From Methylobacter marinus A45 (GTDB lineage Bacteria; Pseudomonadota; Gammaproteobacteria; Methylococcales; Methylomonadaceae): a stretch of DNA of 64,000 bases. Shown here piece by piece: positions 1-64,000 of the stretch. The position numbers and the translations under genes are program-made. The notes under the pieces were generated by a model, which saw only the letters and a list, made by a program, of their open reading frames with translations, searched no databases and had not been told where the DNA came from. The stretch covers positions 1,584,616-1,648,615 of the forward strand of contig NZ_KB912877.1 of NCBI RefSeq assembly GCF_000383855.1, given 5' to 3'. Within the stretch, counting starts at the first letter, position 1; the number at the start of each line of letters is the position of its first letter.

Positions 1-531
1 ACAGGCAGTTGTTCCTTCAGAAGCTCTTGGACGGCCTACTGCATTGATCGTGATTGCGCGGGAGTTAGTGGTGTTGGCTGAACTATCGCATAGCCTTAAT
101 GTGTCACTGATGAATGTGTCGCTGATATGGATTAATAGGCCAGTAGGCAAATAGACCACAAAGTCCGCAAAGTTCGCCCCGGTTCTTAACGTAAAGCCGC
201 TTGTTAAAGCCGGATAGGTTTTTAGTAAGGTATCCTCGGTATCGAGCGTGCCATTCCCATTTAAATCGGTGAAAATATCCCAGCCTGAATCCCAGTTCCG
301 ACTTGCGCTTCCCTTTCTCCTGACGCTGACCCGCACGCCTCGTTTGATTGCCTCACTGCGAGCCAGATTGAACGAGGCAACCAACTCATTAGCATAAGTG
401 GTTAACTGGTTGCTTCTTATTGTTGAGGTAAAACTGGGTATGGCAATACCCATGAGTATAGCGGCAATGGATATCGTAACTATAAGTTCAATCAGGGTAA
501 CGCCAAGATTTCCTGTCGGCTTGCTGCTCAT
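1..531 (-). CDS. Type IV pilin-like protein, GspH/FimT family (3' end outside window)
   Basis: The reading frame opens at ATG 531 and runs to the window edge without a stop, giving at least 177 residues. The N-terminus has a short basic leader, then a prepilin peptidase site: Gly10 followed by VTLIELIV, with Glu at +5 of the mature form, and then a hydrophobic helix up to about residue 30. After the helix come NQLTTYANELVASFNLARSEAIKRG-like features typical of GspH/FimT minor pseudopilins, and a Gly/Asn-rich turn (DLNGNGTLD). Such proteins are processed by PilD and prime assembly of type IV pili or type II secretion pseudopili in the inner membrane. The fragment is probably almost complete. 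The genes downstream are not visible. Confidence 0.85.
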   Translation of the reverse strand, partial: MSSKPTGNLGVTLIELIVTISIAAILMGIAIPSFTSTIRSNQLTTYANELVASFNLARSEAIKRGVRVSVRRKGSASRNWDSGWDIFTDLNGNGTLDTEDTLLKTYPALTSGFTLRTGANFADFVVYLPTGLLIHISDTFISDTLRLCDSSANTTNSRAITINAVGRPRASEGTTAC

Positions 532-628
532 CAGTGGTTAATCTCCTTTTATTGATGAATTTCAGTCTAGCTGCCCGATGAAAAAAAACAAGCTCATTAA
601 CCACATTATTTATAACTTTAATTCGATT

Positions 629-720
629 TAGGAACGAGTATGAAATAAGACCCGCGATTGAGGCAGGCTTTCTATTCCTGTTCAGCGACTGCATGGACAG
701 GAAATGACAGGATCATTTCC
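629..720. repeat. Dispersed ~92-bp repeat, copy 1 (inverted copy at 24129-24220)
   Basis: The reverse complement of this stretch aligns along its length with 24129-24220: both share GTCGTTGAACAGGAA-type and TTATTTCATAC-type blocks and end in GTTCCTAA. At its right edge lies an inverted repeat, GGACAGGAAATGA and TCATTTCCTGTCC (about 695-723), which could act as a hairpin. The rest of the 450-base gap between the prepilin and the dehydrogenase is filled by this repeat and a MITE. I see no gene there. Confidence 0.7.
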
Positions 721-753
721 TGTCCCTGGGGTCGTCTGTGTCCTCTGTGGTTA

Positions 754-919
754 GGATCTGGCTAAAAATGACTTCCTGAAACTGGAATCTTGCATAGGAT
801 GCGCTGACCAAAACCAGGCGCTCTAGGCGGCGCAGTGAAGCGCATCGCTCGCGAACGATGCGCCTCCTGTCGTCGGCACATCCTATGTTTAAACAGGGAA
901 ATTATTGACGACCAAATCC
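754..919. mobile_element. MITE-like element family A, copy 1 (TTA-flanked)
   Basis: A 166-bp element with imperfect terminal inverted repeats: GGATCTGGCTAAAAATGACT at the left and the complement of AAATTATTGACGACCAAATC at the right. TTA lies directly outside each end (751-753 and 920-922), as expected for a 3-bp target duplication. The centre is a hairpin-forming GCGCATCGCTCGCGAACGATGC stretch. No coding capacity. Other copies are at 1924-2028, 20481-20613 and 51442-51585. Confidence 0.75.
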
Positions 920-983
920 TTAGTTATTAATTGGGCTAAAAAATGAATACTTTCACAGTCTGGTATGCAATGCATACCCTACA

Positions 984-1838
984 CTACTTGTTCTTCAACC
1001 GGTAAAGCACCGAGATATCCTCATCGCCAAATCCGGCTTCCATCAGCTGTTCGTAATCGGCCAGCGTCTTGTCGACCAATGTCGTCGATGCACCGATCTG
1101 CCCTGCCATGGCCTGGCAAATTTTCAGGTCCTTGTGATGCAATGCCAGCTTGAAGCCCGGCGCGAAGGTGCCGCGCGTCATGGTCGGGCCGCGGTGTTCG
1201 AGAAACCAGTTGCCGGCCGCGCCGCCTGAGATGACTTCAATCACCTTGTCCAACGGCAGGCCCTGCGCCTGACCGAAGGCCAGCGCCTCGGTCACGGCCT
1301 GATTGATGCCGGCGGCCATGATCTGGTTGACGGCCTTCGTGTTCTGACCCGCGCCGGTCGGCCCCATGTGCGTGATGCGGCTCGCCATGGCCATCAGTAC
1401 CGGCCGGACTTTTTCCAGGGTATCGGCATCGCCGCCTATCATCATGGCCAGCGTGCCTTTGTTGGCGCCTTCGACGCCGCCCGATACCGGCGCATCGAGA
1501 AATGCGGCCTGTTTTTCGGCCAGGATCGCGGCGGCTTTTTTGGCCGTTTCGCTGCTGACCGTGGACATGTCGACGACGATCGAGCCGGGCTTGACAGTAG
1601 TGGCGACGGCATTGACGACATCCAGCACATCCTGATCAGCGGAAACGCAGATCAGCACAATGTCGGCTTCAGCGGCCAATGCCTGGGGTGTTGCATAAGC
1701 GGTCACGCCCAGGCCTTCGGCCAGGCTTTGCGCCGTTGCCGCCGTGCGGTTGTAAACCGCTGTTAAATAGCCAGCGGCGGCTAGGTTTCTGGCCATGCCG
1801 GCGCCCATCGCGCCGAGTCCGATCATGCCTGCTTTCAT
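984..1838 (-). CDS. NAD(P)-dependent beta-hydroxyacid dehydrogenase (HIBADH / tartronate semialdehyde reductase family)
   Basis: A 284-residue protein of standard family length. The Rossmann dinucleotide motif GLGAMG is at residues 7-12. The substrate-binding signature DAPVSGG is at 115-121, and the catalytic lysine is K168 within GQNTKAVNQI. Members reduce or oxidise 3-hydroxy acids such as 3-hydroxyisobutyrate or 2-hydroxy-3-oxopropionate in the cytoplasm. Motifs alone do not decide the substrate; glycerate/tartronate semialdehyde metabolism and succinic semialdehyde reduction are also possible. The gene stands alone, with MITE copies on both sides (754-919 and 1924-2028), so it is likely monocistronic. 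Confidence 0.9.
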   Translation of the reverse strand: MKAGMIGLGAMGAGMARNLAAAGYLTAVYNRTAATAQSLAEGLGVTAYATPQALAAEADIVLICVSADQDVLDVVNAVATTVKPGSIVVDMSTVSSETAKKAAAILAEKQAAFLDAPVSGGVEGANKGTLAMMIGGDADTLEKVRPVLMAMASRITHMGPTGAGQNTKAVNQIMAAGINQAVTEALAFGQAQGLPLDKVIEVISGGAAGNWFLEHRGPTMTRGTFAPGFKLALHHKDLKICQAMAGQIGASTTLVDKTLADYEQLMEAGFGDEDISVLYRLKNK

Positions 1839-1923
1839 GATATCTCCAGTTGAAAATGATATGTGATACGTATCCTATAGCCGGACGGGGACATATTGCT
1901 CCGCCCGAAAAGCTCATTATTTA

Positions 1924-2028
1924 GGATTTGGCTAAAAATGACTTCCTGAAATTAGCTAGCGGCACGATGCGCCTCCTGGTGCCGGCACATCCTGTGCTTA
2001 GACTGGAACATTATTGACGGCCAAACCC
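1924..2028. mobile_element. MITE-like element family A, copy 2 (short)
   Basis: A 105-bp relative of the element at 754-919. It starts GGATTTGGCTAAAAATGACT and ends ATTATTGACGGCCAAACCC, flanked by TTA (1921-1923) and TAA (2029-2031). The internal hairpin has lost one arm compared with copy 1, giving an internally deleted form. No ORF. Confidence 0.7.
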
Positions 2029-2083
2029 TAAGTCAACCAAGCGGCTTTTTTGCCTCGGGTAAATCTGGTTGTTATTTTTTCAA

Positions 2084-2350
2084 TTATTCGTAATGTGTCC
2101 AAAGCCTGATAATCTTGATGACATGCTCTGCGTCGTAAACCTGATAAACAAGTCTGTGTTGAATGTTTATTCTTCTTGAATAAGCGCCTGATAAATCGCC
2201 CACTAATTTTTCATAAGGCGGAGGATTTTGATACGGATTCATTTTAATTAGCTCGAGAAGATCTTGAGCCTTTTCCTTTAAGCCTGAAGCGGCTAATTTC
2301 TTTGCATCCTTCTGAGCCTGCGTTGTGAACACCAATTCCCAGTTCACCAC
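2084..2350 (-). CDS. Toxin of the YoeB/Txe family (RelE superfamily mRNA interferase)
   Basis: An 88-residue basic protein with the family core LSGAYSRRINIQHRLVYQV and a C-terminal LWTHYE close to the usual RxxxHY end, where His and Tyr contribute to ribosome-dependent mRNA cleavage. It overlaps the antitoxin gene upstream by seven bases, so the pair is translationally coupled in the antitoxin-first order normal for YefM/YoeB systems. The toxin blocks translation when the labile antitoxin is degraded. The length is normal and no damage is visible. Confidence 0.9.
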   Translation of the reverse strand: MVNWELVFTTQAQKDAKKLAASGLKEKAQDLLELIKMNPYQNPPPYEKLVGDLSGAYSRRINIQHRLVYQVYDAEHVIKIIRLWTHYE

Positions 2351-2586
2351 TCAAGTTCCTTGGAACACTCGGATATATCCTGTTTAAGCCCTTCCTTGAT
2401 TGATTCACTCATTCCAGGTACGGACAGCAAATGCAAGGTTTCAGTAATAGCGTTCCAATCCGCTTCCGAAACCAAAACCGCATTGCCTCTTTTTCCGGTA
2501 ATTATAATAGGCCGATGGGTTTCCTGGGCTTCGTCAATAAGGCTATAGAGTTTTGAACGGGCTTCTGTAACGTTAAGTATGGTCAT
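2344..2586 (-). CDS. Antitoxin of the Phd/YefM family
   Basis: The protein starts MTILNVTEARSKLYSLIDEA, the typical Phd/YefM N-terminal DNA-binding region, followed by RPIIITGKRGNAVLVSEADW. The C-terminal acidic segment would bind the toxin. The start is set by the Shine-Dalgarno GGAGG eight bases before the ATG at 2586. Upstream in-frame GTG and ATG codons overlap or crowd this site. The protein neutralises the adjacent YoeB-like toxin and, with it, represses its own promoter; the palindrome at 2609-2627 is the likely operator. Confidence 0.9.
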   Translation of the reverse strand: MTILNVTEARSKLYSLIDEAQETHRPIIITGKRGNAVLVSEADWNAITETLHLLSVPGMSESIKEGLKQDISECSKELEW

Positions 2587-2608
2587 ATTCATTACCTCCA
2601 CGCCAAAG

Positions 2609-2627
2609 CGTACGCGTATGCGTACGT
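2609..2627. promoter_or_regulatory. Probable antitoxin operator palindrome
   Basis: The arms GTACGC (2610-2615) and GCGTAC (2620-2625) are separated by four bases, directly upstream of the antitoxin ribosome-binding site. YefM-type antitoxins bind short palindromes with a GTAC or TGTACA core in this position. Assignment as operator is inference from position and symmetry. Confidence 0.5.
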
Positions 2628-2733
2628 ACCGTCAAGCAGTGTTTAAACGTAACCAGAGCCAGGGTATTGCGTACCTTTTACGGTTTGGGCCTATTGCCCC
2701 ATCCCGCTTGGTTGATGAAAAACCATGGCGTGA

Positions 2734-2862
2734 GAGCGACGCCTTTATGCCCTTTAGGGTGCTCGTCGCGATTTCAAAGACCGCAATCGCGACGTAGGCG
2801 TCGCTCCCACAATAAATTCCGACCGCAATCGCGACGTAGGCGTCGCTCCCACAATAAATTCC
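2734..2862. repeat. Hairpin repeat with micro-insert, followed by a 42-bp exact tandem duplication
   Basis: The 42-base unit starting GACCGCAATCGCGACGTAGG occurs twice without change (2779-2820 and 2821-2862). Each unit contains an inverted pair, GCGAC and GTCGC. The preceding 2734-2773 is an inverted version of the same hairpin, GAGCGACGCCT ... CGTCGCGATT, whose loop holds an extra TTATGCCCTTTAGGGTGCT (2745-2763). The same micro-insert occurs in other hairpins of the window. Two copies only and no spacers, so this is not a CRISPR array. Confidence 0.75.
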
Positions 2863-2869
2863 GTACCGC

Positions 2870-4708
2870 TTACCGTTCCAGGTAGGTATAAGCCGTCAAG
2901 CCCGCGACCAGTTCTTGTTCGTAATCCCGCCGCTCCTGTTCGCTGATCGGGCTCCTGGCCAGTTTTTCGCGGTAGGCCGCCTTCAGTTCCTCGGTGCAGA
3001 TATGAACATAATCGAGCAGATCGCCGACATGCTCGCCTTCGAGCAGATCGTAGAAATGGTAACCGCTGTCGTCGAGCTCGATATTGATCGAATGCGTATC
3101 GCCGAACAGGTTGTGCATGTCGCCGAGGATTTCCTGGTAGGCGCCCAGCATGAAAAAACCGATCAGGTACGGTTCCCTACTGTCGATTTCGTGCAGCGCC
3201 AGCGTCGTTTCGATATTCTGGCCGTCGATGTACTGGTCGATGCGGCCGTCCGAATCGCAGGTCAGGTCCTGGATCACGGCGCGCCGCACGGGCCGCTCGT
3301 CCAGCCGGTGTATGGGCATGATCGGAAAGATCTGCTCGATGCCCCAGATGTCGGGCATGGACTGGAACAGCGAGAAGTTGCAGAACACCTTGTCGGCCAG
3401 CTTTTCGCTTAGTTCCTGCAGGATCGTGGCCTCGTTCTGGCTGTTCGGATTCAGGCTGTTTTTGATCTGCTGGCAGATAACCGCATAATCGTTCTCGGCC
3501 TGGGCCAGTTCTACGATGCTCAGCTTGTCCTGATTGAACTGCGCGCGAGCCTCCGACAGCGCGAATTGCGCATCATGGTAATGCTCGACGATATTCTGTC
3601 CGTTGGCCAGGGGCTGCCTGGCCGAGTCATTGGTATAGACCGATTCGATATCGGTCACATTAGTGATCAGAACGGCATGGTGCGCGGTGATCGCGCGGCC
3701 CGATTCGGTGATGATGTCCGGCTGCGGCACCTGTTTTTCGGCGCAGATTTCGGCGAAGCTGCGCACGATGTTCTGCGCGTATTCGTCCAGGCTGTAGTTG
3801 ATCGACGATTCGCGCCGCGACCGGCTGCCATCGTAATCGACGCCGAGGCCGCCGCCGGCGTCGATGATGTGTATGGGCGCGCCCTGGCGGTGCAATTCGA
3901 CGTAGAACTGACCGGCTTCCTTCAGTGCGACCTTGATGTCGTGGATGTTGGCGATCTGCGAGCCCATGTGAAAATGCATGAGCTTGAGCGTATCGAGCAG
4001 ATTGGCCTGTTTCAGGCGCTCGATCAATCCCAGCACCTCGTTGGCATGGAAGCCGAATTTGGATTTCTCGCCGCCGCTGTTCTGCCATTTGCCGGCGCTG
4101 ATGCTGGCCAGCCGGATGCGCACGCCCAGTTGCGGCCTGACGTTCAGGCGCGCGGCTTCCTCGATGATCAGTTCCAGCTCGGAAGGCTTTTCAATGACCA
4201 GGAACAGGTTCAGCCCCATCTTCAGACCGATCAGCGCCAGGCGGATATAGGCCCGGTCCTTGTAACCGTTGCAGATCACCACGGATTGGGTCGACAGGGC
4301 CATGATGGCCAGCAGTTCGGGCTTGCTGCCCGCTTCCAGCCCGACATTGTCGCTGGCCATAATGCCTTCGACGACCTTGCGCTGCTGGTTGACCTTGATC
4401 GGATAGACGGGGGTGTAGCGGCCCCGGTAATCATTGTTGACGCAGGCTTTCTCGAAGGCGGCCTGCAGGCGCCGGACGCGGTCTTTCAGGATGTCGGTAA
4501 AGCGCACCAGGACCGGCAGGGACAGGTGCTTGTCCTTGAGCGATCCGGCAATCTCATACAGATCGATTTCCACGGCTTTTTCGGAGCTCGGCCTTACGCA
4601 GACGTGCCCGTCGGCATTGATGGCAAAGTAACCGTCGCCCCAGTTGTCTATGCCGTAGGTCTGCGCCGAATCCTCGATGGTCCACGTCTTTGAATCATTT
4701 AAATACAA
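2870..4708 (-). CDS. speA: Biosynthetic arginine decarboxylase SpeA
   Basis: A 612-residue PLP enzyme that converts arginine to agmatine, the first step of the agmatine route to putrescine. The N-terminus (WTIEDSAQTYGIDNWGDGYF) is the family signature. The pyridoxal-binding lysine is K105 in YPIKVNQQ, and the HFHMGSQ and GGGLGVDYDG motifs of the alanine-racemase-like barrel follow. The length is slightly below the usual 630-660. It is divergent from speE at 4790, with 81 bases between them, so both polyamine genes probably share one control region. Start ATG 4708 leaves the conserved N-terminus complete. Confidence 0.96.
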   Translation of the reverse strand: MYLNDSKTWTIEDSAQTYGIDNWGDGYFAINADGHVCVRPSSEKAVEIDLYEIAGSLKDKHLSLPVLVRFTDILKDRVRRLQAAFEKACVNNDYRGRYTPVYPIKVNQQRKVVEGIMASDNVGLEAGSKPELLAIMALSTQSVVICNGYKDRAYIRLALIGLKMGLNLFLVIEKPSELELIIEEAARLNVRPQLGVRIRLASISAGKWQNSGGEKSKFGFHANEVLGLIERLKQANLLDTLKLMHFHMGSQIANIHDIKVALKEAGQFYVELHRQGAPIHIIDAGGGLGVDYDGSRSRRESSINYSLDEYAQNIVRSFAEICAEKQVPQPDIITESGRAITAHHAVLITNVTDIESVYTNDSARQPLANGQNIVEHYHDAQFALSEARAQFNQDKLSIVELAQAENDYAVICQQIKNSLNPNSQNEATILQELSEKLADKVFCNFSLFQSMPDIWGIEQIFPIMPIHRLDERPVRRAVIQDLTCDSDGRIDQYIDGQNIETTLALHEIDSREPYLIGFFMLGAYQEILGDMHNLFGDTHSINIELDDSGYHFYDLLEGEHVGDLLDYVHICTEELKAAYREKLARSPISEQERRDYEQELVAGLTAYTYLER

Positions 4709-4748
4709 CTTTTTAACTCCGTTCCGCCTAAATACGCGAGAATTCTAA

Positions 4749-4754
4749 TATAAT
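4749..4754 (+). promoter_or_regulatory. Candidate -10 box for speE
   Basis: TATAAT lies about 36 bases before the speE ATG, in the short speA-speE divergent spacer. No convincing -35 is seen at the expected distance, so this rests on the -10 match and position only. Confidence 0.3.
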
Positions 4755-4789
4755 ACCGGTTTGTTTATTCGTTTTTAGGAACACAGATA

Positions 4790-5641
4790 ATGAATCCGTC
4801 TCAGTGGTTTACCGAGCAAGTCCCAGGTGCTGAATCCGCCTTTTCGTTAAAATTTAAACAAAAGTTGCACGAGGAGCAATCGGAATATCAATTTATTGAA
4901 ATTTATGAAACCGAGGGCTTCGGCAATCTGATGGTGATCGACGGCTGCACGATGGTATCGTCGCGCGATAACTTTCTCTATCATGAGATGATGAGCCACC
5001 CGGTTTTATACACGCACCCCGATCCGAAACGCGTCTGGATCATCGGCGGCGGCGACTGCGGCACCTTGAAGGAAGTCCTGAAGCACCCATCCGTCGAACA
5101 GGCCGTACAGATCGACATCGACGAGCGCGTCACGCGCCTGGCCGAAATCTATTTCCCTGAATTGTGCGAGTCCAACAACGATCCGCGCGCCGATCTGAAG
5201 TTCATCGACGGCATCAAATGGGTCAAGGATGCCGAGCCCAATTCCGCGGATATCATCATTGTCGACAGCACCGACCCGGTCGGTCCGGCTGAAGGCTTGT
5301 TCAGCAAGGATTTCTACCACGACTGCTTCAACTGCCTGTCCGAGCACGGCATGGTCGTGCAGCAAAGCGAATCGCCGTTGTACCACATGAAGCTGATCGG
5401 CGAAATGCGCGGCGCCATGAGCTCGGCCGGCTTCGGGCATCTGCAGACGCTGTTCTTCCCGCAATGCATCTATCCGTCCGGCTGGTGGAGCGCCACCATC
5501 GCCGGCAAGGCCAGTCTGGCAAAATTCAGGGAACTGGACTCGGCCAACAAAAACTTCGACACGACTTATTACAACGTCGACATTCATAAGGCGTCACTGG
5601 CCCAGCCCGAGTTTTTCAAGAAAGCCCTTGGTTTGAAGTAG
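4790..5641 (+). CDS. speE: Polyamine aminopropyltransferase (spermidine synthase) SpeE
   Basis: A 283-residue enzyme that transfers aminopropyl from decarboxylated S-adenosylmethionine to putrescine. The nucleotide-binding motif is GGGDCG at residues 86-91 (canonical GGGDGG), the catalytic Asp is in VDSTDPVGPAEGL at about residue 159, and the gate region LYHEMMSHP is at 63-71. Length and N-terminus (WFTEQVPG) match bacterial SpeE. It is divergent from speA. A MarR-family gene starts only eight bases after its stop, which implies co-transcription. Confidence 0.96.
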   Translation: MNPSQWFTEQVPGAESAFSLKFKQKLHEEQSEYQFIEIYETEGFGNLMVIDGCTMVSSRDNFLYHEMMSHPVLYTHPDPKRVWIIGGGDCGTLKEVLKHPSVEQAVQIDIDERVTRLAEIYFPELCESNNDPRADLKFIDGIKWVKDAEPNSADIIIVDSTDPVGPAEGLFSKDFYHDCFNCLSEHGMVVQQSESPLYHMKLIGEMRGAMSSAGFGHLQTLFFPQCIYPSGWWSATIAGKASLAKFRELDSANKNFDTTYYNVDIHKASLAQPEFFKKALGLK

Positions 5642-5649
5642 TCAATTGA

Positions 5650-6228
5650 ATGCAGGAATTAAAAAATACGTTTAAACTGATCGAACGCATCAGCACCCTG
5701 GTGCGTTCGGAAGAACGCAAAAAATACGCCGCGATCGGCTTGCAACCCATCCATATCCAAGTATTGGACTATTTGTCACGCTGCAACTGGTGCAGCGACA
5801 CGCCCGCGGCCGTGGCGGAATATCTGGGCCTGACCAAGGGCACTGTTTCGCAAACGATACAGGTTCTTGAGCGCAAGGGCTATCTCGAGCGCAGCAATGA
5901 TACCGAGGACGGCCGCGTCGTGCACTTGGCTCTGTCCAAATCCGGGACGCGGCTGCTGGACGAACTGGCGGCGCTCGATGTGTTCGCGCAGGCCGAAAAC
6001 GCCCTGGCGATCAAAAAATACGCGACGCTCGGCGATGCGTTGAATTCAATGCTGCGGACCTTGCAGATAACCAATAACGCCCGGACTTTTGGCGTATGTG
6101 ACACCTGTGTTAATTTCAACGAAGTGGACAGCCACTATCAGTGCGATTTGGCCCAGGTGCCTTTAAGCCGTTCGGACACGGAAAAAATATGCCGCGAGCA
6201 TAGGCCGGCTGACATAGCGGACGACTAA
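5650..6228 (+). CDS. MarR-family transcriptional regulator with C-terminal cysteine cluster
   Basis: A 192-residue protein. Residues 5-140 are a MarR winged helix: SDTPAAVAEYLGLTKGTVSQ is the recognition helix region and GYLERSNDTEDGRVVHLALS the wing. The tail after residue 145 is unusual for the family: CDTCVNFNE, then a Cys about eleven residues on, and CREH near the end. This C-x2-C-x11-C-x14-C arrangement could bind zinc or an iron-sulfur cluster; that is inference. Tight linkage to speE suggests control of polyamine genes or response to polyamine or redox state. Confidence 0.85.
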   Translation: MQELKNTFKLIERISTLVRSEERKKYAAIGLQPIHIQVLDYLSRCNWCSDTPAAVAEYLGLTKGTVSQTIQVLERKGYLERSNDTEDGRVVHLALSKSGTRLLDELAALDVFAQAENALAIKKYATLGDALNSMLRTLQITNNARTFGVCDTCVNFNEVDSHYQCDLAQVPLSRSDTEKICREHRPADIADD

Positions 6229-6292
6229 TCAGGACAGGTCGCCAGCCGGCGGCCTGTCGCCTTTTACCTTTTTTAATAAAGAGAGATATCCC

Positions 6293-6553
6293 ATGTTTGA
6301 TCCCAAAGCCTTTGACGATATTGCCAGCCGTCTGGCCGGAGCCATCCCACCGGGCCTGAATAATCTGAAGGAAGACCTGGAAAAAAGTTTCCACGCTATT
6401 TTGCAGAGCGCCTTAGGCAAGCTGGACCTGGTGACGCGTGAAGAGTTTGAAGTGCAAAAAGCCGTGCTGGCCAAAACCCGCTCAAAACTCGAAGAGCTGG
6501 AAAAGCGCGTCGCGGCCATGGAAGCGCAAATCCTGAATAAAGCCGACCTGTAA
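6293..6553 (+). CDS. ubiK: UbiK/BMFP-family ubiquinone biosynthesis accessory factor
   Basis: An 86-residue protein of the BMFP/YqiC (UbiK) family. The N-terminal amphipathic helix MFDPKAFDDIASRLAGAIPP is followed by a C-terminal coiled coil, about residues 50-85 (LAKTRSKLEELEKRVAAMEA), that trimerises. In enterobacteria UbiK assists UbiJ in aerobic ubiquinone synthesis. In many proteobacteria it lies next to comM/yifB, as here (gene starts at 6646). Length is typical. Confidence 0.88.
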   Translation: MFDPKAFDDIASRLAGAIPPGLNNLKEDLEKSFHAILQSALGKLDLVTREEFEVQKAVLAKTRSKLEELEKRVAAMEAQILNKADL

Positions 6554-6645
6554 AGATCGTATTTTTGTCAGGACGACTTCCAAGTGTCAGGCTTTTGCGG
6601 GGGCGGCTTCGGTCGCCCTGTTGAAATAGCGCGAGGCTTCGAGCC

Positions 6646-8154
6646 ATGGCCTTAGCTGTCATCTACAGCCGGGGCCGCGCCGGCATCGATGCCCCTTTGG
6701 TCACGGTCGAAGTGCACGTGGCCAATGGGCTGCCGGCGCTGTCCATCGTCGGCCTGCCCGAGGCCGCCGTCAAGGAAAGCAAGGACCGCGTGCGCGGCGC
6801 CATCCTGAACTCGCGCTTCGAGTTTCCGGCCCAGCGCATCACAATCAACCTGGCGCCTGCCGATCTGCCCAAGGAAGGCGGCCGTTTCGACCTGGCCATT
6901 GCCTTAGGCATCCTGGCGGCCTCAGGCCAGATTCCGACTACGGGCCTGGACCGCTATGAATGCATCGGCGAGCTGTCCCTCGGCGGCGAACTGCGGCCGA
7001 TCAGCGGCGTATTGCCGGTCGCGATACAGGCCAGAAACAATGCCAGAAAACTGCTGCTGCCGCGCGAGAACACCGCCGAAGCGGCATTGGTCGACGGCAT
7101 AGAGATCATGCCGGCCGGCCATCTGCTGGAAGTCTGCGCGCACCTGAGCGGGCAGTCCCTGATACAGCCGCAATTCCAGCAACCCCTGCAAAATACCCGG
7201 ACCGACAGCATCGACTTTGCCGATGTGCATGGCCAGTACCATGTCAAACGCGCGTTTGAAATCGCCGCGGCCGGCGGTCATAACCTGCTGATGCTGGGTC
7301 CGCCCGGCACCGGCAAATCGATGCTGGCCGCGCGCCTGCCGACCATCCTGCCGCTATTATCGGAGCAACAGGCCCAGGAAAGCGCCGCCATCGCCTCGAT
7401 CAGCGACCAGGGTCTCGATGTGGCCAACTGGCTGAAACCGCCTTACCGCGCCCCGCATCACACGGCCTCGGCGGCGGCACTGGTCGGCGGCGGGGGCAAT
7501 CCCCGGCCCGGCGAAATCTCGCTGGCGCATAACGGGGCCTTGTTCCTTGATGAGCTTCCCGAGTTCGACCGGAAGGTGCTCGAAGTGCTACGTGAGCCTC
7601 TGGAAACCGGCCATATCACGATTTCACGCGCCAGCCGGCAGGCCGATTTTCCGGCGCGCTTCCAGTTGATAGCCGCCATGAACCCATGCCCGTGCGGTTA
7701 TCTGGGCGATGTCTCGGGGCGCTGCCACTGCACTTCGGAGCAGGTCATGCGCTATCGGGCCCGCGTGTCCGGCCCGCTGCTCGACCGCATCGACATGCAC
7801 CTGGAAGTGCCGCGGGTTCCGCATGAGGTATTGCGCAAGGGCTCGCCGGAGGGCGAGGAAAGCAGCGCGACAATCCGCGCGCGCGTCGAGGCGGCACGCA
7901 ACATTGCCGTCGCGCGCGGCGGCAAGGCCAACGCGGCGCTGACCGCCAAGGAAGTCAAACAGTTCTGCCCGTTATCGGAACAGGGTCATCAGCTGCTGGA
8001 ACAGGCCATGGACAAATTCGGCCTGTCCAATCGCGCCTATCACCGCATTCTCAAGCTCGCGCGCACCATTGCCGACCTGGCGAACTCGGAACCGATAGAA
8101 ATCACGCATTTGAGCGAGGCGATTGGTTATCGCAAACTGGATAGAAGCGTTTAA
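6646..8154 (+). CDS. comM: ComM/YifB family Mg-chelatase-like AAA+ ATPase
   Basis: A 502-residue protein with an N-terminal ChlI-like Lon-protease-fold domain (LVTVEVHVANGLPALSIVGL onward), Walker A GPPGTGKS at 218-225, and a Walker B-type FLDELPEF in the Mg-chelatase domain. The C-terminal ChlI domain has a Cys motif, NPCPCGYLGD. ComM is a hexameric branch-migration helicase that promotes integration of transforming DNA. It follows ubiK by about 90 bases on the same strand. No frame damage is seen; length equals the family norm. Confidence 0.95.
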   Translation: MALAVIYSRGRAGIDAPLVTVEVHVANGLPALSIVGLPEAAVKESKDRVRGAILNSRFEFPAQRITINLAPADLPKEGGRFDLAIALGILAASGQIPTTGLDRYECIGELSLGGELRPISGVLPVAIQARNNARKLLLPRENTAEAALVDGIEIMPAGHLLEVCAHLSGQSLIQPQFQQPLQNTRTDSIDFADVHGQYHVKRAFEIAAAGGHNLLMLGPPGTGKSMLAARLPTILPLLSEQQAQESAAIASISDQGLDVANWLKPPYRAPHHTASAAALVGGGGNPRPGEISLAHNGALFLDELPEFDRKVLEVLREPLETGHITISRASRQADFPARFQLIAAMNPCPCGYLGDVSGRCHCTSEQVMRYRARVSGPLLDRIDMHLEVPRVPHEVLRKGSPEGEESSATIRARVEAARNIAVARGGKANAALTAKEVKQFCPLSEQGHQLLEQAMDKFGLSNRAYHRILKLARTIADLANSEPIEITHLSEAIGYRKLDRSV

Positions 8155-8296
8155 TGAGCCTTATCCTGATCAACATGGATTCCGCCCGGCCTGTAGGTTC
8201 GAATTTATTCGACCCGAAACGTCTGTGCTATTCTTTAAAATAGTCGTAAGCAGGTAAATCCCGCCGACAAGCCGCTCCAATTAACAGAGGGAAATC

Positions 8297-8866
8297 ATGA
8301 AAAAAATTAACTTATTGTTGTTATCCATAGGACTGGCCGCATCAGGCACGAATGCCTGGAGCAATGACACGATCTACAAATGCAAGAATCAGCAAGGCAA
8401 CATCATTTACCAGAAGTCGGCCTGCACGGAAAATGTAGAGGCTGTTTCTTCATGGACGTCCGTGATAAAAGAAAAGCCGCCCGAAAAAGAACCGGAAAAA
8501 AAGGTCCACCGGGAGCTCGTCATCAAGCCGGGCGCCAACGGGCATTATTTCCTGGACGGCTCCGTTAACGATAAGCCCCTGACATTCGTGATCGATACCG
8601 GCGCCTCCGCCGTTTCGTTGCCGGGTTCACTGGCTTCCGATGCCGGCATTGACTGCAAGGAGCAGGTGGTCATGGAAACCGCCAATGGCCAAACCGGCGC
8701 CTGCACCGCCGTCATTTCGGAGCTCAAGTTCGGGCATTTCGTGATGAAAAACGCACCGGCGACCATCGTGCCGAACCTGAGCCAACCCTTGCTCGGCATG
8801 AATGTCCTGCAACAGTTCAACATCAAGCAAGAAAATGACGAAATGCATATTTCGGCGCGTGATTGA
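8297..8866 (+). CDS. Exported retropepsin-like aspartic protease with DUF4124 N-terminus
   Basis: A 189-residue protein with a Sec signal peptide (LLLLSIGLAASGTNA, cleavage near residue 20). Residues 21-50, DTIYKCKNQQGNIIYQ with two cysteines, match DUF4124. A basic/acidic linker PPEKEPEKKV follows, then a clan AA retropepsin-like domain with FVIDTGASAVSLP (Asp100) and a closing LLGMNVLQQF. The domain would work as a dimer, since it has one DTG per chain. Likely periplasmic; the substrate is unknown. A GGAAATC-type ribosome site precedes ATG 8297. Confidence 0.85.
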   Translation: MKKINLLLLSIGLAASGTNAWSNDTIYKCKNQQGNIIYQKSACTENVEAVSSWTSVIKEKPPEKEPEKKVHRELVIKPGANGHYFLDGSVNDKPLTFVIDTGASAVSLPGSLASDAGIDCKEQVVMETANGQTGACTAVISELKFGHFVMKNAPATIVPNLSQPLLGMNVLQQFNIKQENDEMHISARD

Positions 8867-8918
8867 TGCCTGGCAGAACGTATTAAATTCCATTTCAGCC
8901 TAAGTTTTTATAGTAGTG

Positions 8919-10922
8919 ATGGCCAAACTGAACCCTCAGCAGCAAGCCGCTGTTAAAACAATCGATCACCCATTACTGGTACTGGCCGGCGCCGGCAGCG
9001 GCAAGACGCGCGTGATCACCGAAAAAATCGCCTATCTGATCACCCAGGCCGGCATTCCGGCACGCAATATCGCCGCCGTGACCTTCACCAACAAGGCCGC
9101 GCGCGAAATGAAAAGCCGCGTCTCCAAGCTATTGGACGACAAGCAGCTGCGCGGCCTCAGGGTCTCGACGTTCCACTCGCTGGGCCTGGACATATTGCGG
9201 TCCGAGCATAAAACGCTGGGTTACAAGGCCGGCCTGACGCTGTTCGACGAGCAGGACAAGCTCACGCTGCTGCGCAACCTGATCAGCCATGACAGCAAAA
9301 ACTGCGATATCGACAAGGTCGACCATTATTCCTGGCAGATCGGGCAATGGAAAAACGCCTTCGTGACGCCGGAGCTGGCTGTATCGGCCGCGACGGCGGA
9401 GCAATACCCGGCCGCCGTGCTTTACAACGACTATATCCGCAGCCTGAAAGCCTACAATGCCGTCGATTTCGACGACCTGATCCTGCTGCCCGTGCTGCTG
9501 TTCCAGGATCAGCCGGCGGTGCTGGAGAAATGGCGCAACAAGATCCGTTATCTGCTGGTCGACGAATACCAGGACACCAACATCACCCAGTACCAGCTCG
9601 TGAAACTGATTGCCGGCAACCTGGGCCGGTTCACCGTGGTCGGTGACGACGACCAGTCCATCTACGCCTGGCGCGGCGCGCAGCCCGAAAACCTGGCGCA
9701 GCTGCAAAAAGACTACGCGCGCCTGAAAGTCATCAAGCTCGAGCAGAATTACCGCTCGACCGGCCGCATCCTGAAAGTCGCCAACCACCTGATCGCCAAC
9801 AACCCGCACGCATTCGAAAAAAAGCTCTGGAGCGAACTGGGCTACGGCGACCCATTGCGCGTGCTGAGCCACAGGGACGACCAGATCGAAGCGCAGCAGA
9901 TCGTGTCCGAAATCATCCACCACAAATTCAAGACCGGCAGCCGTTACCAGGATTACGCGATTCTGTACCGAGGCAATCACCAGTCCCGACTGTTCGAGCG
10001 CAGTCTGCGCGAGAACAACATCCCCTACTTCATCAGCGGCAGCACGTCGTTTTTCGCCTATTCCGAAATCAAGGACGTGCTCAGCTACCTGCGGCTGTTC
10101 GTTAATCAGGATGACGACGCGGCCTTCCTGCGCATCATCAACACACCGCGCCGCGAGATCGGCCCGACCACGCTGGAAAAACTCGGCGCCTATGCCAACG
10201 AGCGCCATATCAGCCTGTTCACGGCCAGTTCCGAACTGGGCCTGACCCAGAAGCTGCCCGAAAAAGCCGTGCAGCGGCTGACCCGATTCCGCGACTGGGT
10301 CATCGATACGGCCGATCGCATCGAGCGCGGCGACACCTTCGGTGTGATCGAAGCCATGCTGGACCAGATCGGTTACGAGCAGTGGCTGCGCGAGAACAGC
10401 AAGACGCCGGCGGCGGCCGAGCGCAAGATGAAGAACGTCCAGGAGCTGATCGACTGGCTCAAACGCATCGACGAAAAAGACAGCGGCGAAAAATCGTTGT
10501 CCGAGATCGTCTCCAAGATCATGCTGATGGACATCATGGAACGCAATCAGGAGGAAGAAGCCAGCGACCAGGTCAGCCTGATGACGCTGCATGCCGCCAA
10601 GGGCCTGGAATTCCCGCATGTGTTCCTGATCGGCATGGAGGAGAACCTGCTGCCGCATCAGAACAGCATCGAAACCGACAATATCGAGGAAGAACGCCGC
10701 CTGGCCTATGTCGGCATCACGCGCGCCCAGCGCACCCTCACGTTCAGCTACTGCACGCACCGGAAACGCTACGGCGAGATCGGCGAATGCGAACCCAGCC
10801 GGTTCCTGAACGAACTGCCGCCCGACGACCTGGAATGGACCAACAAAAAACAGCTGGCGCCGGAAGTCATCAAGGAGCGCGGCAAGGCCAGTCTTGCACA
10901 TTTAAAAACAATGCTATCGTAA
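8919..10922 (+). CDS. rep: ATP-dependent DNA helicase Rep
   Basis: A superfamily 1A helicase of about 667 residues that moves 3' to 5' on DNA and helps replication forks pass obstacles. The Q motif LNPQQQAAV opens the protein; Walker A GAGSGKTR lies at about 24-31; VDEYQDTN is the Walker B region; GDDDQSIYAWRGA, TLHAAKGLEF and YVGITRAQ are motifs III to VI. ATG 8919 is taken rather than the overlapping GTG 8916. The size and the LPPDDLEW C-terminal region fit Rep better than UvrD. Confidence 0.94.
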   Translation: MAKLNPQQQAAVKTIDHPLLVLAGAGSGKTRVITEKIAYLITQAGIPARNIAAVTFTNKAAREMKSRVSKLLDDKQLRGLRVSTFHSLGLDILRSEHKTLGYKAGLTLFDEQDKLTLLRNLISHDSKNCDIDKVDHYSWQIGQWKNAFVTPELAVSAATAEQYPAAVLYNDYIRSLKAYNAVDFDDLILLPVLLFQDQPAVLEKWRNKIRYLLVDEYQDTNITQYQLVKLIAGNLGRFTVVGDDDQSIYAWRGAQPENLAQLQKDYARLKVIKLEQNYRSTGRILKVANHLIANNPHAFEKKLWSELGYGDPLRVLSHRDDQIEAQQIVSEIIHHKFKTGSRYQDYAILYRGNHQSRLFERSLRENNIPYFISGSTSFFAYSEIKDVLSYLRLFVNQDDDAAFLRIINTPRREIGPTTLEKLGAYANERHISLFTASSELGLTQKLPEKAVQRLTRFRDWVIDTADRIERGDTFGVIEAMLDQIGYEQWLRENSKTPAAAERKMKNVQELIDWLKRIDEKDSGEKSLSEIVSKIMLMDIMERNQEEEASDQVSLMTLHAAKGLEFPHVFLIGMEENLLPHQNSIETDNIEEERRLAYVGITRAQRTLTFSYCTHRKRYGEIGECEPSRFLNELPPDDLEWTNKKQLAPEVIKERGKASLAHLKTMLS

Positions 10923-10955
10923 TTTCGCGCGCAATCGGTTAGAATACGCGCCTAC

Positions 10956-11032
10956 GCGCCCGTAGCTCAGCTGGATAGAGCGCAGCCCTCCGGAGGCTGA
11001 GGCCAGAGGTTCGAATCCTCTCGGGCGCGCCA
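10956..11032 (+). tRNA. tRNA-Arg (anticodon CCG)
   Basis: A complete cloverleaf. Acceptor GCGCCCG pairs with CGGGCGC, the D arm is GCTC/GAGC, and the anticodon stem CAGCC/GGCTG encloses loop CTCCGGA (anticodon CCG, reading CGG). The variable loop is AGGCC, the T arm AGAGG TTCGAAT CCTCT. Discriminator G and an encoded CCA end at 11032. The accessory segment with the type I restriction locus begins just downstream; no duplicate of the tRNA 3' end was found to prove site-specific integration. Confidence 0.97.
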
Positions 11033-11177
11033 TTCTTAATAACCCTCCAAAAAGACTTTTATCCCGGCCATCATCCGGCAATCCGGCGCAACCTCGCCTC
11101 AATCCAACTGGACCGAATCTGCCGCATGGAATCGGGACATCCTTGTTTCCCGTTATCCCGCATCACGGACCCGGCGC

Positions 11178-11290
11178 CTAATGCTCATCCCCCAACGCGT
11201 CCAATGCTGCCTGCGCCAAGCTGGGCCCATAGCGGAGTGCCCCAGTCTTTCAGATACCGCCTGAACTGGCGGCGCGTTACTCGTTTCTAT
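11178..11290 (-). pseudogene. Broken 3' fragment of a CHAT protease gene (paralogue of 26022-27986)
   Basis: The reverse strand reads RRQFRRYLKDWGTPLWA and then, after a one-base frame change, SLAQAALDALGDEH followed by TAG at 11178. The intact gene ends RRQFRRYLKDWSSPLWA then GLAQAALNALGDVY. A run of about 30 bases (CCAGTCTTTCAGATACCGCC onward) is identical between the two loci. The upstream part has stops and no further clear homology. It lies in the same orientation as the intact gene 15 kb away. The rest of the 11033-11498 gap shows nothing else I recognise. Confidence 0.8.
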
Positions 11291-11498
11291 GCTCCTGCGT
11301 TGAATGCATAAAACCTCAGGAAACGCATTTGGGAAGCTCAGCCGCATTGTCTTAATGGGTAAAAATCAGTACAGTAGCGCCCTTTCTCAAAAGAAATTGC
11401 AACAAAAAGCAGATTACGCCGTGAAATGCCGGGAGTGAGCCGACATTCATTCCCGAAAGCACCACTGTGCGATAGACACCAGAAAACCCAACAATTTG

Positions 11499-13673
11499 AT
11501 GACCGCCAACGCATTCCACAACATTACCAAAATCGAAAACAATCTCTGGGAAGCCGCCGACCAACTCCGCGCCAATTCCAAACTCACCTCCAGCGAATAC
11601 TGCATGCCGGTGCTGGGTGTGATCTTTTTGCGTCATGCCAGCAATCGCTATGAAGCGGCGCTGCGTCAGATCGAAGCCGACAAGGCGGCGGGAAAGATAT
11701 CGAATCGGCCGCTGGTAAAAGCCGATTTCATCAAACGCCGGGCGCTGATGCTGCCGGAACAGTCGCGCTACGATTATCTGCTGAAGCTGCCTTCCGGCGC
11801 GTGTTTAAGCGAAGCGCTGGTCGAGTCGATGAACGCGATCGAAGACGGTTTCGAACCGCTGGCCGGCCAGCTGCCGAAAGACTACCACATTTTCGACGAC
11901 ACCCTGCTGGAAGACTTGCTGCGCATATTCGACAGCGAGGCGCTACGGACCGCTTCCGGCGATGTATTCGGGCGGATTTACGAATACTTCCTGATGAAAT
12001 TCGCCATTCAGGGCGCGCAGGATAACGGCGAGTTTTTCACACCGCCCGTTCTGGTGCAAACCCTCGTCAACGTCATCGAGCCCGATCACGGCGTCGTGTT
12101 CGACCCGGCCTGCGGCTCCGGCGGCATGTTCGTGCAGTCCAGCCACTTCATCGAACATGAAGGCTTGGACACGATGCAGCGCGTGACTTTCTACGGACAG
12201 GAAAAAACCGCCACCACGATACGGCTGGCCAAAATGAACCTGGCCGTGCACGGTCTGGAAGGCGACATCCGCGAAGCCAATTCCTTTTACGACGATCTGC
12301 ACCGCCTGCAGGACGGCCGTCCGTTATGGGGCAACTGCGACTTCGTGATGGCCAATCCGCCGTTCAATGTCGATATGGTCGATGCCGACCGCATCAAGGG
12401 CGACCGGCGCTTGCCGTTCGGCTTGCCGGGCATCAGCAAGGGCAAAGGCAAAAAGAGCGAAAACGATCCGAAGAAAAACAAGCCCACGGTATCGAACGGC
12501 AATTATTTGTGGATCTCCTACTTCCACAGCTATTTGAACGACAAAGGCCGCGCCGGCTTCGTCATGTCCTCGCAAGCCAGCAGCGCCGGCCACGGCGAGG
12601 CGGAAGTCCGGCGCAAGCTGGTCGAGACCGGCGATGTCGACGTGATGATCGCGATCCGCTCCAATTTCTTCTATACCCGCACCGTGCCCTGCGAACTCTG
12701 GCATTTCGACCGCGCCAAGCCGGAGGAACGCAAAGACCAGGTACTGATGCTGGATGCCCGCAACATCTACCGCAAGGTGACCCGCAAGATTTACGACTTC
12801 AGCCCAGAACAACTCGCCAACCTCACCGCGATCGTCTGGCTGTATCGGGGGCAGAATGACCGTTTTCTGGGTCTGGTGCAGGACTACCTGGGCAAGCTCT
12901 GCGAGGAAGCCGCCGCCATCCCCGGCGAACTGGACCGCTTCGAAAACGGGCTGACCGAATTGCGGGATCAAATCGGAAGCTTCATCGAGAGCCTGAAAAA
13001 CCTGGAAGCTGTCACTATCGAACAAAAGTCGGCGCTGATTGATGCAATCGCCGAACTAAAAGCCGCCGAAACCGACTATCGCCAAGACCTCGACAGCCTG
13101 CTCGATAGCTTGGCGGATTTTCGCCGCGATTACCGGGATGCGTTGCCTGCTAACAATCCAGATCAACACGCCGCCCGCGAAGCCTTTAACCTGTTGGCGG
13201 AAAAAGCCAAAGGCATGGTCAAGCAGATTGACCTGCTGTACAAGCTGGTCGCCCGCTGTACGCAACTGGCTCATGAATTAGCCGCCACCGAAGAAGCGGC
13301 GGAATTTTACGACCGCCGCCTGGCCGGCAAACGCCTGAAGCAACTGGACGAAGAACGCAAGCTGGCCGTCGAACAGTTGAAACTGGCCGCCTATTTCCAT
13401 CGCCAGATCGTCTGGCTGCAGGAACGTTTTCCGGAGGCGCAGATGCGCGCTGTGCCGGGGCTGTGCAAGGTGGTCAGCCGTTCCGAGATCGAAGCCGCCG
13501 ACTGGAGCCTGACGCCGGGCCGCTATGTCGGCGTCGCGCCGCCGGAAGTCGATGAGGATTTTGATTTCGAGCAGGCATTACGCGACATTCATATTGAACT
13601 GGCCGACTTGAATCGGGAGGCATTCGAACTGGCGGCGCGGATACAGGAGAACTTTGAGGAATTAGGGGTATGA
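11499..13673 (+). CDS. hsdM: Type I restriction-modification DNA methyltransferase subunit HsdM
   Basis: A protein of about 724 residues. The HsdM N-terminal helical domain (NNLWEAADQLRANSKL ... VIFLRHASNRYE) precedes the N6-adenine methyltransferase with FDPACGSGGMF (SAM motif I, about residue 203) and NPPF (catalytic motif IV, about 287). The C-terminal 240 residues are a long, charged, largely helical extension (for example NLEAVTIEQKSALIDAIAEL) not found in the shortest HsdM proteins. It methylates host adenines and forms the core of the M2S and R2M2S complexes. ATG 11499 is preferred to TTG 11496. It overlaps hsdS by four bases (ATGA). Confidence 0.95.
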   Translation: MTANAFHNITKIENNLWEAADQLRANSKLTSSEYCMPVLGVIFLRHASNRYEAALRQIEADKAAGKISNRPLVKADFIKRRALMLPEQSRYDYLLKLPSGACLSEALVESMNAIEDGFEPLAGQLPKDYHIFDDTLLEDLLRIFDSEALRTASGDVFGRIYEYFLMKFAIQGAQDNGEFFTPPVLVQTLVNVIEPDHGVVFDPACGSGGMFVQSSHFIEHEGLDTMQRVTFYGQEKTATTIRLAKMNLAVHGLEGDIREANSFYDDLHRLQDGRPLWGNCDFVMANPPFNVDMVDADRIKGDRRLPFGLPGISKGKGKKSENDPKKNKPTVSNGNYLWISYFHSYLNDKGRAGFVMSSQASSAGHGEAEVRRKLVETGDVDVMIAIRSNFFYTRTVPCELWHFDRAKPEERKDQVLMLDARNIYRKVTRKIYDFSPEQLANLTAIVWLYRGQNDRFLGLVQDYLGKLCEEAAAIPGELDRFENGLTELRDQIGSFIESLKNLEAVTIEQKSALIDAIAELKAAETDYRQDLDSLLDSLADFRRDYRDALPANNPDQHAAREAFNLLAEKAKGMVKQIDLLYKLVARCTQLAHELAATEEAAEFYDRRLAGKRLKQLDEERKLAVEQLKLAAYFHRQIVWLQERFPEAQMRAVPGLCKVVSRSEIEAADWSLTPGRYVGVAPPEVDEDFDFEQALRDIHIELADLNREAFELAARIQENFEELGV

Positions 13674-14893
13674 GGAGTTCTTGGCAAGAACTGCCTTTAG
13701 GTGACGCTCCTCTGCAAATTATTGATGGAGATAGAGGAAAGGCTTACCCAAAGCACAGTGATTTCTTAAATGACGGGCATTGTCTGTTTCTAAATGCCAC
13801 AAACGTTACGGTCAATGGTTTCAATTTTTCAGATTGCCAGTTTATATCAGAGCAAAAAGACGATGAATTACGCAAAGGAAAACTCGCACGAAACGACGTT
13901 GTATTAACCACCCGGGGCACTTTGGGAAATTCAGCCTACTACAGGAAAGATATTGCATTTGACCATGTCCGGATTAATAGCGGCATGGTCATTATCCGAA
14001 CTGATCTGGCGCAGCTCCTGCCGGAGTTTGTTTACGGGTTCATTCGTTCGCCTAGTTTCGAATGTCAAGTTGAGCAACTTCGAAGTGGGGTGGCACAACC
14101 TCAACTTCCAATTAGAGATCTTTCAAAGATCAAAATTCCTTTGCCCCCCGTTAATGTGCAGGAGAAAATCGTCGACGTATTTTCGTCCTATGATGCCTTG
14201 ATCGAAAACAACCGGCGACGGATGGCGCTGCTGGAGGAATCGGCGCGACTGCTGTATCGCGAATGGTTCGTCCGCCTGCGCTTTCCCGGTTATAAACACA
14301 CTCGCATCGTCGATGGTGTGCCTTCGGGATGGAAGCGGAAATCTTTAGGTGATTTATGTTGTGAAATTCGCGAGTTAGTATCGCCCAGTTCTTTAGAACC
14401 GGATACACCTTATATAGGGCTCGAGCATATGCCACGACGCTCTATTGCGCTAAACGAATGGGGTAAGGTTGATGAAGTAACCAGCAGTAAAAGTAGATTT
14501 AAAGCCGGTGAAATTCTGTTCGGAAAAATCCGCCCTTACTTTCACAAGGTAGGGGTAGCTTTTGTTGATGGTGTCGCCTCTTCTGACAGTATCGTTATTC
14601 GTCCTACCGATAACAAGCTGCACGGGTTAGTCCTTATGACCATGTCGAGCGACGAATTTGTTGCCGTGACTACTCAACAAATGAAAGAAGGTTCAAAAAT
14701 GCCCCGTGCCGACTGGAAGCAGATGCAAGCCTATCCAGTGCCTTTACCACCTGAAGGTTTATTGAATGCTTTTGACGATGTCATTCAACCTATCATCGCT
14801 CAGTTGAAATCTCTAACCTTCACCAACCAAAAGCTACGCGCCGCCCGCGATCTGCTGCTGCCGCGCCTGATGAGCGGAGAAATCACCGTATGA
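13670..14893 (+). CDS. hsdS: Type I restriction-modification specificity subunit HsdS
   Basis: A 407-residue protein with two target-recognition domains. TRD1 lies at about 5-165 and ends in the conserved IKIPLPPVNVQEKIVDVF. A central conserved helix follows (ENNRRRMALLEESARLLYRE). TRD2 spans about 210-365, and the protein ends LTFTNQKLRAARDLLLPRLM. The two TRDs read the half-sites of a bipartite recognition sequence, and the helices set the spacing. The TRD-coding DNA is visibly richer in A+T than the conserved segments, as expected when TRDs are exchanged by recombination. Coupled to hsdM upstream and the AlbA_2 gene downstream by ATGA overlaps. Confidence 0.95.
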   Translation: MRSSWQELPLGDAPLQIIDGDRGKAYPKHSDFLNDGHCLFLNATNVTVNGFNFSDCQFISEQKDDELRKGKLARNDVVLTTRGTLGNSAYYRKDIAFDHVRINSGMVIIRTDLAQLLPEFVYGFIRSPSFECQVEQLRSGVAQPQLPIRDLSKIKIPLPPVNVQEKIVDVFSSYDALIENNRRRMALLEESARLLYREWFVRLRFPGYKHTRIVDGVPSGWKRKSLGDLCCEIRELVSPSSLEPDTPYIGLEHMPRRSIALNEWGKVDEVTSSKSRFKAGEILFGKIRPYFHKVGVAFVDGVASSDSIVIRPTDNKLHGLVLMTMSSDEFVAVTTQQMKEGSKMPRADWKQMQAYPVPLPPEGLLNAFDDVIQPIIAQLKSLTFTNQKLRAARDLLLPRLMSGEITV

Positions 14894-16532
14894 GCCTGGA
14901 AGATCAAACCACCGATTGCAAATCATTGCGCACGATCATCGGCAAAACTACGAATTGGGATGAAGTGGCCAAGGATTGCGTCTGCTTCGCCAACGGCCAG
15001 GGCGGACGGCTGTTGATCGGCATTGAAGACGGCGAGACACTGCCGCCAGCCGGGCAAAACGTAGCGCCGGAATTGATCGAACGCTTGCGTAAGCGCATCG
15101 GCGAATTGACCGTGAACGTCCAGGCGCTGCCGCAAACCGTGACGGCGGAAAACGGCGGGCAGTACATCGAACTCGTCATTTCCCGTTCCACGGGCGTGGC
15201 GTCGACCTGTGACGGCCGCTATTTCATGCGGATCAGCGATACCTGCAAGCCGGTCGTCGGTGACGATGTGCTACGGCTGGCAAACGATCGGCCGGGGCTG
15301 CCGTGGGAAGCCATGGACAGCCGGGTTCCGCGCGGCGAGGCCGATCCTGACAAACAGGCCGATTTTATCGCGGCGATTCGCGCCTCGGGCCGGGTCAAGG
15401 CATCGGTCAAGGAAAAAAGCGCCGATGAATTGCTGACGCATTATGCGCTGGCCGATGGCGCCACATTGACGCATTTGGGCGCATTGTTGCTGGGCACGGC
15501 CAGCCAACGGCGCAATTTGGGCACGGCGCCTCTGGTGCAGGCGATCAAGTACGACGACCACGGCCAGAAAATCAACAAGTGGCTCTGGGACGATTACGCT
15601 CTGTCGCCGGTGGAACTGGTCGATGCCGTCTGGAAGGAGGTCACCGACTTCCGCGAAAGCTATGAAGTCGCCGAGGGATTGTTCCGGCGCCAGGTGCCCG
15701 CATTCGATGAAAAAGTGGTTCGGGAATTGCTGGTCAATGCCTTGGTGCATCGACCCTATACCCAGCGCGGCGATATATTCCTCAATCTGTACCCAGACCG
15801 GCTCGAAGTGGTCAATCCCGGCCGCCTGCCGCTGGGCGTGACACCGCAAAACATTCTGCACGCCAGCCGCCGCCGTAACGAAGGCTTGGCGCGCGTATTC
15901 CACGATCTGGGCTTGATGGAAAAGGAAGGCAGCGGTTTCGATATGCTTTACGATCTTTTATTGTCTTCCGGTCGCCCTGCCCCGGTGCCCGAAGAAGGCG
16001 CGGATTGGGTAAAAGTTACGGTCCAGCGGCGTATTCTGAAGCCGGAGGTTATGCGACTGGTCGATGAGGCCGACGGGTGTTGTCAATTGACTCAACGGGA
16101 GCGCATCACGCTGGGGCATTGGCGCTGTCCGAGGGGATGACGGCGAGGGAATTAATGCAAAAGCTGGAGTTATCGTCGATTGATGATTTACGCATGTGGC
16201 TGGGCCGCTTGCCTGCTATAAAAGGCGTGGAAACAGCCGGCAAAACAAGCGCCTTGCGTTATTTCATCTCGTCCGCATGGTTGCGTGGCGCGCAACTCGA
16301 CAAAAAGACAACACTCACCCGAATTCCGCCACATCGTTTACGCGCGCTTATTTTAGAAGATTTGAGCCGCTATCCCGATTCGTCAAGCACGGATATCAAT
16401 CGGCGGATCGGAGCGGAAATCTCCGCCAGAACCGTTAAGCGCGCGCTGGATGACATGATTGAAAAAGGAAAAGTGATATTTATCGGTAACGGGCGTTGGC
16501 GAAAATATCGGCTCGCAGAAGGTAACCCTTAA
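14890..16532 (+). pseudogene. AlbA_2/RecG-like ATP-binding regulator of a type I R-M locus, split by a frameshift
   Basis: The first part (14890-16140, 416 codons) has an AlbA_2 (Schlafen-type) domain (ANGQGGRLLIGIEDGE, residues 35-50) and a HATPase-like C-terminal region (ELLVNALVHRPYTQRGDIFL; EKEGSGFDMLYDLL), as in proteins annotated RecG-related or transcriptional regulator inside hsd operons. The frame then ends early at 16140. The missing winged-helix tail continues in the -1 frame from 16116 (ALALSEGMTARELMQKLELS) to 16532. A run of four G at 16113-16116 is the likely site: one more G, or a -1 slip, would give a protein of about 548 residues. It could be mutation, sequencing error or programmed slippage. 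Confidence 0.85.
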
Positions 16533-16724
16533 AAGACAAATGTCCGGTAGTTTTTGGAAAAATTTCGGCACTGTCTTCTATAATAGATACAAGATTATGA
16601 TTTATAAGACAAAATATAAATGACAAAAGGAGAATTTGTCTTTTATCTTTAACCCTATTGTCCTTTATTAAGGCCAAGCCGTTCTGAAAAAAACAATAAG
16701 ACACTCAGACATTAGGAAGCGCCC

Positions 16725-19700
16725 ATGGCCTACACCAACATCAACAGCGAAGACCGTTTGGTTCAACAAACCTTTGCCGAACACCTGGAGCATAACCTGG
16801 GCTGGGACAGCATTTATGCCTGGAATCAGGAAACCTTCGGCGCTTCCGGAACGCTGGGACGCAGCAACGAACGTGAAGTGGTGCTGGCGCGGGATTTACG
16901 GTCCGCACTGGTCAAGTTGAACCCGCAGCTGCCGGATAAAGCCATTGACGAAGCGATCGCCAAACTGACCCACCACGATTTTTCCCGCTCGCTGCTGCAG
17001 CATAATCAAACCTTGTACAAGCTGATCCGGGACGGCGTGCCGGTCAGTTACCGCGATCAAAAAGGCCAGCTGCGTCACGCGCAAGCGGCGGTGATCGATT
17101 TTGACGAGCCTTTCAGCGCCAACAACCGTTTTCTGGTGGTGCGGGAACTCAAAATCACCGGTCTCAGGTCGCCGCATTACAATCGGCGCGCCGATCTGGT
17201 GTGTTTCGTCAACGGCTTGCCGCTGGTGATTTTCGAACTCAAGGCGGTTTACAAGAATATCCGCGCCGGCTTCGACGGCAATTTGCGCGACTATCTGGAC
17301 GAAAACGTCATTGCCCATGCCTTCCATCACAATGCGTTCTTGGTCGTCAGCAACGGCGACAAAGCCCGCTATGGCTCGATCACCAGCGAGTGGGAACACT
17401 TCGGCGAATGGAAGCGGCTGGATGAAAAAGATAAAGGCAGCCTCGATGCCGAGGTTTTGCTGAACGGGATGCTGGCAAAGGACCGGTTGTTGGATCTGGT
17501 CGAAAACTTTATCCTCTTCGATGCCAGCAAGCCCGGTACGGTGCGTAAAGTGGTCGCCCGGAATCACCAGGTGCTTGGGGTGAATCTGGCAGTAGCGGCG
17601 GCGAAGCGCCAGGAAGAATTAAAAAATTTGTTTCCTCCTGAAGAACGCTTGACACATCGGCTGGTTGAACCGCCAGCCCCGGACAAAGCGACGGCAAATC
17701 AAGAATCACTTCCGCTTAAAGCAGCGGAGCCTTCCGTCCAGCCTTACGTAAAGCCCAAAAAACAAACCCTGCAAATCATCGAGCGGGCGCATCCCGATTT
17801 GGGACGGCTCGGTGTGGTCTGGCATACCCAGGGCAGCGGCAAGTCCTATTCGATGGCGTTTTTTGCCGAAAAGGTTCGCCGCACCCTCCCCGGCAATTTT
17901 ACCTTCGTACTGATGACGGACCGCAACGATCTGGACAGCCAGATTTACAAGACCTTCGTCGGCTGCGGCATTGCCGATGACAACACGCCGAGAGCCGCTT
18001 CCGGCAGGGACCTTGAGGCTTTGCTGAAGCAGAATCATCGCTATGTGTTCAGCCTGATCCATAAATTCAATCAGGATGTGAATCCCAATAACCCCTACAG
18101 CGAACGCGATGACATCGTCGTGATTTCCGACGAGGCGCACCGGACCCAGGCGGGCAAGCTGGCGCGCAATATGCGCCTGGCATTGCCGAATGCAGCGTTT
18201 ATCGGGTTTACCGGCACGCCGTTGTTCAAGCACGACCAGCTGACCAAGCGCATCTTCGGCGATTATGTGTCTCGTTATGACTTCAAACGCAGCGAGGAAG
18301 ACGGCGCAACGGTCAAGCTGGTCTATGAAAACCGGGGCGAGAAGCTGAAATTGGCGAGACTGGATTTGAACGACAAAATCGCCGAGGTGATTGAGAAAGC
18401 CGAACTGAATCCCGATCAGGAAGCGCTGTTGGAAAAACTGCTGGGCAAGGATTACGAGGTCATCACCGCCGATCACCGCTTAATGAAAATCGCCGTCGAT
18501 TTCGTCGAGCATTGCACGACGCGCTGGGAAGCCGGCAAGGCGATGCTGGTGTGCATCGATAAAATCACCTGCGCTCGCATGCTGCAATTGATCGAGCCGT
18601 TATGGCAAGCCAAAGGCATCGTAATACGCGCTGAGGCCGAGGCCAAGCTGGTCGAGATCAACGCAGCCAGCGACGAGGTGACCCGACAGCAGCTTCATGC
18701 GCAACGCGACCGTTTGTTGGCCAAGGCCAAATGGATCGAGCAGACCCTGATCGAAATCATTATCAGCGAAGCGCAGAACGAAGTTGCCGATTTCAAGAAG
18801 TGGGATTTCGACATCATCCCGCATAGGAAGCGTATGAAGCTCGGTTTTGAAACGCCGGACGGCAGGCGGGTGGATGTAGAGTCGGCTTTCAAAGATCCTG
18901 GACATCCTTTTCGAGTAGCCATCGTCTGCGCGATGTGGCTGACCGGCTTTGACGTGGAATCGCTATCGACGCTGTATATCGATAAGCCGATGAAAGCGCA
19001 TACCCTGATGCAAGCCATCGCACGCGCCAACCGCCGCTATCCCGGCAAGGATTTCGGGCTGATCGTCGATTACAACGGGATGCTGAAAGCATTGCGGGAA
19101 GCGCTGGCGCAATATGCGATGGGAGATGACAGCAGCAATGGGGAAGAAATTGTCGCGCCTGTCGAAGAGCGCGTGGCGGCCTTGCAGGAAGCGATTGAAG
19201 TGACTGAGGCGCATCTGCTCGGGCTTGGCTTTGACCCTTCACGGCTGTTGGGCAGCAAAGGTTTTACACGCATAGCCTTGCTGAAGGATGCGGTCGAAGC
19301 GATTTATGCGGGAACGTCCGCAGACAAGTCCGGAAGCGAAACTGGCGGAAACGCAAGCATAGGCGGTAATGAATCCAAACGGCGCTTCGAAATATTGGCG
19401 AGGATCGTATTCAGCCGTTTCAAGGCATTGCTGATGGAGCCTTCGGTAGTTACTTATGCGGAACGGCATGACAATATTGAAGCCATCTATAAGAAACTGT
19501 CGGAGCGGCGCGATACGGCGGACGTAACCTCCTTGTTGAAGGAGTTGCACCGGATCGTGAATGAAGCCATTCGGGCCGAAACCGCCGGTGATGATCATGC
19601 CGAAAGTAAACAGTACGACCTGAGCCAGATCGATTTGGAAAAACTGCGTGACGAGTTCGCCAAAAAAGTGAAAAGGAAAGCGACGGCATTACAGGACATT

Positions 19701-20213
19701 TTCGAGATTCTTGAGCAAAAGCTTGCCCAGATGCTCGCCAAAAATCCCCTGCGCATCGATTATTACAAAAAATATCAGGAGATTATCGCCGACTACAACC
19801 GGGACAAGGATCGCATCACCATCGAGGAAACTTTTGCCAAGGTGATGGATTTAATCCAAAGCCTGGATCAAGAACAACAGCGCACGGTTGAAGAAGGTCT
19901 GAGCGAAGAACAATTAGCCATTTTCGACCTGATCCGGCGCGGAGACCTGTCAAAATCGGAGCGGGAGAAGGTCAAAGAAGTCAGCCGCGAATTGCTTGCC
20001 GACATTTTGCGCCTGCTAGGGCCGCTCGATCAATGGACGGAGAAAGAACAGACTCAAGCCGAGGTAAAAACCTTCATTCTTGATCATATCTATCAAACGC
20101 TTCCTGAACCGCCTTATTCATCTGACGACAAGAATCACGTTGCGGAACGTGTTTTCCAGCATGTCTGGCAGCAAAGCGTAAGCGGCGAAATTTTCAATCA
20201 GGAGAATGCTTAA
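16725..20213 (+). CDS. hsdR: Type I restriction endonuclease subunit HsdR
   Basis: A 1162-residue motor-nuclease. The N-terminal PD-(D/E)xK nuclease has RADLVCFVNGLPLVIFELKA (about 155-173). The superfamily 2 translocase has Walker A HTQGSGKS (about 366-373), DEAH (about 469), FTGTPL, and TGFDVESLSTLYIDKP with ARANRRYPGKDFG as late motifs. The C-terminus is helical and binds HsdM. It cuts DNA lacking methylation after ATP-driven translocation. Separated from the AlbA_2 gene by 190 bases of A+T-rich sequence, where its own promoter may lie. The small gene at 20213 starts on its last base. Confidence 0.96.
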   Translation: MAYTNINSEDRLVQQTFAEHLEHNLGWDSIYAWNQETFGASGTLGRSNEREVVLARDLRSALVKLNPQLPDKAIDEAIAKLTHHDFSRSLLQHNQTLYKLIRDGVPVSYRDQKGQLRHAQAAVIDFDEPFSANNRFLVVRELKITGLRSPHYNRRADLVCFVNGLPLVIFELKAVYKNIRAGFDGNLRDYLDENVIAHAFHHNAFLVVSNGDKARYGSITSEWEHFGEWKRLDEKDKGSLDAEVLLNGMLAKDRLLDLVENFILFDASKPGTVRKVVARNHQVLGVNLAVAAAKRQEELKNLFPPEERLTHRLVEPPAPDKATANQESLPLKAAEPSVQPYVKPKKQTLQIIERAHPDLGRLGVVWHTQGSGKSYSMAFFAEKVRRTLPGNFTFVLMTDRNDLDSQIYKTFVGCGIADDNTPRAASGRDLEALLKQNHRYVFSLIHKFNQDVNPNNPYSERDDIVVISDEAHRTQAGKLARNMRLALPNAAFIGFTGTPLFKHDQLTKRIFGDYVSRYDFKRSEEDGATVKLVYENRGEKLKLARLDLNDKIAEVIEKAELNPDQEALLEKLLGKDYEVITADHRLMKIAVDFVEHCTTRWEAGKAMLVCIDKITCARMLQLIEPLWQAKGIVIRAEAEAKLVEINAASDEVTRQQLHAQRDRLLAKAKWIEQTLIEIIISEAQNEVADFKKWDFDIIPHRKRMKLGFETPDGRRVDVESAFKDPGHPFRVAIVCAMWLTGFDVESLSTLYIDKPMKAHTLMQAIARANRRYPGKDFGLIVDYNGMLKALREALAQYAMGDDSSNGEEIVAPVEERVAALQEAIEVTEAHLLGLGFDPSRLLGSKGFTRIALLKDAVEAIYAGTSADKSGSETGGNASIGGNESKRRFEILARIVFSRFKALLMEPSVVTYAERHDNIEAIYKKLSERRDTADVTSLLKELHRIVNEAIRAETAGDDHAESKQYDLSQIDLEKLRDEFAKKVKRKATALQDIFEILEQKLAQMLAKNPLRIDYYKKYQEIIADYNRDKDRITIEETFAKVMDLIQSLDQEQQRTVEEGLSEEQLAIFDLIRRGDLSKSEREKVKEVSRELLADILRLLGPLDQWTEKEQTQAEVKTFILDHIYQTLPEPPYSSDDKNHVAERVFQHVWQQSVSGEIFNQENA

Positions 20214-20665
20214 TGTGGTTGTTCATGAATAAATCTTTTCTCTCGATTGTCAACAAGGGCGGCCCCAGCGGCAAAACCTTATTGGTTCGCGCCCGCCAGG
20301 CAGGCGACATCCAACAGGTATTCCCAGATGCCGAGGTGCAAATAGGAGCCGAAAGCGATTATCGCTATCGGGCAAGAATAGACCGGGAACAGCTAGCGAA
20401 TGCCATTGCGGACGCTATCCGCAACATGATTATAGTAATTTCAAATCGACAGTCTCAGATCCGGATCGCCATGATGCTTAGGATAAGGTGAGAAATAACT
20501 TCCCTGAATTTTTAGATGTGGGGGCGACTTTAGTCGCCCAGGGCGAATGAATTCGCCCCTACATAAGCGCTGATTTTCAGCGAAAAATCGGAAAGTTATT
20601 TTTAACCGAATCCTGATCTGGATGTTTGGTCAACTATGTATGTTCTTCAGAGTAGCCATAAATGA
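20213..20665 (+). pseudogene. Small conserved hypothetical gene downstream of hsdR, frameshifted and cut by a MITE
   Basis: The ORF starts MWLFMNKSFLSIVNKGGPSG and contains TLLVRARQAGDIQQVFPDAE, a form I associate with short conserved proteins of unknown function. After IADAIRN the frame slips by one base. In the other frame the text continues DYSNFKSTVSDPDRHDA, then is cut by 136 extra bases (20481-20616), then resumes with LDVWSTMYVLQSSHK and a stop at 20663-20665. Removing those 136 bases joins GCT-TAT-CTG in frame. The intact product would be about 105 residues. As it stands the gene is inactive. Confidence 0.8.
20481..20613. mobile_element. MITE-like element family A, copy 3, inside a coding sequence
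   Basis: Starts GGATAAGGTGAGAAATAACTT and ends AAGTTATTTTTAACCGAATCC, with imperfect terminal inverted repeats related to those at 754, 1924 and 51442. TTA precedes it (20478-20480) and TGA follows it (20614-20616), consistent with a 3-bp TNA target duplication with one change. The interior holds two hairpins, GGGGCGACTTTAGTCGCC and GGGCGAATGAATTCGCCC. No ORF. Confidence 0.8.
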
Positions 20666-20754
20666 CGACTTGGCAGCAGAACGACCGCATCGCTTGGAAA
20701 CTTGCCAGTGGAAAAACTTACGCAGAACGGGAAGCTAAACATGCAGAGCTTTGA
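20662..20754 (+). CDS. Possible 30-residue peptide between the broken gene and the RNase H-like gene
   Basis: The ATG at 20662 overlaps the ancestral stop of the preceding broken gene (ATGA), and the TGA at 20752 overlaps the start of the next gene. It would encode a charged peptide beginning MTTWQQNDRIAWKLASGKTY. Coupling at both ends is the only support. It may equally be a chance ORF in a spacer. Confidence 0.25.
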   Translation: MTTWQQNDRIAWKLASGKTYAEREAKHAEL

Positions 20755-21523
20755 TCGTTATATTGGCATCGATTATTCCGGCGCCGAAACACCAACTTCC
20801 AGCCTCAAAGGCTTGCGGGTTTATCAGGCGTATGGCGATGCTTTACCGGAGGAGGTACTGCCGCCCAGTCCTCGCAAATATTGGACTCGGCGCGGCATAG
20901 CCGGATGGTTGCTGGAAGCCCTATCGCAAGACATCCCTTCGCTGGTTGGTATCGATCATGGTTTTTCCTTTCCGTTACGCTATTTTGAATTCCATCACCT
21001 CTTGCCGGACTGGCCGAGCTTTCTGGACGATTTCCAAAGCCACTGGCCGACCGACCGAGACCATGTTTATGTGGACTTTGTTCGTGATGGCTCAGTCGGA
21101 AACGGCGAGGCGCGAACGGGTGATCCCCGTTGGCGCCGACTCTGCGAGGAACGCTGCCGCGCTAAATCGGTGTTTCATTTCGATGTGCAAGGCTCTGTAG
21201 CCAAATCGACTCATGCTGGCCTTCCTTGGTTACGCTTTCTACGCCAACATTTAGGCGAAAAAATACATTTTTGGCCCTTCGACGGATGGCAAATTCCATC
21301 CGGCCGATCCGCAATCGTTGAAGCCTATCCTGCTCTTTATAAAAAACAGTTCGCCCTTGAAAATAGCACTCCCGACCAACATGACGCATTCAGTATTGCG
21401 GCCTGGATGCGACAAGCTGATCATGACAACCAACTAATTGATTTTCTCAACCCCGCTCTGCCGCCTCATGTACGCGGCGTAGCAGAGGTTGAGGGCTGGA
21501 TTTTGGGGGTGACGGCGAGTTAA
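20741..21523 (+). CDS. Predicted RNase H-fold (DUF429-like) protein
   Basis: About 260 residues from ATG 20741, which has GGGAAG eight bases upstream; the longer frame back to 20702 lacks a good ribosome site. It begins DRYIGIDYSGAETPTS, a beta strand with Asp as in RNase H-like folds, then IDHGFSFPL, and ends with DQHDAFSIAAWMRQA, where an Asp is placed as in the last acidic position of such folds. RNase H-fold proteins of this sort are often linked to mobile or defence loci. No function is demonstrated. It is the last gene of the hsd segment. Confidence 0.55.
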   Translation: MQSFDRYIGIDYSGAETPTSSLKGLRVYQAYGDALPEEVLPPSPRKYWTRRGIAGWLLEALSQDIPSLVGIDHGFSFPLRYFEFHHLLPDWPSFLDDFQSHWPTDRDHVYVDFVRDGSVGNGEARTGDPRWRRLCEERCRAKSVFHFDVQGSVAKSTHAGLPWLRFLRQHLGEKIHFWPFDGWQIPSGRSAIVEAYPALYKKQFALENSTPDQHDAFSIAAWMRQADHDNQLIDFLNPALPPHVRGVAEVEGWILGVTAS

Positions 21524-21839
21524 TCGGTTTTGTTTGATACCGAGCACGCGCTCAGGACCAACCAATAGCGCCACCTGTTGACAAAAAGACAGTTTCCGGA
21601 TGAGATTTAAAAAAATATGAATCAGATCACAGTTTTGTGTTCCCTGTTTTCACAACATTGCCCTGAGTGTCGACCAGTCACTATACTTATCAGCTTATGT
21701 TGAACGTTAATCAATGCCAATTTTCCGGCAGAGACTTGCGTCCCATTAGCTTACGCCCATGCCGGGCATGCACACCCACTTGAGCGGATAGCTCAAATAG
21801 TACAACTTCTCGTCACAAACATAACCAAGGAGGCATTTC
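21524..21839. other. Intergenic region upstream of the two-gene membrane cassette
   Basis: A 316-base, A+T-rich stretch with no ORF of note. It holds the strong ribosome site AAGGAGG just before ATG 21840 and presumably the promoter of the two-gene cassette. No repeat or RNA motif was recognised. Confidence 0.5.
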
Positions 21840-22739
21840 ATGCTAACGGATCAGGAAAAGAAAGCACTGAAACAGCAAATACAATCTAACCAGCACGAAG
21901 TATTTGTGATTTCCATTGAAGAAATGGATGCCATTATTAAATCATCACCCAGGGGTAAAATGCCGAGTGTCCAGCAGGCCTGGCAACAGATCAAAGGGAA
22001 GGTGGAATTTGGCGTAAGCTACTATGCATCAGCCGATGATTTTATAACACTTAGCAAACTTGTCGGTGATTTGGGAGGATTTACAACTCAAGCTTACATA
22101 AAAACCTATGGAGGTAAACCCCACATTATTTTGAAGGGATATCCAGGATTGAGAAAGATACTTACAGGCACAAAATACGGTATCAAGCATCCAAAGGTAA
22201 TCACAATGGGGCTTGGCAGAGCGGGAGCCATTAACGCTGCAAGGTCTGGCGGCATTATTTCCGTCGTTTTAATTTCCAGTTATCGGGTAGCCGATTATTT
22301 TCTGACCGACCAGGCTACGCTTAGTCAATTAATCGGTTCTCTCGCAACTGACGTGGTAAAGATAGGCATCGCAACTGGTGCGTCAATAGCAGCAGCTTCT
22401 CTTGTGGTTGGTATGGGAATTGTTGCTGCTGTGGGGCCCATCTTGGCAGTGGTGGTGGTTGGTGTTGGTGTATCCATGATTTTGACTGAGTTAGATGATC
22501 ACTACGGTATAACAGATCGCGTAATTGAAGCGCTGGATGAGTTAGGTGAAAATGCGAACTCCTATATAGAAAATGTAAATTCCTATATAGTAAAATCCAG
22601 ACAAAATATAAGGAACACTGCTAATGACACTGTAGAATCAATCATTGATTACGCAATAGATTCAGCCAGACAAATAATTATAAATGCAGCACAGCATCAG
22701 TTGGATAAGTTCTTATCCACAAGGCCGAGGATTCATTAG
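21840..22739 (+). CDS. Unknown protein with glycine-rich hydrophobic hairpin; possible membrane-active toxin
   Basis: A 299-residue protein I do not recognise as a named family. Residues 1-130 are soluble and mixed. Around 185-220 there is a long uninterrupted hydrophobic, glycine- and alanine-rich segment (IGIATGASIAAASLVVGMG then IVAAVGPILAVVVVGVGVSM), the pattern of a helical hairpin that inserts in membranes. The C-terminal 80 residues are amphipathic and Asn-rich (ENANSYIENVNSYI, a local duplication). There is no signal peptide. It is followed after one base by a multi-pass membrane protein. Bacteriocin-like or contact-dependent toxin with its immunity protein is an inference from this architecture. 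Base composition is richer in A+T than the flanks, suggesting transfer. Confidence 0.45.
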   Translation: MLTDQEKKALKQQIQSNQHEVFVISIEEMDAIIKSSPRGKMPSVQQAWQQIKGKVEFGVSYYASADDFITLSKLVGDLGGFTTQAYIKTYGGKPHIILKGYPGLRKILTGTKYGIKHPKVITMGLGRAGAINAARSGGIISVVLISSYRVADYFLTDQATLSQLIGSLATDVVKIGIATGASIAAASLVVGMGIVAAVGPILAVVVVGVGVSMILTELDDHYGITDRVIEALDELGENANSYIENVNSYIVKSRQNIRNTANDTVESIIDYAIDSARQIIINAAQHQLDKFLSTRPRIH

Positions 22740-22740
22740 A

Positions 22741-23223
22741 ATGGAAAACTCTCATGAGCCATCAATTTTGATAAGGTTTGGTGGTTTTTTACTATTCATT
22801 TTCCTCTCATTAGGTGCATTTGCGTGGTTTGGGTGGAGCCTATTTCAAACTATTACCCAGATAGCATCGAATAATCCTGTTATTTTATTTAATAAAGGTG
22901 CACTTTACATGCTAGGTGTCGGTATTGGACTATCTACATTGACTTACATAGCTCTATATGAAGCAATTCTAAGGCTGCCCCTTACGAATAAAGTTAATAA
23001 AAGAATAAATGGTGGCGCACTTATTAGCATCATTACCATGATTATATTTCCACAAGTTATTCATTACCCTGTGGAGCGCTTCCTGGAAGGGCGAGGCTAT
23101 AATATCTGTGAGCCAGTTTCTTACCAATGGTTTATGTACCGGAAAATTATTTACGTATCAAATTCCGAAGCTTGCGCAGAGCTGGTCGAACGTAAAAATA
23201 ATCGGATAACTGAAGGTATCTAG
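22741..23223 (+). CDS. Small multi-pass membrane protein, possibly DUF1240-like; candidate immunity partner
   Basis: A 160-residue protein starting MENSHEPSILIRFGGF. Transmembrane segments are predicted at about 11-32 (FGGFLLFIFLSLGAFAWFGW), 52-75 (LYMLGVGIGLSTLTYIALYE) and 92-110 (ISIITMIIFPQVIHY). A C-terminal periplasmic or extracytoplasmic part has two Cys. The overall look resembles DUF1240 inner-membrane proteins from enterobacteria. It follows the preceding gene with a one-base gap, so it is surely co-transcribed. An immunity role against the upstream hydrophobic protein is inference. Confidence 0.5.
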   Translation: MENSHEPSILIRFGGFLLFIFLSLGAFAWFGWSLFQTITQIASNNPVILFNKGALYMLGVGIGLSTLTYIALYEAILRLPLTNKVNKRINGGALISIITMIIFPQVIHYPVERFLEGRGYNICEPVSYQWFMYRKIIYVSNSEACAELVERKNNRITEGI

Positions 23224-23448
23224 CTTCCAGTTCCAACATGCACTTTTCCATGTAGTGAATTTAAATATGACTACCAGCATATCTATTGTAACTATCTCTC
23301 AGTTGGTTTTTTCCCTCGCTATAAGGCCGCTTCGGGCTGTGACTGGTGTTGGCTTTGTTTCATCGGTGGCGTTATGCCAAATTGATATGCGCTAATGGAA
23401 AAGAGGCACTATTAATAAGTAATGGACATGGAATAAATCAGGGAATTT

Positions 23449-23505
23449 TAGGTGCGAATTCACTTGTGCCCATAGGGCATAAATAAATCCGCACCTACAC
23501 CGGAA
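23449..23505. repeat. Hairpin repeat with micro-insert in the loop
   Basis: GGTGCGAATT at the left and AAATCCGCACC at the right form the arms of the GTAGGTGCGAATTTATTCGCAC hairpin type also seen at 51647 and 63110. The loop holds an extra CACTTGTGCCCATAGGGCAT (23461-23480), a variant of the micro-insert found at four other hairpins of this window. Confidence 0.6.
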
Positions 23506-23543
23506 ATTCATCCGCGCACTTGAAGAAGTTATTTTATGCGCGC

Positions 23544-23750
23544 CTAAAGTATAGTATCCAGCTCTCCACTCCATTTGAGCATCAGAAACATGACGGAATA
23601 TTTCAGCATGATCTCGCTTTTGCCATAGCATTTTGAGTTTCTGCACAGCCGAGCAAGAAAATGCCTAAATAAGCTGTTATAGCCTTCCACAGTATAGGTT
23701 TCAGCTTTAGATTGTGTATGCAGAAATCGTAGGGCGGTTTCGCGCAGCAA
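23544..23750 (-). pseudogene. IS1-family transposase C-terminal remnant
   Basis: The reverse strand reads ETYTVEGYNSLFRHFLARLC then a lysine/serine-rich CYGKSEIMLKYSV, which resembles the C-terminal end of IS1-family transposases that carry an EGYNSLxRHxLARL-type segment. The catalytic core, N-terminus and ends of the element are missing. The rest of the 23224-24339 gap holds hairpin repeats and the repeat at 24129-24220; no intact gene is visible. Confidence 0.6.
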
Positions 23751-24128
23751 ACCGCCATTTCAAGCAGACCGGTAATATTTGCAGACACATGACGGTTACG
23801 AGTACGAGGCTCCGTTTGTTGGTGGATTGCCGAGGCAAATCCCCCTTACGAGTCAGCCGCCGTACGGCCTTGTTTCCAATTCGGACAACCTCGGCGGGAG
23901 CGATGCTTGCATAGCAACTTAAAACCGCCGGGCAAGTCGCGATGTAGGCATCGCTCCCACGAGGTTTCGCGCTCGAGTCCCCACCCTCTGGAAAGCCTGG
24001 TGGGCGTTTCGGGTCGAATCAATTCGGTCTTACAGATGCGTGAATCAATTATCTGCGTAATAACGCCCGCAACTGACTGGTCTTTCCGTCCCTCTTCGGC
24101 GTTGCCTACAGGGATGGGGTGAATGCAG

Positions 24129-24220
24129 AGAAATGACGGGATCATTTCCTGCCCATGCAGTCGTTGAACAGGAACAGAAATCTGCTTCAGTTGCAGGTTT
24201 TATTTCATACCCGTTCCTAA
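24129..24220. repeat. Dispersed ~92-bp repeat, copy 2 (inverted relative to 629-720)
   Basis: Matches the reverse complement of 629-720 from AATGACGGGATCATTTCCTG to TTTCATACCCGTTCCTAA with scattered substitutions. It lies about 120 bases upstream of the MscS-like gene. No coding content. Confidence 0.7.
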
Positions 24221-24339
24221 GTATTTGAACCAATAGTAATTTATTTTTCTTTAACCTACATTGCCTGCAAGAGGTTGTGTATTTTTTAAAAATTCAAAAA
24301 TACACAGTTGAATTAAATATATTCACGAAGGAGAATTTC

Positions 24340-25803
24340 ATGGAAACAACAAATTTAATGAATTCCCTCCAAGATACATTGGGACAGCATCTTCCCAGGA
24401 TTGCCGGCGCATTGGCTATCCTTATCATCGGTTGGCTGGTGGCCGTTTTGATTAGAGCCGGTATTCGCAAAGCCCTTTCCCTGTTCAGACTGAACCAGAA
24501 GGTTGCCAAGGGCGGTGATATTACAATAGATCTTGAGTCCGGCATCGCCAAGGGCGTCTATTGGATCATTATGCTGATCGTATTAATTGCCGCGTTCAAT
24601 GTTCTTGACCTTGAATTGGTGTCAAGACCTCTGGATGCCTTGGTAACTCAGGTATTCCAATATATTCCCCGGCTTGTCGCCGGAGGGATTTTGTTGCTGA
24701 TCGCCTGGCTATTGGCAACCGTGGTCCGCTTGCTGGTCATTAAGGCACTGGACGCCACTGATCTGGATGAGAGACTTGGTGTTGTGGAGAGCGGCGCCTC
24801 GACCAGCAAAAATATCGGTAACGTCGTTTACTGGTTTATTTTTCTACTGTTTCTGCCCGCGATTCTGGGCGCTTTTCAACTGGAGGGGTTACTGGGCCCC
24901 GTTCAGAATATGGTTAATAAAGTCTTAGCCATGTTGCCGAATATTCTTGCCGCCTTCATCATCGGTCTGGTCGGCTGGTTTGTGGCTAAAATTCTTCGCG
25001 ACATTGTGGCAAATTTACTCGCTGCCGCCGGAGTGGACCGTATCGGCATCCGGGCCGGTTTGGGAGGCGGCATGAGACTGTCCCGGCTTATTGGCGCTAT
25101 CGTCTTTTTCTTTGTGTTTGTCCCCGCCCTGATAGCGGCATTGGACGCCCTGGAATTGGAAGCGATATCCGCGCCCGCTACGAATATGCTCAATATTATT
25201 ATGCGGACAATTCCGGATATTTTTGCGGCGGCGGTGATTTTGATCATCGCTTTCTATGTGGCGCGATTTGTCGCAAACCTTGTCGCCTCTCTTTTGCAGG
25301 GCATGAATTTTGACAGGGTTCCGGCGGCGCTGGGCTTTGGAGACGTGTTTACAACAGGAATCACGCCCTCCATCCTGGTCGGGAGGTTGATAATTTTCTT
25401 TACCATGCTGTTTGCCACTATTGAGGCGGCCAACCAACTGGGATTACATCAAGTGGGGGATCTTGTCACAACCTTTGTGGAATTCAGTGGTCAGATTCTG
25501 CTTGGCTCGATTATTCTGGCTGTCGGCTTTTGGCTGGCCAATATAACTTACCTGGTTATTATTAGAAGCAGCGGCGAAAGCAAAATACTGGCCGGCATTG
25601 CAAAATTCGCCATACTTGGTCTTGTGACGGCAATGGGCCTGCACGCAATGGGATTGGCTGACGATATCGTGAACATGGCTTTTGGCTTAACCCTGGGCGC
25701 CATCGCCGTTGCGGTAGCGCTTTCATTCGGATTGGGCGGCCGGGAGGCGGCGGGCAGACAAATGGAATATTGGTTTAAACAGTTGCGGGGAGAACTTAAA
25801 TAA
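24340..25803 (+). CDS. MscS-like mechanosensitive ion channel with repeated TM-helix segments (CmpX type)
   Basis: A 487-residue integral membrane protein from ATG 24340, chosen for the GAAGGAG nine bases upstream. It has about ten hydrophobic helices in repeated blocks of the form LPRIAGALAILIIGWLVAVL, IPRLVAGGILLLIAWLLATV and LPNILAAFIIGLVGWFVAKIL, each followed by a basic amphipathic piece. This is the conserved TM-helix repeat of CmpX-like putative channels. It ends with LSFGLGGREAAGRQ, similar to the pore-proximal MscS region. Role: osmotic or envelope stress relief in the inner membrane. It appears monocistronic; the gene following is on the opposite strand. Confidence 0.85.
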   Translation: METTNLMNSLQDTLGQHLPRIAGALAILIIGWLVAVLIRAGIRKALSLFRLNQKVAKGGDITIDLESGIAKGVYWIIMLIVLIAAFNVLDLELVSRPLDALVTQVFQYIPRLVAGGILLLIAWLLATVVRLLVIKALDATDLDERLGVVESGASTSKNIGNVVYWFIFLLFLPAILGAFQLEGLLGPVQNMVNKVLAMLPNILAAFIIGLVGWFVAKILRDIVANLLAAAGVDRIGIRAGLGGGMRLSRLIGAIVFFFVFVPALIAALDALELEAISAPATNMLNIIMRTIPDIFAAAVILIIAFYVARFVANLVASLLQGMNFDRVPAALGFGDVFTTGITPSILVGRLIIFFTMLFATIEAANQLGLHQVGDLVTTFVEFSGQILLGSIILAVGFWLANITYLVIIRSSGESKILAGIAKFAILGLVTAMGLHAMGLADDIVNMAFGLTLGAIAVAVALSFGLGGREAAGRQMEYWFKQLRGELK

Positions 25804-25852
25804 TCTTTAAGGCCCGAGCAAAATAAAATATTGTCCGGTGATGTGGTCATAT

Positions 25853-25885
25853 AGGTCGGGTTACGCAAACGTTTTACCCGACCTG
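25853..25885. repeat. REP-like hairpin (GGTCGGGT ... ACCCGACC)
   Basis: AGGTCGGGT and ACCCGACCT flank a short spacer, about 50 bases after the channel stop. The same GTCGGGTTACGC motif recurs near 59875-59985. It could serve as a terminator but has no U-run. Confidence 0.5.
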
Positions 25886-26021
25886 CTGAACCTGATGTTG
25901 ACATGGATCGATTTTCAAGCTGCTTGCCGCGATGCGGGTACGCCAGACATTCACAGCGGCATAGTCAAGAATCACTATCGAGCGCCCTGCTCGCGCAAGC
26001 ACGAATTCGGCCCTGCTAAAA

Positions 26022-27986
26022 TCAATATACATCCCCCAGCGCATTCAGCGCCGCCTGCGCCAGACCGGCCCACAGCGGGGAGCTCCAGTCTTTCAGATAC
26101 CGCCTGAACTGGCGCCGCGTTGAAATAATCGGAAATGCCTCGGCGCATAACTCGTTCAACATCTCTTTGCAGTAATAGGTGATATCGGCTTCCAGCATTT
26201 CCGGGTCGACGCTTTGTCCGCCGTAAACCGCGCCCAATAAACTGAGTTCCGCGAACGTGCTTAACGCATAAGCCCGCTCATCGCCTGACGTTTTCCGTAT
26301 CTGCCAATCCACGATCTGCCGGGCCGCGTTCCAAACTATGCCGTATTTGCGCGCCAGTTCCTTGAGCATGGGCCCGTCGTCTTCCCGGTTCAGTATGGCG
26401 ATAATCGACAGATACTGCGTGATCACCCAGTGGTTGCAGGGATCGATATCCCAGGCGTCGCGATAGAAGTCGCGGCAGGCTTCGTAGGCTTTCTGCGCCA
26501 AAGGCAGATCTTCCGCCAGGGTATAGGCGATGCCGATGCGTTTCTCGCAGGCGGCGCTGATGCCCAGACGTTTCGCCCGGTCCTGGGTCGAGACGCCGGC
26601 GTGCAGTTCCGCGCGCCAGTTTTTCAGATCTTCGCGAACCGATGCGCACAGCGCCGCCAACTCCTTGTTTTGAGCCTCGCTAAGCACCTTCCCTGCTTCG
26701 TCGCCACTATCTACATCCGCGCCGACCAATTCGTCGATCCGGCCAAACTTCACTTCGATTTTCTTGTGCGTCTGCTGGTCGCGGAACTGGTTGACCTGCT
26801 GTTCAAAATTCCACGGCACCGTGGCGTAAGCGACGATGCTGGCCCAGTCATGCGTCTCCGGCGAATCCGTGCGCAACCGCTGGCGCAATTCGTAGAGCAC
26901 CCAGCGCGGATCGGCACCGCTCAACAGACCGCTGTAAAACACTTTGGCCGCGATGGCCGATGCCTTCATCCACAGCGGAAACTGGGATGCGACGACCCAC
27001 GGGATGCCGGCCGCGTTCAATTCGTGGGCGATGCTGCCGCCGGGTGTCAGCACCGACTCAATGTTGCCGGAGTCGCAGGTCGCCAGCGTCACGACCGTGG
27101 GGCGAAACCGGGTATTGCCGGCCGAGTCGCTCGAGGTCAAGGCGATGGCGAGGCGCTCGCCGTCGACGATATCGGCGCTGTCGCTGGTCTCGCTGCACAA
27201 GGCCACGCCGTAGCGCTCGTCGCCGGAGTATTTGAACGGCGCGCCGTGCGCCAGGATGTGGACATGGGTGAATTCGGTCGACGCGCACAGCGAACGGATC
27301 TGCTCCAGCGTGGCATTAGGCAGCACAGTCAGCAGCTTTTTGACTTCGTCGATACGGTCCTTGTCCTTATCCTTGATCTTGATCCAGGGCTCGATGGCCT
27401 CGCGCAGGGCCTGCAAATGGGTTTGCGCGGGCACGTAAAGCCCGTTCGGCGCCGCGAAGGCGAACAGAATGCGCGGCGGACGCGTCCAGTTGACCGGCAG
27501 CGGGCGGCCGCGGCGGATTTCCCGCGTGATCGAGATCGGCGTGCGCATTTGCAAGAACAGCGGCGAGCCCGACCCGGGGAAGCCGTCCGGCGCCACGGCC
27601 GCCTCGAAGGGAATCAGGCCCAGTTCAAACGCGGACATCGCCAGCCGCAGATGCACGAGCTTGCCGTTCTCGGCGCCGGCATTGCCGAGTTCGGACAGCA
27701 TGGCCGGCACCTGGCCGAGCACGCGGCCGATGGATTCGCCCAGGTCGCGGACTTCCGATTGCCGCTGGTCGTCGGTGGCGGGGTCCTTGTCCAGGGGATA
27801 TCTGAGCCGCCGCAAGCGCATCAGCAACTGGCGATGCTCGAACGGCATTTGCAGCGTCACCGGGCCGTCGGAGCCGCACAAGGCAATATAATTGGTCAGC
27901 GGCGACAGCAGCTGATTGTGGGCAGGCCCGGACCTCAACAGTTCGAGTTTGACGTTGCGGATTTCCGAGGTGTGATTGTTGCTCAT
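26022..27986 (-). CDS. CHAT-domain caspase-like protease
   Basis: A 654-residue protein. The CHAT (clan CD cysteine protease) domain spans about 140-390, with His247 in HVHILAHGAP and Cys304 in VVTLATCDSGN as the catalytic pair. GGSIAHELNAAGIPWVVASQ follows as usual in CHAT proteins. The C-terminal 230 residues are helical with TPR-like pieces (EKRIGIAYTLAEDLPLAQKA) and may hold a sensor or partner site. No signal peptide, so cytoplasmic. It begins one base after the metallophosphoesterase stop and is the last gene of the cluster. CHAT proteases act in bacterial defence, cleaving effector proteins; here lipid enzymes are the neighbours, so regulation of one of them by cleavage is a testable inference. 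Confidence 0.88.
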   Translation of the reverse strand: MSNNHTSEIRNVKLELLRSGPAHNQLLSPLTNYIALCGSDGPVTLQMPFEHRQLLMRLRRLRYPLDKDPATDDQRQSEVRDLGESIGRVLGQVPAMLSELGNAGAENGKLVHLRLAMSAFELGLIPFEAAVAPDGFPGSGSPLFLQMRTPISITREIRRGRPLPVNWTRPPRILFAFAAPNGLYVPAQTHLQALREAIEPWIKIKDKDKDRIDEVKKLLTVLPNATLEQIRSLCASTEFTHVHILAHGAPFKYSGDERYGVALCSETSDSADIVDGERLAIALTSSDSAGNTRFRPTVVTLATCDSGNIESVLTPGGSIAHELNAAGIPWVVASQFPLWMKASAIAAKVFYSGLLSGADPRWVLYELRQRLRTDSPETHDWASIVAYATVPWNFEQQVNQFRDQQTHKKIEVKFGRIDELVGADVDSGDEAGKVLSEAQNKELAALCASVREDLKNWRAELHAGVSTQDRAKRLGISAACEKRIGIAYTLAEDLPLAQKAYEACRDFYRDAWDIDPCNHWVITQYLSIIAILNREDDGPMLKELARKYGIVWNAARQIVDWQIRKTSGDERAYALSTFAELSLLGAVYGGQSVDPEMLEADITYYCKEMLNELCAEAFPIISTRRQFRRYLKDWSSPLWAGLAQAALNALGDVY

Positions 27987-27987
27987 G

Positions 27988-29490
27988 TCATTTCCTCACG
28001 AATTGCTGGATGACCCGGGGCGCTGTCGTGCCGTCGCCGACAACGTGGCTCAGGCGGCCGACGACGCTGCCGTTTTCAACCTTGATGGACACGGCGCTGG
28101 TCTGGTTCATCACGAAACTCTGGCCGCCGAATTTCGCCTCGTCGATCAGTTCCATGCGGCCGTCGATCAGCACGTCGTAAACCGGCTTGAACGAGTCCCG
28201 GTCCTTCAGCATCGCATCGGTGAAGCGCAGCAGCCGGATCCAGGTGCCGCAATTGAAGTAAAACCGCCCGCCGCCCATGTCGATGGCGCGCTCCAGGTGC
28301 GTGTGCCCGGTAATGATGAAATCGATGGAAGCGCCTACCGCCGCCGTGACATCCTTGAAGGTGTCGTCCCGGTCGGTATGATCGAAGGTCTTGTCGTCGG
28401 CCAGCCAGTCTTTCAGAGCCCGGCGCAACGCCTCGTCCTTGGGCACATCCCTGAGCCAGCCCGTCAGCCGGTCGAAGATCAGCTGCCAGGTGCCCAGCGG
28501 CGCCGCCGGCTCGACGATCTGGGCATTCGGTTTGCCGAGATTGGCCTCGGCCAGCGCCAGCATCGCGTCCACATCCTGCGAATCCTGTTGTGCGTGCATG
28601 CTGACGCCCTCTCTGAGATTGGGGCCCAGCAATTGCTCGACCGTCAGCGCCGAAGCATCCGCCACCTGTTCGCGCGGCTGAAACCCTTCCGCGGACAGGC
28701 GTTGGTTGACTTCCCTGCCGCCGCTGACTCTCTCGCCGACGATTGACACCAGGTCGGTGATCTTTTTCGCCTGGGACGGATCGAGCACGACCAGCGTGCC
28801 GACCGCGGCCTGGGTTTCCGGTTTCAGCAAATCGATCCATTTGTATTTTTCCTTGACCTCGTTCATGACCTCCTTGACCATGCGTGTGCCGGCGTTCGGA
28901 TACCATTCCTTGGGATCGAGCGAACGGCCGGCATTCAGGCGCCGCCCGACCTTGGCCAGATCCTCGTAGCGGTTGTAGTTCCAGGCGTCCACCTCATTGC
29001 CGTGCGTGCAGTAGACGCGGGCGCCGCCGACCAGGCAGGTATAGCCGGCGCCGATAGTCGAGAATTCGATCCGGGCGCGCTTGACCAGATCATCGCCCGC
29101 CAGTCGCGTCATGATCAGGCGCTGGACCGTCGGGAACGACATTTCGATGTCGTGGTTGCCTATGATAAAGATCAGCGTGCGCCGCTCGATCGCCACGAAA
29201 GCCGCCAGAGCCTCCCAGATGCCGGAGAACGACGGGTCATTCATGATCCGGTCAACGACCGCGACGGCTTGTTCGACGGCGATATAGCCCGGCAATTCCT
29301 CGGCCAGCGTGTCGAAGACATCCCCGTTCAGCACCAGCGCGACATTGCCCGCCGGGCACTGCTTGCCCACCCAGCCGATATAGCCGGCCAGCCTTTTGGT
29401 CTCCCTCAGAATTTGGAAATTGGGCCTGTTGCCGCCCATGTGGATATCCGAGATTACGTGAATCTCGTCATAAGCAGGAAAGTCGCTCAT
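27988..29490 (-). CDS. Calcineurin-like metallophosphoesterase
   Basis: A 500-residue protein with the full set of dinuclear metal motifs: SDIHMGGN (D15, H17), LNGDVFD (56-60), IGNHDIE (about 110-116), YCTHGNEVDAWN, and ITGHTHLERA near residue 395. Between the NHD and the last GHTH motif is a long insert of about 200 residues rich in Ala, Glu and Gln, absent from minimal members, which may give specificity. The substrate could be a nucleotide, phospholipid head group or phosphoprotein. Lies 132 bases after the GMC gene and one base before the CHAT gene, all on the minus strand. Confidence 0.88.
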   Translation of the reverse strand: MSDFPAYDEIHVISDIHMGGNRPNFQILRETKRLAGYIGWVGKQCPAGNVALVLNGDVFDTLAEELPGYIAVEQAVAVVDRIMNDPSFSGIWEALAAFVAIERRTLIFIIGNHDIEMSFPTVQRLIMTRLAGDDLVKRARIEFSTIGAGYTCLVGGARVYCTHGNEVDAWNYNRYEDLAKVGRRLNAGRSLDPKEWYPNAGTRMVKEVMNEVKEKYKWIDLLKPETQAAVGTLVVLDPSQAKKITDLVSIVGERVSGGREVNQRLSAEGFQPREQVADASALTVEQLLGPNLREGVSMHAQQDSQDVDAMLALAEANLGKPNAQIVEPAAPLGTWQLIFDRLTGWLRDVPKDEALRRALKDWLADDKTFDHTDRDDTFKDVTAAVGASIDFIITGHTHLERAIDMGGGRFYFNCGTWIRLLRFTDAMLKDRDSFKPVYDVLIDGRMELIDEAKFGGQSFVMNQTSAVSIKVENGSVVGRLSHVVGDGTTAPRVIQQFVRK

Positions 29491-29622
29491 AGGTCTACCT
29501 CTAGTTGCAATAAAACCGAGGTATCCGCGGCCTCGGTCATCATTATGGTTTGTGCCGGGTATCGCCTGTTGATCCGGGCCAAGAGCCGGCCAGCAGGCGA
29601 TTGGTCTGAATCCGGAAACGGT

Positions 29623-31347
29623 TTATAAGTCCGCGTCCGGCTTGATGCCGGTAATGCCCTCCGCGACACGTTCCGACAAGGCGCAGATCGTCGCCACCGG
29701 ATTGGCGCCGACCGCCGTCGGCAATAAGGCCCCGTCCGCGACATACAGTCCGGCGTAACCGAACACCTGGCCGAAGCTATCGATGGCCGCGCTGGTGACG
29801 CCTTCGGCGGGGTCGTTCGCCAGACGGCAGCCGCCCAGGGAATGGACCGTGACGTTCCGTTTCATGGGCCACAGCCAGTTCGGCAGCGGGATGAACGCCT
29901 TGCCCCCGCACCAGTCCTTGAACCGCTTGCCGGTATCGAGAATGGTCTGATACAGGGACATGCTGTCCTTGTAAGGCCACTTCACATGCAGAAAGCCGGC
30001 GTCGTTCAATTCCATGACGCCGTTGCTTTTGTCTATGCCCATGCACAACAACACGCTGCTGGTATAGGAAATATCGCCTTTCAGCAATTCATTGAAGGCA
30101 TAGCCGATATGTCCGTTCGCGAGGCCGCTAATGAAGCGGTCAAATGCCACCTTGGCGGTGCGGATAAAGGCGTTGAAATGCGAAAGCCCCGGTCTGAGCC
30201 CTTCCGAATACCAGGCGGCAAAACCGGGATAGCTGGCATCCTCCAGGATGAAGGCGCGCTCCCGGTCGAAATTCTTGAACAGATTGTAATCAGTGCCCTG
30301 GGTGATGACCGGTCCGTAATTGGGGTCGGCCGGCTTGTCGCCGTCGATGACGAATGACAGGAAATCGCCGTTGCCGGAAAAATGCCGGCCCAACTGCTGG
30401 CTGATATGGGGCAGGGTTTTGTAGACGTCCCGGCAGCGCATCAGCAGTTCGTTCGAGCCCAGCGTGCCGGCCGAAACCACGACGCGGCGGGTAACGGCGC
30501 TGTGCTGCCCATGGCCGTCGTTCAGATCCAGCCAATAAACCCGGTAACCGAATTCGCCGCCGGCGGCGGGATTTTCATTGCCCTGCGCATCCAGAGGCAC
30601 GATTTTCTGGCCGAGGACTTCGGTCTTGATCGCGGCGTTATAACGGGTCTCGGCGACATGCAGGTAATTCAGATCCAGCGTGTTTTTCGATTGCGTATTG
30701 CAGCCCAGATCGCATTCGGCGCAATAGACGCAGGATGTTTGCAGCGCGCCGTAACGGTTTTTTTCCTGCACGCCGATGTCGGTGGGATTGTCGAAATCAT
30801 TGCCGAAGAAGACATTGATATCCAGCAGTTGCGACTCTCGGCCATCGGCCTTGGCGAACTCCTGAAACAGGCCCGTGCGGATGATCTGCCGGCGCGGGTC
30901 GTCGCTTTGCGGTACGGGCCTGGCGCCCAGGACTTCCTTGCTGACCGCGTAATAGGGTTGCAAGGCGTCTTTCTTGCTGGTTTCCGGCCAGTTGTGGTCG
31001 AATACTTCATCGGGCGGCTGGAGAAAGACATTGGCATAGATCAGCGAGCCGCCGCCCAGTCCCGCGCCGACCACGGCATCGATATGGTCAAAATTGCGGA
31101 TATCGAACATGCCGTGGGTTTCCTTGTCGGCGATGCTTTTCGGCCTGCTGCGCTTTTCCGGCGGAAGGTTCCAGAAGTTGTTGGCGATGTCATGCGGCGA
31201 GCGCGGGAAAGATCCCAGGGGATAACGCTTGCCGCGCTCCAGCAGCATGACCTTGCCGGGCCATTTCTTGGCTAGCCGGCAGCAATTGATTGAGCCCCCA
31301 AAACCACTGCCGATGACAATAGCTTCGTAATCGTATTCGATTTCCAT
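29623..31347 (-). CDS. GMC oxidoreductase, cholesterol oxidase-like, with Cys-rich insert
   Basis: A 574-residue flavoprotein. FAD-binding GSGFGGS is at about 13-19 and GLGGGSLIYANV at about 90. A CVYCAECDLGC cluster (about residue 210) is followed by NTLDLNYL, typical of the cholesterol-oxidase-like GMC branch. SLGGCRLA near 525 carries the region of the catalytic His, and VADGALLPTAVGANP is the C-terminal FAD motif. No Tat or Sec signal is seen, so it is probably cytoplasmic. It would oxidise an alcohol, possibly a sterol, hopanoid or long-chain alcohol. Member of the six-gene cluster. Confidence 0.9.
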   Translation of the reverse strand: MEIEYDYEAIVIGSGFGGSINCCRLAKKWPGKVMLLERGKRYPLGSFPRSPHDIANNFWNLPPEKRSRPKSIADKETHGMFDIRNFDHIDAVVGAGLGGGSLIYANVFLQPPDEVFDHNWPETSKKDALQPYYAVSKEVLGARPVPQSDDPRRQIIRTGLFQEFAKADGRESQLLDINVFFGNDFDNPTDIGVQEKNRYGALQTSCVYCAECDLGCNTQSKNTLDLNYLHVAETRYNAAIKTEVLGQKIVPLDAQGNENPAAGGEFGYRVYWLDLNDGHGQHSAVTRRVVVSAGTLGSNELLMRCRDVYKTLPHISQQLGRHFSGNGDFLSFVIDGDKPADPNYGPVITQGTDYNLFKNFDRERAFILEDASYPGFAAWYSEGLRPGLSHFNAFIRTAKVAFDRFISGLANGHIGYAFNELLKGDISYTSSVLLCMGIDKSNGVMELNDAGFLHVKWPYKDSMSLYQTILDTGKRFKDWCGGKAFIPLPNWLWPMKRNVTVHSLGGCRLANDPAEGVTSAAIDSFGQVFGYAGLYVADGALLPTAVGANPVATICALSERVAEGITGIKPDADL

Positions 31348-31416
31348 TGTATTTCCCCGATATACTGTTTTTTATTATTTTTGGTGAAAAATTAGCTTCC
31401 TGAACTGCGCAGGAAA

Positions 31417-31456
31417 CCGCTTATGCGGGCTGAGTTGGCAAACCCGGCATAAGCGG
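31417..31456. repeat. Hairpin between the patatin and GMC genes
   Basis: CCGCTTATGCGGG (31417-31429) pairs with CCCGGCATAAGCGG (31443-31456). It sits in the 165-base gap of the six-gene cluster, so it may attenuate transcription, stabilise mRNA ends or simply be a REP-like unit. There is no run of U after it. Confidence 0.5.
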
Positions 31457-31512
31457 CTTCGAAAGGCCGGTCTTAAGAAATCGCCAGCCCGGCCCGCGGC
31501 TGTTGGCTAAAG

Positions 31513-33093
31513 TCAGGACTGACTTTGGGTGCTTTCGCCGCTTTTGTGGTCATGCGTGACATAGGTGCTCCACAACTCGCGCAGGAAAAAGCCGCCGAAA
31601 GCGCCGACTGTTTTTACTTTTTTCGGAAAACCGTCGGCATGCGTGACCGTGACGGTCGACACCAGCTTCATCAGGTCGACCGGGCCTAATGTCAGAACCC
31701 CGGCGCCAATGACCGGGCCTGATTTGTCGGTGCCTTTGTGCAATTGGGTGTACAGTGTCGTGGTCTCCGGCCACAGCTTGAACACCGAACCATCGCGCAC
31801 TTCCTTTCGGCCGGCCAGGTAATAGGCCTGGCCCTGATGCTCAAAACCCAGTTCGTAAACCATCAAGGTCAATTTCGGGTCGTCCGTGGGCTTGAACAGA
31901 TTGAACACGCCGGTGTCGGCGACCATGCCCATGCCCAATGGGGCAAAATCGATGGTGCCGGTCAAGCCGCCCGGATGCTCGGCATCCTTGATGAAGGCGT
32001 CCATGTCATCGATGCTGACCGTGGCATGCATGGCCAATTGCGTGCCCGCCTGCCTGCCTTTGGTTTTGCCGTCCCGAGGGTCGCTGGCATCGAGCGAAAA
32101 GCCGCCTTTCATGGTTTCTTTAAATTGCAGACCTGTTGTTTGTGCTGTCATTTTCAATATATAAGGTTCAAACGGAACCCCCTCCGGTTTCATGCGGTTG
32201 AAATAAGCTCTCGCATCGGACCGCCCCATTTCGATCAGGTCGGCATGGCTGATGGCGCCCGTATATAACGCCGAATCCAGCGGCAACGGGTGCGCGGGCT
32301 TGATCAGGTGGAGAGTGATGGGTTGCTCATGTCCGTATAAGTGCTCGCCATTGGCTATGCGGGCGTTGATATCCTTGATGTGCTGAAGCTCTTTGATCAG
32401 CGCGCCGTTGGCGCTCATTTCCAGCATTTGCACATAGGCATTCAGCGGGCCGCTTCTATAATCCGGGATATTGCCCATGATCCAGACCAGCCATAATTCA
32501 TTGGCGCCGCGCTTGACGGCCTCCAGCAGATTGGCGTCCTGGATAAACCCTGAATCCAGATAAACGGTATCCTTGATCGTGACAGGCGGCAGCGTGCCGG
32601 GCAGGGACATGCCGGCCACGAGATAATCCTCGGTCATATCCTGGTGGCGGATGACCTGGTTCATTTTTTTGCCGAAATTGCAGACATTGAACGTGCCCTG
32701 CAGGCCTTCCGCCGCGCGGATTTTTTCGAAATCGATGCCCAGATGCGGATAGACTTTGTCGCGGAAGGCCTTGGCTGAACCGGCGGCGACAAAATTCGGC
32801 GGCCAGAGATAATTGCCGAAAGGGAGGAAAGAAATCGTATCGCGCATCTTCAGGGTGCGCCAGCGCTCGCAGATGTCGTCGATCTTCAGGCCTGAAAACA
32901 GCATGGCCAGGTTCAGCGAGCCGCCGGACGTGCCGTCCATGTGCTGGAATTTCAGGTCATGGGCGAAAATTTCGGCCAGAGCGCCGGCGGCATACGATAA
33001 GCGCATGCCGCCGCCCGGAAGAATAAGCGCCCGTTTGGGCAGGCGGTTGTCGTTGGCCGCCGCGCCCTGGGGAATATGGGCTTGTGCCGTCAT
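31513..33093 (-). CDS. Patatin-like phospholipase
   Basis: A 526-residue protein. The oxyanion loop GGGMRLSYAAG lies at 28-38, the nucleophile Ser56 in GTSGGSLN, and the catalytic Asp180 in YLDSGFIQDANLL (DSG where DGG/DGA is usual). The patatin domain ends near residue 310. The C-terminal 200 residues contain a second domain rich in beta strands (TGTIDFAPLGMGMVADTGVF ... GPVIGAGVLTLGP) that resembles lipid-binding or GMC-associated modules; I cannot name it. It hydrolyses acyl esters. Located 37 bases after the decarboxylase-like gene. Confidence 0.88.
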   Translation of the reverse strand: MTAQAHIPQGAAANDNRLPKRALILPGGGMRLSYAAGALAEIFAHDLKFQHMDGTSGGSLNLAMLFSGLKIDDICERWRTLKMRDTISFLPFGNYLWPPNFVAAGSAKAFRDKVYPHLGIDFEKIRAAEGLQGTFNVCNFGKKMNQVIRHQDMTEDYLVAGMSLPGTLPPVTIKDTVYLDSGFIQDANLLEAVKRGANELWLVWIMGNIPDYRSGPLNAYVQMLEMSANGALIKELQHIKDINARIANGEHLYGHEQPITLHLIKPAHPLPLDSALYTGAISHADLIEMGRSDARAYFNRMKPEGVPFEPYILKMTAQTTGLQFKETMKGGFSLDASDPRDGKTKGRQAGTQLAMHATVSIDDMDAFIKDAEHPGGLTGTIDFAPLGMGMVADTGVFNLFKPTDDPKLTLMVYELGFEHQGQAYYLAGRKEVRDGSVFKLWPETTTLYTQLHKGTDKSGPVIGAGVLTLGPVDLMKLVSTVTVTHADGFPKKVKTVGAFGGFFLRELWSTYVTHDHKSGESTQSQS

Positions 33094-33130
33094 AACTGTT
33101 ACTCCTGACTAGTGGTTGTTGCCATCATGA

Positions 33131-34003
33131 TCACGCCGGCGGGATCGGCGCGTCGGGCGGCGACAGCCAGTCTTCACTCAGGCCCAGATTGATCACGGAC
33201 TCAAAGCCTTCCGGGGCTTTTTCGGGCAACTGGTCGAAATCCAGAAACCAGCTTTCAATGTGATCATCGAGCGTGCCGGTGATGGACGGCAGGTAAACCG
33301 TGGCGAGGGCATCGCCGATTTCCAGCTCCTTCATGGCCTGCAGACGGGGATGGTCGCCGATGACGAAGCGGGCCTTGGCGCTCTTGAGCAGGCGGACGCC
33401 GCATTGGGTGTCGAGCAGGATGTCCGACTTCATCAGCATGCCACGGAATGAACAGTAATTGGAGGCGCGCATCTTGACCGGTATCCAGGCCTTTTTGGCC
33501 GGTTCTATCTCGACATAAGCCACCAGTTTGCCGTCCAGGTCATACTGGCTGCTGACCTTGTCCTCGGTGATTTTGAAATCCAGATGTCCCTGATGCTTCG
33601 GCATGCCCCAGATGCCCTTGCCGCCTTTGACCGATATTTCCGACGATACCGGCAGGTCGACCACATACTGGCCGGTCTTGAAGAAGTTCATGAACAGGGC
33701 CGGCAGCAGCCTGGGCGCCGGTTTCTCGCCGTGCGTGCAGGCGATGGCGATGCTGTACTCGACGTATTTGCCGATAGGCGTCTCGCGGTAATCGATAACG
33801 GTCACGATCAGCAACCCGGAGTTCCACAAGCGGAAGGGATGGACCCCCTTGGGCAGGAAGGCCTTGGCTTTTTCCGCATTGATCGGGAAGATCGCCATCA
33901 GGGCCGGCGAGTTGGTCGCGGCGACCGGCAGCTTGAACGGAATGCCGTCGACCAGCGAAAAACGGCCCGCGTATTGTTTAATGCGTTTTGGCATGCAAAA
34001 CAT
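33131..34003 (-). CDS. Acetoacetate decarboxylase-like (ADC superfamily) protein
   Basis: A 290-residue protein of the ADC fold. Lys136 in GIWGMPKHQGH corresponds to the Schiff-base lysine region of acetoacetate decarboxylase. Upstream VDYRETPIGKYVEYSIAIAC-like and LPALFMNFFKTGQYVVDLPV segments also fit (for the first, the residues actually seen are IDYRETPIGKY). Members catalyse decarboxylation or aldol-type chemistry on keto acids. In this cluster a role on a lipid-derived keto compound is inference. 59 bases separate it from the alpha/beta hydrolase gene. Confidence 0.8.
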   Translation of the reverse strand: MFCMPKRIKQYAGRFSLVDGIPFKLPVAATNSPALMAIFPINAEKAKAFLPKGVHPFRLWNSGLLIVTVIDYRETPIGKYVEYSIAIACTHGEKPAPRLLPALFMNFFKTGQYVVDLPVSSEISVKGGKGIWGMPKHQGHLDFKITEDKVSSQYDLDGKLVAYVEIEPAKKAWIPVKMRASNYCSFRGMLMKSDILLDTQCGVRLLKSAKARFVIGDHPRLQAMKELEIGDALATVYLPSITGTLDDHIESWFLDFDQLPEKAPEGFESVINLGLSEDWLSPPDAPIPPA

Positions 34004-34062
34004 GATTTTTACCCCCTTTTGGCGCCGTTCATGTTATGGCGCGGTTTTATTGTTGTTATGAA

Positions 34063-35115
34063 TCAGTCTTTATTGAGTTCGTCGAGGATCAAGGGAAACG
34101 TATCCCGCGCCGCGTTTTGGCCCATGAACACATCCAGATGGCCGTAACCGGGCAACACATGCAGCGAATGGTAATTCGGGCGCAATCCGGAAAAATAGTT
34201 ATAGGTGTTGATCTGGCTGACGGGCAGGAAGCAGAGGTTGTTTTCTCCGGTAAAGAAGGCAAACCGGGCGTCAGTCTTGGGCGGCGCCTTGACGAAATCG
34301 TCCGGCAGTTCCTTGAAGCCTTCAACGGCAACCAGATGCCCCTGCCGCGCGCAACGATTGATCTGCTCGAAAAAGCGCAGCGGCACGGCGCCGAATTCCT
34401 CCTTCAGCCATTCATGGGTTTCCTCATTCAGGTTTTCATGGCTCCACAGGGCCGGAAAACCGCTGCCGTAGGTAAAACTGACCTGTTTGCAGACGGCATT
34501 ATGGCATTCGTGATGGGTCATATTGACCAGCAAGGTAATCATTTTTGCCGCCAGATCGGGCGCCTCGACGCCCCAGTGCGGATTCAGGTAGGGCGTGAAC
34601 AGCTTGACCAACGGCACCAGGTATCGAAGCTTGAACGTGGACCAGCGCGGCACGACCGGATGCAGGGACACGGCATTGCTGACGATGGTGGTGACTTCGG
34701 GCACGAGTCCCGCGAGGGCCGACATGGTGAAACTGGTCGAGCCCTGGCAATGGATAATGGCCTTGAGCTGTTGAGCGCCGGTCTCGGCGATGATGGTCTT
34801 GACGGCCTTGGGATGATCGTAAAGCGCCGCCTGGTCCAGGGTCCATAAATTCGGCGGAAAGGCGATACTGCCGCGCCAGTTTTCCAGCCATACGTCATAG
34901 CCCTGCTCGATCAGCGCATCGACGATGGTCGTTGCCACCGGCGCCCGGTAGATATTGGCCCGCACGCCGGCGCCATGCACCAGTATGACCGGGCCTTTGT
35001 CCGGCGGCTTGCGGCCGCGGACATTGATCAGATTAAGATTGACGCCATCATCGGTAATAAAGGGGATGATGCGCTCCTCATAGGGTGATTGCCCGTTCGG
35101 CGCTTGCGAGGACAT
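34063..35115 (-). CDS. Alpha/beta hydrolase, PHA-synthase/lipase-like
   Basis: A 350-residue hydrolase: the oxyanion HGAGVRANIYRAP is at 47-59, a nucleophile elbow candidate HCQGSTSFTM gives Ser126, an acidic region lies in FFTGENNLCFLP, and the catalytic His is in PGYGHLDVFMG near 327. The elbow departs from strict GxSxG, as in PHA depolymerase/synthase relatives. First gene of the six-gene minus-strand cluster; the promoter should lie in the 35116-35500 gap. TCCTTTT-complement AAAAGGAG precedes the ATG. Likely substrate: an ester or thioester. Confidence 0.88.
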   Translation of the reverse strand: MSSQAPNGQSPYEERIIPFITDDGVNLNLINVRGRKPPDKGPVILVHGAGVRANIYRAPVATTIVDALIEQGYDVWLENWRGSIAFPPNLWTLDQAALYDHPKAVKTIIAETGAQQLKAIIHCQGSTSFTMSALAGLVPEVTTIVSNAVSLHPVVPRWSTFKLRYLVPLVKLFTPYLNPHWGVEAPDLAAKMITLLVNMTHHECHNAVCKQVSFTYGSGFPALWSHENLNEETHEWLKEEFGAVPLRFFEQINRCARQGHLVAVEGFKELPDDFVKAPPKTDARFAFFTGENNLCFLPVSQINTYNYFSGLRPNYHSLHVLPGYGHLDVFMGQNAARDTFPLILDELNKD

Positions 35116-35846
35116 ACAGATTCTCCTTTTGGCATTTATTAATATTTATTATTGGCCCTTAAGGGTTTTTAGAAAATCGGCTTGGTATCCGTCTCCAGGA
35201 AAGACCGGCGATGCTCTGCCATGTTTTGCGTTATCCATGCATTCAAACCCTCAAGGATAATCACAAAAATATTGTGGCACCTGCCCTTCTCCCTTCGGAA
35301 AGGGACAGGATGAGGGATAGAATGCTCAAGCTCTACATCAACAGCGACAGAAAATGCCCTGCCCGCCTGCCGAATCTTCCCTGGCTTTAACGGATTTCGT
35401 TAACCTTTCGCCCGTTGCGGAGCTTGCCCCGAATTTACCGACCTGAATATCTGATCGGTAAAAAATTATTTGAGTTAATCCGCCCAAATCATGGCAGCTT
35501 CAGGCTGTATATAATTAAGCGATAAAAACCGTGGAAAAGCCGTAACAGGCTGTTAAATTCTATTCTTTAATATTAGTATTTTATTATTAATTATTATTAG
35601 TATTTTGTTATTAATAAATAGAATAAATCGGTATTTGAGTAAATATCTGATTATAGATTATATAATCGATGTTACAAGAAGTTCCCCTGGTTTTTGCACC
35701 GGGCGATCCCTGCAGGCCGGCAATCCGGCCGCTTTGCGCGCCGAGTGCTTACAAGGAGCCCCGCGCCCGGTGCGCAAACAGGATCACAATCCCTTGTACG
35801 GCATCCGTTAAAAACAGAATGTATTTCATAGCACTTTGATAGGTAT
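35116..35846. other. 730-base A+T-rich intergenic region
   Basis: No convincing gene. It must hold the promoter of the six-gene cluster near 35116-35300. A CCCTTCTCCCTTCGGAAAGG hairpin at about 35284-35303 and a TTATTATTA-rich tract at about 35570-35630 are the only features. A short GC-rich block (about 35690-35780) may be a degraded repeat. Confidence 0.5.
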
Positions 35847-36371
35847 TTACATCCGATCAATCGTGGCGTCAATTTTTTTCGCCAAAGCCTTGACTCCTCG
35901 CCTTGTCACCTTTTCATGATTGCCTTTCAGCTCGATGGCATAGCGTGCGGAAAGCGCGGGGTTTTTCACGTTGACCAGATACGCCATCAAGTAAGAGAAT
36001 AAAAAACTCGGTTTGCTGTGCTGCCCGACGATCACCCAATCGGCGCCGGATTGCCGGGCCAGTTCCGCCGCACTGTCATGAAATCTGTACAGATAGCCAA
36101 AGCCGGCATTGGCCGCCGCTTGCGCCTCGATATCGACGGGGATGATTTCATAATCGCCGGCCTGACCGATCGCCTGCTCCAGCAACGGTTTGATCGACGC
36201 CGTGCGCACGCGCTCCCCCGGCGTGTTCGGCAAGGACGTAATGTCGTTCAGCTCGAAGTTTAAAACCGCTATGCGGGGGCCCGCGTTAACGGCGCCGCTT
36301 AATATCAGCCCCATGCCCAGCATGATCCAGGCGGGAACAGACCGTTGATTGCTTAATTTCTTTATTTTCAT
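35847..36371 (-). CDS. Exported DUF2380-like protein
   Basis: A 174-residue protein with a Sec signal peptide (IMLGMGLILSGAVNAGP, cleavage near residue 30). It continues RIAVLNFELNDIT, a glycine-poor mixed domain, and ARQSGADWVIVGQHSKPSFL, close to DUF2380 proteins found in methylotrophs. Probably periplasmic; function unknown. An AAGGAG ribosome site precedes ATG 36371. The IS701 element begins directly upstream of that site (36388), so the original promoter is separated by 1.4 kb. The ancestral partner gene upstream is the divergent sensor kinase at 38064. Confidence 0.6.
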   Translation of the reverse strand: MKIKKLSNQRSVPAWIMLGMGLILSGAVNAGPRIAVLNFELNDITSLPNTPGERVRTASIKPLLEQAIGQAGDYEIIPVDIEAQAAANAGFGYLYRFHDSAAELARQSGADWVIVGQHSKPSFLFSYLMAYLVNVKNPALSARYAIELKGNHEKVTRRGVKALAKKIDATIDRM

Positions 36372-36389
36372 GCTATTTTCTCCTTAGTA

Positions 36390-36635
36390 CTACAGTTGTA
36401 GATTATTTTTCTCCCTGCGTCGTCGGTAATGGCAGGCACGGGCAACGGCTTGATGGCGTCTTCGCCATAGCGACCAGTTGACGATATGCATGATTCTCGG
36501 CGGATGCCGCCACAGCCATTGCCACAACAGCTTGCGCACTTCCGGTACCGTCAACGGGATCAGAGCTGCCGCTGCTTCCAGGCTTGCTTGCTCAGCAGTT
36601 TCCGGTTTTTTTTGCCGATGACGCGTCTTTTTCAT
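36390..36635 (-). CDS. C-terminal tail of the IS701 transposase in the +1 frame
   Basis: The frame reads KKTRHRQKKPETAEQ then LIPLTVPEVRKLLWQWLW and WSLWRRRHQAVARACHYRRR, which resembles the C-terminal region of longer IS701 transposases. It overlaps the main frame around the run of eight A (about 36605-36615). It may be joined by +1 slippage or be lost through a one-base insertion; as a free protein it is improbable. Confidence 0.6.
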   Translation of the reverse strand: MKKTRHRQKKPETAEQASLEAAAALIPLTVPEVRKLLWQWLWRHPPRIMHIVNWSLWRRRHQAVARACHYRRRREKNNLQL

Positions 36636-37752
36636 GGCGGCACAACACCGCCAAATACGCCAACGCGGCCATTGCCAGGGTCATGTGTCGGTACCAGCCG
36701 TGCCAACTGCGCACTTCATAGTGATCCAGCCCGATTTCGCCCTTGGCCGCCGCAAAGCACTCTTCCACCGTCCAGCGCGTGCCTGCTACCCGCACCATTG
36801 TCTGCAGGTCCGTGCCAGGCGGTACATAGCATACGTAATAAGCCAGCTCCCCATCAGTCAACCGGCGCCGTAGCAGCAGCCAGCGTTCCCCCGGCATCTG
36901 CCAGGACAGCAAAGGTAGCCTCAGCCAGTCATACCAACGCGGCCCCTTGGCGCCATCGCCCGCCGACAGCCTGGTCCAGTCTTGCGGCTGGACCGTGGCC
37001 GCCAGCTGGGCCACGGTCTTTTGGCCGGTCGAGTCCGGCCACACGTATTGGTTGCTCGCCACCGCCAGCACGAAGTGCAGGTCCTGCTGTTCCAGCCATG
37101 CGCGCAGGCTGCGGTTGTCACCATACACGGCATCGCCAGTGACCCAGGCAAACGGTACCTGCGCGGCAACGGCTCGCTCGATCATGCGCTGCGCCAACTG
37201 CGGCTTGGTGGCAAAGTCGACTGCTTCAGGCACTTTCGCGGCAGCCCGTCGGACCATGTCGTCAGCCCACTCCTTGGGCAAATACAGTTCGCGGTCCATC
37301 AACGCACGCCCCCGCGTACTGGCATAGGCCAGAAACACGCCAATCTGGCAGTTCTCAATGCGCCCGGCCGTGCCACTGTACTGGCGCTGCACGCCGACCG
37401 AATGTCGGCCTTTCTTGATAAAGCCGGTTTCGTCGACCGCCAGCACGGCATCGGGCTCGCCCAGATGCTCAATCATATACGTCCGCACGTCATCACGCAC
37501 CGCATCGACATCCCAGCGTGCCCGGTCCAGCAAATGCTGCAGGCTATAGGGCGTCTGTCGTTTGACCGCTTCCGACAATTGCCAGCTGGTTTTGCGCTCA
37601 ACCGGGCTGAGCAAGCCCGTCACGTAATCCAGTGCCCGTTGCCGCATGGCCTGCCGGCCAAAGTGCCGGCCTATTCTGACAAACCAGGTCTGCAGCTCCG
37701 ATTGCCAGTTCGCCGCCTGGGTCACGAACTGCTTTGCCATCGCATTCATCAT
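36592..37752 (-). CDS. IS701-family DDE transposase
   Basis: 386 residues with DDE residues in LAVDETGFIKKG, WVTGDAVYGDN and EECFAAAKGEIGLDHYEVRS, followed by WHGWYRHMTLAMAALAYLAV, the usual end of the RNase H domain. The frame stops soon after at an A8 run (DASSAKKTGNC). The expected C-terminal tail is found in the +1 frame at 36390-36635, so either slippage on the A-run or an extra A explains it. Confidence 0.93.
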   Translation of the reverse strand: MMNAMAKQFVTQAANWQSELQTWFVRIGRHFGRQAMRQRALDYVTGLLSPVERKTSWQLSEAVKRQTPYSLQHLLDRARWDVDAVRDDVRTYMIEHLGEPDAVLAVDETGFIKKGRHSVGVQRQYSGTAGRIENCQIGVFLAYASTRGRALMDRELYLPKEWADDMVRRAAAKVPEAVDFATKPQLAQRMIERAVAAQVPFAWVTGDAVYGDNRSLRAWLEQQDLHFVLAVASNQYVWPDSTGQKTVAQLAATVQPQDWTRLSAGDGAKGPRWYDWLRLPLLSWQMPGERWLLLRRRLTDGELAYYVCYVPPGTDLQTMVRVAGTRWTVEECFAAAKGEIGLDHYEVRSWHGWYRHMTLAMAALAYLAVLCRHEKDASSAKKTGNC

Positions 37753-38063
37753 TCACCTCGCCAATGCTTACGATCAAAAACACATTAGACTGTGCGGGCA
37801 ACATCAATATCCCTGAAATTACAACTGTAGTATTAGATCGATGTAACGCCGCACCTGTGGGGCGACGGCCAGGGCAGACACGCAGGTCTGCCCCTACGGG
37901 GTCGCGTACCGACAGGGTAACGTGGCGACATGCGTCCGTAACCTGATCATTACCCGTCAAACACGGGTAATTTGCCCGTCCTTGTCGCGATGGCTTTTCA
38001 TGTCCGCCACAGGCGCATAGAATGCGGTCAATAACGCGCCCGAACCTCAATCCTTCATTGACT

Positions 38064-39425
38064 ATGAATCTGAAATTCCATCTGCTATCGCGCATCGTCC
38101 TGATCGGCCTGATCTGTCTGGTCGCAACGGCGACCTGGGTCCTGCATCAGGCCGACAGGGCATCCAGGGATCAGGCCCGGGCAACGGCCGATTCAATAGG
38201 TCGGCAACTGGAAATGCAGCTGCTGCGCATCAATGCGGGCTTCGACCTTGCGACACGGTTCCCGGATCAGGGTTTATGGCAGCAAATCAACACCATTTCC
38301 GGCACTTGCGTGCGCTTTATGCCGGCAAGCGGCGATCAGGCCCGCAGTGTTTGCAGCGGCGGCAAAGCACCCGCCCGAAGCAGGCCGGAATGGTTCGAGA
38401 ACTTTTACCGCTGGGCCTTCGCGCCCGGGGCTGAGACAAAACGGCCGATTGTCTTCCATGGCCGGGTTTATGGCACAGTCGTCGTCACGCCCGGCGCGGA
38501 CATGGATATCGCCGACGCCTGGCAACAGCTGCGCGGATTAATGGGCTTGTCGGCATCGACCGTGCTGGCCCTTTGCCTGCTGGTTTATGGCACGGTGAGC
38601 CGCGCCTTGCGGCCGGCGCAAATCATCATTGCGGGCCTGGAGAGCATGAGAAACGGCGACTTGTCGGCTCGCCTGCCCGCGTTCGAATTGACGGAATGGC
38701 AGCGTACCGGCCAGGCTATCAATCAACTGGCGAGCCGCCAGCAGCAACTGCTTGCCGAGCGCAGGGAACTGGCCCTGAAGCTGATGACGGTGCAGGAGGA
38801 GGAACGCCGCTATCTGGCACGCGAGCTGCACGACGAGTTCGGCCAATGTCTAGCCGCGATCAATGCCGTCGCGGCCTCCATAACGCAAACGGCGGAACAG
38901 GACTGTCCGGCACTGGTGCCTGAAGGCGAAAACATCGCCCGGATCACCGGCCACATGATGGCGTTGTTGCGCGGGATGCTGCTGCGGCTGCGGCCCATGG
39001 CCGTCGATGAACTGGGACTGTCGGCCGCGCTGAACAGCCTGGTGGCGGGCTGGAATGCCCGAAGCGGCGGCAAGACTCATTATCGGCTGACCATCGACGG
39101 CGATCCCGACCGGTTGCCCGAACCCGTGCCGGCCAATATTTTCCGCATCATTCAGGAATGCCTGACCAATATCGCCAAACATTCGACCGCCGCCAACGCC
39201 CAGGTCACGCTCACGCAGTCCGAAGGACTGGTCGAGTTGCGGGTCGACGACGACGGCAGCGCCGGTAATCCACCGTATGAGGATGCCGCCGGCATCGGCC
39301 TGCTCGGCATGCGTGAGCGCGTTACGGCACTGGGTGGGCAACTGACATTGGCGCCATCCCCAAGCGGCGGGCTTATGATCCGGGCATGGTTGCCGGTACA
39401 ATCTGTCACAGGCGCGCCGGCATGA
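38064..39425 (+). CDS. Sensor histidine kinase, MoxY/MxaY-like (LapD_MoxY_N, HisKA_3)
   Basis: About 453 residues. One N-terminal transmembrane helix (FHLLSRIVLIGLICLVATAT) is followed by a periplasmic domain with SIGRQLEMQLLRINAGFDLA and a second helix (LMGLSASTVLALCLLVYGTV), the LapD_MoxY_N arrangement. A HAMP-like linker precedes HisKA_3 with the phospho-acceptor His in ARELHDEFGQCLAAI, and the ATPase ends with GIGLLGMRERVTALGG. In methanotrophs a related kinase, MxaY, controls the switch between methanol dehydrogenases; orthology here is inference. ATG 38064 is preferred to 38022, with moderate certainty. Overlaps the regulator gene (ATGA). Confidence 0.85.
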   Translation: MNLKFHLLSRIVLIGLICLVATATWVLHQADRASRDQARATADSIGRQLEMQLLRINAGFDLATRFPDQGLWQQINTISGTCVRFMPASGDQARSVCSGGKAPARSRPEWFENFYRWAFAPGAETKRPIVFHGRVYGTVVVTPGADMDIADAWQQLRGLMGLSASTVLALCLLVYGTVSRALRPAQIIIAGLESMRNGDLSARLPAFELTEWQRTGQAINQLASRQQQLLAERRELALKLMTVQEEERRYLARELHDEFGQCLAAINAVAASITQTAEQDCPALVPEGENIARITGHMMALLRGMLLRLRPMAVDELGLSAALNSLVAGWNARSGGKTHYRLTIDGDPDRLPEPVPANIFRIIQECLTNIAKHSTAANAQVTLTQSEGLVELRVDDDGSAGNPPYEDAAGIGLLGMRERVTALGGQLTLAPSPSGGLMIRAWLPVQSVTGAPA

Positions 39426-40117
39426 CTGCTTCGACCCGCATCAGGATTTTATTGGTCGACGATCATGCCATCGTTCGCGAAGGCTATCGCGCGCTGCTGG
39501 CCAAGCAGCCTGGGCTGGAGATCGTCGCGGAGGCTTCGGACGGGTTTGAAGCCTATGTCCGCTTCAAGGCATGCGGCCCCGATCTGGTGATCATGGACCT
39601 GTCGCTGCCCAATCAGGGCGGGCTGGAAGCGATTGCCCGCATCAGGCAGCGCCAAGCCGATGCCAGAATCCTGGTTTTCAGCATGCACCAGCATCCGGGA
39701 TTTGCCATACAAGCGGTACGAGCCGGCGCCCTGGGCTATGTCACCAAAAGCAGTCCGCCCGATGTCCTGCTCCGGGCCATCCATGATGTCCATGCCAGCC
39801 GCCACACGCTGAGCCCCGACATCGCCCAGGCCCTGGCCTTGGAAAAGCTGGGCGCCGACCGCATCGCGCTGGAAGAACTGACCGTGCGGGAATTCGAGAT
39901 TCTGCGGCTGCTGGCGGAAGCGCGGCCGGTCGAGGATATCGCGCTGATGCTCCATATCAGCCCGAAAACCGTATTGAACTGTCATTACCTGATCAAGCGG
40001 AAATTGGGTGTCGCCAACGATATCGAGCTGACCCGCCTGGCCATCAGGATGAACGTAATCGACCTGCTGGAGCTGTCCGGGCCGTCGCCGGGACAGGCCC
40101 ATAGGAAGACGTTTTGA
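39422..40117 (+). CDS. LuxR/NarL-type response regulator, partner of the MoxY-like kinase
   Basis: 231 residues from ATG 39422, which overlaps the kinase stop. The receiver domain has the acidic pair in LLVDDHAIVREGYRALL, the phospho-Asp in VIMDLSLPNQGG, and GYVTKSSPP with the conserved Lys. The C-terminal LuxR HTH has LTVREFEILRLLAEARPVED and ISPKTVLNCHYLIKRKLGV. It resembles MxaB-type regulators of methylotrophs. Target genes are not visible here. Confidence 0.9.
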   Translation: MTASTRIRILLVDDHAIVREGYRALLAKQPGLEIVAEASDGFEAYVRFKACGPDLVIMDLSLPNQGGLEAIARIRQRQADARILVFSMHQHPGFAIQAVRAGALGYVTKSSPPDVLLRAIHDVHASRHTLSPDIAQALALEKLGADRIALEELTVREFEILRLLAEARPVEDIALMLHISPKTVLNCHYLIKRKLGVANDIELTRLAIRMNVIDLLELSGPSPGQAHRKTF

Positions 40118-40135
40118 TACCGGCTGAAAAAAGGC

Positions 40136-40328
40136 AAAAAAAGGGGCCTAACCTGAATATTTCACCACGAAGGACACGAAGTACACGAAGGCTTTTCAAT
40201 TCAAATATTTAAAAATATTTCATGATGAGCTTATGAAGTTATCGGTGATAAATGATAACGCCATGATTTTCTTCGTGTTCTTCGTGTTCTCTGTGGTTTC
40301 ATGAAATATCCGGGCTAAGCCCCTTTAA
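40136..40328 (-). terminator. Rho-independent terminator of the first PEP-CTERM gene, its loop filled by a 163-bp element
   Basis: On the minus strand AAAGGGGCTTAG (complement of 40315-40325) and GCCCCTTTTTTT (complement of 40136-40147) are the two halves of a stem with a U-run. The paralogous terminator at 41958-41983 reads AAAGGGGC-TTCG-GCCCCTTTTTTT without interruption. In this copy the loop now holds the element at 40152-40314. The stem could still fold as the base of a long hairpin. Confidence 0.75.
40152..40314. mobile_element. MITE-like element family B with CTAA target duplication
   Basis: 163 bp. Terminal inverted repeats of about 36 bases: CCTGAATATTTCACCACGAA at the left, and at the right the complement starts CCCGGATATTTCATGAAACC; both continue into ACACGAAG repeats. 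CTAA flanks each side (40148-40151 and 40315-40318). No ORF. Partial relatives with CCACAGAGGA-type arms occur at 719-753 and 54103-54277. Confidence 0.8.
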
Positions 40329-40342
40329 TATAAAACCCGATT

Positions 40343-40945
40343 TTAAGCTTGAGTAGCAGCTGATTTTCTGCGGGCCGCGCCGAGCAAACCGGCCAGACCG
40401 GACCCGAACAGCCAGACTGCCGCGGGCACGGGCACAACGGCTGCATCCGGGCTTACATAGGCTGTTATATGTGAAAGACCTCTAAAGGTGCTATCGGGCA
40501 CTTGCGTCATCCAGTGACCGAATGTACTGCCTGGCGTCAGCAGCCATGCCGTCCAAAAAATATTCCCCACATTGCCATCATTCAGAACCAGCATCACAGA
40601 CGCAAAGCCTTGCCATACAGACGCATCAAGCGACCAACGTCCACTTATCAATTCACCCTCGTCATTTCTGACCAGATCGCCTATGCTCAGTGGATCGTCG
40701 GAAAATCCTGTACTGGCGGTATCATTTTCCGGTATCTCTATTCTGGCTATTTCCGACCAAGTGTTAAGGCCAAAATAATTATTAGCATTCAGATCTGCGA
40801 CGGAATCGCTTCCGTCATTAGCCGGACCATCCCTGGAAACCAAGGAAGGTGTTACAGGCCCATAAGTAGCCGCGTTTGCCACATTCATCGCCAACATAAC
40901 CAAAACCAGTATCAGGCCAAATAAACTATGTTTTTTCACTTTCAT
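40343..40945 (-). CDS. PEP-CTERM sorted exported protein, copy 1
   Basis: A 200-residue protein. N-terminal signal peptide (LFGLILVLVMLAMNVANAA), then a secreted domain starting TYGPVTPSLVSRDGPAND, and a C-terminal sorting region VVPVPAAVWLFGSGLAGLLG followed by basic AARRKSAATQA. The VPxxxWLFGSG form is a PEP-CTERM variant recognised by exosortase for export with exopolysaccharide. The mature part is similar to the 42007-42549 protein (both start with TYGPVT after the signal and share LNDG/LKDGxxGxxFxTAWLL). Unlike copies 2 and 3, no clear riboswitch lies in its leader. Confidence 0.85.
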   Translation of the reverse strand: MKVKKHSLFGLILVLVMLAMNVANAATYGPVTPSLVSRDGPANDGSDSVADLNANNYFGLNTWSEIARIEIPENDTASTGFSDDPLSIGDLVRNDEGELISGRWSLDASVWQGFASVMLVLNDGNVGNIFWTAWLLTPGSTFGHWMTQVPDSTFRGLSHITAYVSPDAAVVPVPAAVWLFGSGLAGLLGAARRKSAATQA

Positions 40946-41190
40946 TTCTCCGCAATAATTTTAAAAAAATCTGGGTTAAACTACTCAATCGAAAAATCTA
41001 TTTATTTTGCTCCCGTCACTGTGCTCCTTGTTGTTAATTCACATTTATTCCGTTAAGTTTCAGCGCTTCCATTAAATAAAACTGATTTCCAGTTAATTCT
41101 TTGGACGGTTGTCAGTATACATGAGCCGCTTAGTTTATTTGTTAGCTGCTTGTTATTTTTGTGTTACAGCTTGAAGTCACTTTTTTTAAC

Positions 41191-41430
41191 CAGGCTTTTG
41201 TGCTTGTGTCGATGGCCAACTTCGAGATAGCGAATTTGCAATGTTTTTGCCTGGCTTTGTTCGGTACGAGGGTTGGTCAATATCCCGGAAAGAGTTGCTC
41301 AATACGGTGTAGGATGCCGGCTTGTCGATGATCGGGGATTTCAGCTGGACGTTAATTCCCTGCGCGATATTTTGCAGGACGGCCGCAGAAAACGCGCTTG
41401 ATTTCTACAGTCAGCCGATGAGGTATCATG
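41191..41430 (+). pseudogene. Decayed winged-helix regulator (paralogue of 43973-45043)
   Basis: The segment GGCTTTTGTGCTTGTGTCGATGG and its upstream TTGTTATTTTTGTGTTA match the 5' region of the gene at 43973. A surviving piece reads CRLVDDRGFQLDVNSLRDIL, against GRLVDDSALRLAVNSLRNIL in the intact gene, then ends in a stop. The rest is deleted or scrambled. Divergent from PEP-CTERM copy 1, as the intact gene is from copy 3. Confidence 0.7.
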
Positions 41431-41518
41431 TCCTGACTGACATTCCGCAGCCAATTCAGCCACTACCGGAATAATATTTAACATGGAAATCACCTAATAA
41501 TTTGCGATGCGGCTCATA

Positions 41519-41668
41519 CAGATCAAAGGGGCGCCTGTATCGTACGGATGCATGGTAGGGGCGGACCTACGTGTCCGCCCTGTTTCGGGTGCACAAAGGG
41601 TTATCGGAGAACCGTTAGCCAAAGGCGAACCGTTGAGCAAGGGCGAACACACAGGTTCGCCCCTACGT
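41519..41668. repeat. Dispersed hairpin repeat block (uninterrupted copy)
   Basis: Begins AGATCAAAGGGGCGCCTGTA and contains two hairpins, GTAGGGGCGGAC/GTCCGCCC and GGGCGAAC/GTTCGCCC. A second copy starts at 58990, where a group II intron lies between GGATGC and TAGGGG. This copy shows the site without the intron. The remainder of 41669-41957 has no recognisable gene. Confidence 0.75.
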
Positions 41669-41957
41669 GTCTGTTCATTTTACGGCATCAGGGCATCAAT
41701 CCGTAGGAATTGCCGGATTAAAACGCCTGGGAATCAAGAAAAATGAATAGGCCGATTAACAATCGATACTGAAATAATTCTGATTAGGTCAAATTTTGCT
41801 GCGGAATGTCGGTCCTGGCTATGCTCGCCCTGATAAAAAAGGAAATCGGTCATCACCAGGCTTGAAAGAAGCCTGAAAATCAGCCTTATGCTGTATAAGC
41901 CAAACGGCCCTGTCGATTACACCGGTATTAATCGGTATATTGCATTTCAGCGGTCAT

Positions 41958-41983
41958 AAAAAAAGGGGCCGAAGCCCCTTTAC
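41958..41983 (-). terminator. Rho-independent terminator of PEP-CTERM gene copy 2
   Basis: On the minus strand: AAAGGGGC, loop TTCG, GCCCCTTTTTTT. An eight-base stem with a UUCG tetraloop and a run of seven U, about 25 bases after the stop of the gene at 42007. Confidence 0.92.
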
Positions 41984-42006
41984 TGAATTGGAATCAGATT
42001 TTAACC

Positions 42007-42549
42007 TCAGGCGGCCGCTGATTTTTTGCGCGCCGCGCCGATCAAACCCAACAGACCTGATCCGAACAACCAGACTGCCGCGGGGACAGGTACGGCTGGC
42101 GGCTCATCACCACCAATGTTTATATTGCTACCATAGAGACTCATATGTGAAAGATCTTTGTCAGGCATTGCCCAAGTACCAGATATTGAACCTTCTACTA
42201 GCAGCCAGGCTGTGTAAAAAATACCATTGGGTGGTCTGCCTGTTCTTCCGTCTTTAAGAACCAGAGTGATGGCTTGATAAGTATCCCATAAAGAGGAATC
42301 AATCGACCATGTTCCGCTTCTCAAATCACCTGTGAAAGACAGTTCATTAGATATATCCGTCCAATCGGTAGCACCAAAAAAATTATCCGATACATCATCA
42401 TTGCTATCTTCAAAGTCGCCATCCTCAGAAAGCAGGCTCTGAGCATATCCGTCGGATGTTACGGGTCCATAAGTAGCAGCACTTGCTATATTCCCCCCGC
42501 CTAGCATCGCCAAGCCTAGCACCAGGCTTAATACAGTAACTCTTTTCAT
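42007..42549 (-). CDS. PEP-CTERM sorted exported protein, copy 2
   Basis: 180 residues: signal peptide (VLSLVLGLAMLGGGNIASAA), mature domain starting TYGPVTSDGYAQSLLSEDGD, and C-terminal VPVPAAVWLFGSGLLGLIG plus AARKKSAAA. A paralogue of 40343-40945. The leader on the minus strand holds a c-di-GMP-I riboswitch-like element (42582-42660), followed by AGAGGA before ATG 42549. Expression is therefore probably tied to c-di-GMP, fitting a surface or matrix protein. Confidence 0.88.
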   Translation of the reverse strand: MKRVTVLSLVLGLAMLGGGNIASAATYGPVTSDGYAQSLLSEDGDFEDSNDDVSDNFFGATDWTDISNELSFTGDLRSGTWSIDSSLWDTYQAITLVLKDGRTGRPPNGIFYTAWLLVEGSISGTWAMPDKDLSHMSLYGSNINIGGDEPPAVPVPAAVWLFGSGLLGLIGAARKKSAAA

Positions 42550-42581
42550 TTTTATTTCCTCTGCAATAATTTAAAAAACAA

Positions 42582-42660
42582 ATATTGCAACCCAGCCATC
42601 TTTCGCCATTGAAAGACCCGTGGCTTTCCGTCCCCGCTTTACAACGAGTTTGGCTTTTTA
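42582..42660 (-). promoter_or_regulatory. c-di-GMP-I (GEMM) riboswitch-like leader, upstream of PEP-CTERM copy 2
   Basis: The minus strand reads AGCCAAACTCGTTGTAAAGC, then GGGGACGGAAAGCCACGGGT, then after a variable arm AAGATGGCTGGGTTGC. This matches the order and conserved letters of the GEMM-I aptamer (GCAAAC ... GGGACGCAAAGCC-CGG ... GGTxGCxGGGTTGC). A run TTTGTTTTTT follows, which may act in termination. The gene start is about 33 bases further. Effect on or off is not decided from sequence. Confidence 0.78.
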
Positions 42661-42782
42661 AACACTTCCGCATCAACCACGTCCTCGGTCTTTTCAGAAG
42701 TTTTGTTCATCCTGAACCAGTTTCCTATGCAAAGCGGGCAAAACAGCCTGTCCGCTTTGATATCCATACTTATCCTAAGCCG

Positions 42783-43631
42783 TTAAGCAATCGCTCTGCC
42801 CGCTTGACGGCGCGAGAATCCGGCCAGGCCAGCCATTGCCGAGCCGAACAGCCAGACAGCGGCTGGAACGGGAACGGCTGATATATTCTCAGCTGACATT
42901 TCCGCGTATGAGTGTCCGATGATGATGTCGGCGTCAAATAAACTATTTAAACCATTCAAGGATAAGCGCAGTGCGTTGACCGTCATTGAGCAAAAAGAAT
43001 TGGAGCAATCCGTTATCTGTTCGTTGAGAATCAAAGTGGCGCCAATGAGTCCGAGCGCACTTAAATCAATCATGGAATTTGGTCCGGCATTGGTGTCAAC
43101 TTGGATATCTTGGCCTAATATGCTCAAGCCTAACGATGTGATATTAGCGCTTCCCGAGGCGGTCATATTGCCATAATCCCCCGTTACCTCGGCGCTGGAG
43201 CTAAAAGTCCAATTATCCAGCTCAAACAGGCTTAATCCAGGACCAAAAATCGAGAAAAGACTGGCATTGATGTTTAAACCTTCGATGCCGCCGGATGCGC
43301 TCGTGGTTTTATTACCGGCCGATCCATCAACATTGGAATCCGCCGATCCAGTAATTACATCGATCGAAGCATGAGCTTGAGCTACTAGTAAATCAACGCC
43401 AACGTCAAAGCCTAAAAGCGCATCATTCAGATTATAGGGCGCCGGGGCTGTTCCCGATATACCAGCAGGTGCTGCCACTGCCAGTAAGTTTGAGCCCCCA
43501 ACATCCAAATTTACAGAGAGCCCATATCCTTCACTGTAAGCATTAACGACCGCAGCACCCGCGCTTGGGGTAAAAGTAACAGACGCCAGCGCCAATGTGA
43601 CGGCCCCCAAAATACAAGCTTGCTTTTCCAT
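42783..43631 (-). CDS. PEP-CTERM sorted exported protein, copy 3 (unrelated mature domain)
   Basis: 282 residues: signal peptide (ILGAVTLALASVTFTPSAGAA), a glycine/serine/alanine-rich beta-type domain (for example VNLDVGGSNLLAVAAPAGIS with substitutions as seen: LSVNLDVGGSNLLAVAAPAG), one Cys pair in ITDCSNSFCSM, and C-terminal VPVPAAVWLFGSAMAGLAGF with RRQAGRA. The mature domain is not that of copies 1 and 2. A GEMM-like riboswitch precedes it (43660-43745). Confidence 0.85.
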   Translation of the reverse strand: MEKQACILGAVTLALASVTFTPSAGAAVVNAYSEGYGLSVNLDVGGSNLLAVAAPAGISGTAPAPYNLNDALLGFDVGVDLLVAQAHASIDVITGSADSNVDGSAGNKTTSASGGIEGLNINASLFSIFGPGLSLFELDNWTFSSSAEVTGDYGNMTASGSANITSLGLSILGQDIQVDTNAGPNSMIDLSALGLIGATLILNEQITDCSNSFCSMTVNALRLSLNGLNSLFDADIIIGHSYAEMSAENISAVPVPAAVWLFGSAMAGLAGFSRRQAGRAIA

Positions 43632-43659
43632 AACTAAATTCCAAGTTTTTACAAATTAA

Positions 43660-43745
43660 AAAAACGCAACCCAGCCTTCTTTATCATCATCCACCCAAAG
43701 ACCCGTAGCTTGCTATTCTTCGCCTCACAACAAGTTTGGCTTATC
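43660..43745 (-). promoter_or_regulatory. c-di-GMP-I (GEMM) riboswitch-like leader, upstream of PEP-CTERM copy 3
   Basis: The minus strand has AGCCAAACTTGTTGTGAGGC, then GAATAGCAAGCTACGGGTCT, and AAGAAGGCTGGGTTGC followed by seven U. It aligns with the leader of copy 2, but the central GGGACG is changed to GAATAG, so ligand binding may be weakened or altered. The distance to ATG 43631 is about 30 bases. Confidence 0.6.
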
Positions 43746-43972
43746 CTTACTTCTACAACTCTATTCCGGAATCGAACCGATGAGGTTTAACCTGGTCGAA
43801 GATCCCTTTAATTCTCAATACTTCCAATAAGTTTCAGTCTGTAATTCAAAGAAGCGTTAATTTTTAGTTAAATCCTTGTCCGGTGCCAGTATACTTAAGC
43901 CCCTCCTGTAAGTTGTTAGCAATTTGTTATTTTTGTGTTAGAGTCTGACATTATCTCTACTACAGGCTTTTT

Positions 43973-45043
43973 ATGCTTGCGTCGATGGATCAAAATTCTA
44001 TTTACGAGTTTGAAACGTTTCGCCTGGAAATGGCCAGCCAGCTCTTGTGGAAAGGTAAAACCGCTGTCGATTTGCCGCCCAAAATTTATCGGTTATTGCT
44101 TTATTTCCTGCGGCACACGGGACAGGTCGTATCCAGGGAGGAATTATTCGATGCGGTATGGGATGGCCGGCTTGTCGACGACTCGGCATTGAGGCTGGCT
44201 GTTAATTCCCTGCGCAATATTTTGCATGACGACCGTAAAAATCCGCGCTTTATCTCCACAGTGACCCGTCGGGGTTATCGTTTCCTGCCCGAGGTCTCGG
44301 TTACGCAATCTCTCGAGCATCTGATCCCTTTGCATTACCGGACCAAAGTTGAGCCCTCGTCCGCCTGGATTGAACGCCCGGCGGAACTGGCCTTGCTCCG
44401 GAAAGCCTTTCAGCAGGCGAAAAATAAAGAGCGGTGCGTGGTTTTTCTGGCGGGGGAGCGAGGCACGGGTAAATCGACATTGCTCGACATGTTCCTGGCC
44501 AAAATCCAATCTCCCGAACTGGCCTTGCTGCGTTCCCGATGCGTGCAACTGCACGGGGTCGCGGAACCCTTCCTGCCTTTATTGGAAGCCCTGGAGCGCC
44601 GTTGCCGGGAACCTTCCGGAAGAGCGCTGATCGAGCGTTTGAATCAAGTTGCGCCCTGCTGGCTGTTTCAAATGTCGAACTTGTTAAGCGCCGAGGAACT
44701 GGCCGCCCTGCTGCCGAAAGTCTCTGAAAACAATACACGCCGCATGCTGAGAGAGGCCGCCGAGTTTTTTGAGACCTTGAGCGGCGATTCGCCCTTTATC
44801 CTGGTCGTCGATAACGCCCACTGGAGCGATGACGCGACACTGGACTTGATCGCCCTGTTGGCGTTTCGCCGTTCCGCATCGAGACTGCTGATTATCGTCG
44901 GTTATCGTCCTAGCGAAAACAACGCCAGCGTCCGGCGCATTGAAAAGCTACGCGAAGAGCTGGTTCATCGCGGCTTGTGCCTGGAATTACCCTTGCAGCG
45001 CCTGGCTCAGCTTGATCAAGTCGAAGCCCCTGCATCTGGATAA
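43973..45043 (+). CDS. Winged-helix (OmpR/CadC-type) regulator with AAA ATPase domain, apparently C-terminally truncated
   Basis: 356 residues. Residues 10-105 are a Trans_reg_C winged helix (VDLPPKIYRLLLYFLRHTGQ ... ISTVTRRGYRFLPE). From about 130 there is an AAA_16-type ATPase, with Walker A AGERGTGKS near 164 and FILVVDNAHWSDD as Walker B. Related proteins usually continue for several hundred residues of TPR sensor. Here the frame ends at LDQVEAPASG, just before a terminator and the convergent leuA. It is divergent from PEP-CTERM copy 3, with the riboswitch leader between, and may regulate it. Confidence 0.8.
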   Translation: MLASMDQNSIYEFETFRLEMASQLLWKGKTAVDLPPKIYRLLLYFLRHTGQVVSREELFDAVWDGRLVDDSALRLAVNSLRNILHDDRKNPRFISTVTRRGYRFLPEVSVTQSLEHLIPLHYRTKVEPSSAWIERPAELALLRKAFQQAKNKERCVVFLAGERGTGKSTLLDMFLAKIQSPELALLRSRCVQLHGVAEPFLPLLEALERRCREPSGRALIERLNQVAPCWLFQMSNLLSAEELAALLPKVSENNTRRMLREAAEFFETLSGDSPFILVVDNAHWSDDATLDLIALLAFRRSASRLLIIVGYRPSENNASVRRIEKLREELVHRGLCLELPLQRLAQLDQVEAPASG

Positions 45044-45070
45044 GTTAACCGATTGCTTCGCTTGAATTCA

Positions 45071-45104
45071 GCTCCTCGGGCCGAAGCAATTCGGACCGAG
45101 GGGC
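45071..45104. terminator. Bidirectional terminator-like hairpin between convergent genes
   Basis: GCTCCTCGG and CCGAAG pair with TTCGG and CCGAGGGGC around a short loop. It lies in the 70-base gap between the winged-helix gene and leuA, and could end transcription from both sides. T-runs are short. Confidence 0.6.
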
Positions 45105-45113
45105 TTCATAAAA

Positions 45114-46766
45114 TTACGTGATATGCTTCAAAACGGCATTCAGCGAAGCGCTGACGATATCATCATGACAGGCGATGCCGGTATGGGTCTCGCCATCGTA
45201 TTTCAAGCGCATATAACAGGCTGCCCTGGCATCGCTGCCGGTCGACAGCGCGTGCTCATGATAGTCGGTGATTTCGATGGCCTGGCCGAACTGCCGTTCC
45301 AGCGCATTGATAAAGGCATCCAGCGCGCCATTGCCGGTCCCGGTCACGGTTATCTCTCCCGACGCCGACACCAGGCGCGCCGACAGTGTCTCCTCCCGGT
45401 CGTGATCGAGATGAAATCCGGCCAGCCGGTAAACCGCGTCCCTGGCGAAATAGGTCTGCTCGAATAATGCCACGAGTTCCTGCGCGCTGATTTCCCGCCC
45501 CTCGGTTTCGGTCCGGCGCTGCACGATACGACTGAATTCAATCTGCAACCAGCGCGGCAGTTGCAGGCCCAGCTCCCGCTCGATGACATAAGCGGCGCCG
45601 CCTTTGCCGGACTGGCTGTTGATGCGGATCACCGCCTGATAATCGCGCCCGACATCGGCCGGATCGATGGGCAGATAGGCGACATTCCACGGCTGCCCCG
45701 GCCGGCGCGCCTCAAGGCATTTCTTGATCGCATCCTGATGGCTGCCTGAAAAGGCCGTGAACACCAGATCGCCCGCATAAGGATGGCGCGGATGCACGGC
45801 GATCTGGTTGAAGCGGCTGATCTGGCGGCTGATCGCGTCCAGGTCAGAAAAATCCAGCTCGGGATCGACGCCCTGACTGTACAGATTCATGGCCATTACC
45901 ATGATGTCGGCATTGCCGGTACGCTCGCCGTTGCCGAACAGCGTGCCCTCGACGCGCTGGGCGCCGGCCATGAGCGCCAGTTCGGCGGCCGCCACGGCAC
46001 AGCCCCGGTCGTTGTGCGTATGCACGCTGATGATGACCGCCTCGCGATGCCGGATGTGGGTGCTGAACCATTCGATCTGGTCGGCGTAGACATTCGGCGT
46101 CGAAATCTCGACCGTCGACGGCAGGTTGAAGATAATCGGCCGCTCGGCCGTCGGCTGCCAGATCTCGGCGACGGCATTGCAGATTTCCACGGCATAATCA
46201 GGCTCCGTGGCCGTAAAACTCTCCGGCGAATACTGAAACTGCCACGCGGTCTCCGGCTGCGCCGCGGCGCATTCCTTCATGACCCGCGCGCCGTTGACGG
46301 CCAGCGCGGTAATGCCGTTTCTGTCCATGTTGAAGACCTGTTCGCGCTGCACCCTGGAGGTGGAATTGTACAGATGCATGATCACGCTTTTTGCCCCCTT
46401 CAAGGCCTCGAAGCTGCGCCGGATCAACGTCTCGCGCGCCGGCATCAGAACCGCCACCGTGACGTCGTCCGGTATCAGCCGTTGCTCGATCAGCTGGCGG
46501 ATAAAGTCGTAATCGGTCTGCGAGGCCGAAGGAAAGCCGACAGCGATCTCCTTAAAGCCGATCCGTGCCAGGAGCTGGAAGAAAGCCGTTTTCTGCTCGA
46601 TGGTCAAGGGATTGATCAGCGCCTGATTGCCGTCGCGCAAATCCTCGCTGCACCAGATGGGCGCCTGCTCAATGCGCCGGTCGGGCCATTGCCGCCGCGG
46701 CAGATTGATGACAGGGCTGGGTCTGTACTTATGATGATCGAAAACCGCTTTCTGTGCTGTACTCAT
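45114..46766 (-). CDS. leuA: 2-isopropylmalate synthase LeuA (long form)
   Basis: A 550-residue enzyme condensing acetyl-CoA and 2-ketoisovalerate in leucine synthesis. CSEDLRDGNQALINP is the HMGL-like signature with the metal-binding Asp. HTHNDRGCAVAAAELALMAG carries the two metal-binding His. GNGERTGNADI follows, and the C-terminal LeuA regulatory dimer domain (about 430-550) would bind leucine. ATG 46766 is chosen, since GGGGAAG precedes it and the family N-terminus begins there; a frame extension to 46838 is not supported. Divergent from an Lrp/AsnC regulator, a likely controller. Confidence 0.96.
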   Translation of the reverse strand: MSTAQKAVFDHHKYRPSPVINLPRRQWPDRRIEQAPIWCSEDLRDGNQALINPLTIEQKTAFFQLLARIGFKEIAVGFPSASQTDYDFIRQLIEQRLIPDDVTVAVLMPARETLIRRSFEALKGAKSVIMHLYNSTSRVQREQVFNMDRNGITALAVNGARVMKECAAAQPETAWQFQYSPESFTATEPDYAVEICNAVAEIWQPTAERPIIFNLPSTVEISTPNVYADQIEWFSTHIRHREAVIISVHTHNDRGCAVAAAELALMAGAQRVEGTLFGNGERTGNADIMVMAMNLYSQGVDPELDFSDLDAISRQISRFNQIAVHPRHPYAGDLVFTAFSGSHQDAIKKCLEARRPGQPWNVAYLPIDPADVGRDYQAVIRINSQSGKGGAAYVIERELGLQLPRWLQIEFSRIVQRRTETEGREISAQELVALFEQTYFARDAVYRLAGFHLDHDREETLSARLVSASGEITVTGTGNGALDAFINALERQFGQAIEITDYHEHALSTGSDARAACYMRLKYDGETHTGIACHDDIVSASLNAVLKHIT

Positions 46767-46870
46767 AATGCTTCCCCGCTCGATGGTCGTTAAGTGAAGC
46801 GACAGTATAGGAAAAAGGTCTGAGTGAATGATTGCCAATATGCATTCAAAAACGGCTTTTTAAGCAATTA

Positions 46871-46901
46871 TTGCCTACTGCTTGTCATCTGTTTGTATAA
46901 T
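46871..46901 (+). promoter_or_regulatory. Candidate sigma-70 promoter of the Lrp/AsnC gene
   Basis: TTGCCT (46871-46876) and TATAAT (46896-46901) are separated by 19 bases, 48 bases before ATG 46949. The spacer is longer than ideal. Pseudosymmetric A+T-rich DNA around it could bind the regulator itself. Confidence 0.4.
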
Positions 46902-46948
46902 CATTGTCCTAGATCGCCTGAAGCCGACAACTACCCTGTTGAACCGCC

Positions 46949-47425
46949 ATGAAAATAGACCGAACAGACCGACGCATCCTGGACGAAATGCAAAAGAACG
47001 CGCGCATTTCCAACCTGGAACTGGCCGATAAAATAGGACTATCGCCCTCACCCTGCTCAAGAAGAGTCAAGCAGCTGGAAGACAACGGCTTCATCGACCG
47101 CCATGTTACCCTGTTGAACCAGGCCAAGCTGCAGCTGAAACTGACCGCCGTGGTTCACGTCAGCATGGACCGGCATACCCCGGACCGGTTCGAGAATTTC
47201 GAAGCCCATGTCAGCGCCTGGCCGGAAGTGCTCGAATGCTACCTGATCACCGGCCAGGCGGCGGATTACCTGTTGAAGGTGGTTGTGCCGGACATGGATC
47301 ATTATCAGGACTTCCTGCTCGGAAAACTGACCCGCATCGAAGGCGTCAGCGGCGTCCAGTCCAGTTTCGTGCTGCGCAAGGCCATCGACACGACGGTTTT
47401 GCCGTTGAGATACGGTGAGTCATAG
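46949..47425 (+). CDS. Lrp/AsnC-family transcriptional regulator
   Basis: 158 residues. The N-terminal HTH reads DRRILDEMQKNARISNLELA with IGLSPSPCSRRVKQLEDNG as recognition part. The C-terminal RAM (ligand-binding) domain has LECYLITGQAADYLLKVV and LTRIEGVSGVQSSFVL. Feast/famine-type regulators respond to amino acids such as leucine. The position divergent from leuA, with 182 bases between the starts, suggests control of leuA and itself; this is inference from context. Confidence 0.93.
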   Translation: MKIDRTDRRILDEMQKNARISNLELADKIGLSPSPCSRRVKQLEDNGFIDRHVTLLNQAKLQLKLTAVVHVSMDRHTPDRFENFEAHVSAWPEVLECYLITGQAADYLLKVVVPDMDHYQDFLLGKLTRIEGVSGVQSSFVLRKAIDTTVLPLRYGES

Positions 47426-47783
47426 CTTTCGGACAATTCGGCGTTTTGAAGGCAGGGTGTGTACCGACAGCGGGGGGGTTGATGCGACGCGCTCCCGCTC
47501 ACCGTTCAGTCAGGTCCAACAACCTGTTTTTGCTTCAAATCGCACTGAGCGCGGGGCGGACACAGGCTATTCGTGCCCACGCGTGACGGTTTGCGATGAA
47601 GGCGCCAATTTCGGACCCTGTAATCGCCGGCCCATGCGTTGAACTTAACGGCAACAAAATACAGAAACAGAGTCTAAAAATACGTCCGTTAATGACGATT
47701 TACCAGTCGTTCGCTATACTGCCTGCTGTCTGTTGCCCCCTGGTCAGGCAGCTCGGTATGTTCATTTCGAGAGGAGAAAAGTC
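47426..47783. other. Intergenic region without recognised features
   Basis: 358 bases between the Lrp gene and the VOC gene. No ORF with family similarity, no repeat shared with other loci and no RNA motif were seen. GAGAGGAG just before 47784 is the ribosome site of the VOC gene. Confidence 0.5.
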
Positions 47784-48254
47784 ATGTCAGTCAAACCTAT
47801 CCCCGACGGTTACCACAGCATCACCCCTTATCTTTGTATTAAAGGCGCGGCCGAAGCCATTGAATTTTACAAGCGCGCATTCGATGCGACGGAAGTGTTC
47901 CGGCTGGCTACCCCGAACGGCGAGATCGGGCATGCCGAACTCAGGATCGGCAACTCATCCTTGATGTTGTCGGACGCCTGCGACCAAAGTCCGCTGCGCA
48001 ATCCCCAAACACAAGGCGGTTCATCCACCGGGCTGCATTTATACGTAGAGGATGTCGACGCCCAATTCGCGCAGGCCGTCGATGCCGGCGCGAAGGTCGT
48101 CAGGCCGCTGCTGGATCAGTTTTACGGCGACCGTACCGGCACGCTGGAAGACCCGTTCGGGCATGTCTGGTTTTTGGCTTCCCATATCGAAGACCTGTCG
48201 CCGGAAGAAATCAGCAGACGCGCCGAGGCGCTGTTCAGCGCGCAATGCGGATAA
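47784..48254 (+). CDS. VOC-family (glyoxalase/PhnB-like) protein
   Basis: 156 residues from ATG 47784, chosen for the GAGAGGAG upstream. It begins MSVKPIPDGYHSITPYLCIK and shows the two beta-alpha-beta-beta-beta modules of VOC proteins, with AAEAIEFYKRAFDATEVFRL, IGHAELRIGNSSLMLSDAC and DPFGHVWFLASHIEDLSPEE. This is close to PhnB/YP_-type cytoplasmic VOC proteins whose reaction is not known. It stands alone. Confidence 0.88.
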   Translation: MSVKPIPDGYHSITPYLCIKGAAEAIEFYKRAFDATEVFRLATPNGEIGHAELRIGNSSLMLSDACDQSPLRNPQTQGGSSTGLHLYVEDVDAQFAQAVDAGAKVVRPLLDQFYGDRTGTLEDPFGHVWFLASHIEDLSPEEISRRAEALFSAQCG

Positions 48255-48437
48255 GCGCCGCGCCATCCGCCGATTGACGCCTGTTCCTGTCCGGAAAGTC
48301 CGAAACGCATGGGGTGGGCTGACGCATCAAACCCATCCCATAAACGCCTTTTACGGAATAGGCAGGATTTTCCCCGAGCTTCAATCTGGTCTGCTATACA
48401 ATGGAGCGCTGACAATGAGCGTGTTGAGGATCGGGTT

Positions 48438-48995
48438 ATGCTGAAAAAAATCATCGCAAAAATAGCCGATATCGTTCTGGGAATATTGGTAACCGTTTAT
48501 ATCGTTTTGGAAGAACTGGTCTGGGACAACATCGCCGAACCGATTTATGCCTTTATTCACGGCCTGAAAATTCTCCAGAAAGTCGAGACATTGATTTACC
48601 GGCTCAATCGCCATGCCTTGCTGGTGCTTTTTTTGGCTTTATTCATCCAGGTGGAGTTGCTGGGCATCGTGGCACTTAAACTGATGGCCACGGGCCAGGC
48701 CATCGCCGGGGCGACGCTGTATGTCGGCAAAATTCCCGTGGCCGTGTTTACCTTCTGGCTGTTTAACGTCTCGAAAGAAAAACTCATGACTTTCGGCTGG
48801 TTCAGACAGTCATACGACCTGTTAATGCGGGCCATCGGCAAGGTCAAAGCCAGCGCCATCCACCAGCACATTGTCGCCCGGCTTAAATCCGTGAAAGAAT
48901 GGCTTAATAACCGGCTGTCCGGTCCCCGGCTGTTTATACAGACGCTGATGGAAAAACTCAGAAGCTCAATCCTTTTTCGCAAATCAGGGGGGTGA
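48438..48995 (+). CDS. Small integral membrane protein of unknown function
   Basis: 185 residues from ATG 48438. Three hydrophobic segments (ADIVLGILVTVYIVLEELVW at about 9-28; LLVLFLALFIQVELLGIVAL at about 60-80; TLYVGKIPVAVFTFWLF at about 93-110) and a basic amphipathic C-terminal half. I recognise no family. Upstream in-frame sequence back to 48309 lacks a ribosome site. Confidence 0.6.
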   Translation: MLKKIIAKIADIVLGILVTVYIVLEELVWDNIAEPIYAFIHGLKILQKVETLIYRLNRHALLVLFLALFIQVELLGIVALKLMATGQAIAGATLYVGKIPVAVFTFWLFNVSKEKLMTFGWFRQSYDLLMRAIGKVKASAIHQHIVARLKSVKEWLNNRLSGPRLFIQTLMEKLRSSILFRKSGG

Positions 48996-49109
48996 TTTTG
49001 TCCGGGCTTCCGCTCCGGCGCATCATCATTTCAGGATGAGCAGAAAAACATTGCCTGCCCTGTCTGCTAATATAAATAAAGCCGACCATGATCATGAATT
49101 AAGTCCCGG

Positions 49110-49688
49110 ATGAAAAATAACCGTTTAATAGCGCTAATAAGCCGCAGACTTCTGATGGGTTTACTGGTGAATGGCCTGTTTACGGGGTGTACTACGTTGG
49201 AATCGCGTATGTCTATCGAGCCTTATACCAAAAACAAGCCGATGCGAGATGCCCTTGAGAGCGTCGCGGAAACGTATTGCAAAAAAAAGCGCGCCAGTCC
49301 AAATCCTGCCGATTCAGAAACGCAGCCTGATTTTATTTTTACTACCGATGGCTGTTCGCGGTGGCTTGATAATTCATGGGCAGCCTGTTGCATTGCGCAT
49401 GATATTGCCTATTGGTGCGGAGGCAGTGAGCAGGATCGTCAAGAAGCGGATCAGGAACTCATGCGATGCGTGAACAACAAAGCGCCGGTTTTTGGCAATA
49501 TTATCTATGCCGGCACCCGCATAGGCGGGGCGCCCTGGCTGCCGACACCGTGGCGTTGGGGGTATGGATGGGATGACTGGCCCAGAAGTTATGAAAAATC
49601 GCAGCCCTGGCCTTCGGTTAAAGAACTGATGGAAGAACTTAAAATTCATGGCATTATCGAGCATCATTTATCGGACAGCAAGCAGTGA
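49110..49688 (+). CDS. Lipoprotein with phospholipase A2-like CCxxHD motif
   Basis: 192 residues. The lipobox LFTGC gives lipidated Cys27. The core FTTDGCSRWLDNSWAACC followed by IAHDIAYWCGGSEQ carries the CCxxHDxxYxxGG pattern of secreted phospholipase A2 proteins (His97-Asp98). Further Cys residues could form disulfides. The protein is probably anchored in the outer membrane or periplasm and may hydrolyse phospholipids. Followed by a small membrane protein and an alpha/beta hydrolase on the same strand. Confidence 0.75.
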   Translation: MKNNRLIALISRRLLMGLLVNGLFTGCTTLESRMSIEPYTKNKPMRDALESVAETYCKKKRASPNPADSETQPDFIFTTDGCSRWLDNSWAACCIAHDIAYWCGGSEQDRQEADQELMRCVNNKAPVFGNIIYAGTRIGGAPWLPTPWRWGYGWDDWPRSYEKSQPWPSVKELMEELKIHGIIEHHLSDSKQ

Positions 49689-49829
49689 GACTTACAGACG
49701 ATTTTTTATTGAACAGAAATTAAGCAAAGCCGCAGCCTGGTCTTCAACTTAAAGTTTCCGCGCTCTTGATGCATGAAGGGGATGATATTTGATTTTAATC
49801 AGCGCTGATATGAATTTGGAGGAAAATCA

Positions 49830-50204
49830 ATGACTAATGATGCACCTGGACTTCGGATGGTTTACGAAGGCTCAATTCGGGATGGAATTTATGCTTTTAT
49901 CATTTTCGGCCTGCTTGCCGTAGTGGCAACATTATGGATTTTATATGAAAAAAAAACTTTAAGAACCAAATACCTGTTGCTGATAATCTGGGGTATTTTC
50001 CCTCCCATGTGGTTTGTTCTGGAGTATTTTTTTATTTATTTGCCTTATGGTGTAAAGGATTCTTTCGCTTTTTTCCAGTACGGGCAGAATATCGCATCCA
50101 AGCTCTGGGCGGCTGTTTTCGCTTTAATCTCGATTGATCTTTATAAATCCAAGGAAAAAGAAAAGGAGGATAAGAAAAATAAGGACGAGGCAAAAGAACC
50201 ATAA
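49830..50204 (+). CDS. Small membrane protein, unknown
   Basis: 124 residues with three predicted membrane helices (YAFIIFGLLAVVATLWILYE; LLLIIWGIFPPMWFVLEYFF; IASKLWAAVFALISIDLY) and a very lysine/glutamate-rich tail (KSKEKEKEDKKNKDE). Preceded by GGAGG. I do not recognise it. The DNA is richer in A+T than the core genes around. Confidence 0.6.
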   Translation: MTNDAPGLRMVYEGSIRDGIYAFIIFGLLAVVATLWILYEKKTLRTKYLLLIIWGIFPPMWFVLEYFFIYLPYGVKDSFAFFQYGQNIASKLWAAVFALISIDLYKSKEKEKEDKKNKDEAKEP

Positions 50205-50270
50205 ATTGCGTGTCAATTCAATTTATTGGATAGTTATCATGGAAAGTTATCATTAAAACGAATTTTCAAT

Positions 50271-51098
50271 ATGACGGGACTTTTTCAGACCAGGGATCAT
50301 CTTTCTCTTTTTTATAAAACGCTGCCGGTCGCTTCATCCAGGGCATCCATTGTATTCCTGCATGGTGTGGGCGAGCACATCGGCCGCTATGAAACCACTT
50401 TTCAAACGTTCGCGGCACGGGGTTTTAGCTGCTTCGGTTTCGATCAACGGGGCTTTGGTCAATCCGAAGGCGAGCGCGGGCATGTCAAGGCATTTGCGGA
50501 CTATGTCGATGATTTAGCCCGATTTATTGATGAAATTGTCAACACAGACCCTGCAAAGCCGGTTTTTATATTTGCCCACAGCATGGGAACTATCGTCGCG
50601 CTGACTTACGCCTTGCACTATTCCTCGACAATACAGGGTCTGATGATTTTTTCCTGTCCGGTAGCATTTGCCTCCTGGTTTGCCAATTTCGGCGGCTTTT
50701 TCGCGGATGCGCTGTCGGGAATAGCGCCGCGACTGAAGATTCCCAATATGATCGTTCCCGATGAATTAACGGACGATCCTCTAATTATCGAAGCCTTTAA
50801 GCATGACCCTTATATCGTCAATAACGTCTCGCTCAACTGGCTGCATGAGTTTAAGCGAGCCCGGGAAGCTGTTTTGCTCAATGCCAACCGGATTTTGCTT
50901 CCCACATTGATATGCCATGGTGATGCAGACCCTATTGCCGCGGTTGCGGGTGCAAAATTACTGTATGAAAAACTGGGCGGCGATGACAGATCGTTAATTA
51001 TTTTTGATGGATTGAAGCATGAGCTTTTAAACCATCGCGCCAACGAAAGAGCGCAAATCTTAAAGAATGTGTTCGAATGGCTGGATAAACAGGGCTAG
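50271..51098 (+). CDS. Alpha/beta hydrolase, monoacylglycerol lipase-like (Hydrolase_4)
   Basis: 275 residues from ATG 50271; a frame extension to 50226 uses a TTG and is less likely. Catalytic triad: Ser in FAHSMGTIVAL, Asp in HGDADPIAAV, and His in GLKHELLNHR. The oxyanion HGVGEHIGRYE and FDQRGFGQSEGERGH are diagnostic for monoglyceride-lipase-type enzymes. It lies in the cytoplasm (no signal). Together with the PLA2-like lipoprotein upstream, it may serve in lipid turnover. Confidence 0.9.
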   Translation: MTGLFQTRDHLSLFYKTLPVASSRASIVFLHGVGEHIGRYETTFQTFAARGFSCFGFDQRGFGQSEGERGHVKAFADYVDDLARFIDEIVNTDPAKPVFIFAHSMGTIVALTYALHYSSTIQGLMIFSCPVAFASWFANFGGFFADALSGIAPRLKIPNMIVPDELTDDPLIIEAFKHDPYIVNNVSLNWLHEFKRAREAVLLNANRILLPTLICHGDADPIAAVAGAKLLYEKLGGDDRSLIIFDGLKHELLNHRANERAQILKNVFEWLDKQG

Positions 51099-51340
51099 TT
51101 TTCAACATAGGCAGAAAGCGGACGAACGTGGTCAGAAAAGCCAGCAGAATCGGCCACCGGCAGTTATTTATGCATGTTTTCTAAGGACTCGGCTAAAGAT
51201 AACTTCCTTGAATAAAATGCTGTTATTTAGAGCAATCAGCCCTTAATTGAAAGCAACAACTGTTGTGAAAATTGAGTTTTGTTATCGACAAGCTTGCCTG
51301 AAAAACACAGTAGGGTACGAGACTGTGAAAGTATTCCCTG

Positions 51341-51420
51341 GTTCCCATGCTCCTGCGTGGGAACCCATACCGGTGCCCAGTTCAGCTGCGGTCTGCATTC
51401 CCACGCAGGAGCGTGGGAAC
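51341..51420. repeat. Inverted pair of GTTCCCA-type palindromes
   Basis: GTTCCCATGCTCCTGCGTGG (51341-51364 in full) and its inverted near-copy at 51397-51420 (GCAGGAGCGTGGGAAC), separated by 32 bases. Each is itself palindromic, and the pair can form a long hairpin, like a BIME. It lies in the 680-base gap between the lipase and TPR genes. Confidence 0.7.
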
Positions 51421-51441
51421 GAGGAAATGCTTTAGTACTTA

Positions 51442-51585
51442 GGATTTGGCTAACAATTGCTTCCTGAAACTGGAATCTTGCATAGGATGTGCTGAGCACA
51501 GCGAAGCGCATCGCTCGCAAATGATGCGCCTCCTGTCGTCGGCACATCCTATGTTTAAACAGGGAAATTATTTGCGACCAAATCC
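51442..51585. mobile_element. MITE-like element family A, copy 4
   Basis: 144 bp, starting GGATTTGGCTAACAATTGCT and ending TTATTTGCGACCAAATCC, flanked by TTA at 51439-51441 and 51586-51588. The interior is nearly identical with copy 1 (CATAGGATG ... GCGCCTCCTGTCGTCGGCAC). A half-copy of the terminus lies nearby at about 51184-51215. Confidence 0.75.
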
Positions 51586-51644
51586 TTAGTCAGTCTTGTT
51601 CTGACGAGTCAACAGTTGCAGAGCATTCATGGTGTGCGAAGAGT

Positions 51645-51712
51645 GCGAATGAATCCGCACCTACGCGTGCATGACCATTCACGCGATGAGGTCACTGTCA
51701 GTTGAATAAAGA
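51645..51712. repeat. Dispersed ~65-bp repeat, copy 1 (inverted copy at 63059-63122)
   Basis: The reverse complement reads TATTCAACTGACAGTGACCT then GGTCATGCACGCGTAGGTGC, and 63059-63122 reads the same with few changes. Contains the GTGCGAAT/ATCCGCAC hairpin. Confidence 0.75.
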
Positions 51713-51776
51713 TCAGTTTAACAACCTATCGCCAGCACGGCAGGCAGGATAAAAAACGGCCCATGCGTAATATCAG

Positions 51777-53006
51777 TTACCCATGTTTTTTCGCATTGAC
51801 CTGCTGTAGCCAGCGCGCCGCCTGGCCTTTGGTTTTCCTGTATTTACCGGCTTCGGTGAAGGCGCTGACCGCGCGGCCGGCGTTGCCGGCATTGAAGGCG
51901 GCGATGCCCATCAGCAGATGAGCCTGCTCGGGGTTTTTCAGGTTGCCTGTGGCCAGGGATTTTTCCAGCATGGCCATCGCCTCTTTCCAGCGCGTCAGCT
52001 TCAGCTGAATATGCGCGCAGCGCAGATAGCTGGCGCCGTCGTTTTTCATCGCCGCCACCTGCTTCAGGACCTCCAGTTCCTTTTCGTGCTCTCTCGCCAG
52101 TGCCCAGCTGTTCGCCAGCAATTCCATATTGGCCGCTGAACGCGCAATGCGTCCTGTCTTGAACATCTGCGTCAATAGTTTCGCGGCGCTGTAGGGAATG
52201 TTCTGGTGCATGTAGAGCTGGGCAAGCCGCAGCAGGTCTTTTTCTTCCAGATCGAAGCGGTGGTGGACCAGGATCAGCGTCGCCAGCGCCTTATCGTAGT
52301 CCTTGAGTATCAATTGTGCGTCCACCAGATTCATCCAGTACTCGCGTTTGCCGGGGTACAGGCTGAGCAGCTGGTTCAGCACGGAAATGGCATCCCTGTA
52401 CTGCTTCTGCTCCAGATAAATGCTCAACAGCAAAACGTACCAGTCTTCGTGCGCCGACAGGGCGATGGCTTTTTTCAGCGGCGCCGTCGCCTGTTTGAAG
52501 CGCGACAGCTTATAGTAGGCCAGGCCGCGCATGTACCAGGCATCGGCCGAGGGACTTTTTTCCAGCGGAAACCATTTATCCAGTTCCGCCGCCGCTTTTT
52601 CGTACTTGCCGGTCTGCATTGCGACCTGCGCCAGGTTATAGCGCAGATTCTGAACGCTGTCGGCGGGCAAGGTGTCGGCGCCTGCCAGCGCGGCCTCCAG
52701 AGCCTTCATCGCCTGCGCGTTGCGGTGATCTTCCAGATAGGCGTAAGCCAGATACTGATTGATCATCGCCGCTTCATAGCGGTTGCCGGCCACTTTCGGC
52801 AGATGTGCTTTCAATAGCGAGACCGCCTCCTGAAACCGGGATGTATCCGACAGCTCGCGGGCCTTGTTCAAAGCCTTGAAAGTTTCGGGGGATACGGTGT
52901 TTTTCTGTTTGTCCTCGGCGTTAGCGCCGGTCGCCGCCAGCGAGGCCAGAAGGATGCACAGCCGCAGTAACGTCGCTGAGCGCTTGGTTATTTGATTAAC
53001 AGCCAT
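51777..53006 (-). CDS. Periplasmic TPR protein of the TonB2-TtpC operon
   Basis: 409 residues with a Sec signal (LLRLCILLASLAATGANAE) and about ten TPR-like helical repeats (for example ADAWYMRGLAYYKLSRFKQA, EDWYVLLLSIYLEQKQYRDA). The ATG shares its A with the tonB stop. TPR proteins close TonB2-ExbBD-TtpC operons in Vibrio and Shewanella and are thought to aid the assembly or function of the complex. It is the last gene of the operon. Confidence 0.85.
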   Translation of the reverse strand: MAVNQITKRSATLLRLCILLASLAATGANAEDKQKNTVSPETFKALNKARELSDTSRFQEAVSLLKAHLPKVAGNRYEAAMINQYLAYAYLEDHRNAQAMKALEAALAGADTLPADSVQNLRYNLAQVAMQTGKYEKAAAELDKWFPLEKSPSADAWYMRGLAYYKLSRFKQATAPLKKAIALSAHEDWYVLLLSIYLEQKQYRDAISVLNQLLSLYPGKREYWMNLVDAQLILKDYDKALATLILVHHRFDLEEKDLLRLAQLYMHQNIPYSAAKLLTQMFKTGRIARSAANMELLANSWALAREHEKELEVLKQVAAMKNDGASYLRCAHIQLKLTRWKEAMAMLEKSLATGNLKNPEQAHLLMGIAAFNAGNAGRAVSAFTEAGKYRKTKGQAARWLQQVNAKKHG

Positions 53007-53668
53007 TATTTATCCAGCTTGAAATAAATTGTCTGCATGCTTTTCCATTGCACGGAGTGCCCGTCCACGAGCTTTTTCTCGAATTTCCAGCGCCGAATGG
53101 CACGCAAGGCGGCCTGGTCGAAAACGCCTTTCGGCTTGGACACCAGCACGGCGGGTTCGACGACGGTGCCGTCCTCCGCCACCGTAAACTCGATCCTGAC
53201 CATGCCCTCCTGCCTTTTTGACAGAGCGCCGGGCGGATACATCGGCGCGATGCGCACCAGCGGTACCGCTTCGTGCATGTTACCCATGCCGCCGAAGTTC
53301 GCCTTGCCGCCGCTCGGCATGCCCTCGCCCAGAATGGCCTTCATCGGGGCGCCGGCGATAGTCATCGGGATGTCCAGTTTCGGCATCGCCATGGACAGAT
53401 TATTGATCTGCATCGGTTTTTGAGCGGGCATCGACAGGTCCGGCATCGTCAACTGCTCGTTCTGCTTCTCGGGCGGCTTGACGCGCTCCTTGGTGGGCGG
53501 CGGAGGCGGAGGCTCCCGTTTCAGGCGGACAAAATCGATAGTCAGGGCATCGGCAGGCGCCGTCAGCGTAGTCGGTTTTTGCGCCGACATGCGCTCCATG
53601 ATCACGAACAGCAGCACGTTGACGGTCAACGCGCCCAGGCCAATGGCGAGAAAACGCTGGATCATCAT
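53006..53668 (-). CDS. TonB-family energy transducer
   Basis: 220 residues. N-terminal membrane anchor (IGLGALTVNVLLFVIMER), proline-rich linker (PPPPPPTKERVKPPEKQ), and a C-terminal TonB domain (about 145-218) with GMVRIEFTVAEDGTVVEPAV and FDQAALRAIRRWKFEKK. It carries proton-motive force from ExbBD to outer-membrane receptors. Overlaps exbD by four bases and the TPR gene by one. The short length fits the TonB2 type. Confidence 0.92.
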   Translation of the reverse strand: MMIQRFLAIGLGALTVNVLLFVIMERMSAQKPTTLTAPADALTIDFVRLKREPPPPPPTKERVKPPEKQNEQLTMPDLSMPAQKPMQINNLSMAMPKLDIPMTIAGAPMKAILGEGMPSGGKANFGGMGNMHEAVPLVRIAPMYPPGALSKRQEGMVRIEFTVAEDGTVVEPAVLVSKPKGVFDQAALRAIRRWKFEKKLVDGHSVQWKSMQTIYFKLDK

Positions 53669-54069
53669 TCGCTATAGGCCGCGATGGAGACATTGGCCAC
53701 GCCGGCCAGGCGCGCCTGATCCAGGGCCTGGACCAGCAGTCCGGTCAGCGCGTCCTTGTCGGCGGCGATGATGACCGAACCTTCCGGGTTCTCGGCATGC
53801 AGGCGCTCGACATTGGCCCTTAAGGCGCCGACATCGACCTTGCGCCGGTCAATCCAGATATCGCCGTTTTTGGCGATGGAAATCAGGATGTTGCCTTTTT
53901 CCTGGCGTTCCGCCGTTTTCGCGGACGGCCGGCTGACTTCAATGCCGCTTTCCTTGATGGTTGACGAGGTCACGACAAAAAAAATCAGCAGAATAAACAC
54001 CATATCGATCAGGGGCGTCATGTTGATTTCGGTACTGCTTGTATCGTCTTCTTCGCTATGTATTTTCAT
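53665..54069 (-). CDS. ExbD/TolR-family biopolymer transport protein
   Basis: 134 residues, one N-terminal membrane helix with the essential Asp (INMTPLIDMVFILLIFFVVT) and a periplasmic domain (VDVGALRANVERLHAENPEG, VIIAADKDAL). Partner of the two ExbB-like proteins upstream. The gene is separated from exbB by 275 bases occupied by a repeat element, although all other junctions of the operon overlap. Confidence 0.93.
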   Translation of the reverse strand: MKIHSEEDDTSSTEINMTPLIDMVFILLIFFVVTSSTIKESGIEVSRPSAKTAERQEKGNILISIAKNGDIWIDRRKVDVGALRANVERLHAENPEGSVIIAADKDALTGLLVQALDQARLAGVANVSIAAYSE

Positions 54070-54102
54070 TTTTATAAATATCTAAGAACAGCTTTTAATT
54101 CT

Positions 54103-54277
54103 GGGTTACGAGAGTGGGAAAGTATTATCCCTGTCAGGTTAAAAAATGATTTACCACAGAGAGCACAGAGGACACCGAGAAAATAAGGTCGGCTAATTCA
54201 ATGATTTAACAACTCTGCTTCCTCTGTGGTTATTGATTAATTTGGGCCAAAAAATGAATTCTTTCAGTCTCGTACGC
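54103..54277. mobile_element. MITE-like element between exbB and exbD
   Basis: Outer inverted ends GTTACGAGAGTGGGAAAGTA and the complement GTACGAGACTGAAAGAATTC are alike but imperfect. Inner arms TACCACAGAGAGCACAGAGG (54154-) and the complement of CTCTGCTTCCTCTGTGGTTA (54210-) pair. The adjacent 54278-54340 is another short repeat (GGTACGCCATGCGTACC-type palindrome) related to 935-985. No ORF. It splits the operon without a frame effect. Confidence 0.6.
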
Positions 54278-54344
54278 ACCGCGTACCTTTATTAAACTCG
54301 GGATAGAAAATGGTACGCCATGCGTACCCTACGATTTATATCGG

Positions 54345-54920
54345 TTAATAATCGCTGCCGCGAAACTCCAGCCGGGACTGCGCGTGTCGAGCGCAGTCCG
54401 TCCAGTCCAGTTCGTCCTCCGCCTTGTCGATGGCGGTCCTGACCCGCTCGTTCAGGTTCGAGCTCAGGTAGATGCCGGACAACGCCGTCACGAGCCCGGC
54501 CATGGTCGTCAGCAACGCTTCCGAGATGCCGCCGGCCATGCCGCGCGCGTTGCCGTTGCCGAACATCGCTATGACCTCGAAGGTATGGATCATGCCGAAC
54601 ACGGTGCCGAGCAGGCCTAGCAGCGGCAAGGTCTGCGACAGCACCGTGATGCTCTGCAGATAGGCGCCGGCGGACACTTGCAATTCCCTGATCAGTCCGG
54701 TGCGCAGCCGCATCGCGATCGGCAGCGGCGCGTTTTTATAGTGCCGCCAGGCGGTCTTCACGTCCTCCAGTTGCCGCGGATAGGAATAGTACAGATACAG
54801 ATACCGCTCAATGATCAGTATCCACATCAGCAACGATACCGCCATAATCGCCCACAGCGCCGTCCCGCCCTTGTCCATGAACGCGGCGGCGATATCGATC
54901 AGTTCAGTCGCCGACAGCAT
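54345..54920 (-). CDS. ExbB2-type MotA/TolQ/ExbB proton channel
   Basis: 191 residues with three membrane helices (ALWAIMAVSLLMWILIIERY; LPLLGLLGTVFGMIHTFEVI; LLTTMAGLVTALSGIYLSSN). It forms the proton channel with ExbD and energises TonB. Its start overlaps the end of the long ExbB (TtpC-like) gene by 17 bases. Confidence 0.93.
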   Translation of the reverse strand: MLSATELIDIAAAFMDKGGTALWAIMAVSLLMWILIIERYLYLYYSYPRQLEDVKTAWRHYKNAPLPIAMRLRTGLIRELQVSAGAYLQSITVLSQTLPLLGLLGTVFGMIHTFEVIAMFGNGNARGMAGGISEALLTTMAGLVTALSGIYLSSNLNERVRTAIDKAEDELDWTDCARHAQSRLEFRGSDY

Positions 54921-56280
54921 GCAGGCTTTCCTCGCGGCGCGCGACGATGGCGGCGCTTTCCTCGTCGAGCATGTAAATGACCTTGCGGGTGCCGCCGGAC
55001 AGCCAGTTATGGGACAGCAGCAGCGGAATCGAGACGATCAGGCCCAGCTCCGTGGTCACCAGTGCGACCGAAATACCGCTGGACATCAGCTTGGGATCGC
55101 CGTTGCCGAACAGGGTGATGGACTGAAAGGTTTCGATCATGCCGGTGACGGTGCCCAACAAGCCCAGCAAAGGCGTCACGCCGGCAAAGATGGACACGGT
55201 CGGCAGAAAGCGCTTGATGGCCGGGCGCTCGCTGAGAATGACCTGGTCCAGCTTCAGGCCCAGGGTTTCGGCATCCATGAGCGGGTTGTCCCGCTCAACC
55301 TGGCGCAGGCGGGTCAACGGCGAGTCTTCGCCTGTATCGTCGCCGTGCCGCTGGCGGCTCATGCGGCGCTGGAGCCGCATCAGCACCACGGCCCGTTCGG
55401 CGATCAGCACCAACCCGATCACGCCCAGCATGATAATCATGTAACCGATGACGCCGCCCTGATTGACGTGTTCGCCCAGATCCGGCGACTGCACCATCAG
55501 CGACAGGATAGCGCCGCGCGAAGGGTCGAGCGCGACCGGCGCGATGCCGGTTTTCGTCTGTTGTAATTCCCGCGCCAGGTCGGTGTACCGGGACGAAGGC
55601 TGCCGGCCCAGTTCCACCAGGCGCCCCGTTTCCGGCAGATAGCGCAGATAAACGCCGTCGGACACGACATTGAAGGCGCCGACCCGCACCACTTCCCGCC
55701 GTTGTTCCTCGCCGCCGATGGTAATGACCGGCGCCTCGAAGCGCTTGACCTTTCCGGACTGCACCATTTCGTCCAGCAGCAAGTACCAGAAATCCTCCAT
55801 TTCCTGGATCGTGGGGTTGGACTTGCGTTCCGCCAGACGCTTGACCAGCGGCTCGCGGTCCGGCAGCTGCGCGGAGATCAGCGAAACGTTGAACAGGCTC
55901 TGCACGTCTTTTGACGTCTGCCTGACGACGCCGAAAAGCTCGCCCAGCGAGCCCATGCGCTCGTGCAGGCGCTCGGACTCGGCCTGGATGAAGGGATCGT
56001 TTTCCTCGTAGCGTTGTTTCAGCGTCGCCCCGCGAGCGCGTTCGGCGGCCAGTTTGCTTTTCAGCGCCTGCAGCAGCGCCGCCTTGTTATCGCGCGCCTG
56101 GCGGAACACCTGTTCCCGAGCCTCCAGTTCCCTGCTTTCCAGAACGCTTTCGTTATGCACCTGTTTAATCAAATCATCCAGCGAACGGGGATTATCCGCC
56201 GCCATCGACTCCGCGCCAATCAGCTGACTCAACAACAGAGCCGCCGCGGCCGGCCATTTGAAACGCTTGCGAGACATCAT
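54904..56280 (-). CDS. TtpC-like long MotA/TolQ/ExbB protein
   Basis: 458 residues. A cleavable signal (AAALLLSQLIGAESMAAD) and a periplasmic helical region (coiled coil ELEAREQVFRQARDNKAALL, residues 45-130) precede a C-terminal ExbB module with GVIGYMIIMLGVIGLVLIAE, TPLLGLLGTVTGMIETFQSI and LGLIVSIPLLLSHNWL. This matches TtpC of the Vibrio TonB2 system, essential for TonB2-dependent iron-siderophore uptake there. It overlaps the DUF3450 gene by four bases (ATGA). Confidence 0.9.
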   Translation of the reverse strand: MMSRKRFKWPAAAALLLSQLIGAESMAADNPRSLDDLIKQVHNESVLESRELEAREQVFRQARDNKAALLQALKSKLAAERARGATLKQRYEENDPFIQAESERLHERMGSLGELFGVVRQTSKDVQSLFNVSLISAQLPDREPLVKRLAERKSNPTIQEMEDFWYLLLDEMVQSGKVKRFEAPVITIGGEEQRREVVRVGAFNVVSDGVYLRYLPETGRLVELGRQPSSRYTDLARELQQTKTGIAPVALDPSRGAILSLMVQSPDLGEHVNQGGVIGYMIIMLGVIGLVLIAERAVVLMRLQRRMSRQRHGDDTGEDSPLTRLRQVERDNPLMDAETLGLKLDQVILSERPAIKRFLPTVSIFAGVTPLLGLLGTVTGMIETFQSITLFGNGDPKLMSSGISVALVTTELGLIVSIPLLLSHNWLSGGTRKVIYMLDEESAAIVARREESLHAVGD

Positions 56281-57056
56281 TGCAAAGCCTCCGGCGCCGC
56301 AACCGGCAGTTTAAGAAGATCGGGCGCCGCCTGTTTCTGGGCTATTTTCAGGCCCTGGGAAATCGCGCCGCGATAGGCATCGGGCAAAACCTGCCAGTCT
56401 TTCTTGTCCCGGTCCCAATAGCCGGCCTGGCTATTGTCCAGGGTCAGGTAATAAAAGCCCAGCCGGCCGAAGCGCAGGAACTCCACCGTGCGCTTTTTAC
56501 CGTCCAGGTCCAGGTCGCCCTTGTAGGCTTCAATGGTCCGGCCATAGTCGGTTTCGACCATGTAAGCCTCGATCAGGCGGTGGTATTTTTCGGCCAGATC
56601 GACATCGGAACGATCCAGTAGCTGATGCAATTCGCTGATTCTCATGCGCCGTTCATTTTCCAGAAAAGGGGCGTCCAGCTCGACGAACTCGTCCAGTACC
56701 TTCAGCATGCGCAACATCAACGGCATGATATTGCGCTGGGTCACATCGATTTCCTGCATCTGTCTGGCCAGTTCCGCCTTTTCCTGCTCCTGGCTGGCGA
56801 CGATTTTTTCCAGCTGGTCGTGGTAAATCTTCAGGTTTTCAAGCTCCAGGCTGGCGGCGCGGAATTCCGATAACATCGATTGCGTCTGATCATCCAGTTT
56901 CTCTACCGTGTTCTGTGATTGCCGGGCCTTGTTCAGCAATTGTTGCTGGCTCAGCGCCGCCGACTCCGTATGCGTGGCAAAACAGGTTGCTGAAAAGCCG
57001 CCCAGAAAAAGCGCCGTTAAAAATTGTCGGAGCAGGCTCCGCCAAGGACATGTCAT
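56277..57056 (-). CDS. DUF3450 periplasmic coiled-coil protein, first gene of the TonB2 operon
   Basis: About 259 residues from ATG 57056, which follows AAGAGG. Sec signal peptide (LTALFLGGFSATCFATH), then coiled coil LLNKARQSQNTVEKLDDQTQ to about residue 110, and RMRISELHQLLDRSDVDLAE, typical of DUF3450. The protein is always seen next to TtpC/ExbB long forms; it may link the inner-membrane machine to a receptor. Alternative ATG at 57077 has no ribosome site. Confidence 0.88.
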   Translation of the reverse strand: MTCPWRSLLRQFLTALFLGGFSATCFATHTESAALSQQQLLNKARQSQNTVEKLDDQTQSMLSEFRAASLELENLKIYHDQLEKIVASQEQEKAELARQMQEIDVTQRNIMPLMLRMLKVLDEFVELDAPFLENERRMRISELHQLLDRSDVDLAEKYHRLIEAYMVETDYGRTIEAYKGDLDLDGKKRTVEFLRFGRLGFYYLTLDNSQAGYWDRDKKDWQVLPDAYRGAISQGLKIAQKQAAPDLLKLPVAAPEALQ

Positions 57057-57129
57057 GAATTTATAACCTCTTGTCATTAATAACCGTCGTCACTGCCGAA
57101 ACTGAAAATTGTTGCGTCAGGACCGTGTT

Positions 57130-57414
57130 CTATAATTTTTCGCCATCGTCCGGCTGCCTGTCGGGAGCATCGCCCAATAACGCCATGAGCCGGTCCAGTT
57201 TGACATCCACTTGTGTTACATATTGCTTGAGCTGAGCCATTTGCGCTTGTATATCCTGGGTATTTTCATGAACATGCTGGAAATGCACCTGAAAATACCG
57301 GGGCAAGGGAAACAGATCCAGCAAGTCATCGCCTTCGCGAACGCTGCGCTCTTCAGGCATGTTGGGGGGCATGGCTCTTCTTTTGCGTTCTTGCACCAAC
57401 TTTGATGTTTTCAT
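57130..57414 (-). CDS. Short hypothetical protein with coiled coil
   Basis: 94 residues from ATG 57414, set by GAGGAAG just upstream. Basic N-terminus MKTSKLVQERKRRAMPPNMP, then LLDLFPLPRYFQVHFQHVHE and a C-terminal coiled coil (DIQAQMAQLKQYVTQVDVKL). No family recognised. It lies 73 bases upstream of the TonB2 operon on the same strand and could be transcribed with it. Confidence 0.55.
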   Translation of the reverse strand: MKTSKLVQERKRRAMPPNMPEERSVREGDDLLDLFPLPRYFQVHFQHVHENTQDIQAQMAQLKQYVTQVDVKLDRLMALLGDAPDRQPDDGEKL

Positions 57415-57799
57415 GCTTCCTCGCTTCGAGTTGATCGGTAAAGGCACTCCAAATTCATATCGGCAATAACATTAAAGACGTTCCCAAAATACAGATGCCC
57501 GGCCAATACGTCTGCCGACGCCGCCGGAGCCAGAATTCAAAAAATCCATCCCTGGACTCTACCACGCCATGCCTGGCGGTTTTTTTAAGGCTATTGAAGT
57601 TCCGAACAGGGGATCTGTGTGGGGGGGAAAAGGCCGCTATTACAGAGCTTCAAACAAATAGACGATCCAGCCGAAAAAAACCCTCACCTGAAAAATAAAA
57701 AAAATTAGTTTCAGTTGATTGCCGGGGATGCATTGATGCCCGAAAAGGCAGTATATGGATTTATTAGAGACAGCACAGGCGGAAGCGGGACGAAGGGAA

Positions 57800-57905
57800 C
57801 TGGATGGGTTGCTCAAAGGCAAACGCTCCAGGCGATGCGGTGAAGCTCGCGAATGATACCCTAAAGGGCACAAGTGCGCCTCCTGGCGTCGACACATCCT
57901 ATGCC
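57800..57905. repeat. Core of a family A MITE carrying the micro-insert
   Basis: AAACGCTCCAGGCGATGCGG ... CTCGCGAATGAT and GCGCCTCCTGGCGTCGACAC match the interior of the MITE at 754-919. Between them an extra ACCCTAAAGGGCACAAGT (57858-57875) is present and absent from the other copies. Ends of the MITE are missing. The rest of the 57415-57939 gap shows no gene. Confidence 0.65.
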
Positions 57906-57939
57906 CATGCTTTTTTAGCATCGACAATGAATTCAACCG

Positions 57940-58920
57940 TCAACCGATGATGACCAGCCAGTCGCTCAGGCGCGTTATTTTGACCGACAAGGTCTTTTCC
58001 AGTGTGTCCAGGATGCGCTCCGGCTCACGCAGGTTGATGCGGCCGTTGATTTTCAGTCCGCGCAGGCTGCTGTCCCTGAAGACCACCATGCCGTTTCTGT
58101 AGCGCTGGACCTGTTCGATCACGTCGCTCAGGGCGATGTCTTCGAAAACCAGGTAGCCGTCCAGCCAGGACGTGGCCTGTTTCGTATCGAGCCGGCCGGT
58201 TTCGCCATGCCCGGACCGGCCGACCGATACGGCATCGCCGTCCCGGAGAACGACCGACTGCCGCCAGCGCTGGCCGTCCGTGACTTCCACGCGGCCGGAC
58301 AGCACTTTGACCTCATCGCTATGGTCTTTCTCGTGCACGAAAAACCGGGTGCCCAGCACGCGCGTGATGGAATGGTCGGCATGAACGATAAACGGCCGGC
58401 CGGCATCGGGCCGCACGTCGAAAAAGGCTTCGCCTTTCAGCAGTTCGATGCTCCGCCTGTCGCCCTTCATCGTGACCGCCAATGCGCTGTCGGTATTAAG
58501 CGTGACGGCGGAACCGTCCTCCAGATAGACGGTTTTCTGTTCGCCCACCCCCGTTACATAGTCGGCATGGAAAAATACGGCCAACTCAATGCGGAAGACG
58601 AACAGCAAGGCCAGGCAGGCGGCCATCGCCAAAGGCAGCCGAAAGTGACGGCGCGCTTTGTCTTTCGGCCGCGGAAATTCGGCTAATGGTGTTTCGGCCT
58701 CGCTTAATGCGCGTTTCAGGCCAGGGTCACCCCACAGCATACAGAGTTCATCAAACGCTTGTTGATGCGCCGGGTTCTGAGCCCGCCAGCGCGCGAACGC
58801 GGCTTTTTCGGCATCGCCGATCGTGTCCGCGCGCAGCCGGACAAACCAGGCGGCCGCCTGTTCGTCGATCAAATCCTCGCTATCCGATGCCTCGTCAAAA
58901 TCGTTGTCTGTATGCTTCAT
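57940..58920 (-). CDS. FecR-family sigma factor regulator
   Basis: 326 residues. N-terminal DUF4880-type domain (DEQAAAWFVRLRADTIGDAE ... WRAQNPAHQQAFDEL) in the cytoplasm, one membrane helix (FRLPLAMAACLALLFVFRIE, about 95-113), and a periplasmic FecR domain (TVYLEDGSAVTLNTDSALAV ... FIVHADHSITRVLGTRFFVH). The C-terminus has an STN-interacting SLRGLKINGRINLREPERIL region. FecR transmits a receptor signal to an ECF sigma factor. None is adjacent: upstream lies an intron-bearing repeat block. The nearest sigma gene starts at 63.6 kb on the other strand. Confidence 0.92.
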   Translation of the reverse strand: MKHTDNDFDEASDSEDLIDEQAAAWFVRLRADTIGDAEKAAFARWRAQNPAHQQAFDELCMLWGDPGLKRALSEAETPLAEFPRPKDKARRHFRLPLAMAACLALLFVFRIELAVFFHADYVTGVGEQKTVYLEDGSAVTLNTDSALAVTMKGDRRSIELLKGEAFFDVRPDAGRPFIVHADHSITRVLGTRFFVHEKDHSDEVKVLSGRVEVTDGQRWRQSVVLRDGDAVSVGRSGHGETGRLDTKQATSWLDGYLVFEDIALSDVIEQVQRYRNGMVVFRDSSLRGLKINGRINLREPERILDTLEKTLSVKITRLSDWLVIIG

Positions 58921-58988
58921 ACCGGTATTTTATATCAGCGTGTTTATCAGTGGACGATTTTGATCACGCGCAACCTCATTTAAAATGT

Positions 58989-59985
58989 CAGATCAAAGGG
59001 GCGTCTGTATCGTGCGGATGCCCTGATCGGCTCGAGGTGACGGGATTGCGCCCGTCACCCCTGCCACACCACCGGACATGCGGTTTTCCGCATCCGGCGG
59101 TTGGAATCAACGGCTAAGCCGCCCAAGGTTTTGCTCCTTGTCGATACATCTTACGTTGTAAACGCCCTGTTACTGCACTCGCCACCTCCGGCTTCGCCTA
59201 CTGCTTGGAATCCACCAAGCCCAGCGAAACATGGCAGTTGGGTAGCTTGCCGCTCGCGGCTGCTCCGTCCTGTTTCAGATGACTACTCGTGTTTTCACAG
59301 GAGTCCTTTCGTCGTATCTCGATTCCTTCGGCCCTTCGCTCCAGCTTGTTTCCAAGCCTTCCTCACTACTACGGCCTCTGCTGACTTCTCCCAAACTCTC
59401 ATTTGGAAGATCTCCCCGGGTAAGGTGCTAAAACTTTCCGCCCGTGCCGCCAAGCTCTACCTGATGCGTCTTTCGGTAACGGTTGGATTTCGTGTTCCCT
59501 AGCACACTCATCGCCCGCACCCGGCCTCTCTGCTTGTTCGTATTCCTACGGTCGTGCGTTTGCTACACGCTTCTTTCAGGCTGGCCTCGCGGCTTCCCCC
59601 TTGCGTTTCGCTACGGTTGTCGTTACTACTTCCGGTTATCTCCTTTCAGATAACAAGTTTTAGCCCATGCCGGGCACACTAGGGGTGGCCCTACGTGTCC
59701 GCCCTGCTTCCGGGTGCACAATAAATGATCAGAGAACCGCTGGCCAAAGGCGAACCGTTGAGCAAGGGCGAACACACAGGTTCGCCCCTACGTATCCGCC
59801 CTGTTTCGGGTGCGCAATGGGTTATCGAAGAACCGCCAGACAAAGGCGAACCGTTGGGCAAGCTCGTAGGTCGGGTTTACCCTAAAGGGCATAAAAGCGC
59901 CGCGTAACCCGACACTTTCGCGCCACAATGCACCCGCTTGGCTTCGATCTGTCGGGTTACGCCAAAGGCTAACCCGACCTACGGT
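58989..59985. repeat. Repeat-rich intergenic block split by a group II intron
   Basis: 58989-59022 and 59680-59798 are the two halves of the repeat seen whole at 41519-41668. A partial tandem copy follows (59800-59860: CGCAATGGGTTATCGAAGAA then CAAAGGCGAACCGTTGGGCA). At 59870-59915 a GTCGGGTT ... AACCCGAC hairpin holds ACCCTAAAGGGCATAAAAGC in its loop. No protein-coding gene is present. Confidence 0.7.
59026..59679 (-). mobile_element. Group II intron (class C-like) lacking an intron-encoded protein
   Basis: Comparison with the uninterrupted repeat at 41519 sets the borders: 5' exon ...CCACCCCTA, intron GTGTGCCCGGCATGGGC ... CTCGAGCCGAT, 3' exon CAGGGCATCC. The 5' end GTGTGCCCGGCATGG is typical. 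Domain V is CCGCCGGATGCGGAAAACCG CATGTCCGGTGG (complement of about 59070-59101), with a two-base bulge and a CGC triad as in class C. Domain VI follows (GTGACGGGCGCAATCCCGTCAC) and the intron ends in AT (AY rule). It is 654 nt, with no reverse transcriptase ORF. It lies directly after a GGGCGGAC hairpin, as class C introns prefer. Confidence 0.8.
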
Positions 59986-60062
59986 TTTTTGGCTTAAAAT
60001 TCATATACCCCTGCTCGCCCCCTGAGTCGTTCGTGGTGAACTACTCAGATTATAAGACCGGT

Positions 60063-62456
60063 TCAGTCGATATCGGGTTTTAACACTAATCTATGCTCGG
60101 GTTTACCGGCCAGCAAGCCGATCGGCAGGCCTTTTACCCAATAGCGGTGCTGGTCGCGGTAATGGGGCGACAGCGGATGCGCGGACTGGCCGCCGGGCAT
60201 GTGCAAAAGCGCCTGGTCGAGGTGGGCGGGCGAGACGACCAACCGTTCGCTGGCGCCGAAGCCCGATCGGGTGACGCGCACGCAAGTGGCGCAACCGGCC
60301 AATTCATCCGCCGGCATGTCCAGCAGAAACCCGAGCAGCGGCACGGCCCTGGAGAAAGGATGGCTGATTTGCGCCTTGTTGCTCCGCCCCCAGGTCAGTT
60401 CGGACAGCGCCGTATCGGGATAAGCTGTCTTCAATTGCCGCGCGCTGCGCTTTAGCTGCCCCAGGATGAAGTCGTCCCAGGTGCGGTAATTGACCGGGTC
60501 AGGCAGCAGCCGCGGCACTTTCTCGGTCAGCATGGCCTGCAGCGGCGTGTCGATATAGGTCCAGGCATAGTTGAAATTTTTATCGATATTTCGGCTGGCC
60601 GCCAGGAATGGGCTGAACACGCTTTGCGCCAGCTGTTGCCGAAACCTCACCAGCAGGGCAAAGCCCAGGCTGTCCGTGTCGGCCCTGCCGTTCCAGGCCA
60701 GCAGCGTGTCGCGCAGTTCCCGCAGTTCCGGTTGCTGCTCGGCATTCCCGGTCGACAGCGCGCTCAACGCCAGCTGCTGATAAAAATCATAGAATTCGTT
60801 GCCGGTATCGAGCTGCAACGCGAACAGCGACCACTCGTTGATGCTCGGCATCTGTCCCAGCCGCTGGGTGATGCGGTAGGCCCGGTAGCCGCTGGCGAAC
60901 TGGCGCCCGATCACGTGCGGGTATTCTTTGCCGATGCGCCGGTCATTGGCCGATACCAGCCAGCCCGAGGGCGGATCGATCTCGCGCGGCAACTGCTCCG
61001 CCTCGACGTAACCATCCCAGCCGGCCGAACCGTCGGCCCAGGAGCGGCTGACCGAACCGTCGAAACCGACGCGTCTGGGAATCTGGCCCATGACCGTCCA
61101 GCCGATACGGCCCTGGTTATCGGCCAGCAGGAAGTTCAGCTGCGGGCCGCCGGTGCGGTTGACCACCGCCATGGCCTGCTCCAGCGTTTCAGCCTGGCCC
61201 AGGTCCAGCAGCTCGAGATTGACGGCATTGTCATCGAGCGCGCTCCAGTGCACGGCCACCGGTTTGTCCAGCAACGGCTCCAGGGCCACCGGCCCCCAGA
61301 TGCTGCGCTGGACAGTAATCTGCACGGGCTCGTTATCCTTAACGCGGATGCTTTCGAGGGTTTGTTCGAAGTGTTGCCATTTATCGCCGACGCGGTACTG
61401 ATCGGGATTATCCGGATTGATCTCCAACGTCACCAGGTCCAGGAAATCGCCGGTCAAGTTGGTGGCGCCCCAGGCCAGGCGGCCGTTGCTGCCGGCGATG
61501 AACACGGGCGTACCGGGCAAGGTCACGCCCGCCGTGCGGCCGGCTCCGTCCTCCAGTTCCGCCCGATACCAGATATTGGGCACCGAAATGCCCAGATGCA
61601 TGTCGTTGGCCAGGATGGCGCGCCCGTCAGACGTTTTCGCGCCGCTGACGGCCCAGGCATTGGAGCCGGCCATGAGGTCCCGCAGTTGCACGACTTCGGC
61701 CAGCCTCACCGCATCCGGCGCATGCCGGGCCAGCATGGTTTCCAGCGAGGCCGCCGGAATCGGCCTTACCGGCCGGTAAGGCTTGGCGTCGCCATACAGG
61801 CTGTCGGTGAACCGGTCGGTATCCGGCGTCAGGAACGACACGACATCGGCCGGCAGGCTTTTCTCCATGACCGTCAGCATGCGCTCCTCGCGCTCCGCCC
61901 AAGCCGTGAGGTTATCGAACATGCCCAAAACCACAAGCAGGCTGTCTTCCGGTTTCCAGCGTTCGGGGCGGTACGCCAGGGCCGTGAATTCGAAAGGCAG
62001 GGCCTGGGCGTTGTCGATATAGCTGTTGATGCCTTCGGCGTAAGCCTCGAGATAGCGCCGGTGCTCAGGCGGCAGTTTCGCCACGACCGCTTTCGCGACG
62101 CGCGAAAAGCCGTAGGTTCTGGCTCTGATGTCGTTATCGACGGCGACTTGCCCGAAGAGCTCGGCCAGCCGGCCAGCATTCTTGCGGCGCATCAGATCCA
62201 TCTGGAACAGGCGGTCGCGCGCCGTGACATAGCCGAGCGCGCGCAGGGCATCGGCACGGTCGCCGGCCTTGATCACGGGAATGCCGTGCCGGTCGGATGT
62301 GATCGTGACAGGCGCGGACAGTCCTCTCACCATGAATTCGCCGTCCTGCGGCGGCAGCGATTGTTGCAGAAACAGCAGGCCCGCGCCGGCGATGAGAACG
62401 CTTAGACCGAGGAGAGTGAACAGGGTATAAAGGAATAGTTTTCGAATTCGTTGCAT
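60063..62456 (-). CDS. Penicillin acylase-family N-terminal nucleophile hydrolase
   Basis: 797 residues from ATG 62456. An uncleaved or signal-type N-terminal hydrophobic segment (LFLYTLFTLLGLSVLIAGAG) sends it to the periplasm. The small subunit runs to GS in DLMAGSNAWAVSGAKTSDGR; Ser265 would be the new N-terminal nucleophile after autocleavage. ANDMHLGISVPNIWY, GATNLTGDFLDLV and GRIGWTVMGQIPRR belong to the large subunit. Members cleave amides such as beta-lactam side chains or acyl-homoserine lactones; the substrate is unknown. The frame extension to 62522 has no ribosome site. Stands alone. Confidence 0.92.
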   Translation of the reverse strand: MQRIRKLFLYTLFTLLGLSVLIAGAGLLFLQQSLPPQDGEFMVRGLSAPVTITSDRHGIPVIKAGDRADALRALGYVTARDRLFQMDLMRRKNAGRLAELFGQVAVDNDIRARTYGFSRVAKAVVAKLPPEHRRYLEAYAEGINSYIDNAQALPFEFTALAYRPERWKPEDSLLVVLGMFDNLTAWAEREERMLTVMEKSLPADVVSFLTPDTDRFTDSLYGDAKPYRPVRPIPAASLETMLARHAPDAVRLAEVVQLRDLMAGSNAWAVSGAKTSDGRAILANDMHLGISVPNIWYRAELEDGAGRTAGVTLPGTPVFIAGSNGRLAWGATNLTGDFLDLVTLEINPDNPDQYRVGDKWQHFEQTLESIRVKDNEPVQITVQRSIWGPVALEPLLDKPVAVHWSALDDNAVNLELLDLGQAETLEQAMAVVNRTGGPQLNFLLADNQGRIGWTVMGQIPRRVGFDGSVSRSWADGSAGWDGYVEAEQLPREIDPPSGWLVSANDRRIGKEYPHVIGRQFASGYRAYRITQRLGQMPSINEWSLFALQLDTGNEFYDFYQQLALSALSTGNAEQQPELRELRDTLLAWNGRADTDSLGFALLVRFRQQLAQSVFSPFLAASRNIDKNFNYAWTYIDTPLQAMLTEKVPRLLPDPVNYRTWDDFILGQLKRSARQLKTAYPDTALSELTWGRSNKAQISHPFSRAVPLLGFLLDMPADELAGCATCVRVTRSGFGASERLVVSPAHLDQALLHMPGGQSAHPLSPHYRDQHRYWVKGLPIGLLAGKPEHRLVLKPDID

Positions 62457-62928
62457 GGATGTTCCGGATTTTGTGCCCTTCTTGATTATTCTGGAATTAT
62501 CATAAAGCCCTCGAAGGGGCAAGCCTATAAAATTTCGGGCTCTTTGTTTTCATAGGGCTTGGGTAATGTCAATCAGCTTATAGACTGGGATAAAGCCTTG
62601 TAATTCCGAACCATTTTTCGAAACGCGGCCATGTTCCGCCTGTACAGGCCATGCTGTATTGTTCCTTCCGAACCGGCGCACCGGTTTTATGGGCCGCCGG
62701 ACTGGGAAAGGCATCGAATCAAACTTATCGTTAGATAGCAATAGATTGATCCAAAGAGCCTGCCTTTGCCTGAACATGCCGGGGCAGAGCCTTTTCAAGA
62801 TTTTCAGGCGAAATTGACCGCTTTGTCGATTCAGGCAATATGCAGTGCTTTTTATAACTGATGTTACGATGGGCCGTTTTTTATCCTGCCTGCCGCGCTG
62901 GCGATAGATTGTCAAACCGGTCTTTATA

Positions 62929-63051
62929 GGACTTACGCAGTTTGCCTGTTCATCCGCCGAAACAAGCGGATTCAAAACCTGTGGAGGCGACTTCAGTCGC
63001 CTTTTATCTGAATGGGCGACTGAAGTCGCCCCCACAGGCTGGCGTAAGTCC
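62929..63051. mobile_element. MITE-like element family C with GGACTTACGC ends
   Basis: 123 bp from GGACTTACGCAGTTTGCCTG to CCACAGGCTGGCGTAAGTCC, inverted ends of about 20 bases with mismatches. The interior has GGAGGCGACTTCAGTCGCC and GGGCGACTGAAGTCGCCCCC hairpins, similar to those of the element at 20481. No ORF. It lies in the 1.1-kb gap between the acylase and the sigma factor gene. Confidence 0.65.
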
Positions 63052-63058
63052 TGCTTTA

Positions 63059-63190
63059 TTCAACTGACAGTGACCTTATCGTCTGAAGGGTCATGCATGC
63101 GTAGGTGCGAATTTATTCGCACTAGACTGAACAGCAAGCGTTTCGGGCCGAATACCCTAAAGGGCACAAGTCAATTCGACCCTACCGTTG
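63059..63190. repeat. Dispersed repeat, copy 2, followed by a hairpin with micro-insert
   Basis: 63059-63122 is the inverted copy of 51645-51712. Next, CGTTTCGGGCCGAAT and AATTCGACCCTACC are the arms of a hairpin also found near 8200-8222 (GGTTCGAATTTATTCGACCC), and between them lies the extra ACCCTAAAGGGCACAAGTC (63154-63172). The rest of the region to 63540 shows no gene. Confidence 0.7.
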
Positions 63191-63652
63191 AATTCAAATA
63201 ACCGCCGCGCGGGAGGTACTTTAGTAAATCTGTCTCAATTCAACTAATGCGTAACATCAGTTCATAAATAGACGCGTGAGCGCCCGATTCCCCTCACCTG
63301 TGAAATGACGGTTCGAAGAACGCATGGGAAGACCGAAACCGACGGGTTGGCCGCTTTAATTGAACTATGTCATTTAACACATCCCAACAAGGGAAATACC
63401 TTAGCGCTAAACAGGCGTATGCCTTGCCGGATGGCATTTTCGCCCGATAAAAACAACATCAAAAATCGCATGCCGTCTTGAAGCTAATAGCCTGACGGCG
63501 CTAATACCTTAATATTTATAATGTTATTGTCATTTCAGGCATAAAAAATGCTTTTTAACTCAGGCGCGGATTTGTATTCGCGCATCGCTAAACGCTCATG
63601 TTTCCCGGGCGATCTTCATTACGTACGCTATCAGACATCCAAGGAAGAGAAA

Positions 63653-64000
63653 TTGAACCTAGAAGCCCTGTACCAGCAACATCAAAACGAGCTGATCTAT
63701 CATGTCTTCGGCCTACTGCATTGTCGGGACATTGCCGCGGATATTGTTCAGGAAAGCTACATTAAATTGTCGCGCGAAGCGGAAAGGCAAAAGATCGAAC
63801 ACCCCCGCAGCCTGCTGTTCCGCATCGCCCATAATCTGGCACTCGACCACCTGAAGCATAGAAAGGTGACGGAAAACCATGCGCAATCCCTGGATCCGAC
63901 CCTGGTTCCGGCCAGCGAATCGCCATCGGCCGAGCAACTGGCATCGGAAGAGCAGAGACAGCGGATTTTAAGGCGGATCATAAACGAATTGCCGCCCCGC
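63653..64000 (+). CDS. ECF-family RNA polymerase sigma factor (FecI-like), truncated by window end
   Basis: The frame runs to the window edge. From TTG 63653, preceded by AAGGAAG, it reads LNLEALYQQHQNELIYHVFG then LHCRDIAADIVQESYIKLSR, the sigma-70 region 2 core with the -10 binding helix, and RSLLFRIAHNLALDHLKHRK. Region 4 begins at QRQRILRRIINELPPR. An in-frame ATG at 63548 would add 35 residues without similarity; the TTG start suits family length. FecI-type sigma factors are usually followed by fecR; that would lie outside. Confidence 0.85.
   Translation, partial: MNLEALYQQHQNELIYHVFGLLHCRDIAADIVQESYIKLSREAERQKIEHPRSLLFRIAHNLALDHLKHRKVTENHAQSLDPTLVPASESPSAEQLASEEQRQRILRRIINELPPR

What the first reader, a model, noticed from the sequence alone, without database searches (positions are those of the whole stretch)
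57858..57875. A ~18-20 bp palindromic micro-insert sits in the loops of several different hairpin repeats
Five hairpins hold an extra piece with core ACCCTAAAGGGCA(C/T)AA or its complement: 2745-2763, 23461-23480 (variant CCCATAGGG), 57858-57875, about 59879-59898 and 63154-63172. The hosts differ: the GCGACGCCTACGTCGC hairpin, the GTGCGAATTTATTCGCAC hairpin, the family A MITE core, the GTCGGGTTACGC hairpin and the TTCGAATTTATTCGA hairpin. At four of the hosts a copy without the insert can be read in this window (2785-2806, 63110-63122, 840-880, 8195-8218). I know of no element this small that targets hairpin loops. It may be inserted by a REP-associated (TnpA-REP/Y1-HUH) activity, or be copied in during replication of cruciforms.
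Basis: seen in the sequence. Interest (0 to 1): 0.75.

Follow-up and report, generated by a model that had tools for sequence, protein, structure and literature searches.

The report
Eighteen-base mobile DNA micro-element
An 18-base-pair DNA piece has been inserted cleanly, again and again, into unrelated hairpin repeats and even inside working genes, with the same sequence in Methylobacter and in scattered, unrelated bacteria and at least one archaeon, making it one of the smallest mobile-looking DNA sequences known, and nothing is known about what moves it.

Summary
The piece is exactly 18 bp, TACCCTRAAGGGCAYAAR (17-22 bp variants). The genome has 88 exact copies; in a 1.14-Mb sample, nearly all sit in about nine unrelated palindromic repeat families. 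Exact-junction insert-free copies of those families occur in the same genome. Hairpin loops are favoured but not required: two hosts in this genome are hit in a stem arm, and elsewhere copies lie in plain sequence and in frame inside genes (murG, argS, prmC, trpF, sufD, transposases). Insertions are clean, without target duplication, at a weak R^TG target. The same 18-mer occurs patchily, usually as several copies or none, in Proteobacteria, Desulfobacterota, Firmicutes and an archaeal assembly. Copies within a genome are mostly hitch-hikers: a filled REP, MITE or IS carries the piece along. At least 68 flanking contexts are too unlike to share descent. A Y1 (RAYT-type) transposase is neither specific to carriers nor present in all of them; reverse transcriptase is also missing from many. 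My reading: a hairpin micro-element, SDR-like, inserted by an unidentified enzyme, possibly as single-stranded DNA (inferred). The closest known relatives are the 21-27 nt cyanobacterial SDRs. I rate it a new variant of that kind, and surprising.

The parts
57857..57874 (+). 18-bp unit TACCCTAAAGGGCACAAG in the 3' stem arm of the MITE-like (family A/D) hairpin CTCGCGAATGA^TGCGCC
   Evidence: insert-free paralogue at 840-880; 13 filled versus up to 37 empty sites in the sample; whole host absent at the syntenic site in three relatives
59878..59895 (+). 18-bp unit TACCCTAAAGGGCATAAA in the GTAGGTCGGGTT^AGCGCCGCGTAACCCGAC hairpin
   Evidence: junction gives unique phase; host absent at the syntenic site in relatives
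63153..63170 (+). 18-bp unit TACCCTAAAGGGCACAAG in the loop of the GGGCCGAA^TCAATTCGACCC hairpin (CTAC foot)
   Evidence: M. luteus has a filled hairpin (TACCCTATAGGGCACAAG) at the syntenic place
2744..2760 (-). 17-bp copy ACCCTAAAGGGCATAAA in the GCGACG..CGTCGC hairpin (left junction altered relative to the other copies in this host)
   Evidence: insert-free hairpins at 2785-2806 and 2827-2848
23462..23484 (+). Chimaera ACTTGTGCCC-ATA-GGGCATAAAT in the GTGCGAATTC..ATCCGCAC hairpin; looks like a collapsed inverted pair of filled REPs
63101..63122 (+). Partner hairpin GTAGGTGCGAATTTATTCGCAC without the piece; with 63145-63185 forms an inverted REP pair (REPIN-like)
   Evidence: direct reading
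63145..63185 (+). Host hairpin of the 63153 unit with its CTAC (GTAG) foot
   Evidence: direct reading
59866..59913 (+). Host hairpin of the 59878 unit with its GTAG foot
   Evidence: direct reading
840..880 (+). Insert-free paralogue of the 57857 host
8195..8218 (+). Insert-free paralogue of the 63153 host (TTCGAATTTATTCGACC)

Best explanation
The piece is a very small mobile element, not part of the hairpins that hold it. Its unit is 18 bp, TACCC-loop-GGGCAYAAR. SHOWN: it inserts whole and cleanly, without target duplication or loss, at many unrelated sites, preferring R^TG. It often sits in hairpin repeats but also lies in plain sequence and inside genes. It forms tandem arrays, and it is then multiplied when its host (REP/REPIN, MITE-like repeat or IS) is copied. 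SHOWN: genomes have it usually in several copies or not at all, across phyla. INFERRED: an enzyme acting in trans recognises the two adjacent mini-palindromes (CCC..GGG and CAY-AA-R+TG) and inserts the piece, possibly as a single strand in the manner of HUH enzymes; unit borders (AAR^TAC) resemble the target, which would explain tandem arrays. The enzyme is unidentified.
For: Exact-junction insert-free paralogues for nearly all 105 arrays in the sample, in about nine host families. Aligned transposase genes with and without exactly 18 bp, GTGGTG^TAAAAGG, plus decayed filled copies. In-frame 6-residue insertions in murG, argS, prmC, trpF, sufD, an IS1-type transposase and others. At least 68 flanking contexts that resemble each other on neither side; R^T at 27 of 68 junctions, p about 1e-8. 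110+ stretches with the exact 18-mer in GTDB genomes, where I expect about 5-12 by chance. Patchy carriage: 37 of 201 in the family, 1 of 397 other genomes in the phylum, 3 of 83 in Neisseriaceae with 4-12 copies each. Reversed controls were 0 throughout. Stem pairing kept with a compensatory change (CTC..GAG) and strong 15-18 covariation. Tandem arrays of up to 8 units.
Against: No inserting enzyme found: no gene family recurs beside copies; Y1 and reverse transcriptase are each missing from several carriers. No strain-level polymorphism with an empty orthologous site could be shown in Methylobacter; at the three window sites examined the host was absent or filled in relatives. Most copies within one genome are explained by host copying, so recent insertion activity is not proven. 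The 15-18 covariation could be two inherited subtypes.
Confidence: 0.72

Rival explanations
1. One reading: a REP-associated Y1 (RAYT) transposase inserts the piece directly into hairpin loops.
For: GTAG-foot REPs are the main hosts in this genome; 17 Y1_Tnp matches; insertion without target duplication is typical of Y1 chemistry (established knowledge); hairpin contexts enriched 3-fold.
Against: No Y1 match in Methylobacter G002 (5-6 copies), G151 (6 copies), N. dentiae (11 copies) and four MAG carriers; Y1 as common in non-carriers of the family (139 of 164); insertions in genes and stem arms. No conserved tetranucleotide 5' of the site.
Confidence: 0.15
2. The piece is only a passenger spread by recombination, gene conversion or template switching between hairpins during replication.
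For: REP pairs do rearrange: collapsed chimaeras such as 23462-23484 and 18+17 to 18-bp hybrid units; filled hosts move as wholes.
Against: At least 68 contexts share no flanking similarity; exact whole-unit insertion in coding genes far from any repeat; identical 18-mer in distant phyla.
Confidence: 0.08
3. RNA-templated, telomerase-like addition: a reverse transcriptase with an 18-nt template adds units at broken DNA ends that are then joined.
For: Whole 18-bp units and tandem arrays; DRT10 makes tandem-repeat cDNA from an ncRNA (PMC12632851).
Against: RVT_1 absent from 9 of 20 carriers; DRT10 templates vary widely between systems whereas this unit is fixed across phyla; junction phase is constant, with no partial units; no integration is described in that paper.
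Confidence: 0.06
4. The 18 bp are a scar left by excision of a larger element.
For: Constant length and clean junctions.
Against: No longer element with the same ends at any host site in the 1.14-Mb sample; tandem units and 17-22-bp length variants with variable middle.
Confidence: 0.04
5. Chance or assembly artefact.
For: Some single hits elsewhere are chance (e.g. a native YPKGHKYI stretch in Capnocytophaga, L181).
Against: 0 reversed-control matches in all genomes searched with the pattern; isolates and single-contig genomes carry many copies; shared old coding insertion in trpF of two genomes.
Confidence: 0.01

Closest known systems
Small dispersed repeats (SDR) of cyanobacteria (Elhai et al. 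2008, Genome Res 18:1484; paper not held, known to me from its abstract and from citations in PMC3116915, PMC2884548 and PMC4390886)
   Same: Very short, hairpin-forming, apparently mobile, no known enzyme; SDR5 sits precisely inside a palindrome (HIP1; PMC4390886); SDRs also lie in heptamer repeats, as do L174, L237 and L300 here.
   Different: 18 versus 21-27 nt; here one nearly fixed sequence in several bacterial phyla and an archaeon rather than one cyanobacterial subgroup; in-frame coding insertions. SDR sequences could not be compared here.
GTAG- and CGTC-tagged REPs / REPINs and their RAYT (PMC3733652, PMC3116915)
   Same: The hosts are of this kind; short palindromes; Y1 genes present in this genome.
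   Different: The 18-mer has no GTAG or CGTC foot, occurs outside REPs, and occurs in genomes without a Y1 match.
IS200/IS605 ends (Y1, single-strand transposition)
   Same: Hairpins, no target duplication.
   Different: No long element, no transposase linked, no fixed 5' target tetranucleotide.
Rickettsia palindromic elements (from memory)
   Same: Palindromic repeats inserted in frame in genes.
   Different: Much longer (about 100-150 bp) and confined to one group.

Membership tests
SDR-like very small mobile repeats | Dispersed unit below about 30 bp in many contexts | tested here: met
SDR-like very small mobile repeats | Stem-loop supported by compensatory change | tested here: met
   92.9% cells paired, 15 double-change cells, 0 of 500 shuffles as high; mostly from pair 15-18, plus C-G to T-A at 4-11 (28 distinct units); unequal sampling, related sequences
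SDR-like very small mobile repeats | Same sequence family as SDR1-SDR8 | not testable with these tools
   Elhai paper not held
GTAG/CGTC REP | GTAG or CGTC foot next to the stem of the repeat itself | tested here: not met
   hosts have the foot; the 18-mer does not
GTAG/CGTC REP | RAYT/Y1 gene in carrier genomes | tested here: not met
   several carriers without a Y1_Tnp match (some are incomplete MAGs)
DDE MITE | Target site duplication and terminal inverted repeats | tested here: not met
   clean junctions, unique phase at GGGTT^AGCG and TGTG^GGCA; clean insertion in the transposase gene
IS200/IS605 | Fixed target tetranucleotide 5' of the insertion | tested here: not met
   only weak R^TG preference
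IS200/IS605 | Single-stranded circular intermediate | not testable with these tools
   needs experiment
DRT10 (telomerase-like RT) | UG-class RT gene in carriers | tested here: inconclusive
   RVT_1 missing from 9 of 20 carriers; UG class not separately searched

The most novel reading that the evidence does not exclude
A single 18-bp element with an unknown, horizontally spread insertion enzyme has colonised bacteria of several phyla and archaea, inserting into palindromes and into genes; it would be the smallest mobile element known and the token of a new transposition mechanism.
Probability: 0.42. Interest if true: 0.92.

Novelty: new variant of a known kind. Interest (0 to 1): 0.78.

Why it matters
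If right, 18 bp is enough to be moved as a unit. The piece adds six residues to essential proteins, multiplies on the back of REPs and ISs, and crosses phyla. That makes an old open question, what moves very small repeats such as SDRs, directly testable: its copies mark insertions in culturable hosts, and the fixed sequence gives a substrate for finding the enzyme.

Tried and rejected
Literature search for the sequence: 0 papers. Shared neighbouring gene beside copies: none. Y1 and RT presence as determinant: not discriminating. Replication-strand bias: 56 against 49, none. Footprint of a longer element: none found. Viral spread: 1 hit in IMG/VR, chance level; plasmids: no convincing hit. Coding meaning (the unit reads YPKGHK, with CAT/CAC and AAA/AAG synonymous): rejected, because other synonymous changes do not occur and copies are mostly intergenic. 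Empty orthologous sites in Methylobacter relatives: the hosts themselves turn over too fast.

Full report
OBSERVATION. The core ACCCTAAAGGGCA occurs four times exactly in the window (with up to two mismatches 5 matches against 1.06 expected, and no shuffle reached 5). Units are 57857-57874, 59878-59895 and 63153-63170 on the plus strand (18 bp), and a 17-bp copy lies at 2744-2760 on the minus strand. The 23461 copy is a chimaera (below). In the whole genome there are 106 places with at most one mismatch and none for the reversed pattern; the exact 18-mer TACCCTRAAGGGCAYAAR occurs 88 times. The genus is Methylobacter: one same-genus genome held is M. luteus IMV-B-3098, matched through its 4,543,119-base contig.

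ANATOMY. Host junctions of unique phase (GGGTT^AGCG, TGTG^GGCATCGC) fix the unit as T-ACCC-middle-GGGC-AYAAR. The middle varies (TAAA, TGAA, ATA, TCAA, TTGCA, and 8 nt in L300), while CCC/GGG is nearly fixed and tails are ATAAA or ACAAG with 6 mixed of about 370. Among 28 distinct units, pairs 3-12, 4-11, 5-10, 6-9 and 15-18 form in 92.9% of cells, more than in any of 500 shuffles or in any slid version. Pair 4-11 shows C-G to T-A (TACTCTAAAGAGCACAAG) and pair 15-18 is half C-G, half T-A. With a flanking TG the tail forms CAY-AA-RTG, a second mini-palindrome (seen in the fold of a filled REP). The covariation may instead reflect two inherited subtypes.

INSERT VERSUS HOST. In 1.14 Mb of this genome, fetched around copies, 105 arrays were found: 72 of 18 bp, 23 of 35 bp (an 18 plus a 17), 6 of 17 bp. 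Joining the flanks gives sites that exist empty in the same sample: GTGCGAA^TGAATTCGC 55 filled and up to 81 empty, MITE-like CGAACGA^TGCGCC 13 and 37, GTTCCCACGC-type 5 and 11, GGTCGGGTT^AGCG 4 and 14, GGTACGCAC^TGCGTACC 4 and 60, GCGATGTG^GGCATCGC 4 and 34, GGGCGAC^TAAAGTCGCC 2 and 17. In the MITE-like and GTTCCCACGC hosts the piece lies in the 3' stem arm, not the loop. Chimaeras such as 23462-23484 look like inverted pairs of filled REPs that collapsed into one hairpin.

MULTIPLICATION BY THE HOST. At the syntenic places in three relatives, the whole host is missing for 57857 and 59878. For 63153, M. luteus holds a filled hairpin with TATA in the middle. Other syntenic places show turnover of whole repeats. 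In Neisseria all copies examined lie in two host repeats. A transposase gene carries the piece in several genomes, intact and decayed, beside homologues with the empty site GTG^TAAAAGG. Copy number is therefore not the number of insertions.

INDEPENDENT INSERTIONS. Clustering copies by flanks (8 bases, up to 2 mismatches on either side) leaves 57 contexts, and 68 with more loci. The junction prefers R^T (27 of 68, p about 1e-8) and G at +2. No duplication was seen. Folding the joined flanks puts 32% of contexts in the most stable tenth of windows from the same locus: hairpins are favoured, not needed. Copies lie in frame in genes: murG twice (L174), argS (L184), prmC (L266), sufD (L152), trpF (L193, and at the same place in L329), the start of a thioredoxin-reductase-like gene (L179), and IS1- and DDE-type transposases (L170, L159) (family assignments and the gap against solved homologues; for murG, prmC and argS the aligned region is variable, so the gap does not equal six residues by itself). 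The thioredoxin-reductase-like assignment of L179 is read from the sequence and was not searched. Some hosts are heptamer repeats (L174, L237, L300). Tandem arrays reach 8 units in an archaeal assembly (L235) and are diversified in Lachnospiraceae.

DISTRIBUTION. Carriers usually have several copies: Endozoicomonas HY_Ok 111, Desulfobulbaceae MAG127 23, Hydrogenovibrio 16, N. dentiae 11, Desulforamulus aeronauticus 4. In the window's family 37 of 201 genomes and 13 of 29 genera carry it; in the phylum 1 of 397 others; in Neisseriaceae 3 of 83. All reversed controls were zero. IMG/VR gives one hit, chance level. A few isolated hits elsewhere (Capnocytophaga, some Clostridium) are probably chance.

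MECHANISM. Shown: clean whole-unit insertion, weak target, tandem growth, host-borne multiplication, patchy carriage. Inferred: a trans-acting enzyme that reads the two mini-palindromes, possibly on a single strand. No gene recurs beside copies. Y1_Tnp is absent in several carriers and nearly as common in non-carriers (35 of 37 against 139 of 164). RVT_1 is absent in 9 of 20 carriers. There is no strand bias against replication. MAG carriers may be incomplete, and N. dentiae may only inherit old copies, so Y1 is weakened, not excluded.

KNOWN KINDS. The nearest are cyanobacterial SDRs; I know their paper only by abstract and citations (PMC3116915, PMC2884548; SDR5 inside HIP1 in PMC4390886). 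Hosts match the GTAG- and, in other genomes, CGTC-tagged REPs of PMC3733652. DRT10 (PMC12632851) makes tandem-repeat cDNA, but with variable templates and no described integration. A full-text search for the sequence found no paper.

VERDICT. One coding copy (L200) lies in what may be an Rhs-type gene and was left out once recognised.

Noticed in passing
Methylobacter genome sample, e.g. G000 hosts GGCGACT^AAGTCGCC, GTGCGGATA^AATCCGCAC, GGTAGAGCA^ACGCATGG; also L319, L321: A second, unrelated 22-bp piece, CCAACAGTAGGCGC(N2-4)TAGGCG, sits in loops of some of the same hairpin families and in other contexts (12 copies in 1.14 Mb).
   Followed up: partly
window 2779-2820 and 2821-2862: Exact 42-bp tandem duplication containing the GCGACGTAGGCGTCGC hairpin.
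   Followed up: no
G000:C1:887892-888251, 895484-895843, 4430554-4430913: Three equally scoring IS200-type Y1 transposase copies; the first lies 180-270 bp from two filled hairpins.
   Followed up: partly
L193 and L329 (trpF): Two genomes share an in-frame 18-mer at the same place in trpF, an old insertion kept in a biosynthetic gene.
   Followed up: partly
L206, L194, L226, L295, L326, L214 and others: Several intergenic palindromes (GTCATTCCCGC.., CCCTCTCCCGG.., GTCGCAAAAAGTCCGATC..) recur in different bacterial phyla; their own spread is unexplained.
   Followed up: no
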